Positions 1 through 64,000 of a stretch of 64,000 nt of DNA are shown piece by piece (positions within the stretch are counted from its first letter, which is position 1; each line of letters begins with the position of its first letter). The stretch covers positions 434,001-498,000 of the forward strand of contig NC_012804.1 of NCBI RefSeq assembly GCF_000022365.1. The letters are read 5' to 3'. The stretch is from Thermococcus gammatolerans EJ3 (GTDB taxonomy: Archaea; Methanobacteriota_B; Thermococci; Thermococcales; Thermococcaceae). The notes under the pieces are model-generated. The model was not told where the DNA came from and ran no database searches. It saw only the letters and a list, made by a program, of their open reading frames with translations. The position numbers were made by a program, and so were the translations under genes.

Positions 1-501
1 AAAGGAATTAGCACGCTCATCAACGCGATGAAACACGTGGATGGAACCCTCCTGATAGCAGGCCAGGGAAGCATGCTTCCCCTTCTCAGGGAGAGGGCAA
101 AGCTCCTCGGCGTATCCAAGAAAGTAAAGTTTCTCGGGGTGGTCGAGTACTCGAGGCTTCCCCTCTACTACCGGGCAAGCGACGTCTTCGTCCTCCCGAG
201 CCTGAGCGAGGCCTTTGGCATAGTCCTCCTCGAGGCAATGGCCAGCGGGACACCTGTCATCGGAACGAAGGTAGGTGGAATCCCCGAGATAATCGACGGC
301 TGTGGGTTGCTCGTTCCGCCCGGAAACGCGAAGGAGCTCGCCAATGCCATAAACCTGGTTCTCAACAATCAGAGCGTTGAGAGGCGCCTTAGCAGGCTTG
401 GGAAGAGGCGGGTCGAGAAAGTCTACGACTGGAATGTAGTGGTCAGGAAAATTGAGGCTCTCTACCGTGAGGTTCTCGACGAGGTGGTAGGGGATGGATA
501 A
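1..501 (+). CDS. Glycosyltransferase family 4, C-terminal part (partial)
   Basis: The reading frame is open from the first base of the window, so this is the C-terminal 166 residues of a gene that begins upstream. It is the nucleotide-sugar binding half of a GT-B glycosyltransferase: the segment SLSEAFGIVLLEAMASGTPVIG has the family's E-x7-E pattern that grips the donor sugar nucleotide, followed by GGIPEII and a helix-rich C-terminus. The enzyme probably adds a sugar to a surface glycan or lipid. It overlaps the next gene, a polysaccharide deacetylase, by 8 bases, so the two are probably co-expressed. The acceptor and sugar cannot be told from this part. Confidence 0.85.
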   Translation, partial: KGISTLINAMKHVDGTLLIAGQGSMLPLLRERAKLLGVSKKVKFLGVVEYSRLPLYYRASDVFVLPSLSEAFGIVLLEAMASGTPVIGTKVGGIPEIIDGCGLLVPPGNAKELANAINLVLNNQSVERRLSRLGKRRVEKVYDWNVVVRKIEALYREVLDEVVGDG

Positions 502-1216
502 AATCGTTATTCTAACCTTCGATGTTGAGGAGGATTGCCCTCCGTTTGCGGAAACCCGAAGGGGCATGGAGGAAGGCTTGCCGAGGGTTATGGACCTCCT
601 CGAGGAGTTTAAAATCAAAGGAACGTTCCTCTTCACCGGCAGAATCGCGGAGGAATTCCCGGAGCTGGCTGAGCGCGCTGGGAAGAAGCACGAGCTCGGC
701 TGTCACGGTCTTGAGCACGAGCGATTTGACCGGCTTTCCTTTGAGGAAGCAAAGCGCAGACTTGAAGAGGCGAGGGAAATTCTTTCCCGCTTCTCCGACC
801 CCGTCTCCTTCCGCGCCCCCAACTTTCAGTTTCCAGATATGTACTACCGCATTCTTGCCGAGCTCGGCTTTAAAGTCGATTCGACGAAGGCCAGGCACAA
901 GGGCTGGGGAGAAGGAGTTACCGAAATCAACGGCGTTCTTGAAGTTCCCGCCACGACTACCTCTATAGTTACGCGCCTTCCCTGGAAGATACAGAAGAGG
1001 TTTCACCGGAAGTTTGAAAGTCCAATCGTTTACATCTTTCACCCCTGGGAGTTCGTTAGAATGCCCAGGACCCTTAGACCCGATTGCTGGTTTGGGACTG
1101 GAGAAAGTGCCCTGGAAAAGCTCAGGAAGTTGATTGAGTTCCATCTCGATAACGGCGCGAGATTTTTAACGCTTCGGGAGTTCTACGAGGAATACCAAAA
1201 GCTTAAACGTGAGTGA
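494..1216 (+). CDS. Polysaccharide deacetylase (NodB-homology) family protein
   Basis: This 240-residue protein has the NodB fold motifs: TFDVEEDCP near the N-terminus (the TFD motif, metal/base aspartates), GCHGLEHERFD near residue 75 (H-x3-H type metal ligands) and SFRAPNF near residue 105. Such enzymes remove acetyl groups from N-acetylated sugars with a divalent metal. It starts inside the last codons of the glycosyltransferase, behind a GAGGTGG ribosome binding site, which suggests a shared role in making a cell-surface or extracellular glycan. No signal peptide is visible, so it is probably cytoplasmic. Substrate unknown. Confidence 0.85.
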   Translation: MDKIVILTFDVEEDCPPFAETRRGMEEGLPRVMDLLEEFKIKGTFLFTGRIAEEFPELAERAGKKHELGCHGLEHERFDRLSFEEAKRRLEEAREILSRFSDPVSFRAPNFQFPDMYYRILAELGFKVDSTKARHKGWGEGVTEINGVLEVPATTTSIVTRLPWKIQKRFHRKFESPIVYIFHPWEFVRMPRTLRPDCWFGTGESALEKLRKLIEFHLDNGARFLTLREFYEEYQKLKRE

Positions 1217-1240
1217 ACGGACTCTAATTGGGTGAGAGTT

Positions 1241-2290
1241 ATGAGGGAGGCCCTTTACTGGGAGCCCCTCGAGGGGGGCAAAGTTAGGTGTAAGCTCTGT
1301 CCTCTCAACTGCATCATCAGCGAGGGAAAGAGGGGTTCCTGCAGAATCAGAAAGAACATTGGGGGTAAGCTCTACACGCTCAACTACGGCAAGGTCTCGG
1401 CCATCGGAGCCGACCCGGTGGAGAAGAAACCGCTCTTCCACTTCTGGCCCGGCTCGTGCGCGCTCTCGATAAGCACCGTTGGATGCAACATGCACTGCAA
1501 GCACTGCCAGAACTGGGAGATAAGTCAGGCGGATGAAACCTTCCCCTACCTCCACGATATGACGCCCGAGATGGTCGTGGAGATAACGAAGCGCTACGGC
1601 TGTGAGAGCATAGCCTACACCTACAACGAGCCCGTAATCTGGTACGAGTTCGTCCTCGACACGGCGAAGCTCGCGAAGAAGGAAGGCATTTACAACCTCC
1701 TCATCACAAACGGCTACATCAACGAGGAGCCCTTCAGGGAGCTCGCGCCCTACATCGACGCGATGAACATCGACATCAAGGCCTTCAGCGACGAGTTCTA
1801 CATGAAGATAGCGAGCGTCCCGAGTGGTGAGCCGAGCAGGAGGACGGCGGTTATAGCGAAGAAGGACTTTGGAATCCACGTTGAGCTGACGTACCTCATA
1901 ATCCCGACGCTCAACGACAAGGAAGAAGAGATACGGGCCTTCGCCCGCTGGGTGGTTAATGAGCTCGGCGACGACACGCCCGTCCACTTCTCGCGCTTCT
2001 TCCCTCACTACAAGCTCCTCCACCTTCCGCCGACACCTCTTGAAACGATGGACATGGCCTACCGCGTCGCCAAGGAAGAGGGTTTAAAGTTCGTTTACAT
2101 CGGCAACGTTCCAGGGCACCCTGGGGAGAACACCTACTGCCCGCGCTGTGGAAGGCCCTTAATAGTCCGTTACGGCTTTGAGATTACCGAGTACAACATA
2201 ACTGAGGACGGAAGGTGTAAGTACTGCGGTGAGAAAATCCCGATAGTCGGCACCTACAAGAAAAAGCACTATCCTGGGATGTGGTGGTGA
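1241..2290 (+). CDS. amrS: AmmeMemoRadiSam-type radical SAM enzyme
   Basis: A 349-residue radical SAM protein. The cluster-binding CxxxCxxC motif is in GCNMHCKHCQNWE at about residue 80-95, preceded by an N-terminal Cys-rich stretch (CKLCPLNC) and followed by a C-terminal zinc-ribbon-like CPRCG and CKYCG pair. This matches the AmmeMemoRadiSam family, usually tied genetically to AMMECR1 and Memo proteins; neither partner is in the window. The reaction is not established. The ATG at 1241 is preferred over the in-frame GTG at 1232 because GGTGAG at 1231-1236 then serves as ribosome binding site. Confidence 0.85.
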   Translation: MREALYWEPLEGGKVRCKLCPLNCIISEGKRGSCRIRKNIGGKLYTLNYGKVSAIGADPVEKKPLFHFWPGSCALSISTVGCNMHCKHCQNWEISQADETFPYLHDMTPEMVVEITKRYGCESIAYTYNEPVIWYEFVLDTAKLAKKEGIYNLLITNGYINEEPFRELAPYIDAMNIDIKAFSDEFYMKIASVPSGEPSRRTAVIAKKDFGIHVELTYLIIPTLNDKEEEIRAFARWVVNELGDDTPVHFSRFFPHYKLLHLPPTPLETMDMAYRVAKEEGLKFVYIGNVPGHPGENTYCPRCGRPLIVRYGFEITEYNITEDGRCKYCGEKIPIVGTYKKKHYPGMWW

Positions 2291-2292
2291 GG

Positions 2293-3084
2293 GTGATCGA
2301 AGCTATACTCTACTTTGAGGCCCTTGGGAGAACGAGGCTTGCGGTTGAGGACAGGGTGAGAAAAACCTCCCGTGGACTAGAGGGGTCCAGGTTGGATGTA
2401 AAGCGGCTCGAGGTGGGGGAGGTCATTGAGGAGCCGGAACTCGATCCCCTTCGCTTTTCGGCCCTCCTCGAGGCGAGGGTTGAGGGGGGCCTGGAAGATT
2501 TGGTCGAAGTTGTTGCTCGATATGGCCCAACCCTCGTTGAGATCCTCAGACCGGGCAGGCTTGAACTCCGTGCCGAGGACCTCTCCAGGCTTTTGCTCGG
2601 GCTCTCGAGAACGATTAGTGATCTGGTTGAGGGGGATATCCAGGTACCGGTTCCGCTGAGCCTGAAGGAGATTCCGGTTCCTCAGGTAGGATTTGACGAG
2701 GAGGAGCTCTGGGAAATGATCTACCAGGACAGGGGTATTCTATACGGGCTTTCCCTTCGTCTGCCCGAGGAAATCGCGGAGGATACCCTCTTAAAGCTCC
2801 TCCTCCTTGAGGGCTGCGGCGTCAACAGTATCGAGGCTCGTGACCTCGATGGGGGGAGCGAGTTCAGGCTTGAAGTGGTTTCTCCCTTTGAGTCGCTCTT
2901 CGCGGTGGTGTTCAAGTACAGACCCTTCTCACTGAATGTAATAGAACCGGAGGTCTTTGACATCACCGCCCCTGAGCTCCAGAATGCTCTCAGCGATCTT
3001 GGTTCCTTTGTTAACTCCCTCCTGATGGGTGAGGATCTTCAGAAGGCCTATGAGAGGGACACTTTTTCCTTCAAACTTGTTTGA
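2293..3084 (+). CDS. Conserved hypothetical protein, Thermococcales-type
   Basis: I do not recognise this roughly 263-residue protein. It is acidic, rich in Leu, Glu and Asp, has no signal peptide or membrane segment, and shows no catalytic motif. Several GTG codons lie at the start (2281, 2284, 2287, 2293); GTG 2293 is chosen because the GGTGGTGAGG run just before it can act as ribosome binding site. The beginning overlaps or abuts the stop of the radical SAM gene, so the two are probably one transcript. The next gene downstream encodes the S-layer protein. Confidence 0.7.
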   Translation: MIEAILYFEALGRTRLAVEDRVRKTSRGLEGSRLDVKRLEVGEVIEEPELDPLRFSALLEARVEGGLEDLVEVVARYGPTLVEILRPGRLELRAEDLSRLLLGLSRTISDLVEGDIQVPVPLSLKEIPVPQVGFDEEELWEMIYQDRGILYGLSLRLPEEIAEDTLLKLLLLEGCGVNSIEARDLDGGSEFRLEVVSPFESLFAVVFKYRPFSLNVIEPEVFDITAPELQNALSDLGSFVNSLLMGEDLQKAYERDTFSFKLV

Positions 3085-3155
3085 AAGCAGTCGAAAAGTA
3101 TATGAGGTTGAAGGAGAAGGTAGGAGATGACGCAGGAGAATAAGGGGGTATGCTG

Positions 3156-5033
3156 ATGAAAATACTTCGAAAAAACGTCACGAAGGTCTTTGCCCTCCTC
3201 CTGGGGGTTATGTTTCTCCTATCGATCGGCGGTGCTTCAGCAGGCTCCAATTACATCGTCCCCACTGGCCTTAAGGACATCAGCAACGTTCCAAGGAGCT
3301 TTTTCGTCAAGCCTGACGGAACCCCCAACGTGAAGATAGTTGTGGGAAGCTACGCTAAGGCGGAGGATGTTGCCAGCGCCGCCGATATAGCCGCTGCACT
3401 TGGGAGCGTGCTGTACAAGGAAGAGGAAGCCAAGAACATAGCCGTTAAATTGAGAAAAGCCGGTGAAACCGACGTTGCCCTTGAGCAGGTTATATACCGC
3501 TACGACTACGAAACCATGACCTCGGATCATAACCTGCCCTACAACAGCGGCCTAGTGAACTGGTCAAAGTCTTATGATGAGCTTCCAGCGGATTACTGGT
3601 TCAACGGTGCCTCTTACACCGCCAACTACTCGACTTGGGCGAGTTCCTTCTCTGCTCAGTTCAAGGTTAAGGACAGCGACGCGGTCAACGGTGAGTACCT
3701 CTACGGCTGGGACATCGAGATCAACGAGCTTTCACTCCTCCCGATTGATCCAGCCGACTGGGACGGTGTTGCTCCTCCAAAGCAGGCTGACATTGAGATA
3801 CCCTCGAGGAGGATAGTAGTTTCCGTTGACTACACCCTCTACAACTACACCGTGAAGAAGACTGAGGTTGTGAGGGAGGCCTACCCGGAGTGGGGAGTTC
3901 CAGCCGAGACCATAGTTGTCAACGAGAGCAGAATCGGCAACTCAATCGACGTTGAGCTTGATAATGGAACGATCGTTGGAACCATAAGCCCGGGTGTTGG
4001 GGCCGGGGACGAATTTACGCTCCTCGGAACCAAGTACCACGTCTTCTCCGTCGGGATGGGCAGCTTCACCGCTGGTGAAGTGCTCGGCACCGGCTGGTTC
4101 GCCCAGAACGAGAGCAAACTCCTCGGTAACAGCAGATGGGAGATCACACTCATAGGTGCTGATCCACTGCAGGAGAAGGCGATAGTGACCGTTAAAGACA
4201 CCAAAACTGGCGAACTCTACGGACCGGTTGTCTTAAGGCTCGGTGAGCCGAAGGACGTGGTCGTCACGGGGGACACCGTTGAGCTTCAGCTCAAGCTTGA
4301 GGCCCTCTCCGAGAACCTCATCCTCGGTAAGATCGCCCAGATAAGCGGTTACGGCAACATAAAGACGTACTCGAGCGGAACATACGTCGAGTACAACGAC
4401 CAGAGATGGATAATGAGCGTTGATTCCGACGGTGAGTACATCAAGAGGATCAGCATGACCAACGAGGACGAGCTCATCGGAAATCCCCTCGACGTCCTGG
4501 GTATCTACACGATTAAGTACTCCTTTGACATGAGGTCCCTGAACGAGAAGGATGTTGACTTCGACATCAACCGCGATGGTAGCATAACCGACACCAGCTA
4601 CGTCGTTGCCAAGGCTACCATCACGATCCTTGAAAACCACCCGAAGATCCACGAACTGGTTCTCTCGGTCGGGGACAGGATTCCGGGGACGGACTACGTC
4701 ATCTCGGGCGTTGGGGGCGTCAAGAACATCGTCCTGAAGACCCCAACCCAGCCCATAACGATCCTCGACACCGAAGTTAACTTCGTGAACCCGACCTCTA
4801 ACTACATCCTCGTGGGATCCAACAAGGCAAACTTGCTCACCTCGATGATCTTCGGCCACTACCACCTTCCCGTTGACTTCAGGGTCTGGTTCGGCGAATA
4901 TCCGGTCCTCGGTTACATCCCGCACTGCGACCTTCTCAAGGGCAGGAGCGTCATAATAGTGGCTGGTTCAACACCCAAGGCGACCAGAAAAGCCGCAACG
5001 ATACTCATGCAGTACATAGCCGGCCTTTCGTGA
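3156..5033 (+). CDS. S-layer protein
   Basis: About 625 residues with a classical signal peptide (positive MKILRKNVTK, a hydrophobic stretch ending SIGGASA, likely cleaved before GSNYIV). The body is Thr/Val/Asp-rich with several N-x-S/T sites, and the protein ends with the S_layer_C-like segment containing GRSVIIVAGSTPKATRKAA. This is the size and domain layout of the main Thermococcales/Methanococcales S-layer glycoprotein, which forms the two-dimensional crystalline cell wall. ATG 3156 is chosen over ATG 3150 because of the GGGGG ribosome binding site at 3144-3148. A weak TATA-like AGTATATGA lies near 3093-3101. The downstream membrane-anchored protein may assist assembly. Confidence 0.88.
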   Translation: MKILRKNVTKVFALLLGVMFLLSIGGASAGSNYIVPTGLKDISNVPRSFFVKPDGTPNVKIVVGSYAKAEDVASAADIAAALGSVLYKEEEAKNIAVKLRKAGETDVALEQVIYRYDYETMTSDHNLPYNSGLVNWSKSYDELPADYWFNGASYTANYSTWASSFSAQFKVKDSDAVNGEYLYGWDIEINELSLLPIDPADWDGVAPPKQADIEIPSRRIVVSVDYTLYNYTVKKTEVVREAYPEWGVPAETIVVNESRIGNSIDVELDNGTIVGTISPGVGAGDEFTLLGTKYHVFSVGMGSFTAGEVLGTGWFAQNESKLLGNSRWEITLIGADPLQEKAIVTVKDTKTGELYGPVVLRLGEPKDVVVTGDTVELQLKLEALSENLILGKIAQISGYGNIKTYSSGTYVEYNDQRWIMSVDSDGEYIKRISMTNEDELIGNPLDVLGIYTIKYSFDMRSLNEKDVDFDINRDGSITDTSYVVAKATITILENHPKIHELVLSVGDRIPGTDYVISGVGGVKNIVLKTPTQPITILDTEVNFVNPTSNYILVGSNKANLLTSMIFGHYHLPVDFRVWFGEYPVLGYIPHCDLLKGRSVIIVAGSTPKATRKAATILMQYIAGLS

Positions 5034-5056
5034 TCCTTTCCTTTTTGGTGGTGCTC

Positions 5057-5710
5057 ATGAGCAAAAGGTACCTTCTGGTGACTTTTGTTTTTATACTCCT
5101 TCTCCTCGGTGGGTTCCTCATTGACTCCTGGTATTCCGCCTACACGTCCCTTTTTCGATCGGACTTTCCATCAAAGGCCATGATCCAGAACGAGGGAGTG
5201 AGAGTTGAAGGCTATCTCCCGGGTGATCCCCTTGATCTCGTAAACGCCACCCTATACCATCACTACGAGCGAGTTACGGTGATCCTCGGTAGTGGGGACA
5301 CCAAGGACTACTGCGACAGGACTGGAAAGTGTCAGTTCAGAACGCTGGCCGCCGTTGAGATCTCATGTCTCGTTGGCAAGCTCATGGGTTCGTACTACTA
5401 CGAGACCGCCCGGGAGATGGGATACAATGACTCGGCCGCCAGAAAGTTTGCCCTTGATCAGGTTTCCAGAAGGGTAAATTCCGGTAACTGGCTTACGTTT
5501 TCGCTTAAACTGGCAATAGGTCGAGGAGAAATCGGAAATGAAAAGCATCTGCTAATAATCCTTAGAGGTCCCCTAGATGGGGCCGTTGAGAACAGGATTT
5601 ACGTTCCACGAAAGGGAGTGCTCGTTCTGGAGGCACTTGATGATAGAACCCTTTACAGGGAGGCCCTTTTGGTTGAGGGAATAACGGGAATAAGCTGCTC
5701 AAAAGGTTAG
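5057..5710 (+). CDS. Membrane-anchored extracellular protein next to S-layer gene
   Basis: A 217-residue protein of unknown function. It opens with MSKRYLLV and one hydrophobic segment of about 20 residues (FVFILLLLGGFLI), then a soluble domain with two close cysteines (DYCDRTGKCQ), consistent with a disulfide outside the cell. ATG 5057 follows GGTGGTG at 5046-5052; an upstream in-frame start at 5030 would overlap the S-layer stop and has no ribosome site. Its position 23 bases after the S-layer gene suggests co-transcription and a possible role at the envelope, but that is inference from position only. Confidence 0.7.
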   Translation: MSKRYLLVTFVFILLLLGGFLIDSWYSAYTSLFRSDFPSKAMIQNEGVRVEGYLPGDPLDLVNATLYHHYERVTVILGSGDTKDYCDRTGKCQFRTLAAVEISCLVGKLMGSYYYETAREMGYNDSAARKFALDQVSRRVNSGNWLTFSLKLAIGRGEIGNEKHLLIILRGPLDGAVENRIYVPRKGVLVLEALDDRTLYREALLVEGITGISCSKG

Positions 5711-5715
5711 AGGAG

Positions 5716-6294
5716 TTACCACTCCTCCTCTTCTTCTCCGATGAGCCCGTACTTCTCGAGCTCGCGGAGGAGTTTCTTAACGGCTTCCCATGCGTCTTTC
5801 TCGCTCTTCGCACCCGAGCAGACGATCTTGCCTGAGGAGAAAAGCAGTATGACCGCCTTTGGATCCTTGGCACGGTATATGACGCCGGGGAACTGCTCCG
5901 GCTCGTACTCACAGTTTGGAAGGCTCAAAGCAACGGCATCGAGGTTAAACTCCATGCCGATATCACCGCTGAAGACCATGTTCTGTATGTCAATCTGGGG
6001 TGGCTTCGTGAACTTCGTTCCGACCTTCGTCTTCAGCATTTCGGTGAGCTTTTTGACGGCCCTCTCGATGTCTTCAACACTCTTGGCGCCGGTAACGACG
6101 AGTTTTCCCGAGCTGAATATCAGCAGGGCAACCTTTGGCTCGTCGAAGCGGCAGATGATTCCGGGGAACTCCTCTGGATTGTACTTCGAGTTGGGGCATA
6201 TTTCAATGACTTTTTCAAGATTCAGTTCCGCGAAGAGATCAACAGAAGCGACTATGTTTTCAATTCTGAGCTTTACGTTACTTATATCGACCAA
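5716..6294 (-). CDS. tbp: TATA-box-binding protein (TBP)
   Basis: A 192-residue TBP with its two direct repeats: repeat 1 around [26 protein letters not shown] and KLVVTGAKS; repeat 2 around [22 protein letters not shown] and KIVCSGAKS. It ends with the acidic tail EEEEEW typical of Thermococcales. TBP binds the TATA element and, with TFB (29690-30601), recruits RNA polymerase. The start is taken as TTG 6294, because GGAGGTG at 6307-6301 lies 6 bases upstream of it; the GTG at 6303 would fall inside that ribosome binding site. Confidence 0.97.
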
Positions 6295-6329
6295 GGCCAG
6301 CACCTCCAGCAGGTGGGTTTAAAAACCCC

Positions 6330-6359
6330 TTTATAAATGGGAGCCATTGCTTTTTAAAG
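6330..6359 (-). promoter_or_regulatory. tbp promoter region
   Basis: On the minus strand two TATA-like elements precede tbp: CTTTAAAAA at about 6359-6351 and TTTATAAAG at about 6338-6330. The upstream one would start transcription near 6328 and leave a leader with the GGAGGTG ribosome site; the downstream one would place the start close to that site. Which is used cannot be decided by eye. Confidence 0.5.
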
Positions 6360-6395
6360 CTTTACGATCAAAGTGGAACATTCAAGAAGAAAAAT

Positions 6396-8099
6396 TCAAA
6401 GGTAGGCCTCAACGAGGACCTTTCCAGCTTCGGTCAGGCTCTTGCTTCCGAGGAAGCCGAGCTGGCGGAGCATCGTCAAAGCTTTCTTTATCTCGTCGTC
6501 GCTGAGGCTGAGGTGCTTCCTGATGACGTCCACTTCCTCCATCTTGTAGCCCCTGATTTCGCCCTTCTCCTTCCATATCCTGTTGAAGGTCTCAAGCTCC
6601 TCGTAGATTACCCTGAGCACGTTGTAGAGGGTTGGCGTGACACTGAACTTGACCTTGACTATCTCCTGGAGCTTGGCGTTCTCGAGGGCGGTCTTAACTT
6701 TATCCCCGAGCTCGGTCAGCTTGACCATGCCGTTCTGGAGCTCAACGACGAAGCCCTTCGCTTCCGCCTCGCCGATTGCCCTGATGATTTCCTTCTCATC
6801 TCCGCCGACGTAGTCCCTGACAAGCTCGACCAGCTCGTCCCTGTGTATGTACTTCTTCCTTGGGGTCTTGGCCAGTATCGCCGCGTCGTATCTGGTGAGG
6901 AACGGCTTCCGCTTAATCGAGCGGCTGAGCTTGAGGTAGAACCTGCCCTTGTCGGTGACGCCGGCCTTGACAACGCCCTCCTCCTGAGCCTTGATTACCC
7001 ACTCGGCTATGGGCACATCACCGCTCTCGGCGTAGGTTACGGCCTTCATTGCGTCCGGGCTGACGGTTCCGAAGTTTATAGCTTCTTTACCCCATTCGGT
7101 GAGCCAGTAGGTGTCCCTGTTCTTGACGAGCCTCCTCTCGACCAGCTCTTTGCTCTCGAGGAGGTGCAGTATGGCCCCAAGGTCCTCGACCTCAACGCGC
7201 TTGCCTATCTCCTTCTCGGTGGGGAGTATGTCTGGGTTGGTCTCGTACTTCTCCTCAATCTCCTTGATGACCTTGAGGACTGCAAGCTCATCGTTGAGCA
7301 GGTAAATCGGGAGGACCTTCTCCTCAACCCTGCCCATCGCCTCGTAGGTCTCCATCACGGCCTTTCCGAACTCGGTGGTTCCCTTCTCGTCGGCGAGCCC
7401 CATGCTCTCCAGCTCGGCGTTGCTCCTACCGGCCTTCAGGGCCTCGAAGTCCTCCTTCCTGAGGACTATCGCTCTCGCGAAGACTGGAATCATACTGACA
7501 GCTTTGAGGGCAAGCTTCGCCGCTGGAGTCGTTGCGAAGGCCCTTCCATTCTCGGTCGGCGGGGAGATCAGGAGCAGGCGCATCGCCTGGAGGGCGTTCA
7601 CGATGTTGTCGCCGTAGAGCTTGGAGTTCTTGTAGGTTATGAGCTCATCGAGGGTTCCTATTTTCGGCATTCCCCTGAGGAACGACACTATCTCTGGGGT
7701 CAGGTAAACGACCGGGTGGGTCTCGCGGTAGAGCTTGAGGAGGGCCTTCCCGAACTCGGTGAGGCCGTTCTCATCGGCGAGCTTCCTCTCCTTCAGCTTC
7801 TCGAGCCAGCCCTCGGGTACCTTTCCGGTCTCCTCGAGGAGCTCAAGCATCTTCATTATCTCGGTGTCCGCTACGACCTCGGGAAGCTCGTCGAGGTTGA
7901 GCAACTCAGTAATCTCAAGGAGCTTCCTTCCGGCCTCGGTGAGCTTAATCTTTCCGCCCTCAAGCTCGGCAAAACCGAGTATGTAGAGCTCGATTGCCCT
8001 TATCTGAAACTCCTCCGGCAGTTTGGCCTCAATCTCGGTCTGACTATCGGTCTTCTTCATTTCCCTGAGTATCTCAAGGTGCCTTCTCTTCAGGTACAT
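6396..8099 (-). CDS. DUF505 family multi-winged-helix protein
   Basis: A 567-residue protein of the DUF505 family. It is built of repeated winged-helix-like units, each closing with a similar phrase: LTEAGRKLLEI, LTEFGKALLK, TTEFGKAVMET, LTEWGKEAINF, LTELGDKVKTA and LTEAGKVLVEA. There are no membrane segments or catalytic motifs. The repeats suggest DNA or RNA binding, but the function is unknown. A strong AGGAGGT ribosome site precedes ATG 8099. It lies head-to-tail between the membrane protease gene and tbp, with about 90 bases to each neighbour, so it may have its own promoter. Confidence 0.85.
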   Translation of the reverse strand: MYLKRRHLEILREMKKTDSQTEIEAKLPEEFQIRAIELYILGFAELEGGKIKLTEAGRKLLEITELLNLDELPEVVADTEIMKMLELLEETGKVPEGWLEKLKERKLADENGLTEFGKALLKLYRETHPVVYLTPEIVSFLRGMPKIGTLDELITYKNSKLYGDNIVNALQAMRLLLISPPTENGRAFATTPAAKLALKAVSMIPVFARAIVLRKEDFEALKAGRSNAELESMGLADEKGTTEFGKAVMETYEAMGRVEEKVLPIYLLNDELAVLKVIKEIEEKYETNPDILPTEKEIGKRVEVEDLGAILHLLESKELVERRLVKNRDTYWLTEWGKEAINFGTVSPDAMKAVTYAESGDVPIAEWVIKAQEEGVVKAGVTDKGRFYLKLSRSIKRKPFLTRYDAAILAKTPRKKYIHRDELVELVRDYVGGDEKEIIRAIGEAEAKGFVVELQNGMVKLTELGDKVKTALENAKLQEIVKVKFSVTPTLYNVLRVIYEELETFNRIWKEKGEIRGYKMEEVDVIRKHLSLSDDEIKKALTMLRQLGFLGSKSLTEAGKVLVEAYL

Positions 8100-8196
8100 G
8101 GTATCCTACCTCCTTTCTTCACTTGGCCTCTTGAGAGGCTCTGAAGTTTTTAGAAACATAAAGTTTTTAAAAATTTCGGTAACTAAAAATGAAAAA

Positions 8197-9039
8197 TCAC
8201 TTGGCCCCTTCCTGCTTCACCGGGTATGGCATGAACTCGACGGTTCCCCTCTGCCTTACCGGTTGCTTGTAGAGCTCCATCAGCGCGTAGACTTCCTCTG
8301 GAACGTCCGTTTCAACGTGAAGTCCCATCTCCTTAGCGTGGTCGACAGTAATTGGATAATCATGGGTCCATCTGCCCTCGGTGAGTGTCTGGGCCAGCTG
8401 CCTGGCTTTCTCCTCGCCGTATCTGTCCTTTAGCAGATAGAACACGAAGTCCTGTACCTGCTTTATTGCCTTCTTGGCCACATCAGCAAGGATCAGTGTC
8501 TGGTCGTCTACCTTCTCGGCTCCCTTCTGCTCCACTGCTTTCACAATGCTCGGAGCTGGGTACTGGCCGAGCTGTGGATCAACGGGTCCGAGAACGGCGT
8601 TGGGATCCATTATTATCCTGTCTGCGGCGAGGGCTATCAGCGTCCCCCCGCTCATGGCGTAGTGGGGCACTATAACCCTCGTCTCTGCCGGATGTTCTTT
8701 GAGTGCCCTTGCAATTTGAGTCGCCGCCAAAACGAGCCCCCCCGGTGTATGTATTATGAGATCTATCGGCTTGTCCTTTGGTGCCGCCCTTATGGCTCTG
8801 AGTATTTCTTCACTGTCTTCAACGCTTATGAACTTGTACACTGGAATCCCGAAGAACCCGATGCTCTCCTGTCTGTGTATCATCGTTATTACCGTTGAGT
8901 TCCTTTTCTTCGCTATCTTGGCGAGCAGTTTGGCCCTCATTATCTGGAGCTGCCTGTACTGGAGCTGGGGCCACATCAGGATGTACAGGAAGAACAGCCA
9001 CCAGAGAAGTGAACCTAAGAAACCGCTGAGTGGATCCAT
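8197..9039 (-). CDS. ClpP-class membrane serine protease (SDH/SppA-like)
   Basis: A 280-residue protein of the serine dehydrogenase proteinase family. One N-terminal membrane segment (LLWWLFFLYILMW) is followed by a ClpP/crotonase-fold domain. The oxyanion/strand segment HTPGGLVLAA and the nucleophile segment HYAMSGGTLIAL, with serine in SGG, are both intact. It continues with DPQLGQYPAPS and a C-terminal region containing GRWTHDYPI. Such proteases are thought to cut membrane or secreted proteins. The ribosome site GGGGGGAA precedes ATG 9039. It diverges from the gene at 9148. Confidence 0.85.
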   Translation of the reverse strand: MDPLSGFLGSLLWWLFFLYILMWPQLQYRQLQIMRAKLLAKIAKKRNSTVITMIHRQESIGFFGIPVYKFISVEDSEEILRAIRAAPKDKPIDLIIHTPGGLVLAATQIARALKEHPAETRVIVPHYAMSGGTLIALAADRIIMDPNAVLGPVDPQLGQYPAPSIVKAVEQKGAEKVDDQTLILADVAKKAIKQVQDFVFYLLKDRYGEEKARQLAQTLTEGRWTHDYPITVDHAKEMGLHVETDVPEEVYALMELYKQPVRQRGTVEFMPYPVKQEGAK

Positions 9040-9107
9040 GGGTTTCCCCCCTAACGTTTTGACGAAATGTTTACGCTTCCTGATACTTAAAGCTTTGCTT
9101 TCGATCA

Positions 9108-9117
9108 GGTTTATAAG
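9108..9117 (+). promoter_or_regulatory. TATA element for the 9148 gene
   Basis: GTTTATAAGT sits about 30-40 bases before ATG 9148, with the ribosome site TTGGTGAG at 9137-9144 between them. Confidence 0.5.
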
Positions 9118-9147
9118 TATCTCAATCGTTCATTCCTTGGTGAGAGT

Positions 9148-9576
9148 ATGAGAAACACGATTGTCTTAGTTAGAACCGACAACTTTCAGAAGGCGAGCGT
9201 TGCTTTAGCTGACCTCGTGAGGTACGGGGGTATGAGAATTCGCGGTGACCCGAGGATAATACCGCCTGCCCTCTCAGACTGGGCCTTCGAAAAGATAAGT
9301 GGCGAGAAACCGAGAAAGCGCTTTAAAGCCCACGTCGTTGCCCAGATTGACCTTCCGCCGAAGAAGGCCATAGGCAGGCTGATGGACATTCATCCCCCGG
9401 CCCATATCCTTGTAATCCCCCCAGATTCCGAGGTCTGGGAAGAGTTAATGCGCCTCTGGGGAAGCTTTGAGAAGCTTAAGGGTTTCCACCCCCCGAAGAG
9501 AACGAAGGCTGAAGAGCTCAGAAGGAAGGCCGAGAAGAGGAGAGAGAAGGAGGAGTGGGAGTTCGAGGAGGTTTAG
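9148..9576 (+). CDS. Conserved hypothetical protein with basic C-terminal helix
   Basis: A 142-residue protein I do not recognise. The N-terminal part looks like a small alpha/beta domain (NTIVLVRTDNFQKASVALADLV), followed by a Pro-rich middle and a C-terminal charged helix rich in Lys/Arg/Glu (about residues 112-140) that could be a coiled coil. No signal peptide or membrane segment. Ribosome site GGTGAG precedes the ATG. It converges on the vapC remnant, overlapping its end by 4 bases. It is the last ordinary gene before the AT-rich defence island. Confidence 0.75.
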   Translation: MRNTIVLVRTDNFQKASVALADLVRYGGMRIRGDPRIIPPALSDWAFEKISGEKPRKRFKAHVVAQIDLPPKKAIGRLMDIHPPAHILVIPPDSEVWEELMRLWGSFEKLKGFHPPKRTKAEELRRKAEKRREKEEWEFEEV

Positions 9577-10029
9577 GGAAGGACGTTTAGTCCTTCTTTC
9601 TCCCCAGCCTGTTTAAGATCGCTGTCCAGCGTTCCAAAGTTTCTCACTTCAAAGACAAGACAAGTGGCGAGGATTATTGCGTCATTCGGGAGCAGATTGT
9701 GCTTTCTTATGAGCCCATAAGATACCTCAAGAACCTCATCGTCCGTAGGGAGAACATGAAACTGGTTGAGGAAGTCCTTTGGTTCCTCGGTGAGGATTAC
9801 TTTTCCTATTTCACCCCGCTTTTTGATTGTAAACGGGGAAACTCCAGTTTTGAGGGCAATGTAGTGAAAAAGGAACTCACTGAAAACTATGTCGTTGATT
9901 ACTGGGACCAAATTGGAGTTGAGGAGCTCCTCAAAAAGCGAAACGGCGGAGGGATTACCTTTTAGTCCTTTCGATTAAAACGGAGGAGTCCAAAAAGATA
10001 AGCTCACTGGAGGTACCAGTCCTCTTCAT
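9573..10029 (-). pseudogene. vapC: VapC-type PIN toxin with a one-base frameshift
   Basis: A PIN-domain ribonuclease gene split over two frames. The N-terminal part reads IFLDSSVLIERTK (first catalytic Asp) and stops at TAA 9959-9957; the rest continues in another frame as GNPSAVSLFEEL, then VFSEFLF (Glu), LLPNDAIILATC (Asp) and LDSD (Asp). All four acidic PIN residues survive, and removing one base from the run of four A (9963-9960 on the minus strand) rejoins the frames: 457 bases equals 152 codons plus one. ATG 10029 is the best start. It follows its antitoxin gene, which it overlaps. A real mutation, a sequencing error, or +1 recoding at AAA-A just before a stop are all possible. Confidence 0.8.
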
Positions 10030-10174
10030 TGACATCCCCTTTGAATTTGCCAAGGTACTTGGAAAGAACAGCTCTGCTCAGCCCTTTCCTTATCTCCCGC
10101 TCAAGTATAATCTTTATCTTCCGTTCAATGAGGCGCTCCATTCCAGAGGGAACTTTCACAACTATCTCGCCCAT
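10004..10174 (-). CDS. vapB: VapB-like antitoxin, 56 residues
   Basis: A small gene starting at ATG 10174 (MGEIVVKVPSGMERLIERK) and ending DWYLQ, with GGTGAT about 6 bases upstream as ribosome site. The layout, a short beta strand with KVPSGM followed by a long charged helix and an acidic tail, matches short VapB-type antitoxins of Thermococcales PIN toxins. It overlaps the start of the frameshifted vapC gene, the usual toxin-antitoxin arrangement. The similar opening of the antitoxin at 15261-15413 (EVKVP) supports the call. It would bind and inhibit the toxin and probably repress its own promoter. Confidence 0.75.
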   Translation of the reverse strand: MGEIVVKVPSGMERLIERKIKIILEREIRKGLSRAVLSKYLGKFKGDVNEEDWYLQ

Positions 10175-10209
10175 TGTATCACCGCGCTATAGTTTAGCAT
10201 TGAGATAAC

Positions 10210-11586
10210 TTAGGTGTTTAGTTTGCCAATAATGTTGTTTAGGCTCCTTCTAAAGTTTTTATCTGCCTTAAATATTGCACCCGTTTTTACATAATCCATG
10301 TTGTACGCAACTATAAAGAGCTTCCTCTCATCGAAAAATTCAAACTCTAACGGTTTGTCTGGAAGCCCTTGATTGTAAGTTGAGCTGGAAGGAATTACAA
10401 TGACGGCAGGAGGTTTTGAGTCATTTTCGTGACTGGTCTTATAACCCCAAATCCGTGAATAGACATAAAGCTGGCGTAACATATCCGAGCTGGGGATTCT
10501 CTCTTTGAGCTCTCTGTATTTTGCATCAAGAACTACAACAGGAGTGTTACCTTTTCTAACAACGTAATCAGGCTTTTGGGAGCTTCCATTCTGATTTTTT
10601 AAAAATGGATAAGATTCTTGGTAGAACAATTTGTATTCCGGCGGAAGGTTTCTCACGAGAACTCTCTCAATAAACCTCTCAAACAGCTTGTTCATGTCAA
10701 CAAAGAACCCGCTAACTTCCCGACTCCTTCCTTTTCCGCTTGCAGGCATAAACAAAAGTTTAGCCAGCTCAAAGGGCCTCCTAAACCTCTCATTGAGCCT
10801 TGTAAAATGAACGCGTTCAAAGTGCTCTGTCCTAAGGTGTATAGGCGTAATACCGTCAAAGGCCAGCATCAGCTCACCGAGGAGCTTTCTGTTTAGGCCC
10901 CATGTTGTTCTTCTGAGTGCTTCTCTAACCGATGCATAGAAAATCCTGTTGAGCAGATTATCCTCAATGAGCTCATGGACTTCAACGCTAAAGGTGTTTA
11001 GCTGGTGGGGAAGCTTTCGTATCTGTCTGCTCATCAGTAGTTTTCCCCGAAGAAACTTCTCTTCCCTGTGAACTTCAACGTATTCCCGATGGTATCCCCT
11101 TTGAACCTCACTCCAGAGGCTTTTAGCGAACAAATAAATAAAAACTTCGTAAAGGTTCGGCCGGAGGTTTCTTCCTTGAAGATAAGCTAAGTCGTGGTCT
11201 TTGATTTTTAGTCCATAGGCCATGTCAAGCATTCGTATAAAAGCCAGAATGGGCTCCCAAGTATCTTCCTGTGTCTCTTGTGTTTGCTCTTTCTTTGGCT
11301 TGAAGACCTTTGGAAGAATTTGAAGGAAAACGTTGTCAACGGCGGCGAAGCCGACGTAGTGTCGTGCTTTAATCTTGTTGGCATAGACCTCTACTACGCC
11401 TTTGCTCTCGTCTATTGTATCCTCAGTATCTGAATTATCTTCTGATCTGTCCAGCTTTTTAAAATCCTTCTTAAATTGCTTGTTCAACTTGATGAGAGCG
11501 TCTTGAATAGCCTTTTTGTCTCCTGCAATATCCCTGTACCTCTTTTCATCATGTTCGTAGAGTGTTATTGTCGTTAGTCTTGGCAT
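10210..11586 (-). CDS. mcrC: McrC-like nuclease subunit of an McrBC restriction system
   Basis: A 458-residue McrC homologue. The C-terminal half carries a PD-(D/E)xK nuclease core: QKPDYVVRKG (Asp), then VVVLDAKYRELK (D-x-K). McrC supplies DNA cleavage and stimulates the NTPase of McrB to cut modified foreign DNA. The gene begins 5 bases after mcrB ends, so they form an operon. The sequence is clearly more AT-rich than the housekeeping genes around it, and uses more AAA/ATT-type codons, which suggests horizontal acquisition. Confidence 0.9.
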   Translation of the reverse strand: MPRLTTITLYEHDEKRYRDIAGDKKAIQDALIKLNKQFKKDFKKLDRSEDNSDTEDTIDESKGVVEVYANKIKARHYVGFAAVDNVFLQILPKVFKPKKEQTQETQEDTWEPILAFIRMLDMAYGLKIKDHDLAYLQGRNLRPNLYEVFIYLFAKSLWSEVQRGYHREYVEVHREEKFLRGKLLMSRQIRKLPHQLNTFSVEVHELIEDNLLNRIFYASVREALRRTTWGLNRKLLGELMLAFDGITPIHLRTEHFERVHFTRLNERFRRPFELAKLLFMPASGKGRSREVSGFFVDMNKLFERFIERVLVRNLPPEYKLFYQESYPFLKNQNGSSQKPDYVVRKGNTPVVVLDAKYRELKERIPSSDMLRQLYVYSRIWGYKTSHENDSKPPAVIVIPSSSTYNQGLPDKPLEFEFFDERKLFIVAYNMDYVKTGAIFKADKNFRRSLNNIIGKLNT

Positions 11587-11591
11587 GCGAA

Positions 11592-13433
11592 TCAGTCCCC
11601 TTCAGTTTGGGACTGGGTGTTCTCTGGGGAGTTTTCCTCGTTAGTTGTTGCTCCTCCCTCTTGAGATGGAGTGTTCTTACTGATTATTCTCTTTAAAGCC
11701 CCAATAAAGGCGTCTCCTTCGAGAACTTTTAATTGATATGCTTCTTCTCCGTTTGGTCCAGTAAGCCTTAACTTCTCGAAGAACACGTTTCCATGCTCTT
11801 TGCCTTTCTCGTTCAGCACCCACTTTATTGTCTCCCAGTCGTTGTAGAAGTACTCCATGAGAAGAGGGAGCACTTCATAGTACCAGACGTGGTGGAGGTC
11901 TTCAACAGTTTCTACATTTAGGAAGTAGCTGTGGCCTATCCTGTGGTCGCGGTCTTTAACGACAGTAATGCGAACGTTAATCTTCTCGAGAAGAGTTTTG
12001 AGAAAGTAGTTATCATTACCCAGTTTACTAAATAGCTCGTTTAGTTTTTCGTTTAGCCTTTTTCTATCCTCTGTCTTTAGCTTCTTTTCTCTAATTTTCT
12101 TCAGGTTTTCTTTTTCGAGAAATTCTGGTCTTGGCTCAACCTCAATAAACGCAAACCTCCTCCTCAACGCAACGTCAAGCAGGGCAATGCTTCTATCGGC
12201 AGTGTTCATCGTGCCGATGATGTAAAGGTTTGGCGGAACCGCGAAAGGTTCCCCCGAGTATGGCAACCTAACTATAAGCTGGTTCTCACCGCCCAAGCGC
12301 TTGTCCTTTTCGAGGAGCGTTATCAGCTCGCCGAAGATTTTGCTGATGTTTCCGCGGTTGATTTCGTCGATTATAAGGTAGAACTTGGGGGTGAGATTCT
12401 TTAGTTTGTCTTTTGGAAGTCCCCCCACCAGTTCCCAGAGGTATCTTTTGAGCCGCAAATACTCCTCGTATTCTGTAGGGGATAGTGGTTCTTTTTTGGT
12501 TAAAAGAATGTAGAGTCGGTGTATCTTGTCCTTACCAATTGTTGCGTCTTCCAGTTCGAAAAGTCCCTTTACAAGCGCTCTAAGGGCAATTTTCTTGAAG
12601 ATTCCGTCCTCAACCACATAGCGAATTTTTTCTTCGTTATCTGTTCTTGGTCTGAACCCTTCAATGAACTCCTCATAACTGTATGACTGGTGGAAGGTTA
12701 TGAACTCCCACTTATTTCCAGGCGTTTTTTCGTTAGTCTCCTCAACGACATATTTTCGCGCTATCCAGGTTTTTCCAGTTCCTGGTGGGCCGTAGAGGAT
12801 TACTTGGCCTTTTTTATTTAGTAACATGTCAACTCTAAAATAATCTTCTTTTATATTGTGGCCTGCACTTTCGTTCATAGAGTCACTCTCCTTTAAAATA
12901 CCTCTTTTTTTTAAAATGTTTTTTAGAATGTCATATACACCCGACATGCGTTCTGGCTTAACATATCCAGCTATCGGAAAATAATCGGGGTTATATCCCA
13001 GTTTGCTGTTTATCTCATTGATTGAATGATGTAATTTCTCCGGTTTTTTCTTGAAGAACATCAAGAACCGAAAGTTTTCTCCTTTTCTCCAGAAGTCATT
13101 GAGAAAACTAACATCGTTTTCGGAAATCTCTACGGTTTCACAGATAATTCCGAGGTATACTGCAGTTTCTTGGTTCAGATCAACTTTATTTCGACTAATA
13201 CGCTTGCCTACATAAAATAGCACCATGTCGCCTTTATCAATCTTTTTCTCGTAGATTGTCTCTTTTGATCTGCCCCAGAAATAACAAACATCAGAACAGC
13301 AATTGTCCAAGATATCGGGGCCAATTTGGCCTTCCAGCTCATTTCGTTTCACTCCTTTTAGGATCGTCTCCTCAAAATTCTCATACTCGTCAGTTCCTGT
13401 TCCAATCCCAATTATGAATAACTGGTTTTCCAT
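11592..13433 (-). CDS. mcrB: McrB-like AAA+ GTPase with N-terminal EVE/YTH-like domain
   Basis: A 613-residue protein. Residues 1-165 form an EVE/YTH-like (PUA-superfamily) module (FIIGIGTG, DMVLFYVGK, FRFLMFFKKKP), followed by a linker and an McrB-type AAA+ domain: Walker A GPPGTGKTW near 213, Walker B YLIIDEINRGN near 355, and the McrB signature GTMNTADRS near 410 with arginine-finger region ALRRRFAF. McrB hexamers hydrolyse GTP and translocate DNA to McrC. Thermococcus McrB proteins with a YTH-like domain are known to read a modified base, so this one may target N6-methyladenine DNA; that is inference. AT-rich; a Ser/Thr/Gln-rich tail ends the protein. Confidence 0.9.
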   Translation of the reverse strand: MENQLFIIGIGTGTDEYENFEETILKGVKRNELEGQIGPDILDNCCSDVCYFWGRSKETIYEKKIDKGDMVLFYVGKRISRNKVDLNQETAVYLGIICETVEISENDVSFLNDFWRKGENFRFLMFFKKKPEKLHHSINEINSKLGYNPDYFPIAGYVKPERMSGVYDILKNILKKRGILKESDSMNESAGHNIKEDYFRVDMLLNKKGQVILYGPPGTGKTWIARKYVVEETNEKTPGNKWEFITFHQSYSYEEFIEGFRPRTDNEEKIRYVVEDGIFKKIALRALVKGLFELEDATIGKDKIHRLYILLTKKEPLSPTEYEEYLRLKRYLWELVGGLPKDKLKNLTPKFYLIIDEINRGNISKIFGELITLLEKDKRLGGENQLIVRLPYSGEPFAVPPNLYIIGTMNTADRSIALLDVALRRRFAFIEVEPRPEFLEKENLKKIREKKLKTEDRKRLNEKLNELFSKLGNDNYFLKTLLEKINVRITVVKDRDHRIGHSYFLNVETVEDLHHVWYYEVLPLLMEYFYNDWETIKWVLNEKGKEHGNVFFEKLRLTGPNGEEAYQLKVLEGDAFIGALKRIISKNTPSQEGGATTNEENSPENTQSQTEGD

Positions 13434-13475
13434 TGTAGTGTCCCCAAGTATTTTAAGAATGAAAATTTAAAAACT

Positions 13476-14009
13476 TCACTTCTTCCTCTTCCGTATCCTG
13501 ATGTTGGCTATGTCGCCGAGGGTCGGCTCGTAGTCCTTCGGAATCGTCTTCTTCTCCTTAAACTCCTCCTCGACGCGCTCGATGAGCGTAATCTTGAAGT
13601 AGCGCTCGAGCTTCTTGGCCTCCTTAATCGTTGGCTCGCGGTAGCCGTGCGCTATGGCCCTCAAATCGTTCACCGAAAGCCCAATCTCATGGGACAGCTC
13701 CTCGTAGCTCTTACCGCTCCTCTGTATGGCCCTGTAAACCCTCTCGGCGAAGTCCTCGACTATCTCCTCGGTGTAAAGCGGTCTCTCACGGTAGGGCTTT
13801 GGCTCCCTCTTCGGCCTCGGTGCTGAGACGGGCCTTCTCCTCGGCTCCCTTCCTGTGGGCATTATGCTGAAGCCGGACTTCTTTCGGCCGTACTTCTCGT
13901 AACAGCGGTCGCAGACGAGAACCTCGGCACCTTCGAGCCTTATCCTGTGGCCCGGGCCCCTTATGGGTGCACCACAAATCTCGCAGTAGCGCGGCTTGGC
14001 CTTGCTCAT
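13476..14009 (-). CDS. Multiprotein bridging factor 1 (MBF1) type regulator
   Basis: A 177-residue archaeal MBF1. It has an N-terminal zinc ribbon (YCEICGAPI and LVCDRCYEKYG), a Pro/Arg-rich linker, and a C-terminal XRE-type helix-turn-helix (SYEELSHEIGLSVNDLRAIAHG). MBF1 proteins bridge transcription factors or ribosomes; the archaeal version's exact role is unsettled. ATG 14009 is preferred over GTG 14018 because GGTGG then lies just upstream. Its base composition is that of the core genome, so it borders rather than belongs to the defence island. Confidence 0.9.
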   Translation of the reverse strand: MSKAKPRYCEICGAPIRGPGHRIRLEGAEVLVCDRCYEKYGRKKSGFSIMPTGREPRRRPVSAPRPKREPKPYRERPLYTEEIVEDFAERVYRAIQRSGKSYEELSHEIGLSVNDLRAIAHGYREPTIKEAKKLERYFKITLIERVEEEFKEKKTIPKDYEPTLGDIANIRIRKRKK

Positions 14010-14076
14010 AGCTACCACCTTCTCTACCGCTCAAAGCTCGGAGTCAGGCTTTTTAAACCCGACGATGAGGATATCA

Positions 14077-14550
14077 ATGATGACGAAAGTAAAGATAGAG
14101 AAACTCCAAAAGCTCGACCAGGAAACCCTTGAGAGGCTGATAGAGATTTACATGAACGCCTACGAGGGAATGCGCGAGTACGGCGGGGAAGGGGAGAGCT
14201 ACGCGAAGCGCTACCTGAGGTGGTGCTGGAGCAAAGCTAAGGACGGCTTCTTCGTCGCCAAAATCGGCGACAAGATAGTCGGCTTCATCGTCTGCGACGA
14301 CGATTGGTACAGCAGGTACGAGGGGAGAACCGTCGGGGCCATACACGAGTTCGCGGTGGACAAAAGCTACCAGGGGCATGGGATAGGGCGGAAGCTCATG
14401 GAGAAGTGCCTTGAATACCTCGGCGGAAAAGATATTGAGCTCTGGGTCGGTGAGAAGAACGAGCGGGCGAAGAGGTTTTACGAGGAGTACGGTTTCAGAG
14501 AGGTCGGAAAGCACGGCATCTGGGTGAGGATGGTTAGAAGGAAAAGGTGA
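14077..14550 (+). CDS. GNAT family N-acetyltransferase
   Basis: A 157-residue GNAT protein. The acetyl-CoA pyrophosphate-binding loop is visible as YQGHGIGRKLMEK (Q/R-x-x-G-x-G/A), preceded by the beta-4 strand IHEFAVD and followed by ELWVGEKNERAKRFYEEYGF, the typical C-terminal helix/strand of the family. Substrate is unknown; protein N-termini, amino acids or small amines are possible. The start is ATG 14077 (or 14080) after GATGAGG; a TATA-like CTTTTTAAA at 14049-14057 gives a short leader. Diverges from MBF1. Confidence 0.88.
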   Translation: MMTKVKIEKLQKLDQETLERLIEIYMNAYEGMREYGGEGESYAKRYLRWCWSKAKDGFFVAKIGDKIVGFIVCDDDWYSRYEGRTVGAIHEFAVDKSYQGHGIGRKLMEKCLEYLGGKDIELWVGEKNERAKRFYEEYGFREVGKHGIWVRMVRRKR

Positions 14551-14629
14551 TAAGTGAGAAGGAAAAGTTGTTTTATCGGTGGTTGCAATGCCGTGCATTC
14601 ATCCGCCAAGTCCCGACAAGGTGAGGAAC

Positions 14630-14878
14630 ATGAAGGAAGAGAGCTTCATAAGGGAAGGAAAGGGAAAGCTGAAGGTCACAATAGAGGGGAGCGAGACCCT
14701 CGAAACTACGATGAGCGGAAGGCTGAAGAGCGTTGAGGAAGTTGCCGAGATGCTCGGCGTCGAGGCCAAGAACGGGAAGATAGACGCGGTGGTTGATGGA
14801 GTGAAGGTTCGGATGGAGAAAGGGAAGCTCGAGCTTGAGTTTGAGAGCGGGGACAGGATGAGGATTGAGAGGGCTTAG
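14630..14878 (+). CDS. Small hypothetical protein, 82 residues
   Basis: No family recognised. The protein is an amphipathic beta-rich domain (GKGKLKVTIEG, VDGVKVRMEKGKLELEF) with alternating charged and hydrophobic residues and no membrane segment. ATG 14630 has the good ribosome site GGTGAGG at 14620-14626. An in-frame ATG at 14588, also preceded by GGTGG, would add 14 residues including two cysteines/histidines; a weak TATA near 14568 favours the downstream start. It overlaps the end of the convergent vapC gene by 4 bases. Confidence 0.6.
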   Translation: MKEESFIREGKGKLKVTIEGSETLETTMSGRLKSVEEVAEMLGVEAKNGKIDAVVDGVKVRMEKGKLELEFESGDRMRIERA

Positions 14879-15264
14879 CTTTCAATTATTATTGCGTCTC
14901 CCAAGAGCCGAAAATGGTAGTCGGTCGTAACTACGAGCGCTCCATACCTCTTAGCAGTTTTGGAGATAATGCAATCTGCGAGTGAAACGTGCTTGTTTTT
15001 GTTCTTTCTGCGTATTTCTGCGTGCAGTTTCCCCGCGTTGATTGCCACTTCTTTATCTAAGGGGACGACCAAACCCATGTCGGCTATCGTCTTCACTATG
15101 CTCAAATCGACCCCGTTTCTCTCCAAGAAACTACTAAGTTCTGCCAGAACAAGCGTCGGAATAATTACCAGCTCAGATTCGTTGAGAATCTCAAGAACAG
15201 CTTTTCCCTTCTCAGTACCTTTAATCAGCTCCACGAGAGCGGAAGTGTCAGGAATCACTATCAT
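14875..15264 (-). CDS. vapC: VapC-type PIN-domain toxin
   Basis: An intact 129-residue PIN ribonuclease: IPDTSALVELIKG holds the first Asp, VLAELSSFL the Glu, SLADCIISKTAKR the second Asp and VTTDYHF the last. VapC toxins cut specific tRNAs or rRNA and stop translation. It overlaps the antitoxin gene by an ATGA (start 15264, antitoxin stop 15263-15261), the standard antitoxin-first operon. It is the second VapBC pair in this stretch and, unlike the one at 9573, unbroken. Confidence 0.9.
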   Translation of the reverse strand: MIVIPDTSALVELIKGTEKGKAVLEILNESELVIIPTLVLAELSSFLERNGVDLSIVKTIADMGLVVPLDKEVAINAGKLHAEIRRKNKNKHVSLADCIISKTAKRYGALVVTTDYHFRLLGDAIIIES

Positions 15265-15413
15265 ATCCTCACGTCCACCCTGTCTTCTTCTCTGAACTCG
15301 GGGAGCTCCTTAGCTATCCCAAAGAGCTTTTCCCAGTTCTTTTTCCGCCCTCTTCCCTCAAGAAGTCTCTTCAATTCATCTCCGCTGATAGGAACTTTAA
15401 CCTCTATAGTCAT
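15261..15413 (-). CDS. vapB: VapB-like antitoxin, 50 residues
   Basis: A short gene starting at ATG 15413 with a GTGAGGAC ribosome site; it reads MTIEVKVPISGDELKRLLEG and ends VDVRI. The beta-strand plus long charged helix layout matches small antitoxins of archaeal PIN toxins. The stop overlaps the toxin start by ATGA, which supports translational coupling and the antitoxin role. Confidence 0.78.
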   Translation of the reverse strand: MTIEVKVPISGDELKRLLEGRGRKKNWEKLFGIAKELPEFREEDRVDVRI

Positions 15414-15461
15414 GTCCTCACCCAAACGAGAATTGGGAAAAAAGATAGATAAAAATTTCCA

Positions 15462-15866
15462 TCACTTCAAAACGGGCCTGAACTTGTAGGCGTAGAGGAT
15501 TATACCGTCCTCCTCGAACTCCCTGACCTTTCTGGTTACCGCCTCGACCTCCATGCCCTCGTGGATTTCCTCTGGCTCGACGTCGGTGAGCTGGGCAAGA
15601 ACCACAGGCCCTTCCTCAAGCTGAACGAGGGCAAGTGGATACGGCTTGTAGTACTCGAACCCGCTCGGCGGGTTTCTCACTATCGTCCAGGTGAGCACCT
15701 TGCCCTTTCCGCTGAACTCGTACTCCTCGACGTTCCTTGAACCGCAGACAGGGCAGACCGAGCGGTATGGGAAGAAGACGTGGCCGTTCTCACATTTGCC
15801 TCCTATGAGTCTGTACTTCTCACGGAAGTGCCTCCAGTAGCGGGAAATCTGCATCGGACGGGCCAT
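15462..15866 (-). CDS. DUF35 / Zn-ribbon OB-fold protein of the HMG-CoA complex
   Basis: A 134-residue protein with an N-terminal helix (RPMQISRYWRHFREKYRLIG), a zinc ribbon (CENGHVFFPYRSVCPVCGS) and a C-terminal OB fold. It is the DUF35 partner found next to archaeal thiolase and HMG-CoA synthase; in methanogens the three proteins form one complex that channels acetoacetyl-CoA, with DUF35 as the bridge. ATG 15866 follows GGAGGG at a good spacing. It overlaps the thiolase stop region, so translation is coupled. Confidence 0.92.
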   Translation of the reverse strand: MARPMQISRYWRHFREKYRLIGGKCENGHVFFPYRSVCPVCGSRNVEEYEFSGKGKVLTWTIVRNPPSGFEYYKPYPLALVQLEEGPVVLAQLTDVEPEEIHEGMEVEAVTRKVREFEEDGIILYAYKFRPVLK

Positions 15867-15868
15867 TT

Positions 15869-17029
15869 TCACACCCTCCTGAGGATGTTAACGGTTATGT
15901 TCGAGCCGGTTCCTCCGATGTTCTGGGTCAGGCCGACCTCGGCGTCGGGAACCTGATTCGGCGCCTCACCGCGGAGCTGGAGAACAGCCTCGACCGTCTG
16001 GTAGACTCCAGTAGCTCCGACCGGGTGGCCCCTTGATTTGAGTCCGCCCATAGTCTGTATCGGATAATCGCCGTCAATCGCTATCTGTCCCTCCCTGGCA
16101 AGCTTCGCTCCTTCTCCTTTCTTCGCGACGCCGAGGGCTTCCAAGCTGAGCGCGGCCATAATCGTGAAGGCGTCGTGAACCTCGAAGAAGTCGATGTCCT
16201 TTGGCTCAACTCCCGCCATCTTGTAAGCTTTCTCTGCTGCTATCTTCGCCGCTTTAAGGGTGAGCAGGTCCTCCCTGTTGGCGAGGTTTATGGTGTCTAT
16301 GGCGCGCGCCATTCCAGCAACTTCAACCCACTTCTCTTTTGGAACGCCGAGCTCTTTCGCCTTCTCGGGGGTGGTTATTATCACGGCCGCCGCACCGTCG
16401 CAGACCGGCGAGGCGTCGAAGAGCTTGAGCGGGTCGGCTATGTAGGGGCTCTTGAGGACGGTCTCAACCTTGATTGGCTTCTTGAACATTGCGTAGGGGT
16501 TTTTAGCTCCGTTGGCGTGGGCGTTTACGGCGAATAGTGCCAAATCCTCCTCGGTGTAGCCGTAGGTCTTCATGTAGTGTCTCATAATAAGTGCGTTGAG
16601 AGCAACGAAGCTGGCCCCGTGGAAGAGCTCCCACTCGGCATCGGCCGCGTAGGCCAGGTATCTGGTAGCGTCGCTCGGCCAGGCGTCGGTCATCTTCTCG
16701 ACGCCGACGACGGCGACAACGTCTTCCAGCCCGCTGAGAACGGCCTTAACGCCCTCCTGAACGGCGGCACCCCCCGAGGCACACGCCGCCTCGATCTTAA
16801 CGGCGGGGATGTTCCCGAGACCGGCCCAGTCAGCTATGAGCGCGCCGAGGTTTTCCTGCTCTACAAAGGAGCCAGAGGCCATGTTGCCGACGTAGAGAGA
16901 GTCAACCTTATCGACGCCTGCATCCTCCATCGCGTTGAGCAGAGCTTCAACGGCCAAATCACGGAGGGCAAGCTTCCAGTGCTCACCAACGGGGGTCATG
17001 CCCGCACCGATTATGACGGCCTTCCTCAT
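15869..17029 (-). CDS. Acetyl-CoA C-acetyltransferase (archaeal thiolase)
   Basis: A 386-residue thiolase. The nucleophilic cysteine lies in EAACASGGAAVQEG, and the C-terminal His and Cys-equivalent regions are in KSRGHPVGATGVYQ (GHPxGATG) and EVHDAF. It condenses two acetyl-CoA to acetoacetyl-CoA, the first step of the mevalonate route to isoprenoid lipids. In archaea this uphill step is driven by direct hand-over to HMG-CoA synthase in a complex with DUF35. The start is ATG 17029 after GGTGG; only 10 bases separate it from the HMG-CoA synthase stop. Confidence 0.94.
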   Translation of the reverse strand: MRKAVIIGAGMTPVGEHWKLALRDLAVEALLNAMEDAGVDKVDSLYVGNMASGSFVEQENLGALIADWAGLGNIPAVKIEAACASGGAAVQEGVKAVLSGLEDVVAVVGVEKMTDAWPSDATRYLAYAADAEWELFHGASFVALNALIMRHYMKTYGYTEEDLALFAVNAHANGAKNPYAMFKKPIKVETVLKSPYIADPLKLFDASPVCDGAAAVIITTPEKAKELGVPKEKWVEVAGMARAIDTINLANREDLLTLKAAKIAAEKAYKMAGVEPKDIDFFEVHDAFTIMAALSLEALGVAKKGEGAKLAREGQIAIDGDYPIQTMGGLKSRGHPVGATGVYQTVEAVLQLRGEAPNQVPDAEVGLTQNIGGTGSNITVNILRRV

Positions 17030-17039
17030 CTCAACCACC

Positions 17040-18092
17040 TCACAGGATGTACTTCCTCCTCGCTTTGGCGTAGAGGGCGTAGTCTATGTACTTCTTCCTC
17101 TCGACGTAGTCCTTGACCTTCGGCGCCAGGTTCCTCTTCTCCTCTATTGCATCCTGGACAACAACGCTGAAGGCGTCGCTTCCGGCCCCGGAACCGAAGG
17201 AAACCCACAAAATCCTGTCTCCGGGCTTGGCTATGTCAAGAACTGCAGAGACTCCAACCATCGTCGCACCGCTGTAGGTGTTTCCGATGGTTCCAGAGAG
17301 AAGTCCGGGAAGAACCTTTTCCTTCGGGATTCCGAGGATTTTGGCAACGGTGAGCGGGAACTTGACGTTGGGCTGGTGAAAGACCGCGTAGTCGAAGTCG
17401 TTGACGGTAAGACCCAACTCTTCCATAAGCGTTTTTGCCGCGTTGATTATGTGGTGGAAGTAGGCCGGCTCGCCTGTAAAGCGGTTTCCGTGCCTCGGGT
17501 AGTGCTCGTGTTGCCTTCTCCAGAAGTCTGGCGTGTCCGTAACGTAGGAGTAGCTTCCCTCGAAGTAGGCAACTGTTTCAGAGCTCTTCGGGCCGACTAT
17601 GAACGCCGCACCGCCGGCTCCGGCGGTGAATTCAAGGTGGTCGCCGGGCCTTCCCTGTGCTGTGTCAGCTCCGATTGCCATCGCGTAGTCGGCCATCTCT
17701 GAACCTACAAAGCCGATGGCAGTCTGCAGTGCCTCGGTTCCGGCCTTACAAGCGAACTCGAAGTCGGCGGTGCTGACGTCTGGCGTTGCCCCGATTGCCT
17801 CGGCTATGACAGTTCCAGTCGGCTTCACCGCGTAGGGCTTGCTCTCGCTACCAAACCACACGGCCCTTATGAGCTTGGGATCAATGCCTGCCCTCTTGAG
17901 GGCGTTTCTGGCAGCTTCAAGGCCTATGGTGAGCGCGTCTTCGTCAAGTCCCGGGACGGCCTTCTCCTCGATTGGAAAGCTCGAAACGCCCCAAACGCGT
18001 CCTATCTCCTCAGCCTTGATTCTATACATCGGAACGTAGGCACCGTAGCCGACGATGCCCACTTCCCTCTTCGGCTTCAGAAGTTTCCTCAT
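17040..18092 (-). CDS. Hydroxymethylglutaryl-CoA synthase
   Basis: A 350-residue archaeal HMG-CoA synthase. Visible are the Glu region [18 protein letters not shown], the catalytic cysteine in [13 protein letters not shown] and the histidine in [12 protein letters not shown]. It joins acetyl-CoA to acetoacetyl-CoA to give HMG-CoA for the mevalonate pathway, hence for archaeal membrane lipids. It is the first gene of the three-gene minus-strand operon. ATG 18092 is chosen because GGGTGGTG precedes it; the promoter at 18144-18162 leaves a leader of about 30 bases. Confidence 0.95.
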
Positions 18093-18143
18093 GGGCACCA
18101 CCCACAAACGCTTGAACGGAACTTCGCCTGAGGTTGAGCCCGG

Positions 18144-18162
18144 CCTTATAAAAGCCTTTCGG
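18144..18162 (-). promoter_or_regulatory. BRE/TATA promoter of the HMG-CoA synthase operon
   Basis: On the minus strand CCGAAAGGCTTTTATAAGG is an excellent archaeal core promoter (BRE CCGAAAGG, TATA CTTTTATAA). Transcription should start near 18120. The same 15-base core, CCGAAAGGCTTTTAT, occurs again at 29313-29299 before the purine-type permease. Confidence 0.75.
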
Positions 18163-18240
18163 TAAAAGTAAAAGGAGTTTTCGGCAATCAGCGATAGAAA
18201 CCGCTATATACTACTGGATAAAATTAAAACTGGTGATTGC

Positions 18241-18909
18241 ATGAAGTACGAAATTAAACACCGGCCGAGCTTCTCGGTGCTTGAGGTTGAGCTCAACACT
18301 GGAGAGAGCATTCAGGCCGAGAGCGGGGCCATGGTTTACATGAGTCCCACGATAAAGCTCGAGACGAAAGCAAAAGGTGGTATTTTTGGGGCGCTGAAGC
18401 GCTCAATGCTTGGAGGCGAGAGCTTCTTCATAAACACGTTCCGTGCCGAAGGAGGACCCGGAACCGTAGGGCTTGCCCCACCGTATCCTGGGGACATAGA
18501 GGCCTTTGAGCTCGATGGAACGCTTTACGCGCAGAGCGGTGCCTTTCTTGCAAGCAGTGGGGAGATAGACATAGACACGAAATGGGGAGGGGCAAAAACG
18601 TTCTTTGGCAGGGAAGGACTGTTCCTGCTCAAGATGAGCGGAAGGGGCACGGTGTTCCTCTCAAGCTTCGGGGCCATAGTCAGAAAGGAACTTCACAACG
18701 AGCGCTTTATCATAGACACAGGACACCTCGTGGCCTTCAGCGAGGGTCTGGACTTTACAGTGAAGCGGGTCGGCGGACTGAAGAGCACTCTCCTCAGCGG
18801 AGAAGGGCTTGTTGCCGAATTCTATGGCACCGGAACTCTGTACATACAGACGAGGAGTATGGATGGTTTCCTGAGCTGGATAATCCCGCACCTACCAAAA
18901 AGGGGTTGA
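18241..18909 (+). CDS. AIM24 / TIGR00266 family protein
   Basis: A 222-residue protein of the AIM24 family, a beta-prism fold of the TRAP-like type. Family phrases include HRPSFSVLEVEL, AESGAMVYMSPTI and GLLFLKMSGRGTVF-like segments. No signal peptide. Members occur widely in bacteria, archaea and mitochondria; the biochemical role is unknown. Ribosome site GGTGATT precedes ATG 18241, and a TATA-like GCTATATACT is near 18201. It diverges from the HMG-CoA synthase operon. Confidence 0.85.
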   Translation: MKYEIKHRPSFSVLEVELNTGESIQAESGAMVYMSPTIKLETKAKGGIFGALKRSMLGGESFFINTFRAEGGPGTVGLAPPYPGDIEAFELDGTLYAQSGAFLASSGEIDIDTKWGGAKTFFGREGLFLLKMSGRGTVFLSSFGAIVRKELHNERFIIDTGHLVAFSEGLDFTVKRVGGLKSTLLSGEGLVAEFYGTGTLYIQTRSMDGFLSWIIPHLPKRG

Positions 18910-18964
18910 TGCCCCGATTTCCTTTTTCAAAATTTAAAGGGCCTAAAAGTTCAAAAAGAAAGTC

Positions 18965-19645
18965 TCAAGGCTTTCTAACGACGAAGAGAGCGTGGTCCTT
19001 CTCGTAGGGCTCGAGCGAAAGCCTCTCAACGACCTCGAAGTAGCTCGCGAGTTCCCTCTCGACCTCCTTGAAGACCTCCTCGGGCTCCTTGGTGACGTCG
19101 ATGCTCCTGCTCTTGACAGAAATCATTCCGTAGCCACCGCTCTTGAGGAACACCTTGGCGTTGTCTATGAGGATTTTCGCCTGAGTCGGCTGGGCGACGT
19201 CCTCGAAGATGACGTCAACCTTCGGAACGAGTGCGCGGTAACCTTCGGGCTTGGTAGCGTCGCCGAGTATCGGGACGATGTTCCTCCTCTCCTCGACTAT
19301 TGGAACGAGCTCCCTGAGAACCCTCGGCGAGAACTCGACGCCGAATATCTTGCCCTCCCAGCCGACGATGTCGCTGACGTGGGAAGCGGTGGTTCCGCTC
19401 GCTATTCCAAGGTAGAGCACCGTTGAGCCGGGCTTAATCGGGAAGTTCTTGAGGCCGTTGAGTATCGCCGCTCCAAGCTTTGATCTGCTTGGATTCCAAA
19501 TCCTGTACTCCTCGCCCTCGAACTTGATAACTCTCTCCCCATAAACCCTCTGGCCGGGAACGAGGTTCTTGGTTGCAATCTTCTCGCTCCCGTCGTCATC
19601 GATGACGATGTAAACGCCCGGGAACCTGTGCTTCTTAACCTTCAT
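18965..19645 (-). CDS. flpA: Fibrillarin-like rRNA/tRNA 2'-O-methyltransferase
   Basis: A 226-residue fibrillarin. The SAM-binding motif is [17 protein letters not shown], followed by acidic [18 protein letters not shown] and [11 protein letters not shown]. It methylates 2'-hydroxyls of rRNA and tRNA as the catalytic part of the C/D-box RNP, guided by small RNAs and held by Nop5 and L7Ae. The gene starts 5 bases after nop5, the standard archaeal operon. A candidate C/D guide RNA is encoded nearby at 22089-22147. Confidence 0.96.
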
Positions 19646-19650
19646 CTACC

Positions 19651-20919
19651 TCACCTCTTGCCCTTCTTTTTCTTCTTACCCTTCTTATCGGGCTTGCCTT
19701 TACCCTTCTTCTCCTTCCTGCCCTTTTCGTGCTTCTTGCCCTTCTTTTCCTTGCCCTTGAACTTCTTCTTTTTCTTCTTCTCCGGCTTGGCCTTCCTCTT
19801 GGGCGGGTTCGGGTACTTCTCCTTGATTTCCTTGATTCTCTGCTCGAGCTCCTTCTTCAGCTCCTCACCGATGTATTCACCAGAGAAGTAGTCAACGCGA
19901 GCCGCTATGGCCAGCTTTCCAGCTAAAGCCCTCGCAATCTTACCCCTCTGCCACCAGGGCGAGCGGTTTATTGCAGGGTACTGGAAGATGACGCCGTGCT
20001 TTGGCGGCTTGGCGCCCGTCCTTAGGTGCCTGAAGAGGGCCTTCTCGGCTCCAAGAACCTGTATCGTTGAAGCGGGCATCATGGCGAGCTCCTTAAGGCC
20101 TCCAGCGAGGCTCATCAAGCGAGCGGCAAGCTTCGCACCGACCAGAGCCTTCAGGTTTGGAGCCACCTCGTCCATCGCCGTCTCAAGGTAGTCCTCAATC
20201 TGCTCCCTCAGCTTGTAGAGGTCACTTATCTCGCTGGCGAGCTTCCTTATGATTTCGCTGTCGAACTTACCGAGCGGTGCTCCCATCGACTTCTCGGCCG
20301 CTTTGAGGATCTTCTTAATCTTGCCCTCGGAGAAGCCGAGCTTTTCAAGCTTCTCCCTGCTCACGTTCTCCCTCGGGCCAATTTCCTTAACGAAAGTCAC
20401 ATACTGCGGGTGCTTGGGCAGGATTTCGTCCAGTTCGGGGAAGTGGAGGCCGTACCACTCCCTCAGCCTCGAAACGAGCAGGTTAATGACCTTGTCGATG
20501 TCATCGAGCGCCTCGATGGCCTGTATAATCATCTTGTCGCGCGCACCGCTCTGCTCCTGTATGCGGAGCCTCGTTAATGCAACGCCAACGGTGTAGTACT
20601 CGTCAAACCAGTTCTCGCCGAGGAACTCCTCTGGACTTGAGCGCAACTTTTCTCCCGCAAGGTTCGGGAACTCAGCTGTTGCGTTGTAGCCGAGCTCCTT
20701 GAGCTTTCTGCTCAGCTCGGTGTCCTCCACGATGAACTCTTCGTACCCCTCTCCTTTCAGCTCGTCGAGGAGGGCACTCAGCTCGTCGCTCGGTTCTCCC
20801 TTCAAAAGCCTGTCGAGGCTTGTCTCTGGCTTTCCGCTGAAGGGTTTGCTCGCGATGAGCTTCCCGCTCTCGTCGAAGGCGTAAACGCCCCTGACATTCT
20901 CGGCAATGTAAACCCTCAC
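19651..20919 (-). CDS. nop5: C/D box RNP scaffold protein Nop5 (Nop56/58)
   Basis: A 422-residue Nop5: N-terminal fibrillarin-binding domain, coiled-coil middle (about residues 125-260) and the RNA/L7Ae-binding Nop domain (NLKALVGAKLAARLMSLAGG, then ASTIQVLGAEKALFRHL). It ends with a very Lys-rich tail, as in eukaryotic Nop56/58. It positions fibrillarin on C/D guide RNAs. GTG 20919 is the start, with GGAGGTGG upstream. First gene of the nop5-fibrillarin operon; its promoter lies in the short divergent region shared with the THUMP-SPOUT gene. Confidence 0.96.
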   Translation of the reverse strand: MRVYIAENVRGVYAFDESGKLIASKPFSGKPETSLDRLLKGEPSDELSALLDELKGEGYEEFIVEDTELSRKLKELGYNATAEFPNLAGEKLRSSPEEFLGENWFDEYYTVGVALTRLRIQEQSGARDKMIIQAIEALDDIDKVINLLVSRLREWYGLHFPELDEILPKHPQYVTFVKEIGPRENVSREKLEKLGFSEGKIKKILKAAEKSMGAPLGKFDSEIIRKLASEISDLYKLREQIEDYLETAMDEVAPNLKALVGAKLAARLMSLAGGLKELAMMPASTIQVLGAEKALFRHLRTGAKPPKHGVIFQYPAINRSPWWQRGKIARALAGKLAIAARVDYFSGEYIGEELKKELEQRIKEIKEKYPNPPKRKAKPEKKKKKKFKGKEKKGKKHEKGRKEKKGKGKPDKKGKKKKKGKR

Positions 20920-21017
20920 ACTACCACCTCCGGATCATATTGGGCTCCCTCTATAAAAAGATTTCATGCCTCCAAAGGTCTATAAACCCAGTGATTGAGT
21001 GATGGTTGGTGTTAGGG

Positions 21018-22085
21018 ATGGGTGCCGGTAGGAAGTTCATAGTCAAAACGCAGAGGGGCATGGAAAGCGTTGCGGCCAACTACATCTCCGAGCTGCTGCC
21101 TAAAGCGGAGGTTTGGGCATCGCCGATGGGATATTCTGGCCTTGTACTTGTGGAAAGCTCGGATGAGGATGCTCTTGAGAAGATACTCCAGATCCCTGAA
21201 GTGGAGCGCGTTATTCCGGTGATCGTCGAGACTGAAGCAAGTCTTGAGAAGATAGCGGAGAGTGCGGAAAAACTGGCTGACTTTATCGATGAAAACGAAA
21301 CCTACGCCGTGAAGACCAAGAGACGGGGAAAGCATGACTTTTCGAGCATCGATGTCAATAGGGTTCTTGGGGCTAAAATCAAGGAGCTCACTAACGCCGA
21401 CGTCAATCTGAGCTGGCCCGATAAGGTTGTTCAAGTGGAAATAATCGGGGATAGGGCTTACATCTCTGTAATCCCCGGGGAGGAGTTCAGAAAGTATACT
21501 CCTGACAAGATAGATGCAAGAAAGCTTTTCAAGAAGCTCACGATCGTTCAGATGCCCTACTGGGGTGATTACAAAGCATGTAGGCTGTTCGGGGAGAAAA
21601 TCGGAAGGGCCGCCCAGGCTTTCGAGGTCAAGGAGTTAATCATAGCTCCCAAAGAAAGGATGGATGCCTACGAGCTCATGGAATTTATCAGGGGAGTAAA
21701 GATCGGACAGGAAAGCCGCTATCAGATCCAGAGGGATGCCTATCCCTGGAATGTTGAAAAGGTTCCCGTTACAGTCTGGGATCTCTACCAAGTGGTCAGG
21801 GATAAGAGGCGTAAGAAGAGGCTGTTGATAATAACCGATCCCAAGGGCCCGACTCTGGCAGAGGTTAAGGACAAGCTGGCGAAAGATCTTCACTACGCCA
21901 AAGAGGTTGTCGTGTTCATAGGTTCGAGGGAGGGCATCCCTAAGGGACTCTTCCGCTTTGCCGATTACGTTGTTGATCTGGCCCCGTACATGACCTTTGC
22001 AACGGAGCATGGAATACCCGCGGCTCTGGTCTCACTGTGGGAGGTTTATGAAGAGTTCCTCAGAGGGGGAGAGAAAGGGGAGTGA
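21018..22085 (+). CDS. THUMP-SPOUT RNA methylase-like protein
   Basis: A 355-residue protein with an N-terminal THUMP-type RNA-binding region (KFIVKTQRGMESVAANYI, then TYAVKTKRRGKHDFSSIDV) and a C-terminal SPOUT-like methylase fold (LLIITDPKGPTLAEVKD, VVVFIGSREGIPKGLFR, and the knot region YMTFATEHGIPAALVSLWEV). Archaeal proteins of this type are annotated as SPOUT family RNA methylases; the target base is not known to me. The start is ATG 21018 after GGTG at 21008-21011. A TATA-like TCTATAAAC lies near 20979. Confidence 0.82.
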   Translation: MGAGRKFIVKTQRGMESVAANYISELLPKAEVWASPMGYSGLVLVESSDEDALEKILQIPEVERVIPVIVETEASLEKIAESAEKLADFIDENETYAVKTKRRGKHDFSSIDVNRVLGAKIKELTNADVNLSWPDKVVQVEIIGDRAYISVIPGEEFRKYTPDKIDARKLFKKLTIVQMPYWGDYKACRLFGEKIGRAAQAFEVKELIIAPKERMDAYELMEFIRGVKIGQESRYQIQRDAYPWNVEKVPVTVWDLYQVVRDKRRKKRLLIITDPKGPTLAEVKDKLAKDLHYAKEVVVFIGSREGIPKGLFRFADYVVDLAPYMTFATEHGIPAALVSLWEVYEEFLRGGEKGE

Positions 22086-22088
22086 TTT

Positions 22089-22147
22089 GGCGTCAGACCC
22101 TAAGGTCGTCCTCACAGTTCGGGAATCCGCCGTAGTCATCATCCGCC
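22089..22147 (-). ncRNA. Candidate C/D-box guide sRNA
   Basis: On the minus strand the elements fall in textbook order: C box ATGATGA (22142-22136), 13-nt guide, D' box CCGA (22122-22119, one mismatch to CTGA), 3-nt spacer, C' box GTGAGGA (22115-22109, one mismatch), 12-nt guide, D box CTGA (22096-22093). The ends GGCG (22147-22144) and CGCC (22092-22089) can pair to close the kink-turn stem. The RNA would use the last codons of the DUF92 gene as its 5' end; the DUF92 stop codon lies in the C box. Methylation targets were not determined. Confidence 0.68.
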
Positions 22148-22864
22148 CAGTGTGTAGAAGACGAGCGCCCCTATTAAACCTCCAATCAGGGAAGCTAGAA
22201 AATTGGTGCCGTTGTTGTCGAGGAGCCCCTTGTTTTCGAGGGTAGCCCCAATGAAGCTGTCGGCGTTTATCCCGAGGAAGCCCCCTGTCAGAACAGCAAG
22301 GGTCATGGTGAGGTCGTACTTCGTGAGGGGTAGGGCAAAGGGGACAATCACCAGAACACCAAGGAGCGCGAAGAGCTCTCCAGCGAGGGAAATACCTCCG
22401 TTCGTGCCGGGTTTTACAGGCTTTAGGTTTGTTATGAGCCTGGGCCTCTTCCCATAAACTTTCCCCAGCTCGCTGGCCAGCGTATCACCGTTGACCGTTG
22501 CTATGGCCGAAAACGTAGCCGCCCAGAACACGTCCTGCCTTGTGATTGCTTCTACAATGAGAAACACCACAACCGCCAGCCCGTTTCCTAGAACGTTTCC
22601 AACGCTCCTCGTCCTCTCCTCAATTGAGGAGAACCCTTTCTTAACTTTCTCGTTAAAGCGATACTTTGTTGTAGCGGTTCCGAACACCAGAAACACGAGG
22701 AGCGCGAGGAACGTGTAAACGCCTCCCAGATAGATCACAAGGATACCAAGAAGGACTGAGGCCAGGGTTCCTGCTAGGTCGAGTGCCTTTGCCCGGTACG
22801 CAATCACACCTAGGAGTGGCACGATGAGGCCGATGATGAGCGTTGTGAACGATGGATCGTGCAT
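22139..22864 (-). CDS. DUF92 family integral membrane protein
   Basis: A 241-residue polytopic membrane protein of the DUF92 (TIGR00297) family. About seven hydrophobic segments are visible, with the conserved polar phrase TVNGDTLASELGKVYG and the loop KPVKPGTNGGISLAGE between them. Plant and cyanobacterial relatives include the phytyl-phosphate kinase VTE6, so a lipid-phosphate kinase role is possible in archaea but unproven. The 3' end of the gene overlaps the candidate C/D sRNA. Confidence 0.85.
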   Translation of the reverse strand: MHDPSFTTLIIGLIVPLLGVIAYRAKALDLAGTLASVLLGILVIYLGGVYTFLALLVFLVFGTATTKYRFNEKVKKGFSSIEERTRSVGNVLGNGLAVVVFLIVEAITRQDVFWAATFSAIATVNGDTLASELGKVYGKRPRLITNLKPVKPGTNGGISLAGELFALLGVLVIVPFALPLTKYDLTMTLAVLTGGFLGINADSFIGATLENKGLLDNNGTNFLASLIGGLIGALVFYTLGG

Positions 22865-22966
22865 GTCCCGAACCCCCTGATTTTAGTGGTGTTTTCTGTG
22901 CCCTATCGTGGCAGGTTGTTTATTACTCTTTCCCTCGACTATCGGCGAGAATTAAAAAGAATCGAG

Positions 22967-23422
22967 TCAAAAAGTCTGGAACTTGCAGGTCTCAGTTATG
23001 AAGGTTATGTCCACATGATCAATATCCTCAATGTCGCTCGTGATGGATTCTATAATCGACTGAATCTCCCTCATGTCCTTCGGGGCTATTACGTGAACGA
23101 CGAGGTTGTGAGTACCCAAGGCCTTCTGGATGATCTTGACATATTCCTTTTCTTTGAGGTTTTGAATTATGGAGTCGGTTTTCGCACCAGGTTTTAGTGT
23201 TATTCCAAGGATTATATACGAGTATCCCAAGCTCTCGTAGTCCGGTAGAATGGTGTACTTCTGTATTATCCCCATTCTCTCGAGTTTGTCCATCCTCCTG
23301 GAGATCCTTTGTCGCGTTGTTCCTATTGCCTCCGCAAGCTCTTTGTACGTCATTCTTGCGTTTTCTGAGAGGAGATGAACGATCCTAAGATCGATGGAGT
23401 CTATTTTAACTTTCCTTGGCAT
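22967..23422 (-). CDS. Lrp/AsnC family transcription regulator
   Basis: A 151-residue regulator: N-terminal helix-turn-helix (MTYKELAEAIGTTRQRISRRMDKLE) and C-terminal RAM/AsnC ligand-binding domain (LGTHNLVVHVIAPKDMREIQ). Such proteins form octamers that sense amino acids or related small molecules. GGAGGTG precedes ATG 23422. The gene is read towards the DUF92 gene and has an AT-rich upstream region of about 250 bases shared with the end of lon; autoregulation is common in the family. Confidence 0.92.
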   Translation of the reverse strand: MPRKVKIDSIDLRIVHLLSENARMTYKELAEAIGTTRQRISRRMDKLERMGIIQKYTILPDYESLGYSYIILGITLKPGAKTDSIIQNLKEKEYVKIIQKALGTHNLVVHVIAPKDMREIQSIIESITSDIEDIDHVDITFITETCKFQTF

Positions 23423-23680
23423 CCTAACACCTCCGGTGTGTACAGTTTCCCTATTCCCTTAGAGGTTATAAGATTTTCGGAAAATTTTCAACATTTTGTG
23501 ATGGGGCTATGGGTTGTAGTTCTTAATGGTACATTTTATGGCCATTTATCCCGCTAATTGGGGGATTGAATATCACATGATGTTATGAAATTACCGTGTT
23601 ATTATTTTAATGCAATGATATTTTATGGTGATATTACTCATTAAAATGTAAATGCTCACGGCCCCAATAAAAAGAAACGC
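23423..23680. other. AT-rich intergenic region
   Basis: 258 bases between the lrp-type gene and the end of lon. It is markedly AT-rich, should contain the lrp-type promoter on its left side and the lon transcription terminator on its right, but I see no gene, no clean inverted repeat and no guide-RNA boxes. Confidence 0.5.
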
Positions 23681-25567
23681 TCAGGATTTATGGAGGGGCA
23701 GGGCACTTCTTATCCTGCTCAAAAGTTCTCTCTTTTTCTCAGAGTCTTCGAGCGCTATCTCCAGTACTTCGTCGATTGTCTCAACTGGGATTATCCTTAT
23801 CTTCTTGGCCTTGTCAGGGCTCAGGAAAACGTCCTTCTCGTTGGCCTTGGGAATTATGACCGTCTTTATACCCGCCTCAATGGCCGCCTCAATCTTGGGT
23901 GTAGCGCCGCCGATGGGCAGGACCTCGCCCCGAACGCTGAGCGAGCCAGTCATCGCCACGTCCTGCCGTATCGGAATGTCCTCAAGGGCCGAGATAACGG
24001 CTGTGGCGACGCTTATGCTCGCCGAATCACCCTCAACACCCTCGTAGGTCTGGAGGAACTGGACGTGAATGTCGTAGCGGCTTATGTCCTCGCCCTTATA
24101 GCGCTTGATTATGGCTGAGACGTTCTGAATTGCCTCCTTCGCTATCTCGCCGAGCTTTCCCGTGACGATTATCTTCCCTTCCTCCTTGCTTGCGGCAGGT
24201 GCAACGACAGCTTCAATGGGGAGGACTATGCCGCTCTGTTCCCCTATAACAGCTAGGCCGTTCACCCTGCCTATCTCGCCGCCTTCCGTCTTTATGACCT
24301 GATACTCCTTCTTGTTCTCTATGTACCAGTCGGCGAGCTGCTTTTCGAGGGGCTTTGCCATCTTCATGGCCTCAAGGACGTCCTCCCTCTCCACGTACTT
24401 CTTGCCCTTCTTCACCGCTATGTCTCCGGCTGCCCTCACGATACCACCGAGATCACGGAGGCGTAGGGTCAAGTGGCCCTTCCTGCCCGCCCTCTTCTGG
24501 GCCTCCCTTACGATTTCCTCAACGGCTTCCCTCGTGAAGTGTGGAATCTTGCCGTCGCGCTTTACCTCCTGGGCGACGAACTGGACGAGCTTTCTGCGGT
24601 TCTCTATGGTGTCTGGCATCGTCGTCCTCATATAAACCTCGTAACCGTAGCCCCTAATCCTCGAGCGAAGAGCCGGGTGCATCTTGTCAACGGTGTCGAG
24701 GTTTCCAGCGGCGACGAGTATGAAGTCACAGGGAACCGGCTCCGTCCTGACCATCGCACCGCTCGAGAGCTCGCTCTGGCCGGTGATCGGGAACTTCTTC
24801 TCCTGCATCGCGGTGAGGAGGCTCTGCTGCATTTTGAGGGAGAGGGTTGCTATCTCGTCTATGAACAGGACACCCTTGTGGGCGCGGTGTATCATCCCTG
24901 GCTCAACGCGCTCGTGGGCGGGAGTGCCGAGGCCACCGGACTGGAACGGGTCATGTCTCACATCACCGAGCAGTGCTCCCGCGTGTGCCCCCGTTGCGTC
25001 CACGAACGGCGCTTTAGTCCTTCCGCAGTTGTCGACGAGGAGCTTGGGCACGAGAACGCTCGTTTTCAGCCTCATGTTTGAAAGGACCATTATCGTGAGG
25101 ATTATTACGAAGAGCCCCATGAGGAAGTTCTGAGTGCTGTACTGCATCATGACGGCCATCATGACCATGAAGACTATCGCGAGCAGGAGGTAGGATTTTA
25201 TGTTCTCCTGATTCTTGGCCTTTTCCCGGTACTTCTGCACTATCCTTCTTCCCTGACATGCCGGAACCGTCTTGATCTTGGGCATGTTCTCGTCTTCGGG
25301 GTTTGGAAAGACTAGTATATCCTCAAGGTTCTCGGTAGGTAGCAGTTCGGCCATTGCCTGGCCGAGCATTGATTTTCCGGTTCCGGGCTCGCCTATTAGT
25401 AGGACGTGCCTTCTCTGGCCGGCAGCGGTCTTGATGACCTCGACGGCGTGTTCCTGACCGATGACCTGGTCTATGAGTCTTTCGGGGACTTTAATCTCCT
25501 CAGTCGTTTCAAATTCAATCCCAAGGTCGAGAGTCTCGCCGGTTTGGAGGGTTCTCTCCTCTCCCAT
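23681..25567 (-). CDS. lonB: Archaeal Lon protease (LonB), membrane-anchored
   Basis: A 628-residue ATP-dependent protease. Walker A is [13 protein letters not shown], Walker [12 protein letters not shown]. Inserted in the ATPase domain are two membrane helices ([16 protein letters not shown] and [16 protein letters not shown]), the hallmark of archaeal LonB. The C-terminal Ser-Lys protease domain has the serine in [14 protein letters not shown]. It degrades abnormal proteins at the membrane. No intein interrupts the gene, although inteins occur in lon of some relatives. The start is ATG 25567 after AAGGGGAT rather than the upstream TTG 25594. An inverted repeat lies at its promoter. Confidence 0.95.
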
Positions 25568-25609
25568 GAGCATCCCCTTCTCTGCCTCTGGCAATGCTAC
25601 CCCACGAGG

Positions 25610-25643
25610 CTTATAACTTTATCTTTAGAAGGGCAAAGATAAA
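25610..25643. promoter_or_regulatory. lon promoter with adjacent inverted repeat
   Basis: The lon TATA element is GTTATAAG on the minus strand (25617-25610). Directly upstream is a perfect 9-bp inverted repeat: TTTATCTTT (25618-25626), 8-base spacer, AAAGATAAA (25635-25643). The position next to the BRE/TATA is that of a repressor or activator site. The DUF2666 gene diverges on the other side. Confidence 0.55.
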
Positions 25644-25679
25644 ATACCCCTCTTAAGCTATTAGCATTGGGGATGGAAG

Positions 25680-26471
25680 ATGCCGAGGAGTGTAGAAGAT
25701 CACGTTATGTTCACGGCCAAGCACGGAAACTGGAAGGTCGCCGACAAGTTGATCGATGTTGAAGATGAAAAGATAGCTCGTTTCCTTGCGAGGGTTGGCA
25801 ACACCGTTAACTCCAAGATTCCCGAATACCTAACCGATGTCATGAACGTTGCGGGGATAATGAGCCTGGCCGAGGGAATTGACGGTGATCTAACGAAGGT
25901 AATCGTTTCCCTTAAGTCTCCTGGTATCTCCAGAAAACTCGGGGCACTTGTCTTTGAGGAGGACAAGAAGCTCAAAAAACTCCTCGTCGATGCCGCGAGG
26001 GCGTTGCTGGTCAGGCTTACCCTGTCAAGGTTCGTTCCCGTTGATTATCCGGACGGCCTGCTAAAAGAGGTTCGCGTAGTGTTCCCCTTTCCCGATGATC
26101 ACGTTAATTTCACGGCCAAGCACGGCAGCTGGATAGTCGTTAAGAGGCTCATAATAGACGATTCGACACCGAAGGTTGATGTCGCCCGCTTGCTCGCTAG
26201 CATAAACGAAACAGTGACCCTTAAGCTCCCCGCTTACGCTGGTATAGACGTGAATGGCATTGAGGAGTGGTTCGGGCCAAGGAAAAAGGTGAAGAAATCG
26301 GAGATACCATCCATCGTTGAGAGGTACCTCAACTTTCAGCCTTCAGAGTTTGCCCCTGGGTTTGAGGAGCACGCGAGGGTTTATGCCCTCAGAATAGCCC
26401 TTGAGCGTATCGGTCTTTCGCTGGACGTGCCGGCCAAGAGCCTTGAGAAGTACCTAGAAAAGAAGCCGTGA
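25680..26471 (+). CDS. DUF2666 family protein with tandem repeat
   Basis: A 263-residue protein I place in DUF2666. It is two diverged copies of one domain: EDHVMFTAKHGNWKVADKL near the start and DDHVNFTAKHGSWIVVKRL near residue 140, each followed by a helix with a pattern like ARFLARVGNTVNSKIPEY and ARLLASINETVTLKLPAY. Function unknown; no membrane or signal segment. It diverges from lon, and the short spacing to ridA suggests they share a transcript. Confidence 0.78.
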   Translation: MPRSVEDHVMFTAKHGNWKVADKLIDVEDEKIARFLARVGNTVNSKIPEYLTDVMNVAGIMSLAEGIDGDLTKVIVSLKSPGISRKLGALVFEEDKKLKKLLVDAARALLVRLTLSRFVPVDYPDGLLKEVRVVFPFPDDHVNFTAKHGSWIVVKRLIIDDSTPKVDVARLLASINETVTLKLPAYAGIDVNGIEEWFGPRKKVKKSEIPSIVERYLNFQPSEFAPGFEEHARVYALRIALERIGLSLDVPAKSLEKYLEKKP

Positions 26472-26530
26472 TGAGGCCGAGGACACCCGACGAAAGGATG
26501 AGGAGTCTTCGCTTCGCTGAGGTGAACGAG

Positions 26531-26911
26531 ATGGATAGGGAGTTTGTGTTTCCGGAGGGGGTTTCTCCCATCGGCCCCTACAGTCCGGGCGTCATTGCCT
26601 CGGGCAGACTGCTCTTTGTGTCCGGGCAGATTCCCCTCGATCCCGAGACGGGTGAGCTGGTCAGGGGAACTTTTAGGGACATGGCCAGGAGGGCCATTGA
26701 AAACCTCCTTTCCGTTGTCGAAGCCGCTGGGGGAAGCGTTGAGAACGTGGTTAAGGTGACGGTTTATCTCAGGGACATAAGCAAATACGAGGAGTTCAAC
26801 GAGGTTTACTCCGAGTTCTTTGCCAGCTCAAAACCTGCTAGAGCAGTCGTTGAGGTCTCTAACCTGCCGAAGGGTGTTGATGTGGAGATCGAGGCGATAG
26901 CTGTGCTCTGA
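26531..26911 (+). CDS. RidA family reactive-imine deaminase
   Basis: A 126-residue RidA/YjgF protein. It has the family phrases PIGPYSPGV, LFVSGQIPLDPETGEL, VVKVTVYLRD and FFASSKPARAVVEV (Arg binding the carboxylate) ending with VDVEIEAIAVL. RidA hydrolyses 2-aminoacrylate-type enamine/imine by-products of amino acid enzymes. ATG 26531 gives the usual family length and has GAGGTG upstream; an in-frame ATG at 26468 overlapping the DUF2666 stop would add an unconserved 21-residue extension. Confidence 0.92.
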   Translation: MDREFVFPEGVSPIGPYSPGVIASGRLLFVSGQIPLDPETGELVRGTFRDMARRAIENLLSVVEAAGGSVENVVKVTVYLRDISKYEEFNEVYSEFFASSKPARAVVEVSNLPKGVDVEIEAIAVL

Positions 26912-26935
26912 TTTCAATTTTTTGGAGGGCGAAAC

Positions 26936-27310
26936 TTGGTTGAGAAAGTTAGGATAAGGGAGGAACTTCTTAAATACCTCCTAGAACTCGCGAGGAGCTT
27001 TTACCCGAACGAGTTCGCGGGGTTTCTCAGGGAGAAGGATGGAATATTCGAAGAAGTCCTCATAGCTCCAGCCGGTCACTTTGGGAGGACGTCGGTATTT
27101 TTCAACGCTTGGATGCTCCCCTTGGATGAGAGCGTTAGGGGAACCGTCCATTCCCATCCGGATTCTGTATGCCTGCCCTCCCGGCAGGATCTCTGGTTCT
27201 TCTCGAAGTTCGGTGGCGTTCATCTAATCCTCTGCTATCCCTTCACTCCCTCGGACGTCAAGGCGTTTCTGAGCTCGGGAGAGACCGTGGAGATCGAGAT
27301 AGTCCCCTGA
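26936..27310 (+). CDS. JAMM/MPN metalloprotease
   Basis: A 124-residue JAMM protein. The zinc-site consensus E...HxH-x10-D is complete: Glu in NEFAGFL, then GTVHSHPDSVCLPSRQD. It resembles Pyrococcus JAMM1, which removes SAMP/ubiquitin-like modifiers from proteins, so a desampylase role is likely. The start is TTG 26936, six bases after GGAGGG. It follows ridA by 24 bases and is probably in the same transcript. Confidence 0.88.
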   Translation: MVEKVRIREELLKYLLELARSFYPNEFAGFLREKDGIFEEVLIAPAGHFGRTSVFFNAWMLPLDESVRGTVHSHPDSVCLPSRQDLWFFSKFGGVHLILCYPFTPSDVKAFLSSGETVEIEIVP

Positions 27311-27321
27311 CCCCGAAAACT

Positions 27322-27346
27322 ACTTAAACATTTTTGGTTATCCTAA
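27322..27346 (+). promoter_or_regulatory. Promoter and palindromic operator of the DtxR-type gene
   Basis: A TATA-like ACTTAAACA (27321-27329) is followed by TTTGGTTATCCTAA at 27333-27346, which has the twofold symmetric form TTnGGnTAnCCnAA. The site lies between TATA and the expected start of transcription, where a bound repressor would block polymerase. DtxR/MntR-family operators have this kind of GG-TA-CC symmetry. Confidence 0.6.
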
Positions 27347-27360
27347 CTCAGGTGAGGCCG

Positions 27361-27786
27361 TTGCAGGTTAGCAAGCGAGAGGAAGAGTACCTTGAGACCA
27401 TGTACCTCCTCTACAAGAGCAAGGGTATAATCCGTGTCAAGGACATCGCCAAGAGAATGAACGTCAAGCCTCCAAGCGTCATCGATGCCCTCAAAAAACT
27501 GAGTAGTAAGGGTCTGGTGGAGTACGAAAAGTATGACAGGATTCTCCTCACCGAGGAGGGCAGGAAAATAGCCGAAAGAACCTATGCCAAGCACAGGTTT
27601 CTAACTGAGTTCTTTGTGGAGATTCTTGGAATTCCGCCCGAGATAGCGGAGGAGGACGCCTGCCAGTTTGAGCACTACGTTCACGAGGAGACGGTGAGGA
27701 GGATGAAAGAGTTCGCCAAGTTCATACGCGAGCAGTGTCCGTACGCAATAAAGCAGTTCGTCAAGGAGAAGCTAGAGGAAGGTTGA
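27361..27786 (+). CDS. DtxR/MntR family metal-dependent regulator
   Basis: A 141-residue regulator. The N-terminal winged helix begins VSKREEEYLETMYLLY and contains the recognition segment VKDIAKRMNVKPPSVIDALKKL; the dimerisation/metal domain has the conserved His/Glu/Cys cluster in EEDACQFEHYVHEETVRRM. It lacks the C-terminal SH3 domain, as in MntR-like members. It would sense Fe2+ or Mn2+. TTG 27361 is chosen as start (GGTGAGG upstream; matches the family N-terminus). A symmetric operator at 27333-27346 suggests autoregulation. Confidence 0.87.
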   Translation: MQVSKREEEYLETMYLLYKSKGIIRVKDIAKRMNVKPPSVIDALKKLSSKGLVEYEKYDRILLTEEGRKIAERTYAKHRFLTEFFVEILGIPPEIAEEDACQFEHYVHEETVRRMKEFAKFIREQCPYAIKQFVKEKLEEG

Positions 27787-27833
27787 TCCCCAGTACGGCT
27801 CTCTTCTTCAAGGGGATAAAAACAAAGGGGGCG

Positions 27834-29162
27834 TCAAAAGGCTCCGCCCAGGTACGCGAAGTACAGCAAGAAGACGACCGATAGGATGTACATGAGTGGG
27901 TGAACTTCTTTCCAGCGACCGCTGAAGACCTTTATCAGAGTATAGCTTATGAAGCCCATCCCTATGCCGTTCGCTATGGAATACGTGTAGGGTATCGTTA
28001 TGAGCACGAGGAAGGCTGGAATGGCCTCCGTAGGATCCGAGAAGTCTACTTCCTTTATGGCGCTGAGCATGTAGTAGCCGACTATCACCAGGGCGGGGGC
28101 CGTTGCGAATGTTGGTATTGCCCCGGCAAGGGGGGCTATGAAGAGACCTATCGCGAGGAAGAGAAGCCCCGTTACCACTGCAGTCATTCCCGTCCTTCCC
28201 CCTTCCTCTATACCTGCGGCGCTTTCTATGTAGGTTGTGACCGTCGAGGTTCCGAGAACCGCCCCGAAGGTTGTTCCTATCGCGTCGGTGAGGAGAACCT
28301 TTTCAGCGTCAGGAACTTTGCCCTCCTTCGTAAGGAAACCCGCTTTGGCGCTCAGCCCTGTTACCGTTCCTAGGGTGTCGAAGAAGTCCACCATGAAGAA
28401 CGCGAAGACGACTCCCAAGGCACCTACGTTTATCAGGCCCTGAAGATCCATCTTCATGAAGGTGTAGCTTATATCTGGGGTTGAGAAGATGTGCGCGGGC
28501 CAGTTTGCAGCCCCCGTAATCCAGCCCACCACGCTGGTCGTCAGTATGGAGACAAGCAAGGCCCCCTTAACGCGAAGGGCTATTAGTATTCCGGCTAGAA
28601 AGAGACCGAAGAAAAAGAGTAGGCCCTCCTTGGTCGTCAGAGCCGAGGCGTTTAGGCCTGTGAAGAGCAAGACACCATTGTCAGTGGCTGCGGTCAACAG
28701 GCCCATATCGTTTAGTCCTATGAACGTCAGGAATAGTCCAATTCCAGCTCCAACCGCGTATTTCTGACTCAGCGGAATGGCGTGTATGATCGCACTCCTG
28801 ACCTTTGTCACGCTCAGGATTATGAAGATTACACCCTCGACGAAGACAGCCGCAAGGGCGACCTTCCAGCCGTATTTTGGGGCGACCGTGTAGGCGAAGT
28901 ATGCGTTGAGTCCCATCCCCGGAGCGAGGGCAAAGGGCTTTTTGGCGTAGAAACCCATTATAATGGTTGTAATGCCGGCAGCAAGGGCCGTCACGGCGAC
29001 GAGGGAATTGAATGCCTCCGATCCCATTGCCACACTGAGGATCTTGGGGTTAACGAAGAGTATGTATGCCATCGTCATGAACGTTGTGATCCCCGCGAGC
29101 ACTTCCGTCTTCATGTTCGTTCCGTACCGGTCGAATTCAAAATACCTCTCAAGGGCCTTCAT
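27834..29162 (-). CDS. NCS2 / AzgA-type purine permease
   Basis: A 442-residue transporter with about 12-14 membrane helices of the NCS2 nucleobase:cation symporter family, AzgA branch (NPKILSVAMG, the helix APGMGLNAYFAYTV and the segment DFFDTLGTVTGLSAKAGF). Likely substrates are adenine, guanine or hypoxanthine. GGGGGTGA precedes ATG 29162. It has a strong promoter copy at 29299-29313 that would give a long leader, plus a nearer TATA-like site. Confidence 0.9.
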   Translation of the reverse strand: MKALERYFEFDRYGTNMKTEVLAGITTFMTMAYILFVNPKILSVAMGSEAFNSLVAVTALAAGITTIIMGFYAKKPFALAPGMGLNAYFAYTVAPKYGWKVALAAVFVEGVIFIILSVTKVRSAIIHAIPLSQKYAVGAGIGLFLTFIGLNDMGLLTAATDNGVLLFTGLNASALTTKEGLLFFFGLFLAGILIALRVKGALLVSILTTSVVGWITGAANWPAHIFSTPDISYTFMKMDLQGLINVGALGVVFAFFMVDFFDTLGTVTGLSAKAGFLTKEGKVPDAEKVLLTDAIGTTFGAVLGTSTVTTYIESAAGIEEGGRTGMTAVVTGLLFLAIGLFIAPLAGAIPTFATAPALVIVGYYMLSAIKEVDFSDPTEAIPAFLVLITIPYTYSIANGIGMGFISYTLIKVFSGRWKEVHPLMYILSVVFLLYFAYLGGAF

Positions 29163-29168
29163 TTGATC

Positions 29169-29253
29169 ACCCCCTATTGACTAGTTATTGCTAAAAAGTG
29201 CCTTTTTAAAACATTTTCTTGACATTTTTTTGTTTAATAGATTAATCGGGGGT
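29169..29253 (-). promoter_or_regulatory. Permease leader with possible Shine-Dalgarno pairing
   Basis: If transcription starts from the promoter at 29299-29313, the leader is about 110 bases. Near its beginning is ACCCCC (29253-29248), exactly complementary to the ribosome binding site GGGGGT (29174-29169), so the two could pair and hide the site. A second TATA-like TTTTAAAA (about 29207-29200) would skip the pairing element. Regulatory meaning is inferred only. Confidence 0.3.
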
Positions 29254-29295
29254 TTCTGGAAAAGAGGAATTTGAATTTAACTTCTAGATCACTCC

Positions 29296-29313
29296 CAAAT
29301 AAAAGCCTTTCGG
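29296..29313 (-). promoter_or_regulatory. BRE/TATA promoter facing the permease gene
   Basis: Minus-strand CCGAAAGGCTTTTATTTG repeats, over 15 bases, the promoter core of the HMG-CoA synthase operon. It lies back to back with the plus-strand promoter of gar1, so the two BREs form the inverted repeat TTTCGG-N6-CCGAAA at 29308-29325. Confidence 0.55.
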
Positions 29314-29319
29314 AAGTGA

Positions 29320-29336
29320 CCGAAAAGCTTATAAAT
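29320..29336 (+). promoter_or_regulatory. Promoter of the gar1-tfb operon
   Basis: CCGAAAAGCTTATAAAT is a strong archaeal BRE plus TATA; transcription should begin near 29360, leaving a short leader with the GGGTGGGG ribosome site. A second similar element, CGAAAAGTTTAAAAG, follows at 29345-29359 but would start transcription almost at the ribosome site. Confidence 0.65.
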
Positions 29337-29383
29337 GATTTGAGCGAAAAGTTTAAAAGGATATGGCCTTTTGGGGTGGGGCT

Positions 29384-29683
29384 ATGAAGCGGCTCGGGAG
29401 AGTTTCTCACTATGCAAAGCAGGGGTTTCTGATAATCAGGACGAACTGGGTACCCAGTTTGAACGATCGTGTCGTTGACAAAGATCTCACCTTTGTTGGT
29501 ATCATCAAGGATGTTTTTGGTCCCGTGAAGGCACCTTTTGTTGCAGTAAAACCCAGAGTAAAGAAGCCCGAAAGCTACGTGGGCTCTGTTCTGTACGTTG
29601 ATAATCGAAACAGGAAAAAAGGAAAGGAAACTCGGCCCAAAAAGAGGCGTTCGAGACGCCCCACCCCCAAGAGAAGGGGGTGA
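29384..29683 (+). CDS. gar1: H/ACA RNP protein Gar1
   Basis: A 99-residue Gar1 homologue: a small beta-barrel domain (LGRVSHYAKQGFLIIR, DKDLTFVGIIKDVFGPVKAPFVAV) and a basic tail rich in Arg/Lys/Pro. Gar1 helps the H/ACA guide RNP (with Cbf5, Nop10, L7Ae) to load and release substrates for pseudouridylation. ATG 29384 is chosen because GGGGTGGGG precedes it. It lies 6 bases before tfb, a gene order well conserved in Thermococcales. Confidence 0.93.
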   Translation: MKRLGRVSHYAKQGFLIIRTNWVPSLNDRVVDKDLTFVGIIKDVFGPVKAPFVAVKPRVKKPESYVGSVLYVDNRNRKKGKETRPKKRRSRRPTPKRRG

Positions 29684-29689
29684 GAACCT

Positions 29690-30601
29690 TTGGCCGATAA
29701 GAGGGTGTGTCCGGTTTGTGGTTCAACGGAGTTTTTCTTTGACAGAACGCGGGGAGAGCTCGTCTGCCGGGTCTGCGGTTATGTGCTTGAGGAGAACGTC
29801 GTTGATGAAGGGCCGGAGTGGAGGGCCTTCGATCCCGACCAGAGGGCGAGGCGCGCGAGAACTGGTGCGCCTATGACACTTATGATACACGATAAGGGCC
29901 TCTCGACCGATATAGACTGGCGCGACAAGGATATTCATGGCAATCAAATAACTGGCATGTACAGGAGCAAGCTCAGAAGGCTCCGCATGTGGCAGCGGAG
30001 GATGCGCATAAACGACGCCGCCGAGAGGAACTTGGCGTTCGCGCTGAGCGAGCTCGACAGAATGGCGGCCCAGATGAGGCTCCCAAGGCGCGTGAAGGAA
30101 GCTGCCGCTGCCCTTTACCGCAAGGCCGTTATGAAGAAGCTCATCCGCGGACGGTCAATTGAGGGCATGGTTTCAGCTGCTCTGTACGCGGCCTGCAGGA
30201 TGGAGGGCATTCCCAGAACCCTTGATGAGATAGCCAGGGTTTCGAAGGTCACGAAGAAGGAAATCGGAAGGAGTTATCGCTTTATGGCCAGGGGTCTGGG
30301 CCTGAACCTCCGCCCGACGAGCCCGATCGATTACGTCGATAGGTTTGGTGATGCCCTCGGTGTGAGCTCCAAGACCAAGCAGCGTGCCAAGGAGATCCTC
30401 CAGGAGGCAATAAAGAGGGGCATTACCAGTGGTAAGGGCCCGACGGGGCTCGCGGCGGCTGCTCTGTACGTTGCCTCTCTCCTCGAGGGAGAGAAGAAAA
30501 CCCAGCGTGAGGTTGCGGAGGTTGCCCACGTCACCGAGGTCACCGTGAGAAATCGCTATAAGGAACTCGTCGAGAAGCTCAACATCAAGGTTCCGATGTG
30601 A
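29690..30601 (+). CDS. tfb: Transcription initiation factor B (TFB/TFIIB)
   Basis: A 303-residue TFB. N-terminal zinc ribbon ([20 protein letters not shown]), B-finger/linker ([19 protein letters not shown]), and two cyclin folds with repeated phrases ([34 protein letters not shown]) and a C-terminal HTH ([16 protein letters not shown]) that reads the BRE. It works with TBP to place RNA polymerase. The start is TTG 29690, behind GGGGGTGAG. Co-transcribed with gar1 and the phosphodiesterase gene that follows. Confidence 0.96.
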
Positions 30602-30612
30602 GGTGTTTCTTT

Positions 30613-31104
30613 TTGAGGGTTGCCGTTCTCAGCGATACCCACGTTGGGGACAAAGCGAGGGCCCTCCCTCCCGTTCTTATTGAGAAAATGCGCAACGCCG
30701 AACCCGAACTTATCCTCCACGCGGGGGACGTGACAGATCCGTCCGTTCTGGAGACGCTTGAGGAAATCGCCCCTGTCGTCGCCGTTAGGGGAAACGTCGA
30801 TTATCTACGCCTTCCGGAGGAAGAAACTGTTGAGATAGATCGGATAAGGATAGGCCTGATACACGGACACCAGCTTCTCTCACTTAACGCACAGTTTTTG
30901 ACATTGAAGGCCCTTGATATGGGGGTTGACCTGCTTGTGTTCGGCCACACACATCGCTTTTACTTTGACACCTTCAGCCTCTATGGGAGAAAGGTCTACC
31001 TGTTAAACCCCGGCTCCCCCACGTTTCCCCGGTGGGATAATGCGGGATTTGTTCTTCTGAGAACTGGTGAAGAGATCTTGGTTAAAAGGATAAAGCTCTG
31101 GTAA
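30613..31104 (+). CDS. YfcE/MJ0936 family metallophosphoesterase
   Basis: A 163-residue calcineurin-like phosphoesterase. Metal-binding motifs are AVLSDTHVGD, LHAGDVTD, AVRGNVD, IHGHQ and FGHTHRF, with NPGSPTFPR near the end. MJ0936 and YfcE hydrolyse model phosphodiesters; the natural substrate is unknown. TTG 30613 follows GAGGTG and begins at the conserved strand; GTG 30598, overlapping the tfb stop, is the alternative. Third gene of the gar1-tfb operon. Confidence 0.9.
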   Translation: MRVAVLSDTHVGDKARALPPVLIEKMRNAEPELILHAGDVTDPSVLETLEEIAPVVAVRGNVDYLRLPEEETVEIDRIRIGLIHGHQLLSLNAQFLTLKALDMGVDLLVFGHTHRFYFDTFSLYGRKVYLLNPGSPTFPRWDNAGFVLLRTGEEILVKRIKLW

Positions 31105-31124
31105 AAGAGAACAGGAAAGGGGCA

Positions 31125-31328
31125 TCAGCTCCTGATGGCGAGCTTGATGTCCTCGGCCTTGACGGTCTTCCTGCCGGCGTGGTGGGCAAGCTCGACGGCC
31201 TTCTTGGCGATCTCAATGGCCTTCTCTTCAAGGTGCTCGGCGAGAACCTTGGCGGCTTCCTCACTGACGCGGGCAGCACCGGCCTTCCTTATAAGCCTGT
31301 CAACCGGGGCAATTGGCAACTCGGCCAT
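31125..31328 (-). CDS. Archaeal histone
   Basis: A 67-residue histone fold without tails: [36 protein letters not shown] and [14 protein letters not shown]. Dimers polymerise and wrap DNA. ATG 31328 is used (GGAGGTG upstream), giving the canonical N-terminus MAELPIAP; an upstream in-frame start would add six residues and lose the ribosome site. Its promoter (TTTATATAG) is among the best in the window, fitting high expression. Confidence 0.97.
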
Positions 31329-31389
31329 TTCATACACCTCCATCAAGTTGTATAGGAGTCTTTTGCACTTTATTTTAGGCCTAACGCCC

Positions 31390-31405
31390 TATATAAAGTT
31401 TTCGG
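31390..31405 (-). promoter_or_regulatory. Histone gene promoter
   Basis: Minus-strand CCGAAAACTTTATATAG region: BRE CGAAAAC next to the TATA TTTATATA. The predicted start of transcription is near 31367, leaving about 40 bases of leader. Confidence 0.7.
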
Positions 31406-31520
31406 GATCGGACGCGTAAGAACCCTTGAATCACTGGATAGATCGCTACATGTCATCGAGGTTAATATAGAGAAAACCATATGCTTAAATTGTTAAAATG
31501 GGAAAACATAAACTTCTGGT

Positions 31521-31703
31521 TCAGCTACCGCGCACATTGCTCCACTCTTTCTGCAGGTACTCGGAAAGGGTCTTTGAGGACTCGTTGATGGTTTTGCCTG
31601 CCCGTTCTGCAGCCTCTCTAACGTACTTGACAACTATTGCGACCATCATCAGGGCCACCGCGATCATCAGGAGGTACTCAACGGCCGCCTGGGCCCGCTT
31701 CAT
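31521..31703 (-). CDS. Class III signal peptide (type IV pilin-like) protein, 60 residues
   Basis: A 60-residue peptide opening MKRAQAAVEYLLM. This is the class III signal sequence: short basic leader (KRA), cleavage before Q, then the hydrophobic helix EYLLMIAVALMMVAIVV that packs in pilus or archaellum cores. The rest is an amphipathic charged helix with no globular domain. It would be processed by the prepilin peptidase and may be a minor pilin or membrane peptide. GGGGTGAG precedes ATG 31703. It stands alone, divergent from the HARP gene. Confidence 0.82.
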   Translation of the reverse strand: MKRAQAAVEYLLMIAVALMMVAIVVKYVREAAERAGKTINESSKTLSEYLQKEWSNVRGS

Positions 31704-31801
31704 GCTCTCACCCCTTAATAAGTTTGGTAAACCTTCTATTAAACCCTTTGGTTACCCACAACGGTTTTTAATATGAATTGCGTACCAGATTGGGGGTAAT
31801 C

Positions 31802-32401
31802 ATGAGGTTCGTTCTCGATACAAGCATTTTTGTCAACCCTGACATCAGATCCTCCTTCGGGGAGAACCCAACCGAGGCAGTTAGGTCCTTTCTCGAATAC
31901 GCCAAAGTCCTCTTCGGCAAGGTGGAGTTTTACATGCCTCCCGGAATATACCGGGAGGTCATGAACTTCGTGGACGAGGAGGATCTATCGCCTGAGCTCG
32001 AGCTCTACATCATAAAGAAGCCCCCGAACGTTCACGATATAAAGATTCCCGCCTTTGTGGTGTACGAACTAATAGACGACATCAGGAGGAGAATAGATAA
32101 AGGCCTTCGCGTTGCCGAAAAGGCCGTTAGGGAGAGCGTTATCGAGACCGATAACGTTGATAAGATCATCCAGAAACTCAGAAGAAACTACCGCAAGGCC
32201 CTTAGGGAGGGGATAGTTGACAGTAAGGAGGACTTTGAGTTGATCTTGCTGGCAAAAGAACTTGATGCGACCATAGTTTCGGCCGATGTTGGAATATTAA
32301 CCTGGGCCCAAAAGATGGGCATTAAGTGGATAGACGCCGCCAAGTTCAAGGAAGTTCTTGAGGAGCTCGTTGAGAAGGTCAGGGAAGAGAAAAATTTATA
32401 A
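31802..32401 (+). CDS. Protein-only RNase P homologue HARP (RNA ligase partner family)
   Basis: A 199-residue PIN-domain protein of the HARP/UPF0278 family, also called RNA ligase partner. Acidic PIN residues are in RFVLDTSIFVNPD, DSKEDFELILLAKEL and TIVSADVGILTWA; a helical insertion lies in the middle (about 85-140). Aquifex-type HARP removes 5' leaders from pre-tRNA; in archaea that have the RNA-based RNase P its role is unclear. ATG 31802 follows GGGGGT. The gene ends in the promoter of two tRNA genes, a suggestive placement. Confidence 0.88.
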   Translation: MRFVLDTSIFVNPDIRSSFGENPTEAVRSFLEYAKVLFGKVEFYMPPGIYREVMNFVDEEDLSPELELYIIKKPPNVHDIKIPAFVVYELIDDIRRRIDKGLRVAEKAVRESVIETDNVDKIIQKLRRNYRKALREGIVDSKEDFELILLAKELDATIVSADVGILTWAQKMGIKWIDAAKFKEVLEELVEKVREEKNL

Positions 32402-32403
32402 AT
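32393..32403 (+). promoter_or_regulatory. TATA element of the tRNA-Thr/tRNA-Pro pair
   Basis: AATTTATAAAT lies across the stop codon of the HARP gene (TAA 32399-32401), about 26 bases before the first base of tRNA-Thr, the right distance for transcription to begin at or just before the mature 5' end. Confidence 0.65.
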
Positions 32404-32427
32404 GCTCGGCTTCATCGTATCATCGAC

Positions 32428-32504
32428 GCCCCGGTGGCTCAGCCTGGTGGAGCGGCCGCTTGGTAAGCGGCAGGTCGCGGGTTCAAACCCCGCCCGGGGC
32501 TCCA
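32428..32504 (+). tRNA. tRNA-Thr (anticodon GGT)
   Basis: Acceptor arms GCCCCGG/CCGGGGC pair fully; D arm GCTC/GAGC; anticodon arm GCCGC-TTGGTAA-GCGGC with anticodon GGT; T arm GCGGG-TTCAAAC-CCCGC. Discriminator T and an encoded CCA (32502-32504). No intron. Ten bases separate it from tRNA-Pro, so they are probably one transcript. Confidence 0.95.
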
Positions 32505-32513
32505 GTTTCTTGG

Positions 32514-32591
<78 letters not shown>

Positions 32592-32684
32592 ATTCCCAAC
32601 CGTTGCATTCTTGGACGTTATATCCAAAACATTAATATATGCCTTCACCCTCTTCTCACTGGACAATTAATCCAGGTGATGGGG

Positions 32685-34571
32685 ATGAAAAAGGCAACGG
32701 TTTTTGTTATTGTCCTCCTCATGATGGGCTCTGTGATAGCTCTAGGCTGTATTGGGGGTTCGGGTACATCCTCCAGTTCCTCTAGCACCTCCACGACTTC
32801 AGCTTCTTCCAGTGCCACTCCGGCTACAAAGACTACCGCTACTTCAAGCACTACCACGACAGCTACTACAACTACTACAGCAGAGCACACCCAGACGGAA
32901 AGGGCATACTATCCGATAACCATCAAAGATTTCGCGAACAGAACGGTTACAATCGAGAAGGAGCCGAGGAGAGTGGTTACCATTGCACCCTCGCTCACGG
33001 AGGATCTCTACTACCTTGGCCTCTTTGACAGGGTCGTTGGGGTTACCCAGTTTGACGATTTTCCCCCCGGAGTCGCTAACGTAACCCGGATAGGTGGTTA
33101 TGGTAAGTACGCTAACCTTGAGCTTATAGCGAATCTTAGTCCGGATCTTATAATAGCGGACAGTTATTCCCTCTCGATCCTTGACCAGCTCGAGAAGATA
33201 GCCCCCGTTGTAATAGTCGATCCACACAGCATAAACGACATTCCGAAGGCACTGGATCTCTTGGGCAGGATCTTCAACGTTGAGGACAAGGCTAAGGAGG
33301 TCTCTTCCCAGTTCGAGGCCCAGCTCGAGGAGCTCAGCTCAGCGGTTTCTGGTTTTGAGAAGGTTAAAGTGTTCTATGTTGTCTGGGGTGATCCCTTGAC
33401 CACTGCGGGAGGCGATACCTTCATCAGCGACATAATAGCCCTTGCCGGTGGAATCAACATCTTCAACGACACGAGCGGATGGCCTGCTGTTAGCATGGAA
33501 CAGATCATAGCGAGGGATCCCGATGTTATAATCCTCACCCCCCACTGTGGCATGAAGCTGGACGATGCTTACCAGAAATTTGCTGCCGCCTCCGCTGCGA
33601 AGAGCGGACGGGTATACATGGTGGAGAACGAGAACGATCTCATCCATCCGAGCCCGAGGGTTGTCAGGGGACTTGAAATACTGGCGAAGCTCCTCCACCC
33701 TGAGGCTTTCAGGGAGAAGTACCCGATGACGATAACGGACTTCATGAACAGGACCGTTACTATACCGAAAGAGCCCCAGAGAATAGTCTCCCTCGCACCC
33801 AGCATAACGGAGACCCTCTTTTACATAGGGGCCGGTGATAAGCTAGTGGGCGTTACCAAGTGGGCCGACTGGCCGCCCGCCGTTGAGAACATCTCCAAGA
33901 TAGGTGGTTATGGTAAGTACGCTAACCTTGAGCTTATAGCGAATCTTAGTCCGGATCTTATAATAGCGGACAGTTATTCCCTCTCGATCCTTGACCAGCT
34001 CGAGAAGATAGCCCCCGTTGTAATAGTCGATCCAAAGGACATCAACGGAATTTACAGGCAGATCGACCTCCTCGGGAAGGTTACCAACAGGGAGGAGCAG
34101 GCAAAACTCGTGATAGGTGAGATGAAAGGGGAGATAGCCTACATCGAGTCCAAGGTCAGGGACCTCCCGCGTCCTGAGGTGTTCTTCATACTGAGCTACT
34201 ACAAGGGTTACTGGACCGCTGGTCGGGGCACATTCATGGACAGCGTGATAACGCTCGCCGGTGGGAGGAACATCTTCAACGACACAAAGGGCTGGGTCAA
34301 GGTCAGCGATGAGCAGATAATAGTGAGGGATCCTGATGTCATAGTGGTTCTCCCGACCGCCGGCGTAAACGCCACCGAGCTCTGCAACGGCCCGCTCTCT
34401 GTCACCACAGCCGTCAAGGAGGGCAGGGTCTACACTGCCACAGACTCCAACGTTTACCAGAGGCCCAGCCCGAGGATAGTCGTGGCCATAGAGGAGATGG
34501 CCGAGTTCCTCCATCCAGAGGCCTTTGGTGTGAGCTTTAACTCGACGGCCTGTGCGGTCTCTACCTCTTGA
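32685..34571 (+). CDS. Two-domain metal/cobalamin-type ABC substrate-binding lipoprotein
   Basis: A 628-residue secreted protein. A lipobox (ALGCIGG) follows the signal helix, then a Ser/Thr-rich linker of about 55 residues, then two homologous BtuF/FepB-like domains: one begins PITIKDFANRTVTIEKEP, the other PMTITDFMNRTVTIPKEP (offset 270 codons). Such single domains bind haem, siderophore or cobalamin for ABC import; two in one chain is unusual. An exact 136-bp segment is shared by both halves. No permease or ATPase gene is adjacent. ATG 32685 follows GGTGATG; a TATA-like TTAATATA is near 32633. Confidence 0.88.
   Translation: MKKATVFVIVLLMMGSVIALGCIGGSGTSSSSSSTSTTSASSSATPATKTTATSSTTTTATTTTTAEHTQTERAYYPITIKDFANRTVTIEKEPRRVVTIAPSLTEDLYYLGLFDRVVGVTQFDDFPPGVANVTRIGGYGKYANLELIANLSPDLIIADSYSLSILDQLEKIAPVVIVDPHSINDIPKALDLLGRIFNVEDKAKEVSSQFEAQLEELSSAVSGFEKVKVFYVVWGDPLTTAGGDTFISDIIALAGGINIFNDTSGWPAVSMEQIIARDPDVIILTPHCGMKLDDAYQKFAAASAAKSGRVYMVENENDLIHPSPRVVRGLEILAKLLHPEAFREKYPMTITDFMNRTVTIPKEPQRIVSLAPSITETLFYIGAGDKLVGVTKWADWPPAVENISKIGGYGKYANLELIANLSPDLIIADSYSLSILDQLEKIAPVVIVDPKDINGIYRQIDLLGKVTNREEQAKLVIGEMKGEIAYIESKVRDLPRPEVFFILSYYKGYWTAGRGTFMDSVITLAGGRNIFNDTKGWVKVSDEQIIVRDPDVIVVLPTAGVNATELCNGPLSVTTAVKEGRVYTATDSNVYQRPSPRIVVAIEEMAEFLHPEAFGVSFNSTACAVSTS
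33089..33224 (+). repeat. Internal exact repeat, copy 1 (136 bp)
   Basis: Base-for-base identical to 33899-34034, in the same frame. It encodes IGGYGKYANLELIANLSPDL and the following 25 residues of the first binding domain. Flanking sequence of the two domains has diverged strongly, so the identity points to recent gene conversion. Confidence 0.95.
33899..34034 (+). repeat. Internal exact repeat, copy 2 (136 bp)
   Basis: Second copy of the segment at 33089-33224, lying 810 bases (270 codons) downstream in the second binding domain. Confidence 0.95.
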
Positions 34572-34631
34572 CCTCTTCTTTTTTCCGGAATATATTTAAC
34601 CTCCCCAACTCTATAGCTTCCGGGATGAGGT

Positions 34632-35546
34632 ATGGAGTTCCGGAAGATACAGTTCACAGGCAGAAGTTCCTACATAGTTTCTCTCCCCAAAAAGTGGGTT
34701 GTGGAGAACAACCTTAAACAGGGCGATACGGTCCCAATGGTGATAAATCCCGACGGCAGCATCACTATATTTCCGAGGGAACCTAAGGGCACAGGTGAAA
34801 AAAAGGAGCTCAGGATATCAAAGGAATACTCGCCGGATATGGCGGTGAGGCTTGTTATATCAGCTTACATACAGGGGTACGACACTTTCGAGATCGTCTT
34901 CCAGGAGGAGATGCCCTTCTACAAGGTGAAGATCAGGAAGATACTTCAGGGATTGCCCGGTGTTGAGATAATCCTCGATGAGCCGACGAGGATAATAGCG
35001 AAGAGCCTCCTTGACGAGAGGGAGGTAAACCTCTCGGAGATCCTGATGAGGATCCGTTCGATAGTTATCTCGATGCTCGGTGACCTTGAACTTCTTGCGG
35101 TTAAACCTGGGGAGAGGGAAATCCTGAGGGATCTCCACGATCTCGAAAACGAGCTCGACAGGTTTTACTTCTTGACAATACGAACGGTTAACAGGCTTCT
35201 CTCGCAGCGCACGGTGGTTGAGGAGAGCGGAATCATACGGAGACACTTTGATCTCATTGGCATACTCTTCATAGTCCGCAACATCGAACGCATCGGGGAT
35301 CATATAATCCGCATCTCGGAAGTTCCTGAGCCCCTTGACTTCACCACTCTAAAGGCCCTCTTTACCGAGGTTCTTGATAGGATCTCCGATAGGGATCTCG
35401 GGAAGATAGACAAGCTCATGCTTCGCCTCAAGGGTGAGATAAAGGCCATAGACTCCAAGGAATCGACCGCAAAGGAGAGCTACCGCAGGATCCTCGAGTA
35501 CCTTGAGAACATAGGGGAGACGATAATAAACATGGCCCTGAGCTGA
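34632..35546 (+). CDS. phoU: PhoU-family regulator with AbrB-like N-terminus
   Basis: A 304-residue archaeal PhoU-type protein. The first 45 residues form an AbrB/SpoVT-like swapped-hairpin domain (RKIQFTGRSSYIVSLPKKWV, GDTVPMVINPDGSI), followed by helical PhoU bundles with the metal-binding pattern RNIERIGDHIIRISE. Such proteins modulate phosphate uptake and related signalling. No Pst transporter genes are nearby. ATG 34632 follows GATGAGGT; a TATA-like ATATATTTAA lies about 35 bases upstream. Confidence 0.88.
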   Translation: MEFRKIQFTGRSSYIVSLPKKWVVENNLKQGDTVPMVINPDGSITIFPREPKGTGEKKELRISKEYSPDMAVRLVISAYIQGYDTFEIVFQEEMPFYKVKIRKILQGLPGVEIILDEPTRIIAKSLLDEREVNLSEILMRIRSIVISMLGDLELLAVKPGEREILRDLHDLENELDRFYFLTIRTVNRLLSQRTVVEESGIIRRHFDLIGILFIVRNIERIGDHIIRISEVPEPLDFTTLKALFTEVLDRISDRDLGKIDKLMLRLKGEIKAIDSKESTAKESYRRILEYLENIGETIINMALS

Positions 35547-35593
35547 TCCCTTAACGTTATAAGCCCACTCCTTACCTAACAATGGGGATTAGA

Positions 35594-36415
35594 ATGAAGG
35601 TCGTTATGTCCACGAAGGTCGATCTGGCATCGATGAACATCAAGGAAAAGCTTGTGGAAAACTTTGGCTTCAGCGAGACCGACGCCCTCTTTGATGGAAA
35701 CCCCGTTTTCAGGAGGGGGGATGTTCTTCTACTGACAACCAACGAGGAGATGATCTACTATGACAACCTGGATGCTGCGATTGAGACCCAGCTGGGGATT
35801 AAGCCTGAACTCATCGTCTTCGCTTCGAGGCACGCGAGCAAGGCCAAGATGCCCGCCCTAACAACCCACGTGACAGGGAACTGGGGGAAAGCCATGTACG
35901 GTGGCAAAGATCGTTCTCTGGCCATTGCCCATCCCACAGCTATGAAACTCGCCCTCCTTAAGCTCAATGAGCTCAACGATCTCGGCTGGACCGTCTGCTA
36001 TGAGGCCACTCACCACGGGCCAAGTGAGCTCAATGTGCCCAGCCTTTTCATCGAGATAGGTTCGAGTGAGGAGGAGTGGGTTAACGACCGTGCCGGTGAA
36101 ATTCTCGCGGAGACGATAGTTCACGTTCTTGAGAACGCCGGGAAAAAACATGAATTCAAGCCAGCCCTTGGGATAGGAGGAGGGCACTATGCCCCAAAGC
36201 AGACAAAGCGTGCCCTGGAGGGTGAGTTGGCTTTCGGCCATATACTCCCCAAATACGCGCAACCCGTCGACGAAGCTATGCTAACGAAGGCCATCGAGAG
36301 AACTCTGGGTGGGGTCGAGGTTATATATGTGGACTGGAAAGGGACCAAGGGGGAGATGAGGCGGAAGGCCCGAGACTTGGCCGAAAAGCTCGATCTTGAA
36401 TTCATCCGGGATTGA
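35594..36415 (+). CDS. dtdA: D-aminoacyl-tRNA deacylase (archaeal DTD2)
   Basis: A 273-residue DtdA. Family segments are [47 protein letters not shown] and [14 protein letters not shown], which hold the conserved His residues. It hydrolyses D-aminoacyl-tRNA so that D-amino acids do not enter protein. ATG 35594 is preferred over ATG 35582 because GGGGATT then serves as ribosome site. Confidence 0.95.
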
Positions 36416-36481
36416 AAAATGACGAAAGGTTTAAAGACTTCAAGATCAACATAACCCAGCGTTGGCCATCTATGTAGCTAA

Positions 36482-36516
36482 GTTTATATACTTGCAGCCT
36501 GCATTTACGTGCAGGC
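36482..36516 (+). promoter_or_regulatory. ftsZ promoter with a perfect hairpin at the transcript start
   Basis: TATA element GTTTATATA (36482-36490) is followed by GCCTGCA (36497-36503), a 6-base loop, and TGCAGGC (36510-36516). The expected start of transcription is around 36512, so the palindrome lies between TATA and start and is more likely a protein-binding operator than an RNA hairpin. About 30 bases then lead to the ftsZ ATG. Confidence 0.6.
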
Positions 36517-36543
36517 GTCAAATTGCACCCGGAGGGTCGGAAG

Positions 36544-37665
36544 ATGTTGAAACTGATTGAAGATGCCATTGATAAAACTGCCGCTCCCGTTCAGTCAAAG
36601 ACTGAGCCTCAGGTTGAGGTTCAGAGTGACATTGATGAGGAGCTCAGGAAGCTTCTGGAGCAGATTCAGGCAAAGATTTACGTTGTTGGTGTCGGCGGAG
36701 CTGGTTGCAACACGATCAACAGGATGATGCAGGTTGGTATTCAGGGGGCCAAAGTAATAGCAGTCAACACTGACGCCCAGGACCTCCTCAAGATCAGGGC
36801 TCACAAGAAGATACTCATAGGTAAGGAACTCACCCGTGGACTTGGAGCCGGCAACAATCCCAAGGTCGGTGAAGAGGCTGCCAAAGAGAGTGAGAGGGAA
36901 ATCCGGGAAGCCCTAGAAGGAGCAGACATGGTTTTCGTTACCTGCGGTCTCGGTGGTGGAACAGGTACCGGTGCAGCCCCAGTAATAGCGGAGATGGCGA
37001 AGAAGATGGGTGCCCTAACGGTGTCCGTCGTGACACTCCCCTTCACTGTTGAGGGAATAAGACGCATCAAGAACGCCGAATACGGTCTTGAGAGGCTTAG
37101 GAAGGCCAGTGACACCGTTATAGTCATCCCGAACGACAAGCTCATGGAAGTTGCCCCGAACCTCCCGATCCACATGGCCTTCAAGGTCGCTGACGAGATA
37201 CTCGTCCAGGCCGTCAAGGGCATCACCGAGCTCATCACCAAGCCAGGACTTGTTAACCTCGATTTCAACGATGTCAGGGCAGTTATGAAAGACGGCGGTG
37301 TGGCGATGATAGGCATCGGCGAGAGCGACAGCGAGAAGAGGGCTTTGGAGGCCGCCCAGCAGGCACTCAACAGTCCGCTTCTCGACGTTGACATAAGCGG
37401 TGCCAAGGGCGCTTTGATAAGCATCAGCGGAAGCGACGTCAAGCTTGAGGAGGCCCAGCAGATCATCGAACTCGTCACCAGCAAGCTCGATCCCGAGGCG
37501 CAGGTCATCTGGGGTATTCAGCTCGACGAGGAACTTGAAAAGATGATCAGGATTCTCCTCGTTGTTACTGGAGTTAGCTCTCCGTACGCCGTCACCGAGG
37601 AAGAGAGCTCCCCCTATGGGGAGGAGGAGAGAAGGGTAGTAAGGCTCGATCTTGAGGAGTTCTGA
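36544..37665 (+). CDS. ftsZ: Cell division protein FtsZ
   Basis: A 373-residue FtsZ. Visible: N-terminal [15 protein letters not shown], the tubulin signature [18 protein letters not shown], the T7 loop region [11 protein letters not shown] and [16 protein letters not shown]. An N-terminal extension of about 40 residues and an acidic C-terminus ending [11 protein letters not shown] flank the GTPase. It polymerises into the division ring. ATG 36544 has GGAGGG at good spacing. It heads the run ftsZ-secE-spt5-rpl11, a standard euryarchaeal order. Confidence 0.96.
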
Positions 37666-37727
37666 AACCGTTACCTTTTTATTTGCTTTTAATCTCGCCT
37701 TAAGCAAGCGAAGTAGGGGTGTTCATC

Positions 37728-37922
37728 ATGAGCGGGAACTACGTTGAGAAGATCAAGAACTTCCTTTCAGAGTCCAGGAGGGTCCTCCTCGTAACCAGAA
37801 AGCCAAGCTGGAAGGAGTACAAGCTCGCGGCTAAGATAACGGGGCTTGGAATGATCATAATTGGAACAATTGGTCTGCTCATAACTATGATCGGCTATCT
37901 GGTCATGGGCACCGGTCTCTGA
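37728..37922 (+). CDS. secE: Preprotein translocase subunit SecE (Sec61 gamma)
   Basis: A 64-residue protein: amphipathic N-terminal helix ([19 protein letters not shown]), the conserved KPSWKEYK turn, and one membrane helix ([23 protein letters not shown]). SecE clamps the SecY channel. ATG 37728 follows GGGGTG. The stop overlaps an ATG in front of spt5. Confidence 0.95.
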
Positions 37923-37933
37923 TGGTGGTTCCC

Positions 37934-38392
37934 ATGAGCGAGGGCAAGATATTCACAGTGAGGGTCACGGTTGGTCAGGAAGAGACCACCGCGAAGCTGA
38001 TCTACAGCAAGGTTAAAACTTACAACCTGCCTGTTTATGCCATCCTCGCTCCAAGCAAGGTTAAGGGTTACATCTTCGTTGAGGCCCCCAGCAAAAGCGC
38101 CGTGGACGAGGCAATAAAGGGCATCAGGCACGCTAGGGGGACTCTGCCCGGCGAGGTCAAGTTCGAGGAGATAGAGCACTTCCTTGAGGAGAAGCCAGCT
38201 GTGAGTGGCTTCGAGCCCGGCGATATAGTTGAACTCATCTCGGGCCCGTTCAAGGGGGAGAAGGCCAAGGTCGTTAGGGTCGATGAGAGCAAGGATGAGA
38301 TAGTCGTTGAGCTCATCGGTGCAATAGTCCCGATCCCCGTTACCGTGAGGGGAGAATACGTTAGACTTATAAGCAAGCACCAAAAGGAGTGA
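37934..38392 (+). CDS. spt5: Transcription elongation factor Spt5 (NusG)
   Basis: A 152-residue Spt5: NGN domain ([18 protein letters not shown]) and a C-terminal KOW domain ([21 protein letters not shown]). It binds the RNA polymerase clamp with Spt4 (49157-49345) to raise processivity. ATG 37934 is used with GGTGGT upstream; ATG 37922, overlapping the secE stop, is an alternative four codons earlier. Confidence 0.95.
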
Positions 38393-38420
38393 ACGGTTTA
38401 CAGGTTGAGAGGTGAGAACG

Positions 38421-38918
38421 ATGCCACAGGTCGTTGAAGTCCTCGTTGAGGGAGGAAAGGCCTCACCCGGACCCCCACTTGGTCCGGCAATTGGTCCACT
38501 TGGATTAAACGTCAAGCAGGTCGTCGATGAGATAAACAAGGCAACCAAAGAGTTCGAGGGAATGCAGGTTCCCGTTAAGATCATCGTTGAGGATCCCAAG
38601 AAGAAGACCTTCAGGATTGAAGTCGGTATCCCGCCCACAAGCCAGCTCATCAAGAAGGAACTCGGCATCCCCAAGGGTTCAAGCGAGCCCGTCCACAGCC
38701 CGGTTGGGAATCTGACAATGGAGCAGGTCATAAAGATAGCCAAGATGAAGATCGACCAGATGCTCGCTCCGACCCTGAAGGCTGCTTCGAAGGAGGTCAT
38801 AGGCACAGCCCTCAGCATGGGAGTCACCGTCGAGGGCAAGGATCCAAGGGAAGTCCAGAGAGAGATCGACGAGGGCCTTTACGATGAGCTCTTTGCCAAG
38901 GCAGAAGAGGCCGAATGA
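38421..38918 (+). CDS. rpl11: Ribosomal protein L11
   Basis: A 165-residue uL11 with [22 protein letters not shown], the Gly/Pro-rich N-terminal signature, and a C-terminal rRNA-binding domain. It forms the GTPase-associated centre with 23S rRNA. ATG 38421 follows GAGGTGAG. It is the last gene before the internal promoter of the L1-L10-L12 group. Confidence 0.96.
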
Positions 38919-38951
38919 GGCCTCTTCTCTCCGAATTTAGGGGTCATGGAA

Positions 38952-39009
38952 AAGTTTAAAAACTCATTCCTTTACGCATCTTTGATTCTTCGTCCTTGCT
39001 AAAATCAAA
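38952..39009 (+). promoter_or_regulatory. Internal promoter and leader hairpin before rpl1
   Basis: AAAAGTTTAAAAAC (about 38950-38963) is a BRE/TATA that restarts transcription for L1-L10-L12 near 38982. The leader starts with TTTGATT (38981-38987), which pairs with AATCAAA (39003-39009). Archaeal L1 is known to repress its own mRNA by binding a mimic of its rRNA site, so this leader is a candidate; no clear rRNA mimic was identified. Confidence 0.45.
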
Positions 39010-39030
39010 AAAGAAAGGGAGGGCTGTAAA

Positions 39031-39681
39031 GTGGCCTTCGACAGGCAGAAAGTCGTGGAAGCGGTGAAGGAGGCGAAGGCCCGGGCCAAGCCGCGTAACT
39101 TCACACAGACCGTCGAGATGGCAGTCAACCTCAAGGATATAGACCTCCGCAAGCCGGAGAACAGGTTTAAGCTTGAGGTTGTACTGCCTCACGGTCGTGG
39201 GAAGGAGCCCAAAATCGCGGTCATCGCTGATGGTGCCGTTGCCGAGGCGGCTAAAAGGCTCGGGCTTGATGTGATTAGTGGTGAACAGCTTGAGGAACTC
39301 GCGAAGAGCCCGAGGGAAGCGAGAAAGCTGGCGAAGCGCTATGACTTCTTCATTGCCGCGGCTCCGCTGATGCCCAAGATAGGTAGGTACCTCGGTAGGT
39401 ACCTTGGTCCGAGGAACAAGATGCCACAGGTCGTTCCGCCGACCCTGACCAACCTCGAGCCCATAGTCAACAGGCTCAAGAAGACCGTCAGGATACAGCT
39501 CAAGAACAATCCGGTTGTCCACGCTCCTATTGGAACTGAGGACATGGACGACGAGAAGTTAGCGGAGAACGCCGAGGCGGTTCTCAACGCCATCATCAAC
39601 AAGCTTGAGCGCGGCGAGAACCAGGTGAAGTCAGTGTACATCAAGACCACAATGGGACCGGCCGTTAAGGTTGAGAGGTGA
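39031..39681 (+). CDS. rpl1: Ribosomal protein L1
   Basis: A 216-residue uL1 with [20 protein letters not shown] at the rRNA-binding N-terminus and the signature region [17 protein letters not shown]. It lines the L1 stalk that handles E-site tRNA. The start is GTG 39031, seven bases after GGGAGGG. It overlaps rpl10 at the 3' end region. Confidence 0.96.
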
Positions 39682-39686
39682 GGGAG

Positions 39687-40709
39687 ATGGCCCACGTAGC
39701 CGAGTGGAAGAAGAAAGAAGTGGAAGAGCTTACCAAGATCATCAAGAGCCACCCAGTGATTGCCCTAGTTGACGTGGCCGGTGTCCCCGCTTATCCGCTC
39801 AGCAAGATGCGTGACAAACTCCGCGGGAAGGCTCTCCTCAGGGTCAGCAGGAACACCCTCATCGAGCTGGCCATAAAAAGGGCCGCTCAGGAGCTCAACA
39901 AGCCTGACCTCGAGAAGCTCGCCGACTACATCGAGGGCGGTGCTGCCATACTCGCCACCGAGATGAACCCGTTCAAGCTCTACAAGCTCCTCGAGGAGAG
40001 CAAAACCCCAGCTCCTGCAAAGCCAGGGGCAGTCGTTCCAAAGGACGTTGTTATTCCTGCAGGACCGACTTCCCTTGCGCCGGGTCCGTTAGTCGGTGAG
40101 ATGCAGGCCCTTGGAATTCCAGCGAGGATTGAGAAAGGTAAGGTCACCATACAGAAGGATTACACCGTTCTCAAGGCAGGGGAAGTCATAACCGAGCAGC
40201 TCGCGAGAATCCTCAACGCCCTTGGTATTGAGCCCCTTGAAGTCGGCCTCAACCTGCTTGCGGCTTACGAGGATGACATCATTTACACTCCGGACGTTCT
40301 CGCGATAGACGAGCAGGAGTACATCAACATGCTCCAGCAGGCCTACATGCACGCTTTCAACCTGTCGGTTAACACCGCCTATCCGACCAAGCAGACCATC
40401 GAGGCCATCATCCAGAAGGCTTATCTTGGAGCCAAGAACGTCGCGGTCGAGGCCGGTTACATCACACCTGAGACCGTCGAGGACATCCTTGGCAGGGCGA
40501 TACGTGCTTTCCTGCTCATAGCACAGAACCTGCCCGAGGAGTTGCTCGATGAGAAGACCAAAGAGCTTTTAAATGCTCAAGCCCAAGTGGCCGTTGCGGC
40601 CCCTCAGCCAGCTGAGGAGAAGGTTGAGGAGGCCGAGGAGGAAGAGGAAGAAGAGGAGGAAGCAAGCGAGGAGGAGGCCCTCGCTGGACTGGGCGCCCTC
40701 TTCGGCTGA
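39687..40709 (+). CDS. rpl10: Ribosomal protein L10 (P0)
   Basis: A 340-residue archaeal uL10/P0: rRNA-binding N-terminus ([19 protein letters not shown]), the archaeal insertion domain, helices that carry L12 dimers, then an Ala/Pro hinge and the acidic tail ending [13 protein letters not shown]. The tail is nearly the same as that of L12 and recruits translation GTPases. ATG 39687 follows GGTGAGGGAG. Confidence 0.96.
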
Positions 40710-40786
40710 AACTTTCAATTTCCCTCGTATCCTGTGGATCCATGTGAAATGGATGAAAAAATGAAGATGATTGGAGGTGTGAAAAG

Positions 40787-41107
40787 ATGGAGTATGTGTA
40801 TGCCGCTCTGCTGCTCCACGCCGCTGGTAAGGAGATAAACGAGGAGAACCTCAAGAAGGTGCTTGAGGCCGCCGGTGTTAGCCCAGATGAGGCCAGGATA
40901 AAAGCCCTCGTTGCCGCCCTTGAGGGTGTCAACATCGACGAGGTCATTGAGAAGGCCGCCATGCCGGTCGCCGCTCCGGTCGCGGTCGCCGCCGCTCCTG
41001 CCCCTGCAGAGGGCGGTGCCGAGGAGGCCCAGGAGGAAGAAGAGGAGGAAGAAGAGGAGGTCAGCGAGGAGGAGGCCCTCGCTGGTCTCGGTGCCCTCTT
41101 CGGCTGA
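40787..41107 (+). CDS. rpl12: Ribosomal protein L12 (P1)
   Basis: A 106-residue archaeal P1/L12: N-terminal dimerisation domain ([19 protein letters not shown]), Ala/Pro hinge, acidic stretch and the conserved tail [13 protein letters not shown]. Several dimers bind L10 and draw factors to the ribosome. GGAGGTG precedes the ATG. The 77 bases between rpl10 and rpl12 hold a small TCCAT/ATGGA hairpin. Confidence 0.96.
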
Positions 41108-41123
41108 ACTCCTCCCATTTTCT

Positions 41124-41597
41124 TTACTTTCTGACCCTTCTCTTTGAGAGCGCTATTCTCCTGCTCCCCTGATAGTTTCCGCGGTAGGGCCTTTTTGCAG
41201 GTTCTTCAAGCCTTATAAACGCTATCTGAACGAACCTTTCCCCGTATTCCAGAACGACTGGTTCGTTCGATGCGTTGAAAAGCATGAGCGTAAGATTGCC
41301 GTCCCATCCAGGGTCGACCCACGCGAACGAGCCGAGTATCCCCTCTCTTGCCAAACTGCTCCTTATCTTCATGTCACCCATAACATCGTCCGGGAGCTTA
41401 ACCCTTTCGAGAGTTAGGATTAGGGCATGTTTCTTTGGTGGGATAATCACGTTGCCGGCCTCTTCAACATCGATTAGTTTCCCCTCTACGTATGCCTCCT
41501 TTCCGACCCTCAGGTCGTAGCCTGCAGGTTGAAGTGATTCCTTCGAGAAGGGTTCGATGAGTATCTCCTTTTCGATCTTCCAGTCTGGGAGCATCAT
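41124..41597 (-). CDS. dcd: dCTP deaminase
   Basis: A 157-residue Dcd/Dut-superfamily enzyme: QPAGYDLRVGKEAY, KHALILTLERVKLP, the catalytic region SSLAREGILGSFAWVDPGWDG, and a C-terminal GNYQGSRR arm. It deaminates dCTP to dUTP (or, if bifunctional, on to dUMP) for dTTP synthesis. Thymidine kinase at 52973 supplies the salvage route. The start is ATG 41597 or 41594; GGTGG lies upstream. Convergent with rpl12. Confidence 0.93.
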   Translation of the reverse strand: MMLPDWKIEKEILIEPFSKESLQPAGYDLRVGKEAYVEGKLIDVEEAGNVIIPPKKHALILTLERVKLPDDVMGDMKIRSSLAREGILGSFAWVDPGWDGNLTLMLFNASNEPVVLEYGERFVQIAFIRLEEPAKRPYRGNYQGSRRIALSKRRVRK

Positions 41598-41646
41598 GGC
41601 TTTCCACCGCAAGCTTTATTTTGGGTCGCCTTAAAACGGTTCCGAA

Positions 41647-41724
41647 GGGCCGGTGGCCTAGCCTGGATGGGGCGTCGGCCTTCGGAGCCGAAGGTCGCGG
41701 GTTCAAATCCCGCCCGGCCCGCCA
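41647..41724 (+). tRNA. tRNA-Arg (anticodon TCG)
   Basis: Acceptor GGGCCGG/CCGGCCC; anticodon arm TCGGC-CTTCGGA-GCCGA with anticodon TCG; T arm GCGGG-TTCAAAT-CCCGC; discriminator G and encoded CCA (41722-41724). A TATA-like CTTTATTTT (41614-41622) lies about 25-30 bases upstream. No intron. Confidence 0.95.
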
Positions 41725-42034
41725 TACGAAAGACAAGGGGGGCTCCGCCCCAACACCCCCAAAATTTATCTGCACGAGGTTTCATCAAGGTTTGTGATTC
41801 TTGTCTAAAAGGTAATTCTAAGGAGTTTGCGCTTTCAAATGATAGTACTCTCAAAGAATTCTTTTCGAGGAACCCTCTGGGAGAGGTTTCTCTAAGAAGC
41901 GCTCCTTTGGAGCGCGGGAAAAAGTAAACCCACGTGAGAAAGCTTCTAAAATCTAAGAATTCGCATTTTACACGAGTCCATTAAAAGCGCAAACACTCTC
42001 AAAGTGACGCTGCTAAAAGAATCACAACTTTAAT

Positions 42035-42057
42035 GAAACTTTGCCCAGCAAAGTTTC
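42035..42057 (+). repeat. Perfect inverted repeat, 9-bp arms
   Basis: GAAACTTTG, loop CCCAG, CAAAGTTTC. Confidence 0.8.
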
Positions 42058-42062
42058 TTTGG

Positions 42063-42085
42063 TGAAGCTTTTTCCAAAAGCTTCA
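42063..42085 (+). repeat. Perfect inverted repeat, 10-bp arms
   Basis: TGAAGCTTTT, loop TCC, AAAAGCTTCA. Only five bases separate it from the preceding hairpin. Confidence 0.8.
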
Positions 42086-42314
42086 GTGCTGGCGGAAGAG
42101 TGAGTGCTTTTTAGAAGTGCAAGTTTTAGAAGGGGTTTCTACTAAATTTGCTCCTTCTGTGGGGTTTTACTTAAGAATGCGCCCTTTGGGCACCGATAGG
42201 GAGTTGTTGAAGCTGTCTTGATGGGTTTCTCTTTTGTGGTAAACCCGTTTAAAATTATCCAGTTCTCCAGTGCACAGCTAATTTTTGCCCGTTGGTGAGG
42301 GGGGCATTTTTGGT

Positions 42315-42338
42315 CAAGCTTTGCACAAGCAAAGCTTG
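42315..42338 (+). repeat. Perfect inverted repeat, 9-bp arms
   Basis: CAAGCTTTG, loop CACAAG, CAAAGCTTG. It lies just upstream of the tRNA-Gln promoter and could end upstream transcripts. Confidence 0.8.
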
Positions 42339-42346
42339 TGGGGGTA

Positions 42347-42357
42347 AAATTTATAAA
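42347..42357 (+). promoter_or_regulatory. TATA element of tRNA-Gln
   Basis: AAATTTATAAA centred about 32 bases before the tRNA, comparable to the tRNA-Thr promoter. Confidence 0.65.
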
Positions 42358-42384
42358 TCCATCCCGGAACCTATCAACGGGCAC

Positions 42385-42460
42385 AGCCCCGTGGTGTAGC
42401 GGCCAAGCATGCGGGACTCTGGATCCCGCGACCGGGGTTCGAATCCCCGCGGGGCTACCA
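42385..42460 (+). tRNA. tRNA-Gln (anticodon CTG)
   Basis: Acceptor AGCCCCG/CGGGGCT; anticodon arm CGGGA-CTCTGGA-TCCCG with anticodon CTG; T arm CGGGG-TTCGAAT-CCCCG; discriminator A and encoded CCA (42458-42460). No intron. Confidence 0.95.
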
Positions 42461-42869
42461 TTCAACTGGGCTCCAGACGAAATTCGAACCCCATGTTTTA
42501 CTCTCATTCCTAAATTTAACAGCTGGACATTCAGCCGCACTTTTTCAGTATTTCTCTTTCTCTGCTCAACATACCTCCAAAATGTGGGTTATTTTCCAAT
42601 CTTTTATCTATGCTGGATTTCTTCAGGGTTGCACATTCCTATGATTTATTTTAATTTCCAGCTGGGAGACAGCATTTTTGTCCGTTAGTTTTTTTCTAGC
42701 CTTTTTTGATCAATCTGAAAACTTTCAATTGAGAAAATTCAAATTCAAACTTTCTAGGAAGCTTTTTAAGGAGAAGAACACAGAATAGGTAAATAGAAAG
42801 TTATTCAAGGGGCTGGTAATATGTCCAATCCGGACTGCTCTAATCTGAGGGATATCGGGAGGTTTGATA
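42461..42869. other. AT-rich intergenic region with promoter
   Basis: 409 bases between tRNA-Gln and the first winged-helix gene. The right part has a promoter, GCTTTTTAAGG near 42761-42771. A 51-codon open frame (42821-42976, ATG after GGGGCTGGT) begins before the winged-helix gene and overlaps it in another frame; it has no family features. I see no other structure. Confidence 0.5.
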
Positions 42870-43091
42870 ATGAACGAAAATTTGAAGTTAGAGTGCGAGA
42901 TCAGGAACCTCCTGAGATTGAAGGGACCGTTAAGCGTCGCTTTTATTACAAGGTTCTTGAACGAGATGGGGTTTGAGTGCACCCGACAGAAGGTTGAAAG
43001 GGTTCTCAGAGATCTCGTCTCAAGGGGGGTTGTTGAGGCATCACTTCGTTATAACAGACGGAAGCATTACCAGCTGAGGCGGGAGGAATGA
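42870..43091 (+). CDS. Small winged-helix DNA-binding protein
   Basis: A 73-residue winged-helix domain: LECEIRNLLRLKGPLSVAFI (helices 1-2), FLNEMGFECTRQKVERVLRDLVSRGVV (recognition helix), then the wing ASLRYNRRKHYQLR. GGGAGGT precedes ATG 42870. The stop overlaps the next gene by four bases (ATGA), so the two form one unit. The position at the head of the DUF1102/signal-peptidase locus suggests it regulates that locus. Confidence 0.75.
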   Translation: MNENLKLECEIRNLLRLKGPLSVAFITRFLNEMGFECTRQKVERVLRDLVSRGVVEASLRYNRRKHYQLRREE

Positions 43092-43582
43092 TGGCTTCAT
43101 CAGCTTCCTCGAGCGTTATCCTTGGTAACAAGAGACGCATGCTTATGATAGAGTTTCTCCAAATGAAGAATGGACGGGCTGAGCTTAGGGACATAGTCGA
43201 GTACATAGCGGAGAAAGAGGGTAACACGGACAGGAAGCACAGAAAGAGTGTTTATGTCAGTTTGATGCAGACTCACATCCCAAAGCTTGAGAGGGAGGGG
43301 GTAGTTGCCTTTGAGCGTGGGGTCATAACACTCCTCCAGGTCCCCGATAACGTTACCCTCTATATGGAGGTCGTCCAGAGGAACGATATAAGCTGGAGCA
43401 CTTTTTATGCTGGCTTATCGGTGATATTCCTCGTTACCGCGCTGTGGTTTGGAAATCTCCTCCTGGTTTTTGCATCCCTTACTTATTTGATCGTGGCGAT
43501 CTTCCAGCGCATGAAGATGTACCGGATCCTTCAGCCTCGGGACTCAAAAAAAGGAAGAAACACCCGTAGAAATGGGAGGTAA
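43088..43582 (+). CDS. Membrane-anchored winged-helix regulator
   Basis: A 164-residue protein with an N-terminal winged-helix part (NKRRMLMIEFLQMKNGRAELRD to YVSLMQTHIPKLEREGVVAFE) and a C-terminal pair of membrane helices (TFYAGLSVIFLVTALWF and LLLVFASLTYLIVAIF). It resembles the HTH-plus-membrane proteins (DUF7344-like) common in archaea; the family call is tentative. A DNA-binding domain tied to the membrane could pass an envelope signal to the secreted-protein operon downstream. ATG 43088 or 43091. Confidence 0.68.
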   Translation: MMASSASSSVILGNKRRMLMIEFLQMKNGRAELRDIVEYIAEKEGNTDRKHRKSVYVSLMQTHIPKLEREGVVAFERGVITLLQVPDNVTLYMEVVQRNDISWSTFYAGLSVIFLVTALWFGNLLLVFASLTYLIVAIFQRMKMYRILQPRDSKKGRNTRRNGR

Positions 43583-43611
43583 TGCCCCGTTACCCCCTGG
43601 TAACTTCCAAC

Positions 43612-43791
43612 TTCATATATATCGAAACGGGCAACTGTTCTTTGGGTGCGACCGTATGGTTGCCCCGATCTGGGGCATCCGTGGTGGCAGTTTGATTTCA
43701 GTGTTGAGTGTTGTGGAAGGGCTGCGGATCCGCATGGATCCCACACTCGCAGAAGGGCCTGTTCCACGGTGCCTCGTATGGAGGCGAAAAA
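43612..43791 (+). promoter_or_regulatory. Promoter and long structured leader of the DUF1102 operon
   Basis: TATATAT (43616-43622) is the likely TATA, placing the start near 43645 and a leader of nearly 150 bases, long for this group of archaea. The leader can fold: TGCCCC/GGGGCA around a 5-base loop (43661-43677), the palindrome TGCGGATCCGCA (43723-43734), and GTGGAA/TTCCAC (43713-43718 with 43762-43767) enclosing it. The ribosome site GGAGG (43780-43784) follows. Confidence 0.5.
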
Positions 43792-44388
43792 ATGAGAAAG
43801 AATATTGCCCTTGGAATTTTTGGCCTGATAGTGGCCTTTGGTCTTGTTCTGGGAGCGGGGGCTAACTTCAGGGACTACAAAGCGACGAGGAGCGTCCACT
43901 GGGACATCGTTACCGACGACAGCGAGCTAATAGACCTGACCCCTCTCCAGCCCTACGCATACATTGACAACGAGACTGGAGTTCTAGTTGTGGACATAAG
44001 CCCGGACAACCCGAACTATCCGGGTTACGGAATGGGTCTCAGTCCGAACTCGGAGTACAACTTCGATGAGGTCTTTGAGGTAAGCAACGACCTTTGGGAA
44101 GAAAACATGACCATAGTCGTTAGGATAACTAGTGACAACGATGAAATACAGCTTTACGGTGCAGATGGGGACATCCACGATGTCACCACCGGGGACGTAG
44201 TTGAGTACTCAGACACTGCCGTTAACTCGGTTTGCTTTGTCGTTGAGTCCGGAGACGCCGTTAAGGTTGGTATGGACTTTGACGCCGGGAACCACGCGCC
44301 CGGCACCAGCCAGAACGCCACACTTCACATAGAGGCCTGGAGACTCGGAACCGAGCCCAGCAGCCTTGTTGGGAAGTGCGGTCAGTGA
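43792..44388 (+). CDS. DUF1102 secreted protein, paralogue 1
   Basis: A 198-residue secreted protein. Signal peptide MRKNIALGIFGLIVAFGLVLGAGA, likely cut before NFRDYKATRS. The mature part is a beta-rich acidic domain (SVHWDIVTDDSELIDL, then a C-terminal strand HIEAWRLG) as in DUF1102. The layout, a long hydrophobic leader, a motif NFRxYxAxR at the new N-terminus and a dedicated signal peptidase downstream, recalls TasA/camelysin-type fibre proteins; that link is inference. The upstream in-frame extension from 43708 is rejected because GGAGG fits ATG 43792. Confidence 0.8.
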   Translation: MRKNIALGIFGLIVAFGLVLGAGANFRDYKATRSVHWDIVTDDSELIDLTPLQPYAYIDNETGVLVVDISPDNPNYPGYGMGLSPNSEYNFDEVFEVSNDLWEENMTIVVRITSDNDEIQLYGADGDIHDVTTGDVVEYSDTAVNSVCFVVESGDAVKVGMDFDAGNHAPGTSQNATLHIEAWRLGTEPSSLVGKCGQ

Positions 44389-44401
44389 GGGGGAATGAGA
44401 G

Positions 44402-44938
44402 ATGAACAAGCTATTTGGATTGGCACTGCTTATGATTGGAATGGTTCTGGCTGTTGGAGCCGGGGCAAACTTCAGGTACTACTCCGCAGACAGGCACGCG
44501 AGCTTTGATATCGTTTCCGATGACAACGAGCTCATAGACCTAACTGCGATGCAACCCTACGTCAAGTACAGCAACGGCAAGCTCTACGTGGACATCAGTG
44601 ATGGCAACAGCAACAGGCCCAGCGGCGGAGGCGCCGGCCTGAGCCCGAATACCACCTATGTCTTCGAGGAGATGTTCAAGGTAAGCAACGAACTTTGGGA
44701 GAACAACGAGACTGACTTCCCGATCTGTGTCAAGGTAAACACCAACCACGAGCAGGTTAAGGTGTTCGCGGGAAACTACACCAGCCCAATAGCTGGACCC
44801 GCCAGCAACATCCAGTTCACGGTCTATCACGGTAACCCCGTTAAGGTTGGTATGATATTCGACACAACGAACTCAACCCTTGGGCAAGAGGACTTTACCA
44901 TGACCATAACCGCCCACAGGGGTACATGTGAACCGTGA
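44402..44938 (+). CDS. DUF1102 secreted protein, paralogue 2
   Basis: A 178-residue paralogue of the preceding gene. Signal peptide MNKLFGLALLMIGMVLAVGAGA, then NFRYYSADRHASFDIVSDDN and the same middle phrase (FEEMFKVSNELWENN against FDEVFEVSNDLWEEN). Several N-x-S/T sites suggest glycosylation. It lies 13 bases after paralogue 1. Two copies in tandem fit a major/minor subunit pair of an extracellular fibre. Two hairpins after its stop separate it from the peptidase gene. Confidence 0.8.
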   Translation: MNKLFGLALLMIGMVLAVGAGANFRYYSADRHASFDIVSDDNELIDLTAMQPYVKYSNGKLYVDISDGNSNRPSGGGAGLSPNTTYVFEEMFKVSNELWENNETDFPICVKVNTNHEQVKVFAGNYTSPIAGPASNIQFTVYHGNPVKVGMIFDTTNSTLGQEDFTMTITAHRGTCEP

Positions 44939-44975
44939 TTTCTTTTTCGGGGCTTTGCCCCACCCCTTTTAGGGG
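44939..44975 (+). terminator. T-run and two hairpins between fibre-like genes and peptidase gene
   Basis: After the stop come a T-rich stretch (TTTCTTTTT, 44939-44947) and two tandem hairpins: GGGGC-TTT-GCCCC (44949-44961) and CCCC-TTTTA-GGGG (44963-44975, allowing the A). Archaeal polymerase terminates at T-runs, so this may end part of the transcripts or protect the upstream mRNA, giving much subunit and little peptidase. Confidence 0.5.
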
Positions 44976-44985
44976 AGTGAAAAAA

Positions 44986-46044
44986 ATGAAAAGACTAATT
45001 GAGTACACGTTCACTTTCATCGTCCTCGTGTTTCTCATGGGTTCATTAGCTGGCTTCTTCCTGGACAGGCCCGTTTTCGTGTCCTACGCCTACTCCGACA
45101 GCATGACGCCCACGATAAACAAAGGAGACCTGTTCTTTGTTAATCCCTTCGCCAGGAACTTTGACGTTGGTGACATCATAGTCTTTCACAGGGGGAGTGG
45201 CTGGACGGTTCACAGGATCTTTGGGGTCACCAATGATGGCTACATCACCAAGGGGGACCACAACGTGGCCACTGACCAGCAGGATGGTAAGTTTCCGGAC
45301 GTGAAGAGATCGGACATAACTGGTAAGGTAGTGACCCTCTTTGGAAAACCTCTGGTAATCAGGGGGGCGGGTGCGTTTCTCCAGTCTGTTAAGTTAAAGC
45401 TCACAAATCCCTACGCAATAGCCCTGTTGCTTGTTCTCGGGGCAGTTTTGACGTTTTCAGGAGGTTCAGGAAAGAGACATCGCCGCGTGAAGTACTATCG
45501 GATAAGCGTCCGGACAGTTTACGCGATAGGCTCAGTCCTCATAATCGCTGGTTTTCTCTTCGTCACCGTTGCGTCATGGGGGACGCTGGCCTTTACATAT
45601 TCCTCGACGCTCGCAGGAGGCCAGAGGACGGGCTGGTACCTTCCGGGCTCAACCTTTGAGAAAAATCTCACCGTTGAAAACAGGGCGGTTTACCCCTTCT
45701 ACTATTTCGTGGAGGGGAAGAGCACGAGAGCCCAGCTCCTTGATTCCAGCTTCCTTTACCTCAAGGGTGGCTCTAAGAAAAACATTACCGTCCACGTCAC
45801 CGTTCCGAAGGACACGAGAATCTACCGGGAGGAGTTTCAGGTTCACTCCTACCCGGCCATTCTTCCCGCGTCGATTGTTGTGTCCCTTTACTCGATCAGT
45901 CCCTATCTCCCGCTCCTTGCCTACGCTCTGTTTCTGTCCACGCTCATGGTTTTCTTCTATCGCCTCGCGGGAATTTCTGACGGAGATGTGATCAGGATAC
46001 GGAAGCGAAGAGGGTTTCTCTCAAAAGTACTGGGGGATGGTTAG
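44986..46044 (+). CDS. Signal peptidase I with an extra C-terminal ectodomain
   Basis: A 352-residue protein. Residues 1-150 are an ER/archaeal-type signal peptidase I: anchor helix, catalytic Ser39 in YSDSMTPTI, the His that replaces Lys in TVHRIFG, and the Asp in KGDHN. After it come two membrane helices (about 138-156 and 177-200), a beta-sandwich outside the cell (TFEKNLTVENRAVYPFYYFVEG to FQVHSYPAILPA) and a last membrane helix near 315-335. Usual archaeal peptidases end after the first part. It probably matures the secreted proteins encoded on either side. ATG 44986 follows GGGGAG. Confidence 0.85.
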   Translation: MKRLIEYTFTFIVLVFLMGSLAGFFLDRPVFVSYAYSDSMTPTINKGDLFFVNPFARNFDVGDIIVFHRGSGWTVHRIFGVTNDGYITKGDHNVATDQQDGKFPDVKRSDITGKVVTLFGKPLVIRGAGAFLQSVKLKLTNPYAIALLLVLGAVLTFSGGSGKRHRRVKYYRISVRTVYAIGSVLIIAGFLFVTVASWGTLAFTYSSTLAGGQRTGWYLPGSTFEKNLTVENRAVYPFYYFVEGKSTRAQLLDSSFLYLKGGSKKNITVHVTVPKDTRIYREEFQVHSYPAILPASIVVSLYSISPYLPLLAYALFLSTLMVFFYRLAGISDGDVIRIRKRRGFLSKVLGDG

Positions 46045-46046
46045 TC

Positions 46047-46976
46047 ATGAGGAGGATTGTGATGTTCTTTGTAATGTTCCTCGGTCTGCTCCTGGTTGTG
46101 GGCTCGAGCGGAAACTTCAGGGAATATGGGGCCGACAGAATAGTGAAGATGGCCATCGTTGACGGCAACGATTCCTACGTCTCCTACTCCTGCAGCGGTA
46201 GTGTTATATATATGAATAAGAGTTCAAGTGTTCAGTTCACGGCTATGACACTGTCCAACTCGATGAACAAAACGATGTCCGTTAGGGTTGAAGGCGACTT
46301 TTCCAGTCTACCGGAGGGACTTTCGGGAAGTGTGAACGATTCATGGCACACCCTCGATGTGGGTGAGAGCGTTGTCATCGAAGGCAATTTCTCGGCTGAT
46401 GATAATGCCATCAGCGGAACCTACACCGTACCCCTAACGGTATACGCGGAATGGGACGGAGGGAGCGCCGAGCTAAAGGAATGCTCAATTACGGTTAGCC
46501 TGAACTCCCCGAAATACGTGCTCAGAAAGGGTATCGTTGGGGGTGTCTACAACTACACCTCCGGGGACTACACGATAGTCCTCCAGCTGAATTTCACGAA
46601 CAACGGGCCGAGCGGTGAGTTCATAATATGGGACAAGATTCCGTCTCATCTCTGCTCCCGTTGTTTAGGAACTTGCCATTGGGCAACGGCTAACGTGACT
46701 GTAGAGAGCACGAGTGCGACCGCAGGCACCGTTTTGAGACCACCTACGAACATCTCATGCGGCTGTCATAACATATTCAACTGTTGCGCTGGGGATCTCA
46801 TTGGATGGAGAGTTCATGTGTCCCACGGTGAAACCGTAACGCTTGAGATGACCCTCAACGTTTCCTTCAAGGTTCCATCGGGATGCGTAGCCAACTTCAC
46901 CTTAAACCGAGGAGCCCACCTCTGCGGAACCTGTCTCCGCTCAAATAAAATAAGCGTTACCGTTACAGGAGGTTGA
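46047..46976 (+). CDS. Cys-rich secreted protein with DUF1102-like N-terminus
   Basis: A 309-residue secreted protein. The signal peptide ends VVGSSG, followed by NFREYGADRIVKMAIV, matching the mature start of the two DUF1102 proteins. Two beta-sandwich-like parts follow; the second (TNNGPSGEFIIWDKIP) recalls DUF11-type surface repeats and holds about 11 cysteines (HLCSRCLGTC, SCGC, NCC, HLCGTC), many for a secreted archaeal protein. It could be a tip or cross-linking subunit. It starts 3 bases after the peptidase gene. Confidence 0.75.
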   Translation: MRRIVMFFVMFLGLLLVVGSSGNFREYGADRIVKMAIVDGNDSYVSYSCSGSVIYMNKSSSVQFTAMTLSNSMNKTMSVRVEGDFSSLPEGLSGSVNDSWHTLDVGESVVIEGNFSADDNAISGTYTVPLTVYAEWDGGSAELKECSITVSLNSPKYVLRKGIVGGVYNYTSGDYTIVLQLNFTNNGPSGEFIIWDKIPSHLCSRCLGTCHWATANVTVESTSATAGTVLRPPTNISCGCHNIFNCCAGDLIGWRVHVSHGETVTLEMTLNVSFKVPSGCVANFTLNRGAHLCGTCLRSNKISVTVTGG

Positions 46977-46980
46977 GAGA

Positions 46981-47952
46981 ATGAAGGATGTTAAGTTCGA
47001 TAAAAGATATCTGCTCCTTGCGGGGGTCTCCGTTTCGATAGTCCTCGCAGTTCTTTTTGGGGCCTATTCAAGCGCCGCCTATTCAAAGGCACCAATATCT
47101 ACGAGCGCCAAATATTCCACCTTATACACTGAAGAGGGTAGTTTCGTACACTTTGGGGTGTTTTCCAACAGTAGCATCTACAAAAGCGGCAGTACGCATG
47201 ATTACTACCCCTCCAAGATCACGATGTTGATAGGGGGGAACTACACCTTCCGGACTAACCCATCATCCCCCGGAACATACACGGCCACGATGCACCTCGA
47301 CTACTACGTCTCCAGCGGAAAAAAGAAGGTTTACATATACCGCGAGGAGATCCCGCTTGGGAGTGGATCCTTTGAAGGATCTTTCACTTTACCCTTGACA
47401 TTCAACATGAGCCTTTTGAGCGAGAAACTCAAGAGGGTCAGGGAAGGAACAGGGCTCTACCGGGCGGAGCAGGAGGTTTACGTCACGGTTGAGGTTAAGC
47501 CTGAGGGCAGGGATTCCTTCAGCCAGCGGATTGGGTTGAGCAAAGACTCGGCGAGCATGCTCTACCTAACAGGAACTGAAAAAGATTACAAAAAGGTCAC
47601 CAGGAGTGTGAGCACGACCACGAACTCACTCTCCTTCGCTGGTTCCGATGTTAGGGTTTCCACAGCCAGAACTCTCTTCCCGGCGATGGCCATCCTCTTT
47701 GCCGTACCTCCAATTGGGCTAATCTACTCCAGGAGGGAGAAGAAGACGGAGCCAAAGGCTCTTAAATCGCTTAAAAAATACACGGTTGAAGGAACTCCAC
47801 CCGGGGGGAAGCGCGTTAAACTGAAGTCCGCCGAGGATCTGGAACGTACCTTTGAGCTGGTGGACAGGCCGATAATTCATTACCGTGACGGCAATATCGA
47901 CGTCTACGCGATAGCAGATGGCGACACCGTTTATGAGTACTGGGCTTCTTAG
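46981..47952 (+). CDS. DUF5305 family membrane protein
   Basis: A 323-residue protein with an N-terminal membrane helix (LLLAGVSVSIVLAVLFGAY), an extracellular beta domain (about 40-225), a second helix (LFPAMAILFAVPPIGLIY) and a cytoplasmic tail with RPIIHYRDGNIDVYAIAD. This is the DUF5305 layout, often found with archaeal signal peptidase I genes. It may anchor or assemble the secreted proteins of the locus. GGAGGTT precedes the ATG; it is the last gene of the cluster. Confidence 0.8.
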   Translation: MKDVKFDKRYLLLAGVSVSIVLAVLFGAYSSAAYSKAPISTSAKYSTLYTEEGSFVHFGVFSNSSIYKSGSTHDYYPSKITMLIGGNYTFRTNPSSPGTYTATMHLDYYVSSGKKKVYIYREEIPLGSGSFEGSFTLPLTFNMSLLSEKLKRVREGTGLYRAEQEVYVTVEVKPEGRDSFSQRIGLSKDSASMLYLTGTEKDYKKVTRSVSTTTNSLSFAGSDVRVSTARTLFPAMAILFAVPPIGLIYSRREKKTEPKALKSLKKYTVEGTPPGGKRVKLKSAEDLERTFELVDRPIIHYRDGNIDVYAIADGDTVYEYWAS

Positions 47953-48027
47953 CCCGGTACCAACAACTTTAAAAGGGCAAGCGGAAAGCCACCTTAGGAG
48001 TTCTAAAAGGGTTAGAGGTGGTTAGAG

Positions 48028-48561
48028 ATGAACCCGTTCCACGAGCTTGAGCCCGGACCGAACGTTCCGGAGGTAGTCTACGCACTCATAGAGATTCCGA
48101 AGGGTAGCAGGAACAAGTACGAGCTCGACAAGAAGACCGGCCTGCTTAAGCTTGACCGCGTCCTTTACAGCCCGTTCTTCTACCCGGTGGACTACGGAAT
48201 AATTCCCCAGACTTGGTACGACGACGGAGACCCGTTCGACATAATGGTCATAATGCGCGAGCCAGTTTACCCGCTCACCATCATCGAGGCTAGGCCGATA
48301 GGCATTATGAAGATGGAGGACTCTGGAGATAAAGACTGGAAGGTCTTAGCCGTTCCGGTCGAGGATCCGTACTTCAAGGACTGGAAGGATATCGACGACG
48401 TTCCCAAGGCCTTCCTCGACGAGATTGCCCACTTCTTCCAGCGCTACAAGGAGCTCCAGGGGAAGACAACCGTTGTTGAGGGCTGGGGCAACGCCGAGGA
48501 GGCCAAGAGGGAAATCCTCCGTGCCATAGAGCTCTACAAGGAGAAGTTCGGAAAGGAGTGA
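48028..48561 (+). CDS. ppa: Inorganic pyrophosphatase
   Basis: A 177-residue family I pyrophosphatase with [20 protein letters not shown], the metal site [10 protein letters not shown] and the phosphate-binding region [15 protein letters not shown]. It splits pyrophosphate and pulls biosynthetic reactions forward. GAGGTGG precedes the ATG and a TATA-like CTTTAAAAG is near 47968-47976. Confidence 0.96.
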
Positions 48562-48593
48562 GTTCTCCTTCCAACTTTTTTGGAGGTTCGGCC

Positions 48594-49154
48594 ATGTACA
48601 AGTTGCTGAAGGTTAAGGACGTCGTCAGGATCCCGCCCAGGATGTTCACAATGGATCCAAAGGAAGCGGCAAAACTCGTCCTCCGCGGGACATATGAGGG
48701 CATCTACGACAGGGACGAGGGCGTTGTATTAGCCGTTCTTGACGTCGAGGAAGTGAGCGAGGGAGTCATTGTTCCGGGGGACGGGGCGACGTACCACGAA
48801 GTCGTCTTCAACGTTCTCGTGTGGCAACCGTTCATGCACGAGGTCGTCGAGGGAGAGGTAATTGACGTGGCCCCGTACGGAGCCTTTGTCAGGATCGGAC
48901 CAATGGACGGCCTCGTCCACATCAGTCAGCTTATGGACGACTACGTCGTGTTCGATGAAAAGAACAAGCAGTTCCTCGGCAAGGAAACCAAGAGGATCCT
49001 CAAGCTCGGTGACGAGGTCAGGGCAAGGGTGATAGCGATAAGCGTTAAGAGCCGCGTTATCAGGGAAAACAAGATAGGCCTCACAATGCGTCAGCCTGGC
49101 CTCGGAAAGTTCGAGTGGATTGAGAAGGAGAAGAGGAAATCCAAGGAGGCATGA
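48594..49154 (+). CDS. rpo7: RNA polymerase subunit Rpo7 (RpoE')
   Basis: A 186-residue Rpo7: N-terminal RNP-like tip domain (YKLLKVKDVVRIPPRMF) and a C-terminal S1/OB domain (GEVIDVAPYGAFVRIGPMDGLVHISQL). With Rpo4 it forms the stalk that binds nascent RNA and TFE. ATG 48594 follows GGAGGTT; an upstream in-frame start would extend into the leader without conservation. It overlaps the region of spt4. Confidence 0.95.
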   Translation: MYKLLKVKDVVRIPPRMFTMDPKEAAKLVLRGTYEGIYDRDEGVVLAVLDVEEVSEGVIVPGDGATYHEVVFNVLVWQPFMHEVVEGEVIDVAPYGAFVRIGPMDGLVHISQLMDDYVVFDEKNKQFLGKETKRILKLGDEVRARVIAISVKSRVIRENKIGLTMRQPGLGKFEWIEKEKRKSKEA

Positions 49155-49156
49155 GC

Positions 49157-49345
49157 ATGGTCAAGGAGAGGGCCTGCAGGCACTGCCATTACATAACGAC
49201 CGAGGACCGCTGTCCCGTCTGTGGAAGCCGGGATCTCAGCGATGAGTGGTTTGACCTCGTCATAATCATAGACCCAGAGAAGAGCAGGATCGCCAAAAAG
49301 CTCGGTGTAAAAGTGCCCGGAAAATACGCCATTCGCGTGAGATGA
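49157..49345 (+). CDS. spt4: Transcription elongation factor Spt4 (RpoE'')
   Basis: A 62-residue zinc protein with CRHCHYIT and CPVCGSRDLS, then the Spt5-contact strand WFDLVIIIDPEKS. It stabilises the Spt5 NGN domain. ATG 49157 has GGAGGC at proper spacing; ATG 49151 would lie too close to it. Between rpo7 and the CoA kinase gene, the usual order. Confidence 0.95.
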   Translation: MVKERACRHCHYITTEDRCPVCGSRDLSDEWFDLVIIIDPEKSRIAKKLGVKVPGKYAIRVR

Positions 49346-49346
49346 C

Positions 49347-49889
49347 ATGTGCGGTGACTTCTACTTTTATCTACCCCCCAGCTTACGGGATAAACTCAAG
49401 GAGCCTTTGGGAGAACTGGTTAGGGGTGAGATTCCGGAACCCTACCTCAGAATTCTTCCTCTCCTTAGGAAGGTGCCTTTTCTGATCACCGTTGGCGATG
49501 TTGTGACTGAAAACGTAATCAGGTTAGGGATGCACCCGTCGGTGGCGATATACGATCACAGAACAAAGAGAAGGGACTACAACCCCTCAGTTGGCTCGGA
49601 GGCGGTCTTTTTAACCGTTAGAAATCCCCCGGGCACGATAACGAAAGCTTTATTAAACGCCGTCAGAAAGGGAGTCGAGATCGCCGGCAGGGGAAGGAGT
49701 GTTCATATTAAGGTTAACGGTGAGGAAGACCTCGCGGCGATCCCTGCCGTGCTATACGCTCCCCTCGGCTCGGTCGTCCTCTATGGCCAGCCCGACGAGG
49801 GGGTAGTGCTTATAAAGGTAACACCCGAATGCAAGCGCAGGTGTGCGAGTATCTTAGCCAAGATGGAGGTGGTTCGTGATGGAGATTAA
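49347..49889 (+). CDS. GTP-dependent dephospho-CoA kinase (DUF359)
   Basis: A 180-residue DUF359 protein ([66 protein letters not shown]). The Thermococcus kodakarensis member was shown to phosphorylate dephospho-CoA with GTP, the last step of archaeal CoA synthesis. ATG 49347 sits just after the spt4 stop. It overlaps the rps24e start. Confidence 0.93.
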
Positions 49890-50175
49890 GGTGACCGAGA
49901 TAAGGGAAAACAAGCTCCTGGGAAGAAAGGAGATATACTTCGACATTATCCACGAGGGCGAGCCTACCCCGAGCAGGGAAGCGGTGAAGGGCAAGCTCGC
50001 CGCAATGCTCGACCTAGACCCAAACACTATGGTCCTCCAGTACATAAGGAGCTACTTCGGAAGCCACGTTTCCAAGGGCTACGCCAAGGCCTACGAGACG
50101 AGGGAGAGGATGCTCTACATTGAGCCCGAGTACATCCTCCTCCGCGATGGCCTCATCCAGAAGGAGGAAGAGTGA
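49879..50175 (+). CDS. rps24e: Ribosomal protein S24e
   Basis: A 98-residue eS24: [34 protein letters not shown], the conserved [20 protein letters not shown] 49879 follows GGAGGTGG; it overlaps the end of the CoA kinase gene by 11 bases. Followed at once by rps27ae. Confidence 0.96.
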
Positions 50176-50185
50176 GGTGGTGTGA

Positions 50186-50356
50186 ATGGCCAAGAAGAAA
50201 AAGACCAGCCAAAAGTGGAAGCTCTACGAGGTTAAGGGAGGAAAGGTCGTCAGGAAGAACAAGTTCTGCCCGCGCTGCGGCCCCGGTGTCTTTATGGCCA
50301 ACCACAAGGATCGCTGGTCCTGCGGAAGGTGCGGCTACACCGAGTGGAAGAAGTGA
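50186..50356 (+). CDS. rps27ae: Ribosomal protein S27ae
   Basis: A 56-residue eS31-type protein. Lys-rich start [16 protein letters not shown] and a zinc finger CPRCG...[11 protein letters not shown]. In eukaryotes the homologue is fused to ubiquitin; here it stands alone. GAGGTGG precedes ATG 50186. It completes the run rpo7-spt4-CoA kinase-S24e-S27ae. Confidence 0.95.
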
Positions 50357-50386
50357 TTCTCCTTTTCTTTCTCCCCGGCGGTGACG

Positions 50387-50968
50387 ATGCCCATTTATTA
50401 TGGAATCAAGCTGGAGCTCCATTCGGACGTCTATGAGCCGGCGGAAGACACTTTCCTCCTCGCCGAGACCCTCGAGGTCAGACCGGGGGAGATTGCCCTC
50501 GACGTTGGAACCGGAACGGGACTGATAGCTCTCCTGATGGCGAGAAAAGCAAAGTACGTCTTGGGCGTTGACGTGAATCCCAAGGCAGTCGAACTCGCTC
50601 GAAGGAACGCTCGACTGAACGGTATAAGCAACGTCGAGTTTCGCCTGAGCGACTTATTTGAGAACGTCTCGGGCAGGTTCGATGTGATAACTTTCAACGC
50701 CCCCTATCTTCCAGGCGAGCCCGAGAAAGCTATAGATCTGGCCCTCGTTGGGGGTAAAACCGGGAGGGAGGTAATAGACCGCTTTATAGCTGAAGTGCCT
50801 GACCACCTGAACGAGAACGGCCGGGTTTACCTCGTACAGAGCTCGATAACAGGGGTTGAAGAGACAATGAGGGAGTTTGAGAAAGCCGGCCTTAGGGGTG
50901 AGGTTATAGCCAGGAGGCACCTCTTCTTTGAGGACATCGTCGTTATCCTCGCAGAAAAGAAAGGATAG
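50387..50968 (+). CDS. HemK2/MTQ2-type protein glutamine methyltransferase
   Basis: A 193-residue class I methyltransferase. SAM motif ALDVGTGTGLIALLMA, acidic GVDVNPKAVELA, and the (N/D)PPY-type motif present as FNAPYLPGEP, the variant found in archaeal and eukaryotic HemK2 enzymes. Those methylate the glutamine of the GGQ loop in class I release factors. The opening segment YEPAEDTFLL is also typical. ATG 50387 is chosen; GTG 50381 is two codons upstream. Last gene of the ribosomal/transcription cluster. Confidence 0.9.
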   Translation: MPIYYGIKLELHSDVYEPAEDTFLLAETLEVRPGEIALDVGTGTGLIALLMARKAKYVLGVDVNPKAVELARRNARLNGISNVEFRLSDLFENVSGRFDVITFNAPYLPGEPEKAIDLALVGGKTGREVIDRFIAEVPDHLNENGRVYLVQSSITGVEETMREFEKAGLRGEVIARRHLFFEDIVVILAEKKG

Positions 50969-50969
50969 C

Positions 50970-51638
50970 TCAATCGAGCATCGCCAAAATCTTGTCCACC
51001 TCGTTTGAGACCTCGATGTCGAAGAGGTGTATCGTCGGCAGGAGCCACCAAAGGCGGTAGTTGTGGGTCTTGTCTTCCTCTCCGTAGTACTGGAAGACGA
51101 ACCTTCCGAAGCCCGTCAAATCCCTGTGCACGTCCCTGACTTCTCTCAGAACCCTCCTAACCTTTGGCGGGTACTCCTCGAAGGGAAGCGGAAGGCTCTT
51201 CACGAAGACCCTGTCCTTGAAGAAGTCAGTTGTTAGGCCCACGCTTCCGACGTGCTTTTCGAGCTGGTTGAACTTCTTGGCCGTCCAGAAGCGGTGAAGG
51301 ATTAGCCTCGGGTCCTCCTTGGCGAGCGGGTAGTTTGCTTCCTCAGCCTCAAGCCAGAACTCGAGGTAGGGCTGGCCGCGCTCGATTACGATCCTCGCCA
51401 AAAGTCTTGCGTTCTTCGGTATCTCCCTCTGCGTCTCGGTGATGTGGTACTCCCTTCCGTCCTGCGTGTAGGTTTCTCCTTCCTCGTGAGTTCCCGTTCT
51501 TGAGACGAAGTAGGCCTCCTTACCGTCTATCGTTCCTAGGTGCAGGTCATAACCCCACGCCTTCAGATCCTTAAACTTGAACCTCCTCTCGGCCGGAACG
51601 ACTCCGGTGTTTTCGACTATGTAGTAGCCCTCGAGCAT
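50970..51638 (-). CDS. Conserved hypothetical protein, Thermococcales-type
   Basis: A 222-residue soluble protein I cannot assign. It begins MLEGYYIVENTGVVPAERRF and is rich in aromatic and charged residues, with GYDLHLGTIDGKEAYFV and a C-terminal RLWWLLPTIHLFDIEV. No signal peptide, membrane helix or zinc motif. ATG 51638 follows AGGTGATC. It ends two bases from the convergent HemK-type gene. Confidence 0.7.
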   Translation of the reverse strand: MLEGYYIVENTGVVPAERRFKFKDLKAWGYDLHLGTIDGKEAYFVSRTGTHEEGETYTQDGREYHITETQREIPKNARLLARIVIERGQPYLEFWLEAEEANYPLAKEDPRLILHRFWTAKKFNQLEKHVGSVGLTTDFFKDRVFVKSLPLPFEEYPPKVRRVLREVRDVHRDLTGFGRFVFQYYGEEDKTHNYRLWWLLPTIHLFDIEVSNEVDKILAMLD

Positions 51639-51732
51639 TTTGATCACCTTTTGTTATTAAAAACTGACCCTATTTAAGCTTTTCCCCAAAATGTCTTAAG
51701 GGATAGGTGTACAAGGATAGTGAGGTGCTTTC

Positions 51733-52557
51733 GTGGTTAAGGTGGCGGTGCTGATCGCTGGTCTGGTTTCCCTGATGGTGTACTCTGTCCTACTTATCTT
51801 GGCTTACCTTTACTCCCGAAGTATCGTGGCGCCCCTCTCAAGGAAGTTCTCCATGAACGTTATTCTTTCAGGACTCCTCGCAGTAGCCGCTAGCATTGTC
51901 GTTATAATCGACGCCGTGACAGGAAAGGTTCTCTGGTGGCTCGAAGCGGCCCTTTTCCTTGTTTCTTACGTCCTCCTGATGGTGTCTGTCATCCATTACC
52001 TCCGCCTTTCCTCTCGGGTTCTCAGTGGCTCCAAAGAGAGGGAGGAGTATGGTGAACGGGGTCCCCTCATTGGCGGCTTTAGTGTTACCCCTGAGGAGCT
52101 CCCCAAGTTAACCCCCCTCTGCGGGATGTTCAAGACCAAGATCTACATAGGAAGATCCAAAAATCCCACCGTGTGTGATTTTGACAGGCGCATATGGTTG
52201 AGCCGAATTGAGGCTGCCGACTCAGTCGATCCAGCGAAGCTCCATGTTATTCTCGAATCGGTCATAAGAACGATTTCCGAGGGAGGGGGGAGCGGGCTCG
52301 TTCTCCTCGACGGGATCGAGTTTCTTCTCCTTCACAATGACTTCCGGAGCGTCGTTAAGTTTCTCGCCTCCCTCAAGGACTACATGCTCCTCTCGAACTC
52401 AGCTGTTGTAGTGGTTCTTGATGAGGAAACCCTCGGGGAGAGGGAGATCTCGGTTATCAGAAGGGAGTTCCCGCCCCTCGAAATTGAAAAGCTCCTCTCT
52501 AGTCTTGAGAAGCATGCCCTGTTCGGAGCCCTCTCGAGGGAGGATCTCAAGGAGTGA
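51733..52557 (+). CDS. DUF835 membrane protein
   Basis: A 274-residue protein with three N-terminal membrane helices (about 3-27, 38-58, 65-90) and a cytoplasmic DUF835 domain (KTKIYIGRSKNP, VIRTISEGGGSGLVLLDGIEFLLLHNDF, LLSNSAVVVVLDEETL). The domain looks like a degenerate P-loop/RecA-type fold without Walker A. Archaeal DUF835 proteins are thought to act in signalling or motility, unproven. The start is GTG 51733 after GAGGTG. It abuts the convergent DUF371 gene. Confidence 0.8.
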   Translation: MVKVAVLIAGLVSLMVYSVLLILAYLYSRSIVAPLSRKFSMNVILSGLLAVAASIVVIIDAVTGKVLWWLEAALFLVSYVLLMVSVIHYLRLSSRVLSGSKEREEYGERGPLIGGFSVTPEELPKLTPLCGMFKTKIYIGRSKNPTVCDFDRRIWLSRIEAADSVDPAKLHVILESVIRTISEGGGSGLVLLDGIEFLLLHNDFRSVVKFLASLKDYMLLSNSAVVVVLDEETLGEREISVIRREFPPLEIEKLLSSLEKHALFGALSREDLKE

Positions 52558-53016
52558 TCAGATGATTATCAGCTCGATTACAGCCTCCGTTCGGGGATCC
52601 TTCAGACGGGCCACCAGCTTTCGATCTATGTCCCTCGCCGCCTTGTTGGCTCTTATTGCGAGCGTTCTTGCGTCGATGTAATCGCTCTTCCTCACAACGA
52701 TAGAATATGGATGATCGAGTATTAACCCCGGACTCCCCCAGGCAACGACCTCGTCAACGAGCTCTTCCACCCGTATCCTTATGAGCAGTTTCCTCCCCTC
52801 CCTCAGGGCGGCTTTGAACTCCTCGCTGAGGTCGTTTATGCCCCGGTCTGCCCCAATGCAGATTATGCAGTCACCCCTGGGCGTCAGGTAGTCCTCCTTC
52901 GTGAACTCCAGCGTCGATCTGTGGGTTGCCCTAACGTTTTCGTGACCCCTGCACCTTATGACCTCGACGAGCTTATTCCTCCGGGACGATGTGGTGTTCC
53001 CGACACCTCGCCTCAT
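52558..53016 (-). CDS. DUF371 family protein
   Basis: A protein of about 150 residues in DUF371: VEVIRCRGHENVRATHRSTLEFTKE, LTPRGDCIICIGADRG, VAWGSPGLILDHPYSIVVRKSD. Function unknown. The start is uncertain: the conserved part begins near residue 17, right after a good GGAGG site at 52983-52979, but no ATG, GTG or TTG follows that site; the nearest in-frame start is ATG 53016, overlapping the thymidine kinase gene by 44 bases. Confidence 0.75.
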   Translation of the reverse strand: MRRGVGNTTSSRRNKLVEVIRCRGHENVRATHRSTLEFTKEDYLTPRGDCIICIGADRGINDLSEEFKAALREGRKLLIRIRVEELVDEVVAWGSPGLILDHPYSIVVRKSDYIDARTLAIRANKAARDIDRKLVARLKDPRTEAVIELIII

Positions 53017-53557
53017 AGCTTTCCCTCCCGCCGACAAGTATAACAGGTGAGTTCCTCGGGGCCGGCTTTCCGTCGATGAGTCTCTGGCTTCTCGTTGCGG
53101 GCCTCCCGCAGACGGTGCAGACTGCAGTCAGGTAGACTATGTTGTCGGCCCTAACGAGCAGTTCTCGGGTTACTGGGAAGGGATCGCCCTTGAAGTCGAG
53201 GTTGAGGCCGCTCGCTATGACGTAAACGCCTTCGTCCGCAAGCCTGTTGAGCACGTCCACGATCTCAATTGGGAAGAACTGAACCTCATCAATCCCGATT
53301 ACCTCAAATCCCTCGCGAATCGTCGTTTCCATTATTCTCCTCACGCCGTTCTCGTCGGTGGGCACGACGAAAGCCTCGTAGCGGAGTCCGTTGTGTGCAA
53401 CTACTTCCTCCTTCGAGTACCGGGTGTCTATCGAGGGTTTGAAGAGGGCGACCTTTCTCCTGGCGAACGCCTGCCTTTCGATCCTCTTTATCAGCTCGGT
53501 GGTTTTGCCCGCGAACATGGGGCCCGTTATTACCTCCAAGAAGCCGCCGGGATGCAT
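52973..53557 (-). CDS. tdk: Thymidine kinase
   Basis: A 194-residue type II thymidine kinase: Walker A GPMFAGKTTELI, Walker B EVIGIDEVQFFP, lasso/zinc region CTVCGRPATRSQR and CREHH, and the substrate loop GLNLDFKGDPF. It phosphorylates thymidine for salvage. ATG 53557 follows GGTG. Its last codons overlap the DUF371 gene. Confidence 0.95.
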   Translation of the reverse strand: MHPGGFLEVITGPMFAGKTTELIKRIERQAFARRKVALFKPSIDTRYSKEEVVAHNGLRYEAFVVPTDENGVRRIMETTIREGFEVIGIDEVQFFPIEIVDVLNRLADEGVYVIASGLNLDFKGDPFPVTRELLVRADNIVYLTAVCTVCGRPATRSQRLIDGKPAPRNSPVILVGGRESYEARCREHHIVPEE

Positions 53558-53596
53558 CGACAACACCGAAGAAAAATGGAGGGTGAAGTTAAAACG

Positions 53597-54025
53597 TTAC
53601 CGTTCCGCCTTTTTCACTATGAGCTTGACACCATCTACTGCTTTGACCTCTACCACGTCCCCAGCTTGGAGTTCGTCGTCGCTGAACGCGATCCACCTGT
53701 CTCCCTCGAGCTCGACGAGGTAGTGGTCTTCCGCCACCTTAACGACCTTTCCCCTCTTGCCAACGAGGTCGAAGGTGTACTTCCTCTCCTTTCTGCCAAC
53801 GTCCTCCACGTCCCGCCGTATGTACCTGCCTATGAGGATGTATGAGATCACTGCGGCTATCAGCGATATGACGAAGCTCTCGGTGAAATTCATCCCAAAC
53901 CCGAGGAGCAGTCCGAGCACTGCGAAGGTCACGCCTATGGGGGTTATGAATGCGGTAACCATCATGTCGAGCAGGATTATAAGTAGGCCCAAAATTAGTA
54001 GGGAAACGGCGAGGGCCGTGCTCAT
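53597..54025 (-). CDS. NfeD-like membrane protein, short form
   Basis: A 142-residue protein with hydrophobic helices ([47 protein letters not shown]) and a C-terminal NfeD OB domain ([26 protein letters not shown]). It lacks the ClpP-type protease domain of long NfeD proteins. It partners the stomatin gene just upstream. ATG 54025 follows GAGGGCT. Confidence 0.9.
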
Positions 54026-54030
54026 AGCCC

Positions 54031-54984
54031 TCACTCCATCAGATTCTTGAGTTTCTCAACGTCTTCGTCCTTGAGTTCGGAGCTTTCTTTGCCTTCTTCC
54101 TTTGGGGGCTCCGGCGGTTTTGGAAGTGGTGTGTCCTTGACCTTCTGGAGGACGCGGAGGAGCCCTATGAGGGCCTCAGTGTCGTAAGGCACGATGAGGT
54201 TTCCGTACTTGGCGAGGTCGGGCAGCTTCTCGATGTACTGGAGCGTCAGGTACTTTTCGTCCGCCATCTTGAGGGCCTCCAAGACCTTCTTTATGGCCTG
54301 GGCCTGGCCCTCCGCGATGAGTATCTGCCTCTGCTTCTCACCCTCCGCCTTCAGTATTGCCGCCTGCTTCTGACCTTCAGCTTCCCTTATTGCCGCTTCC
54401 TTCTTACCCTCGGCCAGGAGGATCATGGCCCTCTTTTCACGCTCGGCCGTCATCTGCTTGGCCATCGCCTCCTGGATGTCCTTTGGCGGATCGATGCGCT
54501 GGATCTCAACGCGGGTTATCTTCACACCCCAGCGGTCGGTTATCTTGTCGAGCTCTTCCCTAAGGCGGGCGTTGATTATGTCCCTTCCGCTCAGGGTCTC
54601 GTCGAGCTCCATCTCACCTATTATCGCACGGAGGTTGGTCTGGGCGAGCTTGATTATCGCCATCAAGAAGTTACTCACGTTGTAGACTGCCTTGACAGGG
54701 TCGAGGATCTGGTAGTAAACGACCGCATCGACGGTAACGACGACGTTATCCTTACAGATGACCTCCTGGGGAGGGACGTCTATGACGTGTTCGCGCATGT
54801 CCACCTTCTTGACGCGCTCCATGAAGGGGATTATGAAGTGTATTCCCGGGTCAAGTATCCTGTTGAACTTTCCGAGCCTCTCAACGAGGCCCTTCTGGTA
54901 CGGCCTTATGACCTTCACTCCCAGGAGCAATAGCAAAAGCAGAAAACCGCCAATTACCACTAGGGCAACTGTGGCAAACCCCAT
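54031..54984 (-). CDS. Stomatin/SPFH (band 7) membrane protein
   Basis: A 317-residue stomatin: N-terminal membrane helix ([18 protein letters not shown]), SPFH domain ([41 protein letters not shown]) and a coiled coil with Ala/Glu-rich repeats ([20 protein letters not shown]). It forms membrane-associated oligomers and works with NfeD; the Pyrococcus pair is a known stomatin/protease set. ATG 54984 follows GGAGGCG. Five bases separate it from nfeD. Confidence 0.92.
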
Positions 54985-55066
54985 TACGATCGCCTCCGGT
55001 GAGTGTTCAAACTTCAATTGGTAAAACTCCTTATAAACCTTCTGGAGACAGTTTCGCTTTACTGAT

Positions 55067-56383
55067 TCAACTCCGTATCGGTTCCGCTTCCAGTGGGATA
55101 TTTTGGGTTTCAAACTCCACGCGCAGGGCCTTCACTTTGAGCTCTTCCTCCCTTAGCTCGAAGTTCGTGGCTTTTAGCCTGACCTCATGGACATCATAGT
55201 CCGGGGTAATTCCCGAGTCCGGGCTACTGCCATCTCCTTTAATCCTTGCAAGGAATATTCTACTCTCGTTTCCTGAGATGAGGAAACCTCCAATCAGGAT
55301 CGAATCACCATCCGGAACTACGAAGGAGGGATATCCCCTCCAGTACGCTTTCTCCCATCTGACCTTTCCGTTTTTCTCTAAATTCAGGATCCATATGGTG
55401 TAGTTTTCGACCCGGGGTGGGATCCCCGACACTATCTTGCCTCCGTAGATCCCTGCAACCACGATACCCCCATCGAGGAGCCCTGCAGTTCCTCCAAAGT
55501 CCATCTCCTCGCTTCCATATGCTTTGGCCCAGATCACGTTTCCATCTTCGTTGAGTAGGGCAACAAACACGTCTCCGCGATTTTCCCCCTCCAAACCGTT
55601 TCCAATTTCCCCTACCACTATAATTCTCTCGCCTTCCTTCAGAATTGCATTCCCGTAGACCCCCTCTTTATAGGCCTTGGCCCACTTTACCTTTCCTTTT
55701 CCATCGATGTCAATGAGAACCATCTTGCTTGATCCGTAGTCGACCTCCACTCCCAGGAGCAGGAATCCGCCCTCACCGTCGGGCGCCATCCCGGTCGGGA
55801 CTAAAAATCCTTCGCTTATATAGAGCCTCGTCCAGAGGACTTCCCCTTTATCGTTCAACTTCATGACAAAGACCCCATCTTTCTCACCCACAAATCCGCC
55901 CGCCACGAGGATTCCATCATCAACGACCTCGATCCCCGCCAACTCTGGAAACACACTGATGTTGAAGGTCTCGGCCCATAGGGGCTTCATGTTCTCGCCA
56001 ATTTTTGCAATCATTAGTCGGCGGTTTCCAAACGTCCCGTTGTGGAGAATCCCCGCGACCATTAAGTTCCTTCCCAGAGCAGCGCCCCCCTCGAACATAC
56101 AGTCCAATCCCATCACTCCGTAGCCAACTGCCTTTGAAACTTCTCCTTCTTCCGACAGCCTTGCTATGAAGCCCTTATCGGAGTTTGGGAAGCTTATACC
56201 TCCAACGAGGTAAATTCCGTTTTCAGTCTTCACGAGGGCAGATACCCCGCCCCTCACGTAGTTTCCATTGTACACTTTTGCCCAGTACCCCCTTAGCGAG
56301 GTTTCGGCCCCATTGGACGTCATTACAGACAGCGCTATGACAACAACCAGAACGATTGCAATTAAGAATGAAAGTCTTCTCAT
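55067..56383 (-). CDS. Secreted beta-propeller-like protein
   Basis: A 438-residue protein with a signal peptide (LSFLIAIVLVVVIALSVMTSNGA) and repeated units of the type GDVFVALLNEDGNVIWAKAYG, DGVFVMKLNDKGEVLWTRLY and SKMVLIDIDGKGKVKWAKAY, as in PQQ/delta-60-like propellers (about seven). Likely a surface or secreted binding protein; ligand unknown. The C-terminal 50 residues differ and may be a short tail domain. ATG 56383 follows GGTGACC. It is upstream of the stomatin gene and overlaps its leader. Confidence 0.8.
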   Translation of the reverse strand: MRRLSFLIAIVLVVVIALSVMTSNGAETSLRGYWAKVYNGNYVRGGVSALVKTENGIYLVGGISFPNSDKGFIARLSEEGEVSKAVGYGVMGLDCMFEGGAALGRNLMVAGILHNGTFGNRRLMIAKIGENMKPLWAETFNISVFPELAGIEVVDDGILVAGGFVGEKDGVFVMKLNDKGEVLWTRLYISEGFLVPTGMAPDGEGGFLLLGVEVDYGSSKMVLIDIDGKGKVKWAKAYKEGVYGNAILKEGERIIVVGEIGNGLEGENRGDVFVALLNEDGNVIWAKAYGSEEMDFGGTAGLLDGGIVVAGIYGGKIVSGIPPRVENYTIWILNLEKNGKVRWEKAYWRGYPSFVVPDGDSILIGGFLISGNESRIFLARIKGDGSSPDSGITPDYDVHEVRLKATNFELREEELKVKALRVEFETQNIPLEAEPIRS

Positions 56384-56490
56384 TATGGTCACCGATATTA
56401 CTAATCCCTTGAAAATTAAAAAGGTTTGGTCCTGAGCATGATCCGTCTTCTTTATAAACCCCTGCCTGCTTCAGGCTTTGGGTGAGAGAT

Positions 56491-58386
56491 GTGGGAAGAC
56501 CGGTTTTCCTCGGCAAGGCTTACATAAACTGGTGCGAGAAATGCAACGTCCCGCTCATCGGTGATAGTTGTGCCGTTCACGGGAAGGAGGGCGTCTCCAG
56601 GCTGAACATAACTCCTCCCGGCGATTTGAGGTTCGCCTTTGAGAAGGATCTGGAGTTCATAAAATCGGTCTTTGCGGAGCACTTCGGCGTTGACGTTGGC
56701 GAAGTTCTCGACGGAAAAATAGTTCTCCTCAACAAGCTCCCCAGCGAGGACGACGCCTACGAGATCATAGTTGATGGCTACGTCTTCGGTTACGTCAAGT
56801 TTGACCCTATTAAACTAAGCTGGAAGGCCGGCCTGAAAGTTGAAGGCGCCATAGCTCTCTGGAAGCGCTTCGGGAAGAAAATGAAGAAGTGGGTCATAGT
56901 CGATAAAGGCGCCGTCGAGCCAATAAAGAACGGTGCTAACCTTTTGGCAGTTGGCGTCTTGGAAGCTGACCCGAGCATAAGGGTGAATGACGATGTAATC
57001 CTTGTCTCGGAGGACGGAGAGGTCTTCGCGACCGGGATAGCGAAGAAGGACTACTCCGCTCTAATCAGGGGCGAGCGCGGAACGGGGGTCAAGCCCAAGA
57101 GGCAGAAGAGCGTTAACTACCGCGAGGGAAGAAAGGCGACGATGGAGGACGTTCTGAGAGCCAATGCAATAGCGCTCGAGGAAAAAGTCATGAAAAGCAG
57201 GGAGTTCATGAGGAGAGTTGCCAGCAAATACTCGGACCTTCCCGTTGCCGTCGCTTTCTCGGGCGGGAAGGACAGTTTAGCGGTTCTCGGCTTGGCCTTA
57301 GAGGAGTTCGGGAGCGATTTCACGGTGTTCTTCAACAACACCGGAATCGAGTTCCCCGAGACTGTGGAGTACGTGGGGAAGCTGAGGAAGGAGCTCGAGC
57401 CGAAAGGGATAAAGTTCGTCGTTGCGGACGCTGGAGACGCCTTCTGGAGGGCGCTCTACGTTTTCTCACCGCCCGGTCGCGACTACCGCTGGTGCTGTAA
57501 GGTCACGAAGCTCGGCCCGATAACGCTGGCGATAAAGGAGAACTACCCGAAAGGAGTTCTCATGTTCGTCGGCCAGAGAAAGTACGAGAGCATAAAGCGC
57601 TTTAAGCAACCTCGCGTATGGAGGAACGAGTGGGTGCCCAACGAGATAGGTGCGTCGCCGATATTTCACTGGCGCGCGATTGAGGTGTGGCTCTACATCT
57701 TCAGCAGGAAACTGCCCTACAACCCGCTCTACGAGAGGGGCTTCGACAGGATAGGCTGTTTCCTCTGTCCGAGCGCCTCTTTGGCTGAATTTGAACGGCT
57801 CAAGCGCGAGAAGCCCGAGCTCTGGGAGAAGTGGTTTAAAGCCCTTGAGTATTGGAGGAGGCGCTTTGGCCTTCCAGAGGAGTGGATTACCTACGGCTTC
57901 TGGCGCTGGAAGAGGCTCAGCAAGGGTGAGAAGGCCATAGCGAGAAAGCTTGGCGTCGATATTCCTGAGGAGCGCTCGTGGGAGCCGGTTAAGGTCAAAA
58001 TTGAGGAGGCAAGTGAGGGCTACGAGCTGGAGTTCAACACGGTTCTCAACAAAAAGCGCCTCCTGCAGGTAGCGCCGATACTCGGCGAGGTGAGCGTTGA
58101 AGGGGACGTCGTAAGGGCTGGCGAAGTCGAGTTCTTCACCAGGACGAGGAAGGCCAAAGCTCCGGACGAAAGGGAGGCGGTCAGCGCCTACTACCTCGTT
58201 AAGAGGGCCTACGAGTGCGTTGGCTGCGGCGTCTGTGTCGGAAAGTGCCCGGAGGAAGCTTTGAGCATAGACGAGAAGAGCAAGAAGATAGTCGTCGACT
58301 GGAACCGCTGTACGCACTGCAGGGAGTGCATGGAGGTCTGCCCGCTGTTGAAGATTAAGAACCCGGAGGAAGGGAGCCAGCTCTGA
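56491..58386 (+). CDS. PAPS-reductase-like Fe-S protein with zinc and PUA domains
   Basis: A 631-residue multidomain protein: N-terminal zinc ribbon (WCEKCNVPLIGDSC), a middle part ending in a PUA-like domain (KKWVIVDKGAVEPIKNGANLL to GEVFATGIAKKD), a PP-loop ATPase of the PAPS reductase type (VAVAFSGGKDSLAVLGLA, about 255-290) with further cysteines (WCCKVTK, GCFLCPSA), and a C-terminal 2x[4Fe-4S] ferredoxin (CVGCGVCVGKCPEEA, CTHCRECMEVC). The PUA and PP-loop suggest RNA or tRNA thiolation-type chemistry rather than sulfate assimilation. GTG 56491 is preferred, behind GGTGAG. Confidence 0.82.
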   Translation: MGRPVFLGKAYINWCEKCNVPLIGDSCAVHGKEGVSRLNITPPGDLRFAFEKDLEFIKSVFAEHFGVDVGEVLDGKIVLLNKLPSEDDAYEIIVDGYVFGYVKFDPIKLSWKAGLKVEGAIALWKRFGKKMKKWVIVDKGAVEPIKNGANLLAVGVLEADPSIRVNDDVILVSEDGEVFATGIAKKDYSALIRGERGTGVKPKRQKSVNYREGRKATMEDVLRANAIALEEKVMKSREFMRRVASKYSDLPVAVAFSGGKDSLAVLGLALEEFGSDFTVFFNNTGIEFPETVEYVGKLRKELEPKGIKFVVADAGDAFWRALYVFSPPGRDYRWCCKVTKLGPITLAIKENYPKGVLMFVGQRKYESIKRFKQPRVWRNEWVPNEIGASPIFHWRAIEVWLYIFSRKLPYNPLYERGFDRIGCFLCPSASLAEFERLKREKPELWEKWFKALEYWRRRFGLPEEWITYGFWRWKRLSKGEKAIARKLGVDIPEERSWEPVKVKIEEASEGYELEFNTVLNKKRLLQVAPILGEVSVEGDVVRAGEVEFFTRTRKAKAPDEREAVSAYYLVKRAYECVGCGVCVGKCPEEALSIDEKSKKIVVDWNRCTHCRECMEVCPLLKIKNPEEGSQL

Positions 58387-58413
58387 GTGGCATGTTCTCG
58401 CTTCTCTTTGGAT

Positions 58414-58497
58414 TTTGGTAAACTCGACTTTACAATTTTTGCGCAATTTGGTAAAGTATAGTTGACCAAAATCCTTAAATTTTGGAAAGTTGAGTTT
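58414..58497. promoter_or_regulatory. Repeated TTTGGTAAA operator-like sites before the ATPase gene
   Basis: Three related sites: TTTGGTAAACTC-GACTTTACAATT (58414-58437), TTTGGTAAAGTA-TAGTTGACCAAA (58447-58470, 10 of 12 symmetric positions), and a half-site TTTTGGAAAGTTGAGTTTTA (58480-58499). The TATA CCTTAAAT (58473-58480) lies between sites 2 and 3 and would start a leaderless transcript close to ATG 58503. Confidence 0.55.
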
Positions 58498-58502
58498 TAT
58501 AC

Positions 58503-59816
58503 ATGGCGACCATGATGGAAGCTCTCGAAGAGGTTATAGCCGAGTTTCATGAGTTCGGGGTTCCAGAGGCCAAGGAGAGGGAACTAACCCTCCCCCTTAA
58601 CGTTGACGTTGCGGTTTCTGTTTACGGCCTTCGGAGGACGGGGAAGACCCATCTCCTCTATCTGGCAATGAGGAAACTAATTGAGAACGGTCTCCCAATC
58701 AAGCGGATTTTTTACGTAAACTTCGAAGACGAGAGGCTCGCTGGAATCTCCGCCAGAGACCTGTCCACGATAGTTCAGCTCTACTACAAGCACAACCCCG
58801 ATGCTGATGTTATGTACCTCTTCCTCGACGAGGTTCAGGTCGTTGAGGGCTGGGAGATGTTCGTAAGGCGTCTGCTCGAAGGGAAGAGGGCGAGGGTGTT
58901 CATAACGGGCTCGTCTTCAAAACTGCTCTCTCGTGAAATAGCGACCTCGCTCCGGGGAAGAACCCTGGGCTTTCGGCTGTTTCCACTCTCGTTCCGCGAG
59001 TTTCTGACTTTCAAGGGCTTCGAGCTGAAAAAGCCCTTAACGGAGAGGAAAAGGGGTATCCTTCTGCGCCTCCTTGAAGAGTACATTGAGTACGGCGGTT
59101 TCCCAGGAATCGTTGATTACTCGCCTCCGCTGAAGATTAGAACCCTCCAGGAGTATCTCAACCTGATAGTTTACAGGGACCTCGTTGAGCGCTATGGGAT
59201 AGAGAAAGTCTCGGCCCTGAAAGCTCTGATACGGATTTTAGTCAGAAACTTCGCGAGAAAGATCTCAATCAGAAAGCTCCACTCCCTTGTTTCTTCAACC
59301 GGCACTAAGATCAGCAGGCCGACGCTTGCGGAGTATCTAAGTTATCTTGAGGACGTCGGCTTCGTGCTCCCGCTCAGGAAGTACCACCCGAGCGATGTCG
59401 AGTCTTTGAGAAGTCAGCCGAAGCTCTACATTGCGGACGTTGGCCTTGCAACGGCCCTCGGTGTGGGCGACACCGGTTACAGGATTGAGAACATCGTTGC
59501 CGTTGAGCTCCTGCGGAGGAAACACTACTTCGAGCCGAGGCTTGAGGTTCATTATTGGGAAGATGGAAGAGGAGAGGTGGACTTCGTGGTTTCCCTCGGC
59601 GGGAAGGTGAGGGAGCTGGTACAGGTTAGCTACGCCCTTGATGAACCACAAACCCGTGAGAGGGAGCTTAGAGCACTTCTCAGGGCATCGAAGACCCTGA
59701 ACTGCCGGAACTTGACAATCATAACGTGGGAGGAGGAAGGGGTTGAAGAAATTGATGGAAGGAGGATTCGCTTCCTCCCGCTTTGGCGCTGGCTGATTGA
59801 GAGGACACCTTTATAA
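58503..59816 (+). CDS. AAA ATPase with DUF4143 nuclease-like C-terminus
   Basis: A 437-residue archaeal AAA protein: Walker A GLRRTGKTHLLYLA, Walker B MYLFLDEVQVVEGWE, sensor FITGSSSKLL, then a winged-helix part and a C-terminal DUF4143 domain with PD-(D/E)xK-like motifs (ENIVAVELLRRK, GRGEVDFVV, QVSYAL). The family is common and variable in Thermococcales; roles in selfish or defence functions are suspected. No ribosome site is visible, fitting a leaderless mRNA. Repeats at 58414-58499 may control it. Confidence 0.87.
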   Translation: MATMMEALEEVIAEFHEFGVPEAKERELTLPLNVDVAVSVYGLRRTGKTHLLYLAMRKLIENGLPIKRIFYVNFEDERLAGISARDLSTIVQLYYKHNPDADVMYLFLDEVQVVEGWEMFVRRLLEGKRARVFITGSSSKLLSREIATSLRGRTLGFRLFPLSFREFLTFKGFELKKPLTERKRGILLRLLEEYIEYGGFPGIVDYSPPLKIRTLQEYLNLIVYRDLVERYGIEKVSALKALIRILVRNFARKISIRKLHSLVSSTGTKISRPTLAEYLSYLEDVGFVLPLRKYHPSDVESLRSQPKLYIADVGLATALGVGDTGYRIENIVAVELLRRKHYFEPRLEVHYWEDGRGEVDFVVSLGGKVRELVQVSYALDEPQTRERELRALLRASKTLNCRNLTIITWEEEGVEEIDGRRIRFLPLWRWLIERTPL

Positions 59817-59849
59817 GCCCCCCGCCATTCTCCCCCTCTGGTGAGAGAC

Positions 59850-60473
59850 ATGGAGGAGTACTTCATCTGTCCCGAGTGCGGTAGCGATGACGTTGAGGTC
59901 ATCAAGGAGCGCGGGAGGGAGCTGACCCTCCGCTGTAACGAGTGCGGCAACGTCTGGCACGTGACGCTTCCGAAGCTGGTCAGAGTTCCGCTCATAGTGA
60001 GCAAGCACGAGAGGAGCTTTAAGAGCGAGGCGGAGCTTCCCGAAGGAGAGGAGATTAGAGTTGGCGACATCGTCGAGACCGAGGAGGATGAGGTAAGAAT
60101 TACCGGAATTGAGCTGGAAGGCGGGAAGAGGGTGAACAAGGCGAAGGTCGGCGAGATAGTAACGCTCTGGGGCGAGAGCCTGACCTACCCGAAGGTCATC
60201 AAGGTGTCGATCTATATGCCCAAAGGAATCACGCAGTCTTTCCGCGTCAAGGTTCCGAGGGATGAGGAGTTTGCGGTCGGAGAAGTCGTCGAGGTCGGGG
60301 GCTACACCTTCAAGATTGAGAAGATCAAGACCGAGAGGAAGATGCTCCACCACGGGAAGGCCCAGGCCGATAAAATCGTTGCCCTGATGGGCCACCACAT
60401 CCCGAGGGCGCGGGCCAGGAGGAGTCTTGAGATTTACAGGGGCTATGAGGATGAATCTCGAGCTGAGGAGTGA
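59850..60473 (+). CDS. HVO_0476-type zinc finger protein
   Basis: A 207-residue archaeal protein with an N-terminal zinc ribbon (CPECGSDDVE, CNECGNVWH) and two tandem beta-barrel modules (GEEIRVGDIVETEEDEVRIT and DEEFAVGEVVEVGGYTFKI). No enzymatic motif. Homologues occur across Euryarchaeota; a nucleic acid-binding role is plausible. ATG 59850 follows GGTGAG. Confidence 0.82.
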   Translation: MEEYFICPECGSDDVEVIKERGRELTLRCNECGNVWHVTLPKLVRVPLIVSKHERSFKSEAELPEGEEIRVGDIVETEEDEVRITGIELEGGKRVNKAKVGEIVTLWGESLTYPKVIKVSIYMPKGITQSFRVKVPRDEEFAVGEVVEVGGYTFKIEKIKTERKMLHHGKAQADKIVALMGHHIPRARARRSLEIYRGYEDESRAEE

Positions 60474-60509
60474 TGAGCTTGGCCGCTCCCGAGCCCTGAG
60501 GTGAGCGCG

Positions 60510-60689
60510 ATGGAGAGAAAAACCACTTACCGTTTCCTTCTTGTCCTTGTTCTCATTTTGACGGTTTTTTACACCCTCGGGCTTGTGGGTGTTGTTCCCT
60601 TCAAGGTGAGCTACTACATCACGATCTTCATGATAGTCCTGTTCGTCCTCCTGAGGTGGGACTACCACCGGGGGGAGAGACGTGAATGA
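60510..60689 (+). CDS. Small two-helix membrane protein, 59 residues
   Basis: A 59-residue protein with helices FLLVLVLILTVFYTLGLVGV and YITIFMIVLFVLLRW and charged ends. No family recognised. ATG 60510 follows GAGGTGAG. The stop overlaps the cbiZ start by 8 bases, so they are co-translated; a link to cobinamide uptake is only positional. Confidence 0.65.
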   Translation: MERKTTYRFLLVLVLILTVFYTLGLVGVVPFKVSYYITIFMIVLFVLLRWDYHRGERRE

Positions 60690-61266
60690 GGGTTTTATCA
60701 AGCACTTTTCCCGGCGCATGCTGGCGCTGAGCAACGCCCCGCACAGGGGTGGCCTCGTCGAGGCAGAGGGCTTTTTCTTTATGAAAGTTCACAAGGACTA
60801 CTCCGGTGACTACCGGGCCGACTGTCGGGCCTTCGAGCTAGAAAACGGCCTCAAGGACTTTGTGGGTTTTATGACGGCGGCGGAGGTAGGTAAGGTTCTC
60901 TCTGTTTCACGGAGCGGGAGCGTTACCGCATACGTAACCGCTGGGCTCACCAACCCGGCAATAGCAGGGGAGGAACCGCCGCCCTGGAAACCGGGGACTA
61001 TAAACATGGCGCTCGTCATCGAGGACGGCCTCACCGTCGGCGCGATGGCCAACGCAATAATGACGGCCACCGAGGCGAAAACTTACACCCTCTTAAAGCT
61101 CGGTTACAACGCAACCGGAACGACGAGCGATGGAATCGGTGTTTTCGCTTTCCCCGGTGACGTTGAATGGGCCGGAACTGCAACGGACCTCGGTCTCAAC
61201 ATTGGGCGGGCAGTAAGGAGTGCGCTTGAGGAGAGCCTGAAAAAGTGGGAATCAACGAGGAGTTAG
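60682..61266 (+). CDS. cbiZ: Adenosylcobinamide amidohydrolase CbiZ
   Basis: A 194-residue CbiZ (LALSNAPHRGGL, VTAGLTNPAIAGEE, TINMALVIEDGLTVGAMANA, YNATGTTSDGIGVFAFPG). It splits adenosylcobinamide to adenosylcobyric acid so that salvaged cobamides can be remade. The start is GTG 60682 after GGGGGGAG. The binding protein at 32685 may supply the precursor, but the genes are far apart. Confidence 0.93.
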   Translation: MNEGFIKHFSRRMLALSNAPHRGGLVEAEGFFFMKVHKDYSGDYRADCRAFELENGLKDFVGFMTAAEVGKVLSVSRSGSVTAYVTAGLTNPAIAGEEPPPWKPGTINMALVIEDGLTVGAMANAIMTATEAKTYTLLKLGYNATGTTSDGIGVFAFPGDVEWAGTATDLGLNIGRAVRSALEESLKKWESTRS

Positions 61267-62019
61267 CGGGCCTCTCAGGTAGATCATGTCACCCGCGCTG
61301 ACGACGCCGTGCTCGCTCTTTCTTATTATCCTGACCTCCTCGAAGAGAGCCTTACCGATGCCCGCCAGACCCGCCAGGTCCCAGTAACGCGTCTCCATCT
61401 CTCCAATTCTCTCCCAGCCTGGCAGTTTGTAGTAACCTCTCTTGATGATACCCTTGAGAGGGTCGTAGCCCTCATCGAGCGAGACTATCGTGTAGTCATC
61501 ACCCCGAACTTCCGGCACAATCTCGCGGTAGGCTCTTCTGTAAAAGAAAGCCCCGAAGCGGTCCGTCTCCTCGAGCAGGAAGACGCCGTCGCTTTCCAAA
61601 ACCCCCGCGACGTTCCTGAAGAGCTCCGCCGTTTGAAACGGGTTGAAGTGAGGCATCGTGTGGCCGAAGATTAGAGCAACGTCGAACTTTCCGAGTTTGC
61701 TCAAGTCGTCGAGGCAGTCCATAACAGCTCCGTAAACCTCACCGCTCACCCACTCCTCAACGAGGAGCAGGTCTTCCTTTCTCTTGTCAACGACGGTAAG
61801 AGAGGGCTCGTAGCCCCATTCGCGGAGCGTCTCGTAGAGGGCACTGCCTGCTATCCCAGTTCCCGCGCAGAGGTCGAGGATGCGGAGCTTTCTCCTTTCG
61901 GGAAATAAACCCTCCTTGACGGCCCAGTTAAAGAAGGAGCGCAGTCCAATGAAGCGGTTTTGGGCGACCTCGCTCTTGGGATCCATGTATGCCCTCAGGT
62001 AGCGGTAGAGCTCCTCCAT
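61252..62019 (-). CDS. Class I SAM-dependent methyltransferase
   Basis: A 255-residue methyltransferase: motif I RILDLCAGTGIAGSAL, acidic TVVDKRKEDL, and motif IV FDVALIFGHTMPHFNPF. The unusual motif I (LDLCAGTG) and the helical start fit small-molecule methylases of Thermococcales; substrate unknown. GGTGGGAGG precedes ATG 62019. It overlaps the convergent cbiZ by 15 bases. Confidence 0.82.
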   Translation of the reverse strand: MEELYRYLRAYMDPKSEVAQNRFIGLRSFFNWAVKEGLFPERRKLRILDLCAGTGIAGSALYETLREWGYEPSLTVVDKRKEDLLLVEEWVSGEVYGAVMDCLDDLSKLGKFDVALIFGHTMPHFNPFQTAELFRNVAGVLESDGVFLLEETDRFGAFFYRRAYREIVPEVRGDDYTIVSLDEGYDPLKGIIKRGYYKLPGWERIGEMETRYWDLAGLAGIGKALFEEVRIIRKSEHGVVSAGDMIYLRGPLTPR

Positions 62020-62079
62020 CCTCCCACCGTTGGACGTTCTCGGGGGATGGTTTTAAATCCATCGAAAGGCTTAAGAGTT

Positions 62080-62103
62080 TTGTCAACTTACGTAGATTGA
62101 CAA
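62080..62103. promoter_or_regulatory. 24-bp near-perfect palindromic operator
   Basis: TTGTCAA-N2-TACGTA-N2-TTGACAA: both arms and the central TACGTA are perfect; only the two spacer pairs break symmetry. It lies between a TATA-like element (CTTAAGAG, 62070-62077) and ATG 62114, overlapping the expected start of transcription. The downstream HTH protein (62808-63200) is the obvious candidate binder. Confidence 0.6.
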
Positions 62104-62113
62104 GGTGACGATA

Positions 62114-62824
62114 ATGGTTCGCTTTGGCGGCCACTGGAGTGAGTGGGTCCTTACGGGGGTTATAGGTGGGCTGTACCTCTGCTCACTGCTGACAGGGATT
62201 GAAGCTCTGGCAACTATAGCAGGAGCCCTCTTCTGGCTTAGCTTACCGACCCTGCTCTTTGGCAGACGGGTGAAGGTTAAGAAAAACAGACTGGTTCTCG
62301 AGGTTGGCTGGCCAGTTACCCTGTTCAGGGTTGAGATAGCTCCCGAGGAGATTATAGAGGTGGTTGACCTTGAGAGGGCAGAGGGTGTTCTTCCCCTGAG
62401 GTACTACAGGCTTGTTCTGCCACTAACCGTCCTCGCTGTCAGTGTTGGTCTTCTCGGGCTTGTTAAAGACTCAAGGTGGGCTTTTGTATGGTTCGGGTGG
62501 ATATACTGGGGAATCGTGGGGGTTATCCCACTCCTGTTCCCTAAAAAGGCCAAAAAATTGAGTGTCATGGCTACTCTTGCGTTTGGAGCTTTTATGTCCT
62601 GTTTGGCCAGGTTGCTTGGAATCAAGGAATACCCGATGTACATCGTTACGAGCGTGATTTTAGTGCCGTTCATCACAGACGTCCGGGAGAGAACGGTCGT
62701 TCTTGTAACCGAAAAGGGAACGTACCTCGTGTCGTCTCTCTCAGACAGGGAAATTGAGCAGTTTATTGATAACTTGAGGAGACTCATAAGCGGTAGCGGT
62801 GGTTCGAATGTTCCGGCTTCCTGA
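62114..62824 (+). CDS. Multi-pass membrane protein of unknown function
   Basis: A 236-residue membrane protein with about six hydrophobic segments in two groups (residues 10-50 and 100-190), separated by a PH-like beta region (KVKKNRLVLEVGWPVTLFRVEI). It ends with a soluble EKGTYLVSSLSDREIEQFIDNL. I do not recognise the family. GGTGACG precedes ATG 62114. It overlaps the HTH gene by 17 bases, so the two are one operon. Confidence 0.65.
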   Translation: MVRFGGHWSEWVLTGVIGGLYLCSLLTGIEALATIAGALFWLSLPTLLFGRRVKVKKNRLVLEVGWPVTLFRVEIAPEEIIEVVDLERAEGVLPLRYYRLVLPLTVLAVSVGLLGLVKDSRWAFVWFGWIYWGIVGVIPLLFPKKAKKLSVMATLAFGAFMSCLARLLGIKEYPMYIVTSVILVPFITDVRERTVVLVTEKGTYLVSSLSDREIEQFIDNLRRLISGSGGSNVPAS

Positions 62825-63200
62825 GGCCATGGAGCGCGTCTGGCTCATGAGGGCCAAGGGCATGCGCGAGATCGAGATAGCGAGGGAGCTCGGAGTTTCA
62901 AGGCAGGCCGTCAACAAGGCCCTGAGGGACGCGAGGGTCAAGCTCTTCGAGGCCTTCTTTGGATTGGCTGAGGTTTTCTCGTGGGAAGTTGCCAGAATTA
63001 ACGCGGAGAAGGGCTTCATGGTAGCGAGGGGGAGGTGCCTCGGCAGGAGCGTCAGGGTTTACGCCTTCTACATCCCAGGAAAGGGCCTGAGAGCGTTTTT
63101 CGAGGGAGATTTTCCAGACTGCGTCCTGAGGCACGCCGTCGAGCTGGGAATCATTGATGAGCCCGATCGGGAAAAGTTAATCAATGCCCTCGAGAGCTAA
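62808..63200 (+). CDS. HTH regulator paired with the membrane protein
   Basis: A 130-residue protein with an N-terminal helix-turn-helix (MRAKGMREIEIARELGVSRQ, then AVNKALRDARVKLFEAF) and a small C-terminal domain with GFMVARGRCLGRSVRVYAF. ATG 62808 follows GGTGG inside the membrane-protein gene. It may bind the palindrome at 62080-62103 and repress its own operon. Confidence 0.75.
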   Translation: MFRLPEAMERVWLMRAKGMREIEIARELGVSRQAVNKALRDARVKLFEAFFGLAEVFSWEVARINAEKGFMVARGRCLGRSVRVYAFYIPGKGLRAFFEGDFPDCVLRHAVELGIIDEPDREKLINALES

Positions 63201-63937
63201 TAGTAACCCTCCTCATAAGCGCTCGTTAAAGCTACGAAAACCGCATAGAATATCGCGCCTAGGGAGACGAGGAGCATGAGGACTACGAGGAGCGGGCTCG
63301 CCTTGGGCTTTAATGCAGCAACTGCCAGCTGAAGCGCTACCATCGCAGATACCACCGTCATCGCCTTCGCGAAGCCGAGCGCCATCTTCCCCTTGAACTT
63401 TGGCGCCAGCTGGAAGACGAGGGGCTGAGAGAAGGGAACAGTAAGCGCGAGGAGGAAGAGCTGGACAAAGATGAGTATGGAAATTTCCCGGTCTGGAAGC
63501 TTCCCATTGATTAGGAGGACCAGGGAGAGCCCTACAAAGACCGTCTGGAGCGCCAAATACTTCCCAACCCGCGGCGGCCTTATTTTCCTTTCGGGCTTCT
63601 CGGGGGCCTCCTCGGATAGCTCCTCAAGCTCGTACTCGCGCTTTGCAACCAAATAAGTCACCGGAATAATCACTCCAAAGCAGGAGAGAAGAACCGCCAT
63701 CAGCCAAGGCATTGGCAGGAAGAAGGAGAGGAGGATCAGGAGGACCCCGGTCAGCATAATTCCGGCCCCCGAAACGCGGTTGGCCCTCCTCCTCGCCCTC
63801 TCCGAGAGATAGGTGTATCCTATCCTAAAGCCTATCCCGGGTTCGTCCTTCGCTGTGAATGTGAGAGCCCCCATGACTATGAGGAAAACCCCGAGGAACA
63901 GCCCGTAGAGAATCCTCAGGAGCTCATACCCGTTCAC
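63197..63937 (-). CDS. SdpI-like multi-pass membrane protein
   Basis: A 246-residue protein with about seven hydrophobic segments. The region GIGFRIGYTYLSERARRRANRVSG is the signature-like loop of SdpI/YhfL proteins, which protect against a toxic peptide in Bacillus; the archaeal role is unknown. The start is GTG 63937, preceded by GGTGGGG. It overlaps the end of another membrane-protein gene and converges on the HTH gene by 4 bases. Confidence 0.72.
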   Translation of the reverse strand: MNGYELLRILYGLFLGVFLIVMGALTFTAKDEPGIGFRIGYTYLSERARRRANRVSGAGIMLTGVLLILLSFFLPMPWLMAVLLSCFGVIIPVTYLVAKREYELEELSEEAPEKPERKIRPPRVGKYLALQTVFVGLSLVLLINGKLPDREISILIFVQLFLLALTVPFSQPLVFQLAPKFKGKMALGFAKAMTVVSAMVALQLAVAALKPKASPLLVVLMLLVSLGAIFYAVFVALTSAYEEGYY

Positions 63938-64000
63938 CTTTCCCCACCGTGAGGAGCCTGTAGACTGCAAAGATGAGCACGCCGAGGAAAAGGTAGGCCC
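63924..64000 (-). CDS. C-terminus of a membrane protein (partial)
   Basis: The last 24 codons of a minus-strand gene that continues beyond the window: one hydrophobic helix (AYLFLGVLIFAVYRLL) and a basic end, stop TGA 63926-63924. It overlaps the start of the SdpI-like gene by 14 bases, typical for an operon. It cannot be identified from this fragment. Confidence 0.5.
   Translation of the reverse strand, partial: AYLFLGVLIFAVYRLLTVGKGERV

Follow-up and report, generated by a model that had tools for sequence, protein, structure and literature searches.

A Thermococcales gene cluster with two DUF1102 proteins and its own signal peptidase: very probably an operon for a non-type-IV pilus

The cluster at 42870-47952 of the window (the whole stretch of 64,000 nucleotides analysed from Thermococcus gammatolerans EJ3) raises the question of which surface structure is built from secreted proteins that are encoded together with a signal peptidase. 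The sequence-only reading was a fibre or pilus locus of the Bacillus TasA kind. The pilus part, including a signal peptidase proper to the locus, is supported by homology to a haloarchaeal pilin and by the gene neighbourhood of that pilin, but sequence kinship with TasA is not. Very probably the genes form a fimbrial operon, encoding a surface pilus that is not of type IV and that corresponds in Thermococcales to the Taf/9P0A-type pili of haloarchaea. The basis computed here is gene content, gene order, DUF1102 homology, a neighbourhood in common with a solved pilin and the predicted fold. Literature searches found no paper naming DUF1102 and none on TafA/TafE or 9P0A, and the T. gammatolerans genome paper mentions neither pili nor a signal peptidase.

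Layout of the cluster and its conserved gene set

The seven co-oriented genes noted earlier are real, and all lie on the + strand. The spacings between them are, in order, a 4-nt overlap, 209, 13, 47, 2 and 4 nt; the description of the gaps as tiny is correct for the other junctions but not for the 209 nt that separate the regulators from the first DUF1102 gene.

42870..43091, + strand: wHTH1, small winged-helix-like protein of 73 aa, candidate regulator (only sub-threshold HTH matches)
43088..43582, + strand: wHTH2, candidate membrane-bound regulator with a DUF7344 winged-helix domain and a C-terminal hydrophobic segment (PF24035, 1.3e-17)
43583..43791, + strand: 209-nt gap, likely promoter of the structural genes, with a TATATA box near 43616 and a long leader
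43792..44388, + strand: DUF1102a, 198 aa, pilin-type subunit with a signal peptide followed by the mature start NFRDYKATR (PF06510, 3.4e-56)
44402..44938, + strand: DUF1102b, 178 aa, pilin-type subunit with a signal peptide followed by mature NFRYYSADR at 44468 (PF06510, 2.4e-52)
44986..46044, + strand: signal peptidase I of the Ser39/His76/Asp91 type with a C-terminal extension (TIGR02228, 5.1e-17)
46047..46976, + strand: CysR, 309 aa with 12 Cys, a signal peptide and the start NFREYGADR (hhalign to DUF1102, Prob 95.1)
46981..47952, + strand: DUF5305 membrane protein, 323 aa (PF17231, 29.3 bits against a cut-off of 29.0, marginal)

The order DUF7344, DUF1102, DUF1102, peptidase, Cys two-domain protein, DUF5305 is kept in 21/21 loci from six Thermococcales genera, while the flanking genes vary. 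Two winged-helix proteins, one of them membrane-bound, had been proposed; gene 2 is a DUF7344 protein with a predicted membrane segment, but gene 1 is limited to its sub-threshold matches. The small protein is kept ahead of wHTH2 in 15 of the 21 loci, and the DUF7344 protein is present in all 21, its family occurring also beside haloarchaeal pilin loci. Both are candidate controllers by adjacency, and the structural genes have a promoter-like box of their own, found in most relatives as a TATATA box 70-105 nt ahead of the start codon of the first DUF1102 gene.

The peptidase passes TIGR02228 (62 bits, cut-off 52), and Ser39, His76 and Asp91 are invariant across 19 relatives. Its C-terminal extension is predicted to consist of a membrane segment, an extracellular beta-rich region and a second membrane segment. 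Two further signal peptidases are encoded elsewhere in the genome, so the term dedicated, as used in the sequence-only reading, is reasonable for the peptidase of the locus. DUF1102 genes were found within about 0.6 kb of a peptidase of this type in 80/80 compared (median gap 64.5 nt); DUF1102 proteins apart from signal peptidase genes, which would have spoken against the earlier proposal, were not seen among them.

CysR consists of a DUF1102-like domain followed by a second, Ig-like domain; the AF2 model (pLDDT 84.3) has two beta domains, and a fold search with it gave only generic Ig-domain proteins. The number of Cys is 4-16 in its relatives, and the designation as a Cys-rich subunit is thus apt for the 12 Cys of the window protein but does not describe a general trait. 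CysR is a candidate tip/adhesive or capping subunit. The DUF5305 protein closes the set as was claimed, just above the family cut-off, and the assignment is backed by its conserved position in 21 of 21 loci. Two membrane segments are predicted in it, with one region outside the cell and the C-terminal domain in the cytoplasm, and it is a candidate base or assembly partner.

DUF1102 proteins and the N-terminal motif

Both DUF1102 assignments stand far above the PF06510 gathering cut-off of 22.2 (189.8 and 177.3 bits). The N-terminal motif said to be common to the three secreted proteins is present in all three and is not due to chance: A-[NTSH]F[RSA]xYx.xR was found in 42/42 first and second DUF1102 copies of the 21 loci, against 0/12 third copies, and the motif occurs in the Cys-protein at nearly all loci. 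A third DUF1102 copy is found in many relatives; the window has two.

The site at which the signal peptide is predicted to be cut falls within the motif, and part of the motif's conservation may therefore reflect recognition by the peptidase rather than a donor-strand function. That it serves as a recognition tag only, with no part in assembly, would agree with this position and with its absence from 12/12 third copies, the leaders of which may stay uncut. Signal peptidases usually read less far than mature position 9. The conservation extends to the R at that position and the motif is common to 9P0A-type pilins, which makes a tag without a role in assembly unlikely.

Archaella are made by Thermococcales, and a type IV pilus or archaellum-related locus could be considered on that general ground. 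The leader is followed by a beta-strand and not by a retained hydrophobic helix, and the genes conserved across the 21 loci include neither an ATPase nor a TadC-like protein nor a prepilin peptidase. Leader type and gene content contradict this explanation, the probability of which is close to nil, and it was rejected.

Relation to haloarchaeal pilins

Direct sequence searches of the DUF1102 proteins against the PDB gave nothing credible. Profile comparison with the haloarchaeal Taf/9P0A pilin family by hhalign gave Prob 97.3 (E 1.8e-11), and Prob 95.8 (E 7.7e-09) with the first 12 columns, and thereby the motif, removed; column-shuffled, reversed and unrelated profiles used as controls were all below 1%. 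Members of that haloarchaeal family exceed the thresholds set by NCBI for "fimbrial protein TafA" (200.6 against 190) and, with 166.4 against 155, for "TafE family fimbrial adapter protein", and match PDB 9P0A, "Pilin" from Natrinema, at 4e-21. DUF1102a matches the same NCBIfam models below cut-off (TafA 1.1e-05, TafE 5.8e-04). The scores of the window proteins, 25.5 against 190 bits for TafA and 19.6 against 155 bits for TafE, are so far under the cut-offs that these are not TafA or TafE proper. A six-frame search of the T. gammatolerans genome with the NCBIfam TafA model gave no match, in a search mode that is too weak for that model.

Plasmid searches with the query P0007 and with the 9P0A sequence were empty, and genome contigs were therefore searched instead. 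The 9P0A gene was located in Natrinema gari (100% match). DUF7344, signal peptidase and DUF5305 genes lie near this gene or its relatives in 18/24 loci, some of the loci being cut by contig ends, and the set of pilin-like protein, peptidase and DUF5305 was also found on haloarchaeal plasmids and, within the same class, in a further family. Haloarchaeal proteins match the peptidase of the locus over its full length.

The Taf/9P0A system (NCBIfam TafA NF052520, TafC NF052521, TafE NF052522) and the cluster thus share subunits that are homologous over the full length of DUF1102, a mature start of the form A/N-F-x-x-x-x-A-x-R, and as partners a DUF7344 regulator, a C-terminally extended signal peptidase and DUF5305. 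Given this agreement with the solved haloarchaeal pilin, in the subunits as well as in the helper genes, the cluster very probably builds a thin pilus on the cell surface. The two systems differ in the leaders, which look Tat-type with twin Arg in TafA and Sec-type in Thermococcus, and in the content of the Thermococcus locus, which has CysR and a pair of DUF1102 genes, many relatives having three.

Predicted fold, assembly and other systems

The AF2 model of DUF1102b (pLDDT 81.8) is a beta-sandwich, the fold that the sequence-only reading called for, with residues 1-8 disordered, and its nearest PDB matches are donor-strand pilins. Self-complemented FimA and AbpA (7UEG) were within the six best Foldseek matches, the latter at rank 6 (E 4.6e-3, probability 0.99, TM 0.44). 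No match reaches E 0.001, and the TM-scores of the pilin matches are 0.33-0.47. 9P0A was absent among the 50 matches listed from a library that may not contain it. The beta-sandwich with a disordered N-terminus, together with the matches to FimA and the bundling pilin, makes donor-strand polymerisation of the modelled DUF1102 subunits likely.

The weakness of the Foldseek similarity to pilins would also suit a sheath, an S-layer accessory or a soluble matrix coat secreted through the dedicated peptidase, as would the N-glycosylation sequons, several in the DUF1102 proteins and 11 in CysR, which are frequent in archaeal coat proteins. Such a coat is quite unlikely in view of the full-length homology to a family with a solved pilin and curated fimbrial members, found with the same neighbours, and of family-profile searches that gave no match to S-layer or coat families.

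In the tapA-sipW-tasA operon of Bacillus, a Ser-His signal peptidase is encoded with its substrates, the subunits are beta-sandwiches and cleavage frees an N-terminal strand (PMC9674648, PMC10151520); the AbpA pili of Pyrobaculum have been described as a TasA-like system (PMC9674648). The cognate Ser-His peptidase encoded with its subunits (S39/H76/D91), which has a weak SipW match (1.7e-07), the leader peptides with an aromatic-containing start, the beta-sandwich subunits and the weak fold match to AbpA could all be read as signs that the locus is by origin a true TasA/camelysin system, whether acquired from another domain or held in common between domains. No TapA-like gene was identified, no camelysin Pfam match was obtained and hhalign to TasA gave Prob 0.3, so that the proposed kinship fails at the sequence level and common descent is improbable. 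The peptidase has an added C-terminal region, unlike that of the Bacillus operon, and nothing among the three genes of the latter corresponds to the DUF5305 and DUF7344 partners. AbpA is likewise a secreted beta-rich pilin, but the match in fold is weak and there is none in sequence. The resemblance to chaperone-usher FimA, the self-complemented forms of which are the best fold matches, is likely an analogy; the Thermococcus locus is without a chaperone or usher gene and belongs to another domain of life. The Sulfolobus threads (Saci_0406) are archaeal, processed by signal peptidase I, donor-strand complemented and glycosylated (PMC9715654), but no relation to the locus in gene cluster or sequence was seen.

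For the pilus favoured here, we infer polymerisation, strand exchange and distinct roles for CysR, DUF5305 and the winged-helix proteins. DUF1102a and DUF1102b would be secreted beta-sandwich pilins, which the peptidase of the locus would cleave directly ahead of the N-F-R-x-Y motif, freeing the N-terminal strand. The freed strand would enter the adjoining subunit by donor-strand complementation and give a thin, stable filament. CysR, with the same N-terminal strand on its DUF1102-like domain and with its Ig-like domain, probably caps or tips the filament. A membrane assembly site or base is probably formed by DUF5305 together with the part of the peptidase's C-terminal extension that lies outside the cell. 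A tentative and rather doubtful extension is a minimal pilus machine used across archaea, in which the peptidase would also be the assembly platform, its beta region passing cut subunits to the fibre, DUF5305 would be the base, and the third DUF1102 copy, where present (without the motif and probably uncut in 12/12), would stay in the membrane as a base subunit that only accepts a strand.

The minimal core common to both, a pilin, DUF5305 and a signal peptidase that carries an additional domain, suggests a route to archaeal non-type-IV pili without a chaperone-usher machine, and one gene set would connect the pili of hyperthermophiles and halophiles. The DUF1102 family and its partners gain a testable function in surface filaments at a locus that is found in nearly every Thermococcales genome. 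DUF1102 is present in 87/94 of these genomes, and in three genomes that have lost it the entire cluster has left scars or pseudogenes, indicating co-loss.

Gene content and transcription

The seven genes at 42870-47952 all lie on the + strand, in one direction as the sequence-only reading had stated, and the locus is best read as an operon for a haloarchaeal Taf/9P0A-type pilus, with products that would form a filament. The features, in window positions, are:

41647-41724, tRNA-Arg
42385-42460, tRNA-Gln
42870-47952, + strand, the genes wHTH1, wHTH2, DUF1102a, DUF1102b, signal peptidase I, CysR and DUF5305, in that order
43712-43745, in the leader 5' of DUF1102a, imperfect palindrome with a GGATCCGCATGGATCC core
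46047-46976, + strand, CysR, a Cys-containing two-domain secreted protein of 309 amino acids

Family profile searches placed wHTH2, which has a hydrophobic tail, in DUF7344 (1.3e-17) and gave no match for CysR. The same searches confirmed the two proposed DUF1102 proteins (190 and 177 bits), the archaeal signal peptidase I encoded among the structural genes as the fifth gene (TIGR02228, 62.2 bits against a cut-off of 51.85) and the DUF5305 protein that closes the set (29.3 bits against a cut-off of 29.0). Because two other signal peptidases are encoded in the same genome, the peptidase of the locus is an extra one; its catalytic S39, H76 and D91 do not change across 19 relatives.

The spacing between the genes is, in order, a 4-nt overlap, 209, 13, 47, 2 and 4 nt. 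The tiny gaps described earlier are thus found at five junctions (4-nt overlap to 47 nt), but not at the one of 209 nt. This gap, between wHTH2 and DUF1102a, carries a TATATA box, and most relatives likewise have one 70-105 nt upstream of the DUF1102a start codon; the regulator pair and the five structural genes are therefore probably transcribed as separate units. The palindrome is possibly a regulator site or an RNA hairpin.

Conservation and loss in Thermococcales

DUF1102 is found in 87 of 94 Thermococcales genomes (72/74 among those of good quality). The gene order is constant in 21 loci of six genera, all of which contain wHTH2, DUF1102a, DUF1102b, the peptidase, CysR and DUF5305; wHTH1 is present in 15 of them. 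The neighbourhood expected from the sequence-only reading recurs: in 80/80 genomes the peptidase shares a contig with the DUF1102 gene listed nearest to it, at a median distance of 64.5 nt and never more than 606, and DUF5305 lies at most 1.7 kb downstream in 82/83. Genomes G025 and G040 have neither DUF1102 nor the peptidase, and the sole remnant is a DUF5305 tail, joined to a fragment of CysR in G025 and to the end of wHTH2, as a single ORF, in G040; in G028 the entire cluster is broken (loci L101-L103). The constant order, the adjoining peptidase and these scars show that the cluster genes are kept and lost as one unit, and that the cluster is dispensable.

The motif A-[NTSH]F[RSA]xYx.xR follows the leader in 42/42 first and second DUF1102 copies, and CysR has a near-identical form in nearly all loci, so that the mature start said to be common to the three secreted proteins is indeed shared. 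A third DUF1102 copy is situated immediately 5' of the peptidase gene in 12 of the 21 loci (L033, L039-L041, L044-L051) and there is none in the window. These copies are without the motif (0/12) and without a cleavage signature, and may be membrane-tethered, acceptor-only base subunits.

The flanks of the locus vary among relatives, and for this reason the stretch with the two tRNA genes just 5' of the operon, which includes lower-GC DNA, is a possible insertion point.

Relation to haloarchaeal pili

The proposal of a pilus locus holds as the best reading, through profile homology to Taf/9P0A and a common gene neighbourhood. DUF1102a weakly matches TafA and TafE, fimbrial families curated by NCBI. 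Full-length relatives of the peptidase are grouped on haloarchaeal plasmids with DUF1102-like, small secreted and DUF5305 genes, and in Halorubrum they are near a DUF7344 protein and proteins above the curated TafA and TafE cut-offs. The haloarchaeal profile matches the Natrinema 'Pilin' 9P0A of the PDB at 4e-21, and a Natrinema gari protein is 100% identical to the 9P0A sequence. DUF7344, peptidase and DUF5305 are all nearby in 18 of 24 loci of 9P0A relatives, some of the remainder being cut by contig ends.

When the DUF1102 profile was compared with that of 37 haloarchaeal pilin-like sequences, Prob was 97.3 (E 1.8e-11), and still 95.8 (E 7.7e-09) after removal of the motif; shuffled, reversed and unrelated control profiles all gave less than 1%. 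A smaller profile around 9P0A alone reached only 67% and lost its significance once the motif was removed, and the link between DUF1102 and 9P0A therefore goes via intermediates. The pilin-like, peptidase and DUF5305 trio is also found in another family of the same class (L097, L098, L100; genomes G110, G111, G112), where the pilin starts with GAYSSVFVERE or GAYTTLSIERD.

Predicted folds and proposed assembly

The model of mature DUF1102b is a beta-sandwich (pLDDT 81.8) with residues 1-8 disordered; this fits the model of a monomer without a partner, as expected, and is no proof of strand exchange. In the fold search of the PDB, FimA forms ranked best (E from 1.3e-3 upward) and the Pyrobaculum bundling pilin AbpA (7UEG) was sixth (E 4.6e-3). 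The model agrees with the beta-sandwich part of the sequence-only proposal; all of the fold matches are weaker than E 1e-3. The CysR model has two tandem beta domains and a disordered N-terminus. By profile comparison, the first of these domains and DUF1102 are related (Prob 95.1), though the N-terminal motif accounts for most of the score, which drops to 28.6 when the motif is left out.

The subunits would assemble by donor-strand complementation, like TasA/AbpA and chaperone-usher pili, with CysR as filament tip or cap and the peptidase extension and DUF5305 as a putative base or platform. The suggested logic of the Bacillus tapA-sipW-tasA operon applies to the way of working, in which the locus resembles sipW-tasA, but does not extend to sequence: kinship of the DUF1102 proteins to TasA was tested and not found, and for this reason the locus is not classed as TasA.

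Proteins in the CysR position are far more variable than their neighbours (123 to 481 amino acids, 4 to 16 Cys), as would be expected if they form the tip or an adhesive part. Second DUF5305-like genes are found far from DUF1102 in several Thermococcales genomes (G013:C1:1784472-1785428, G029:C1:19049-19696, G001:C13:133152-133964 and others), and perhaps belong to a second surface system.
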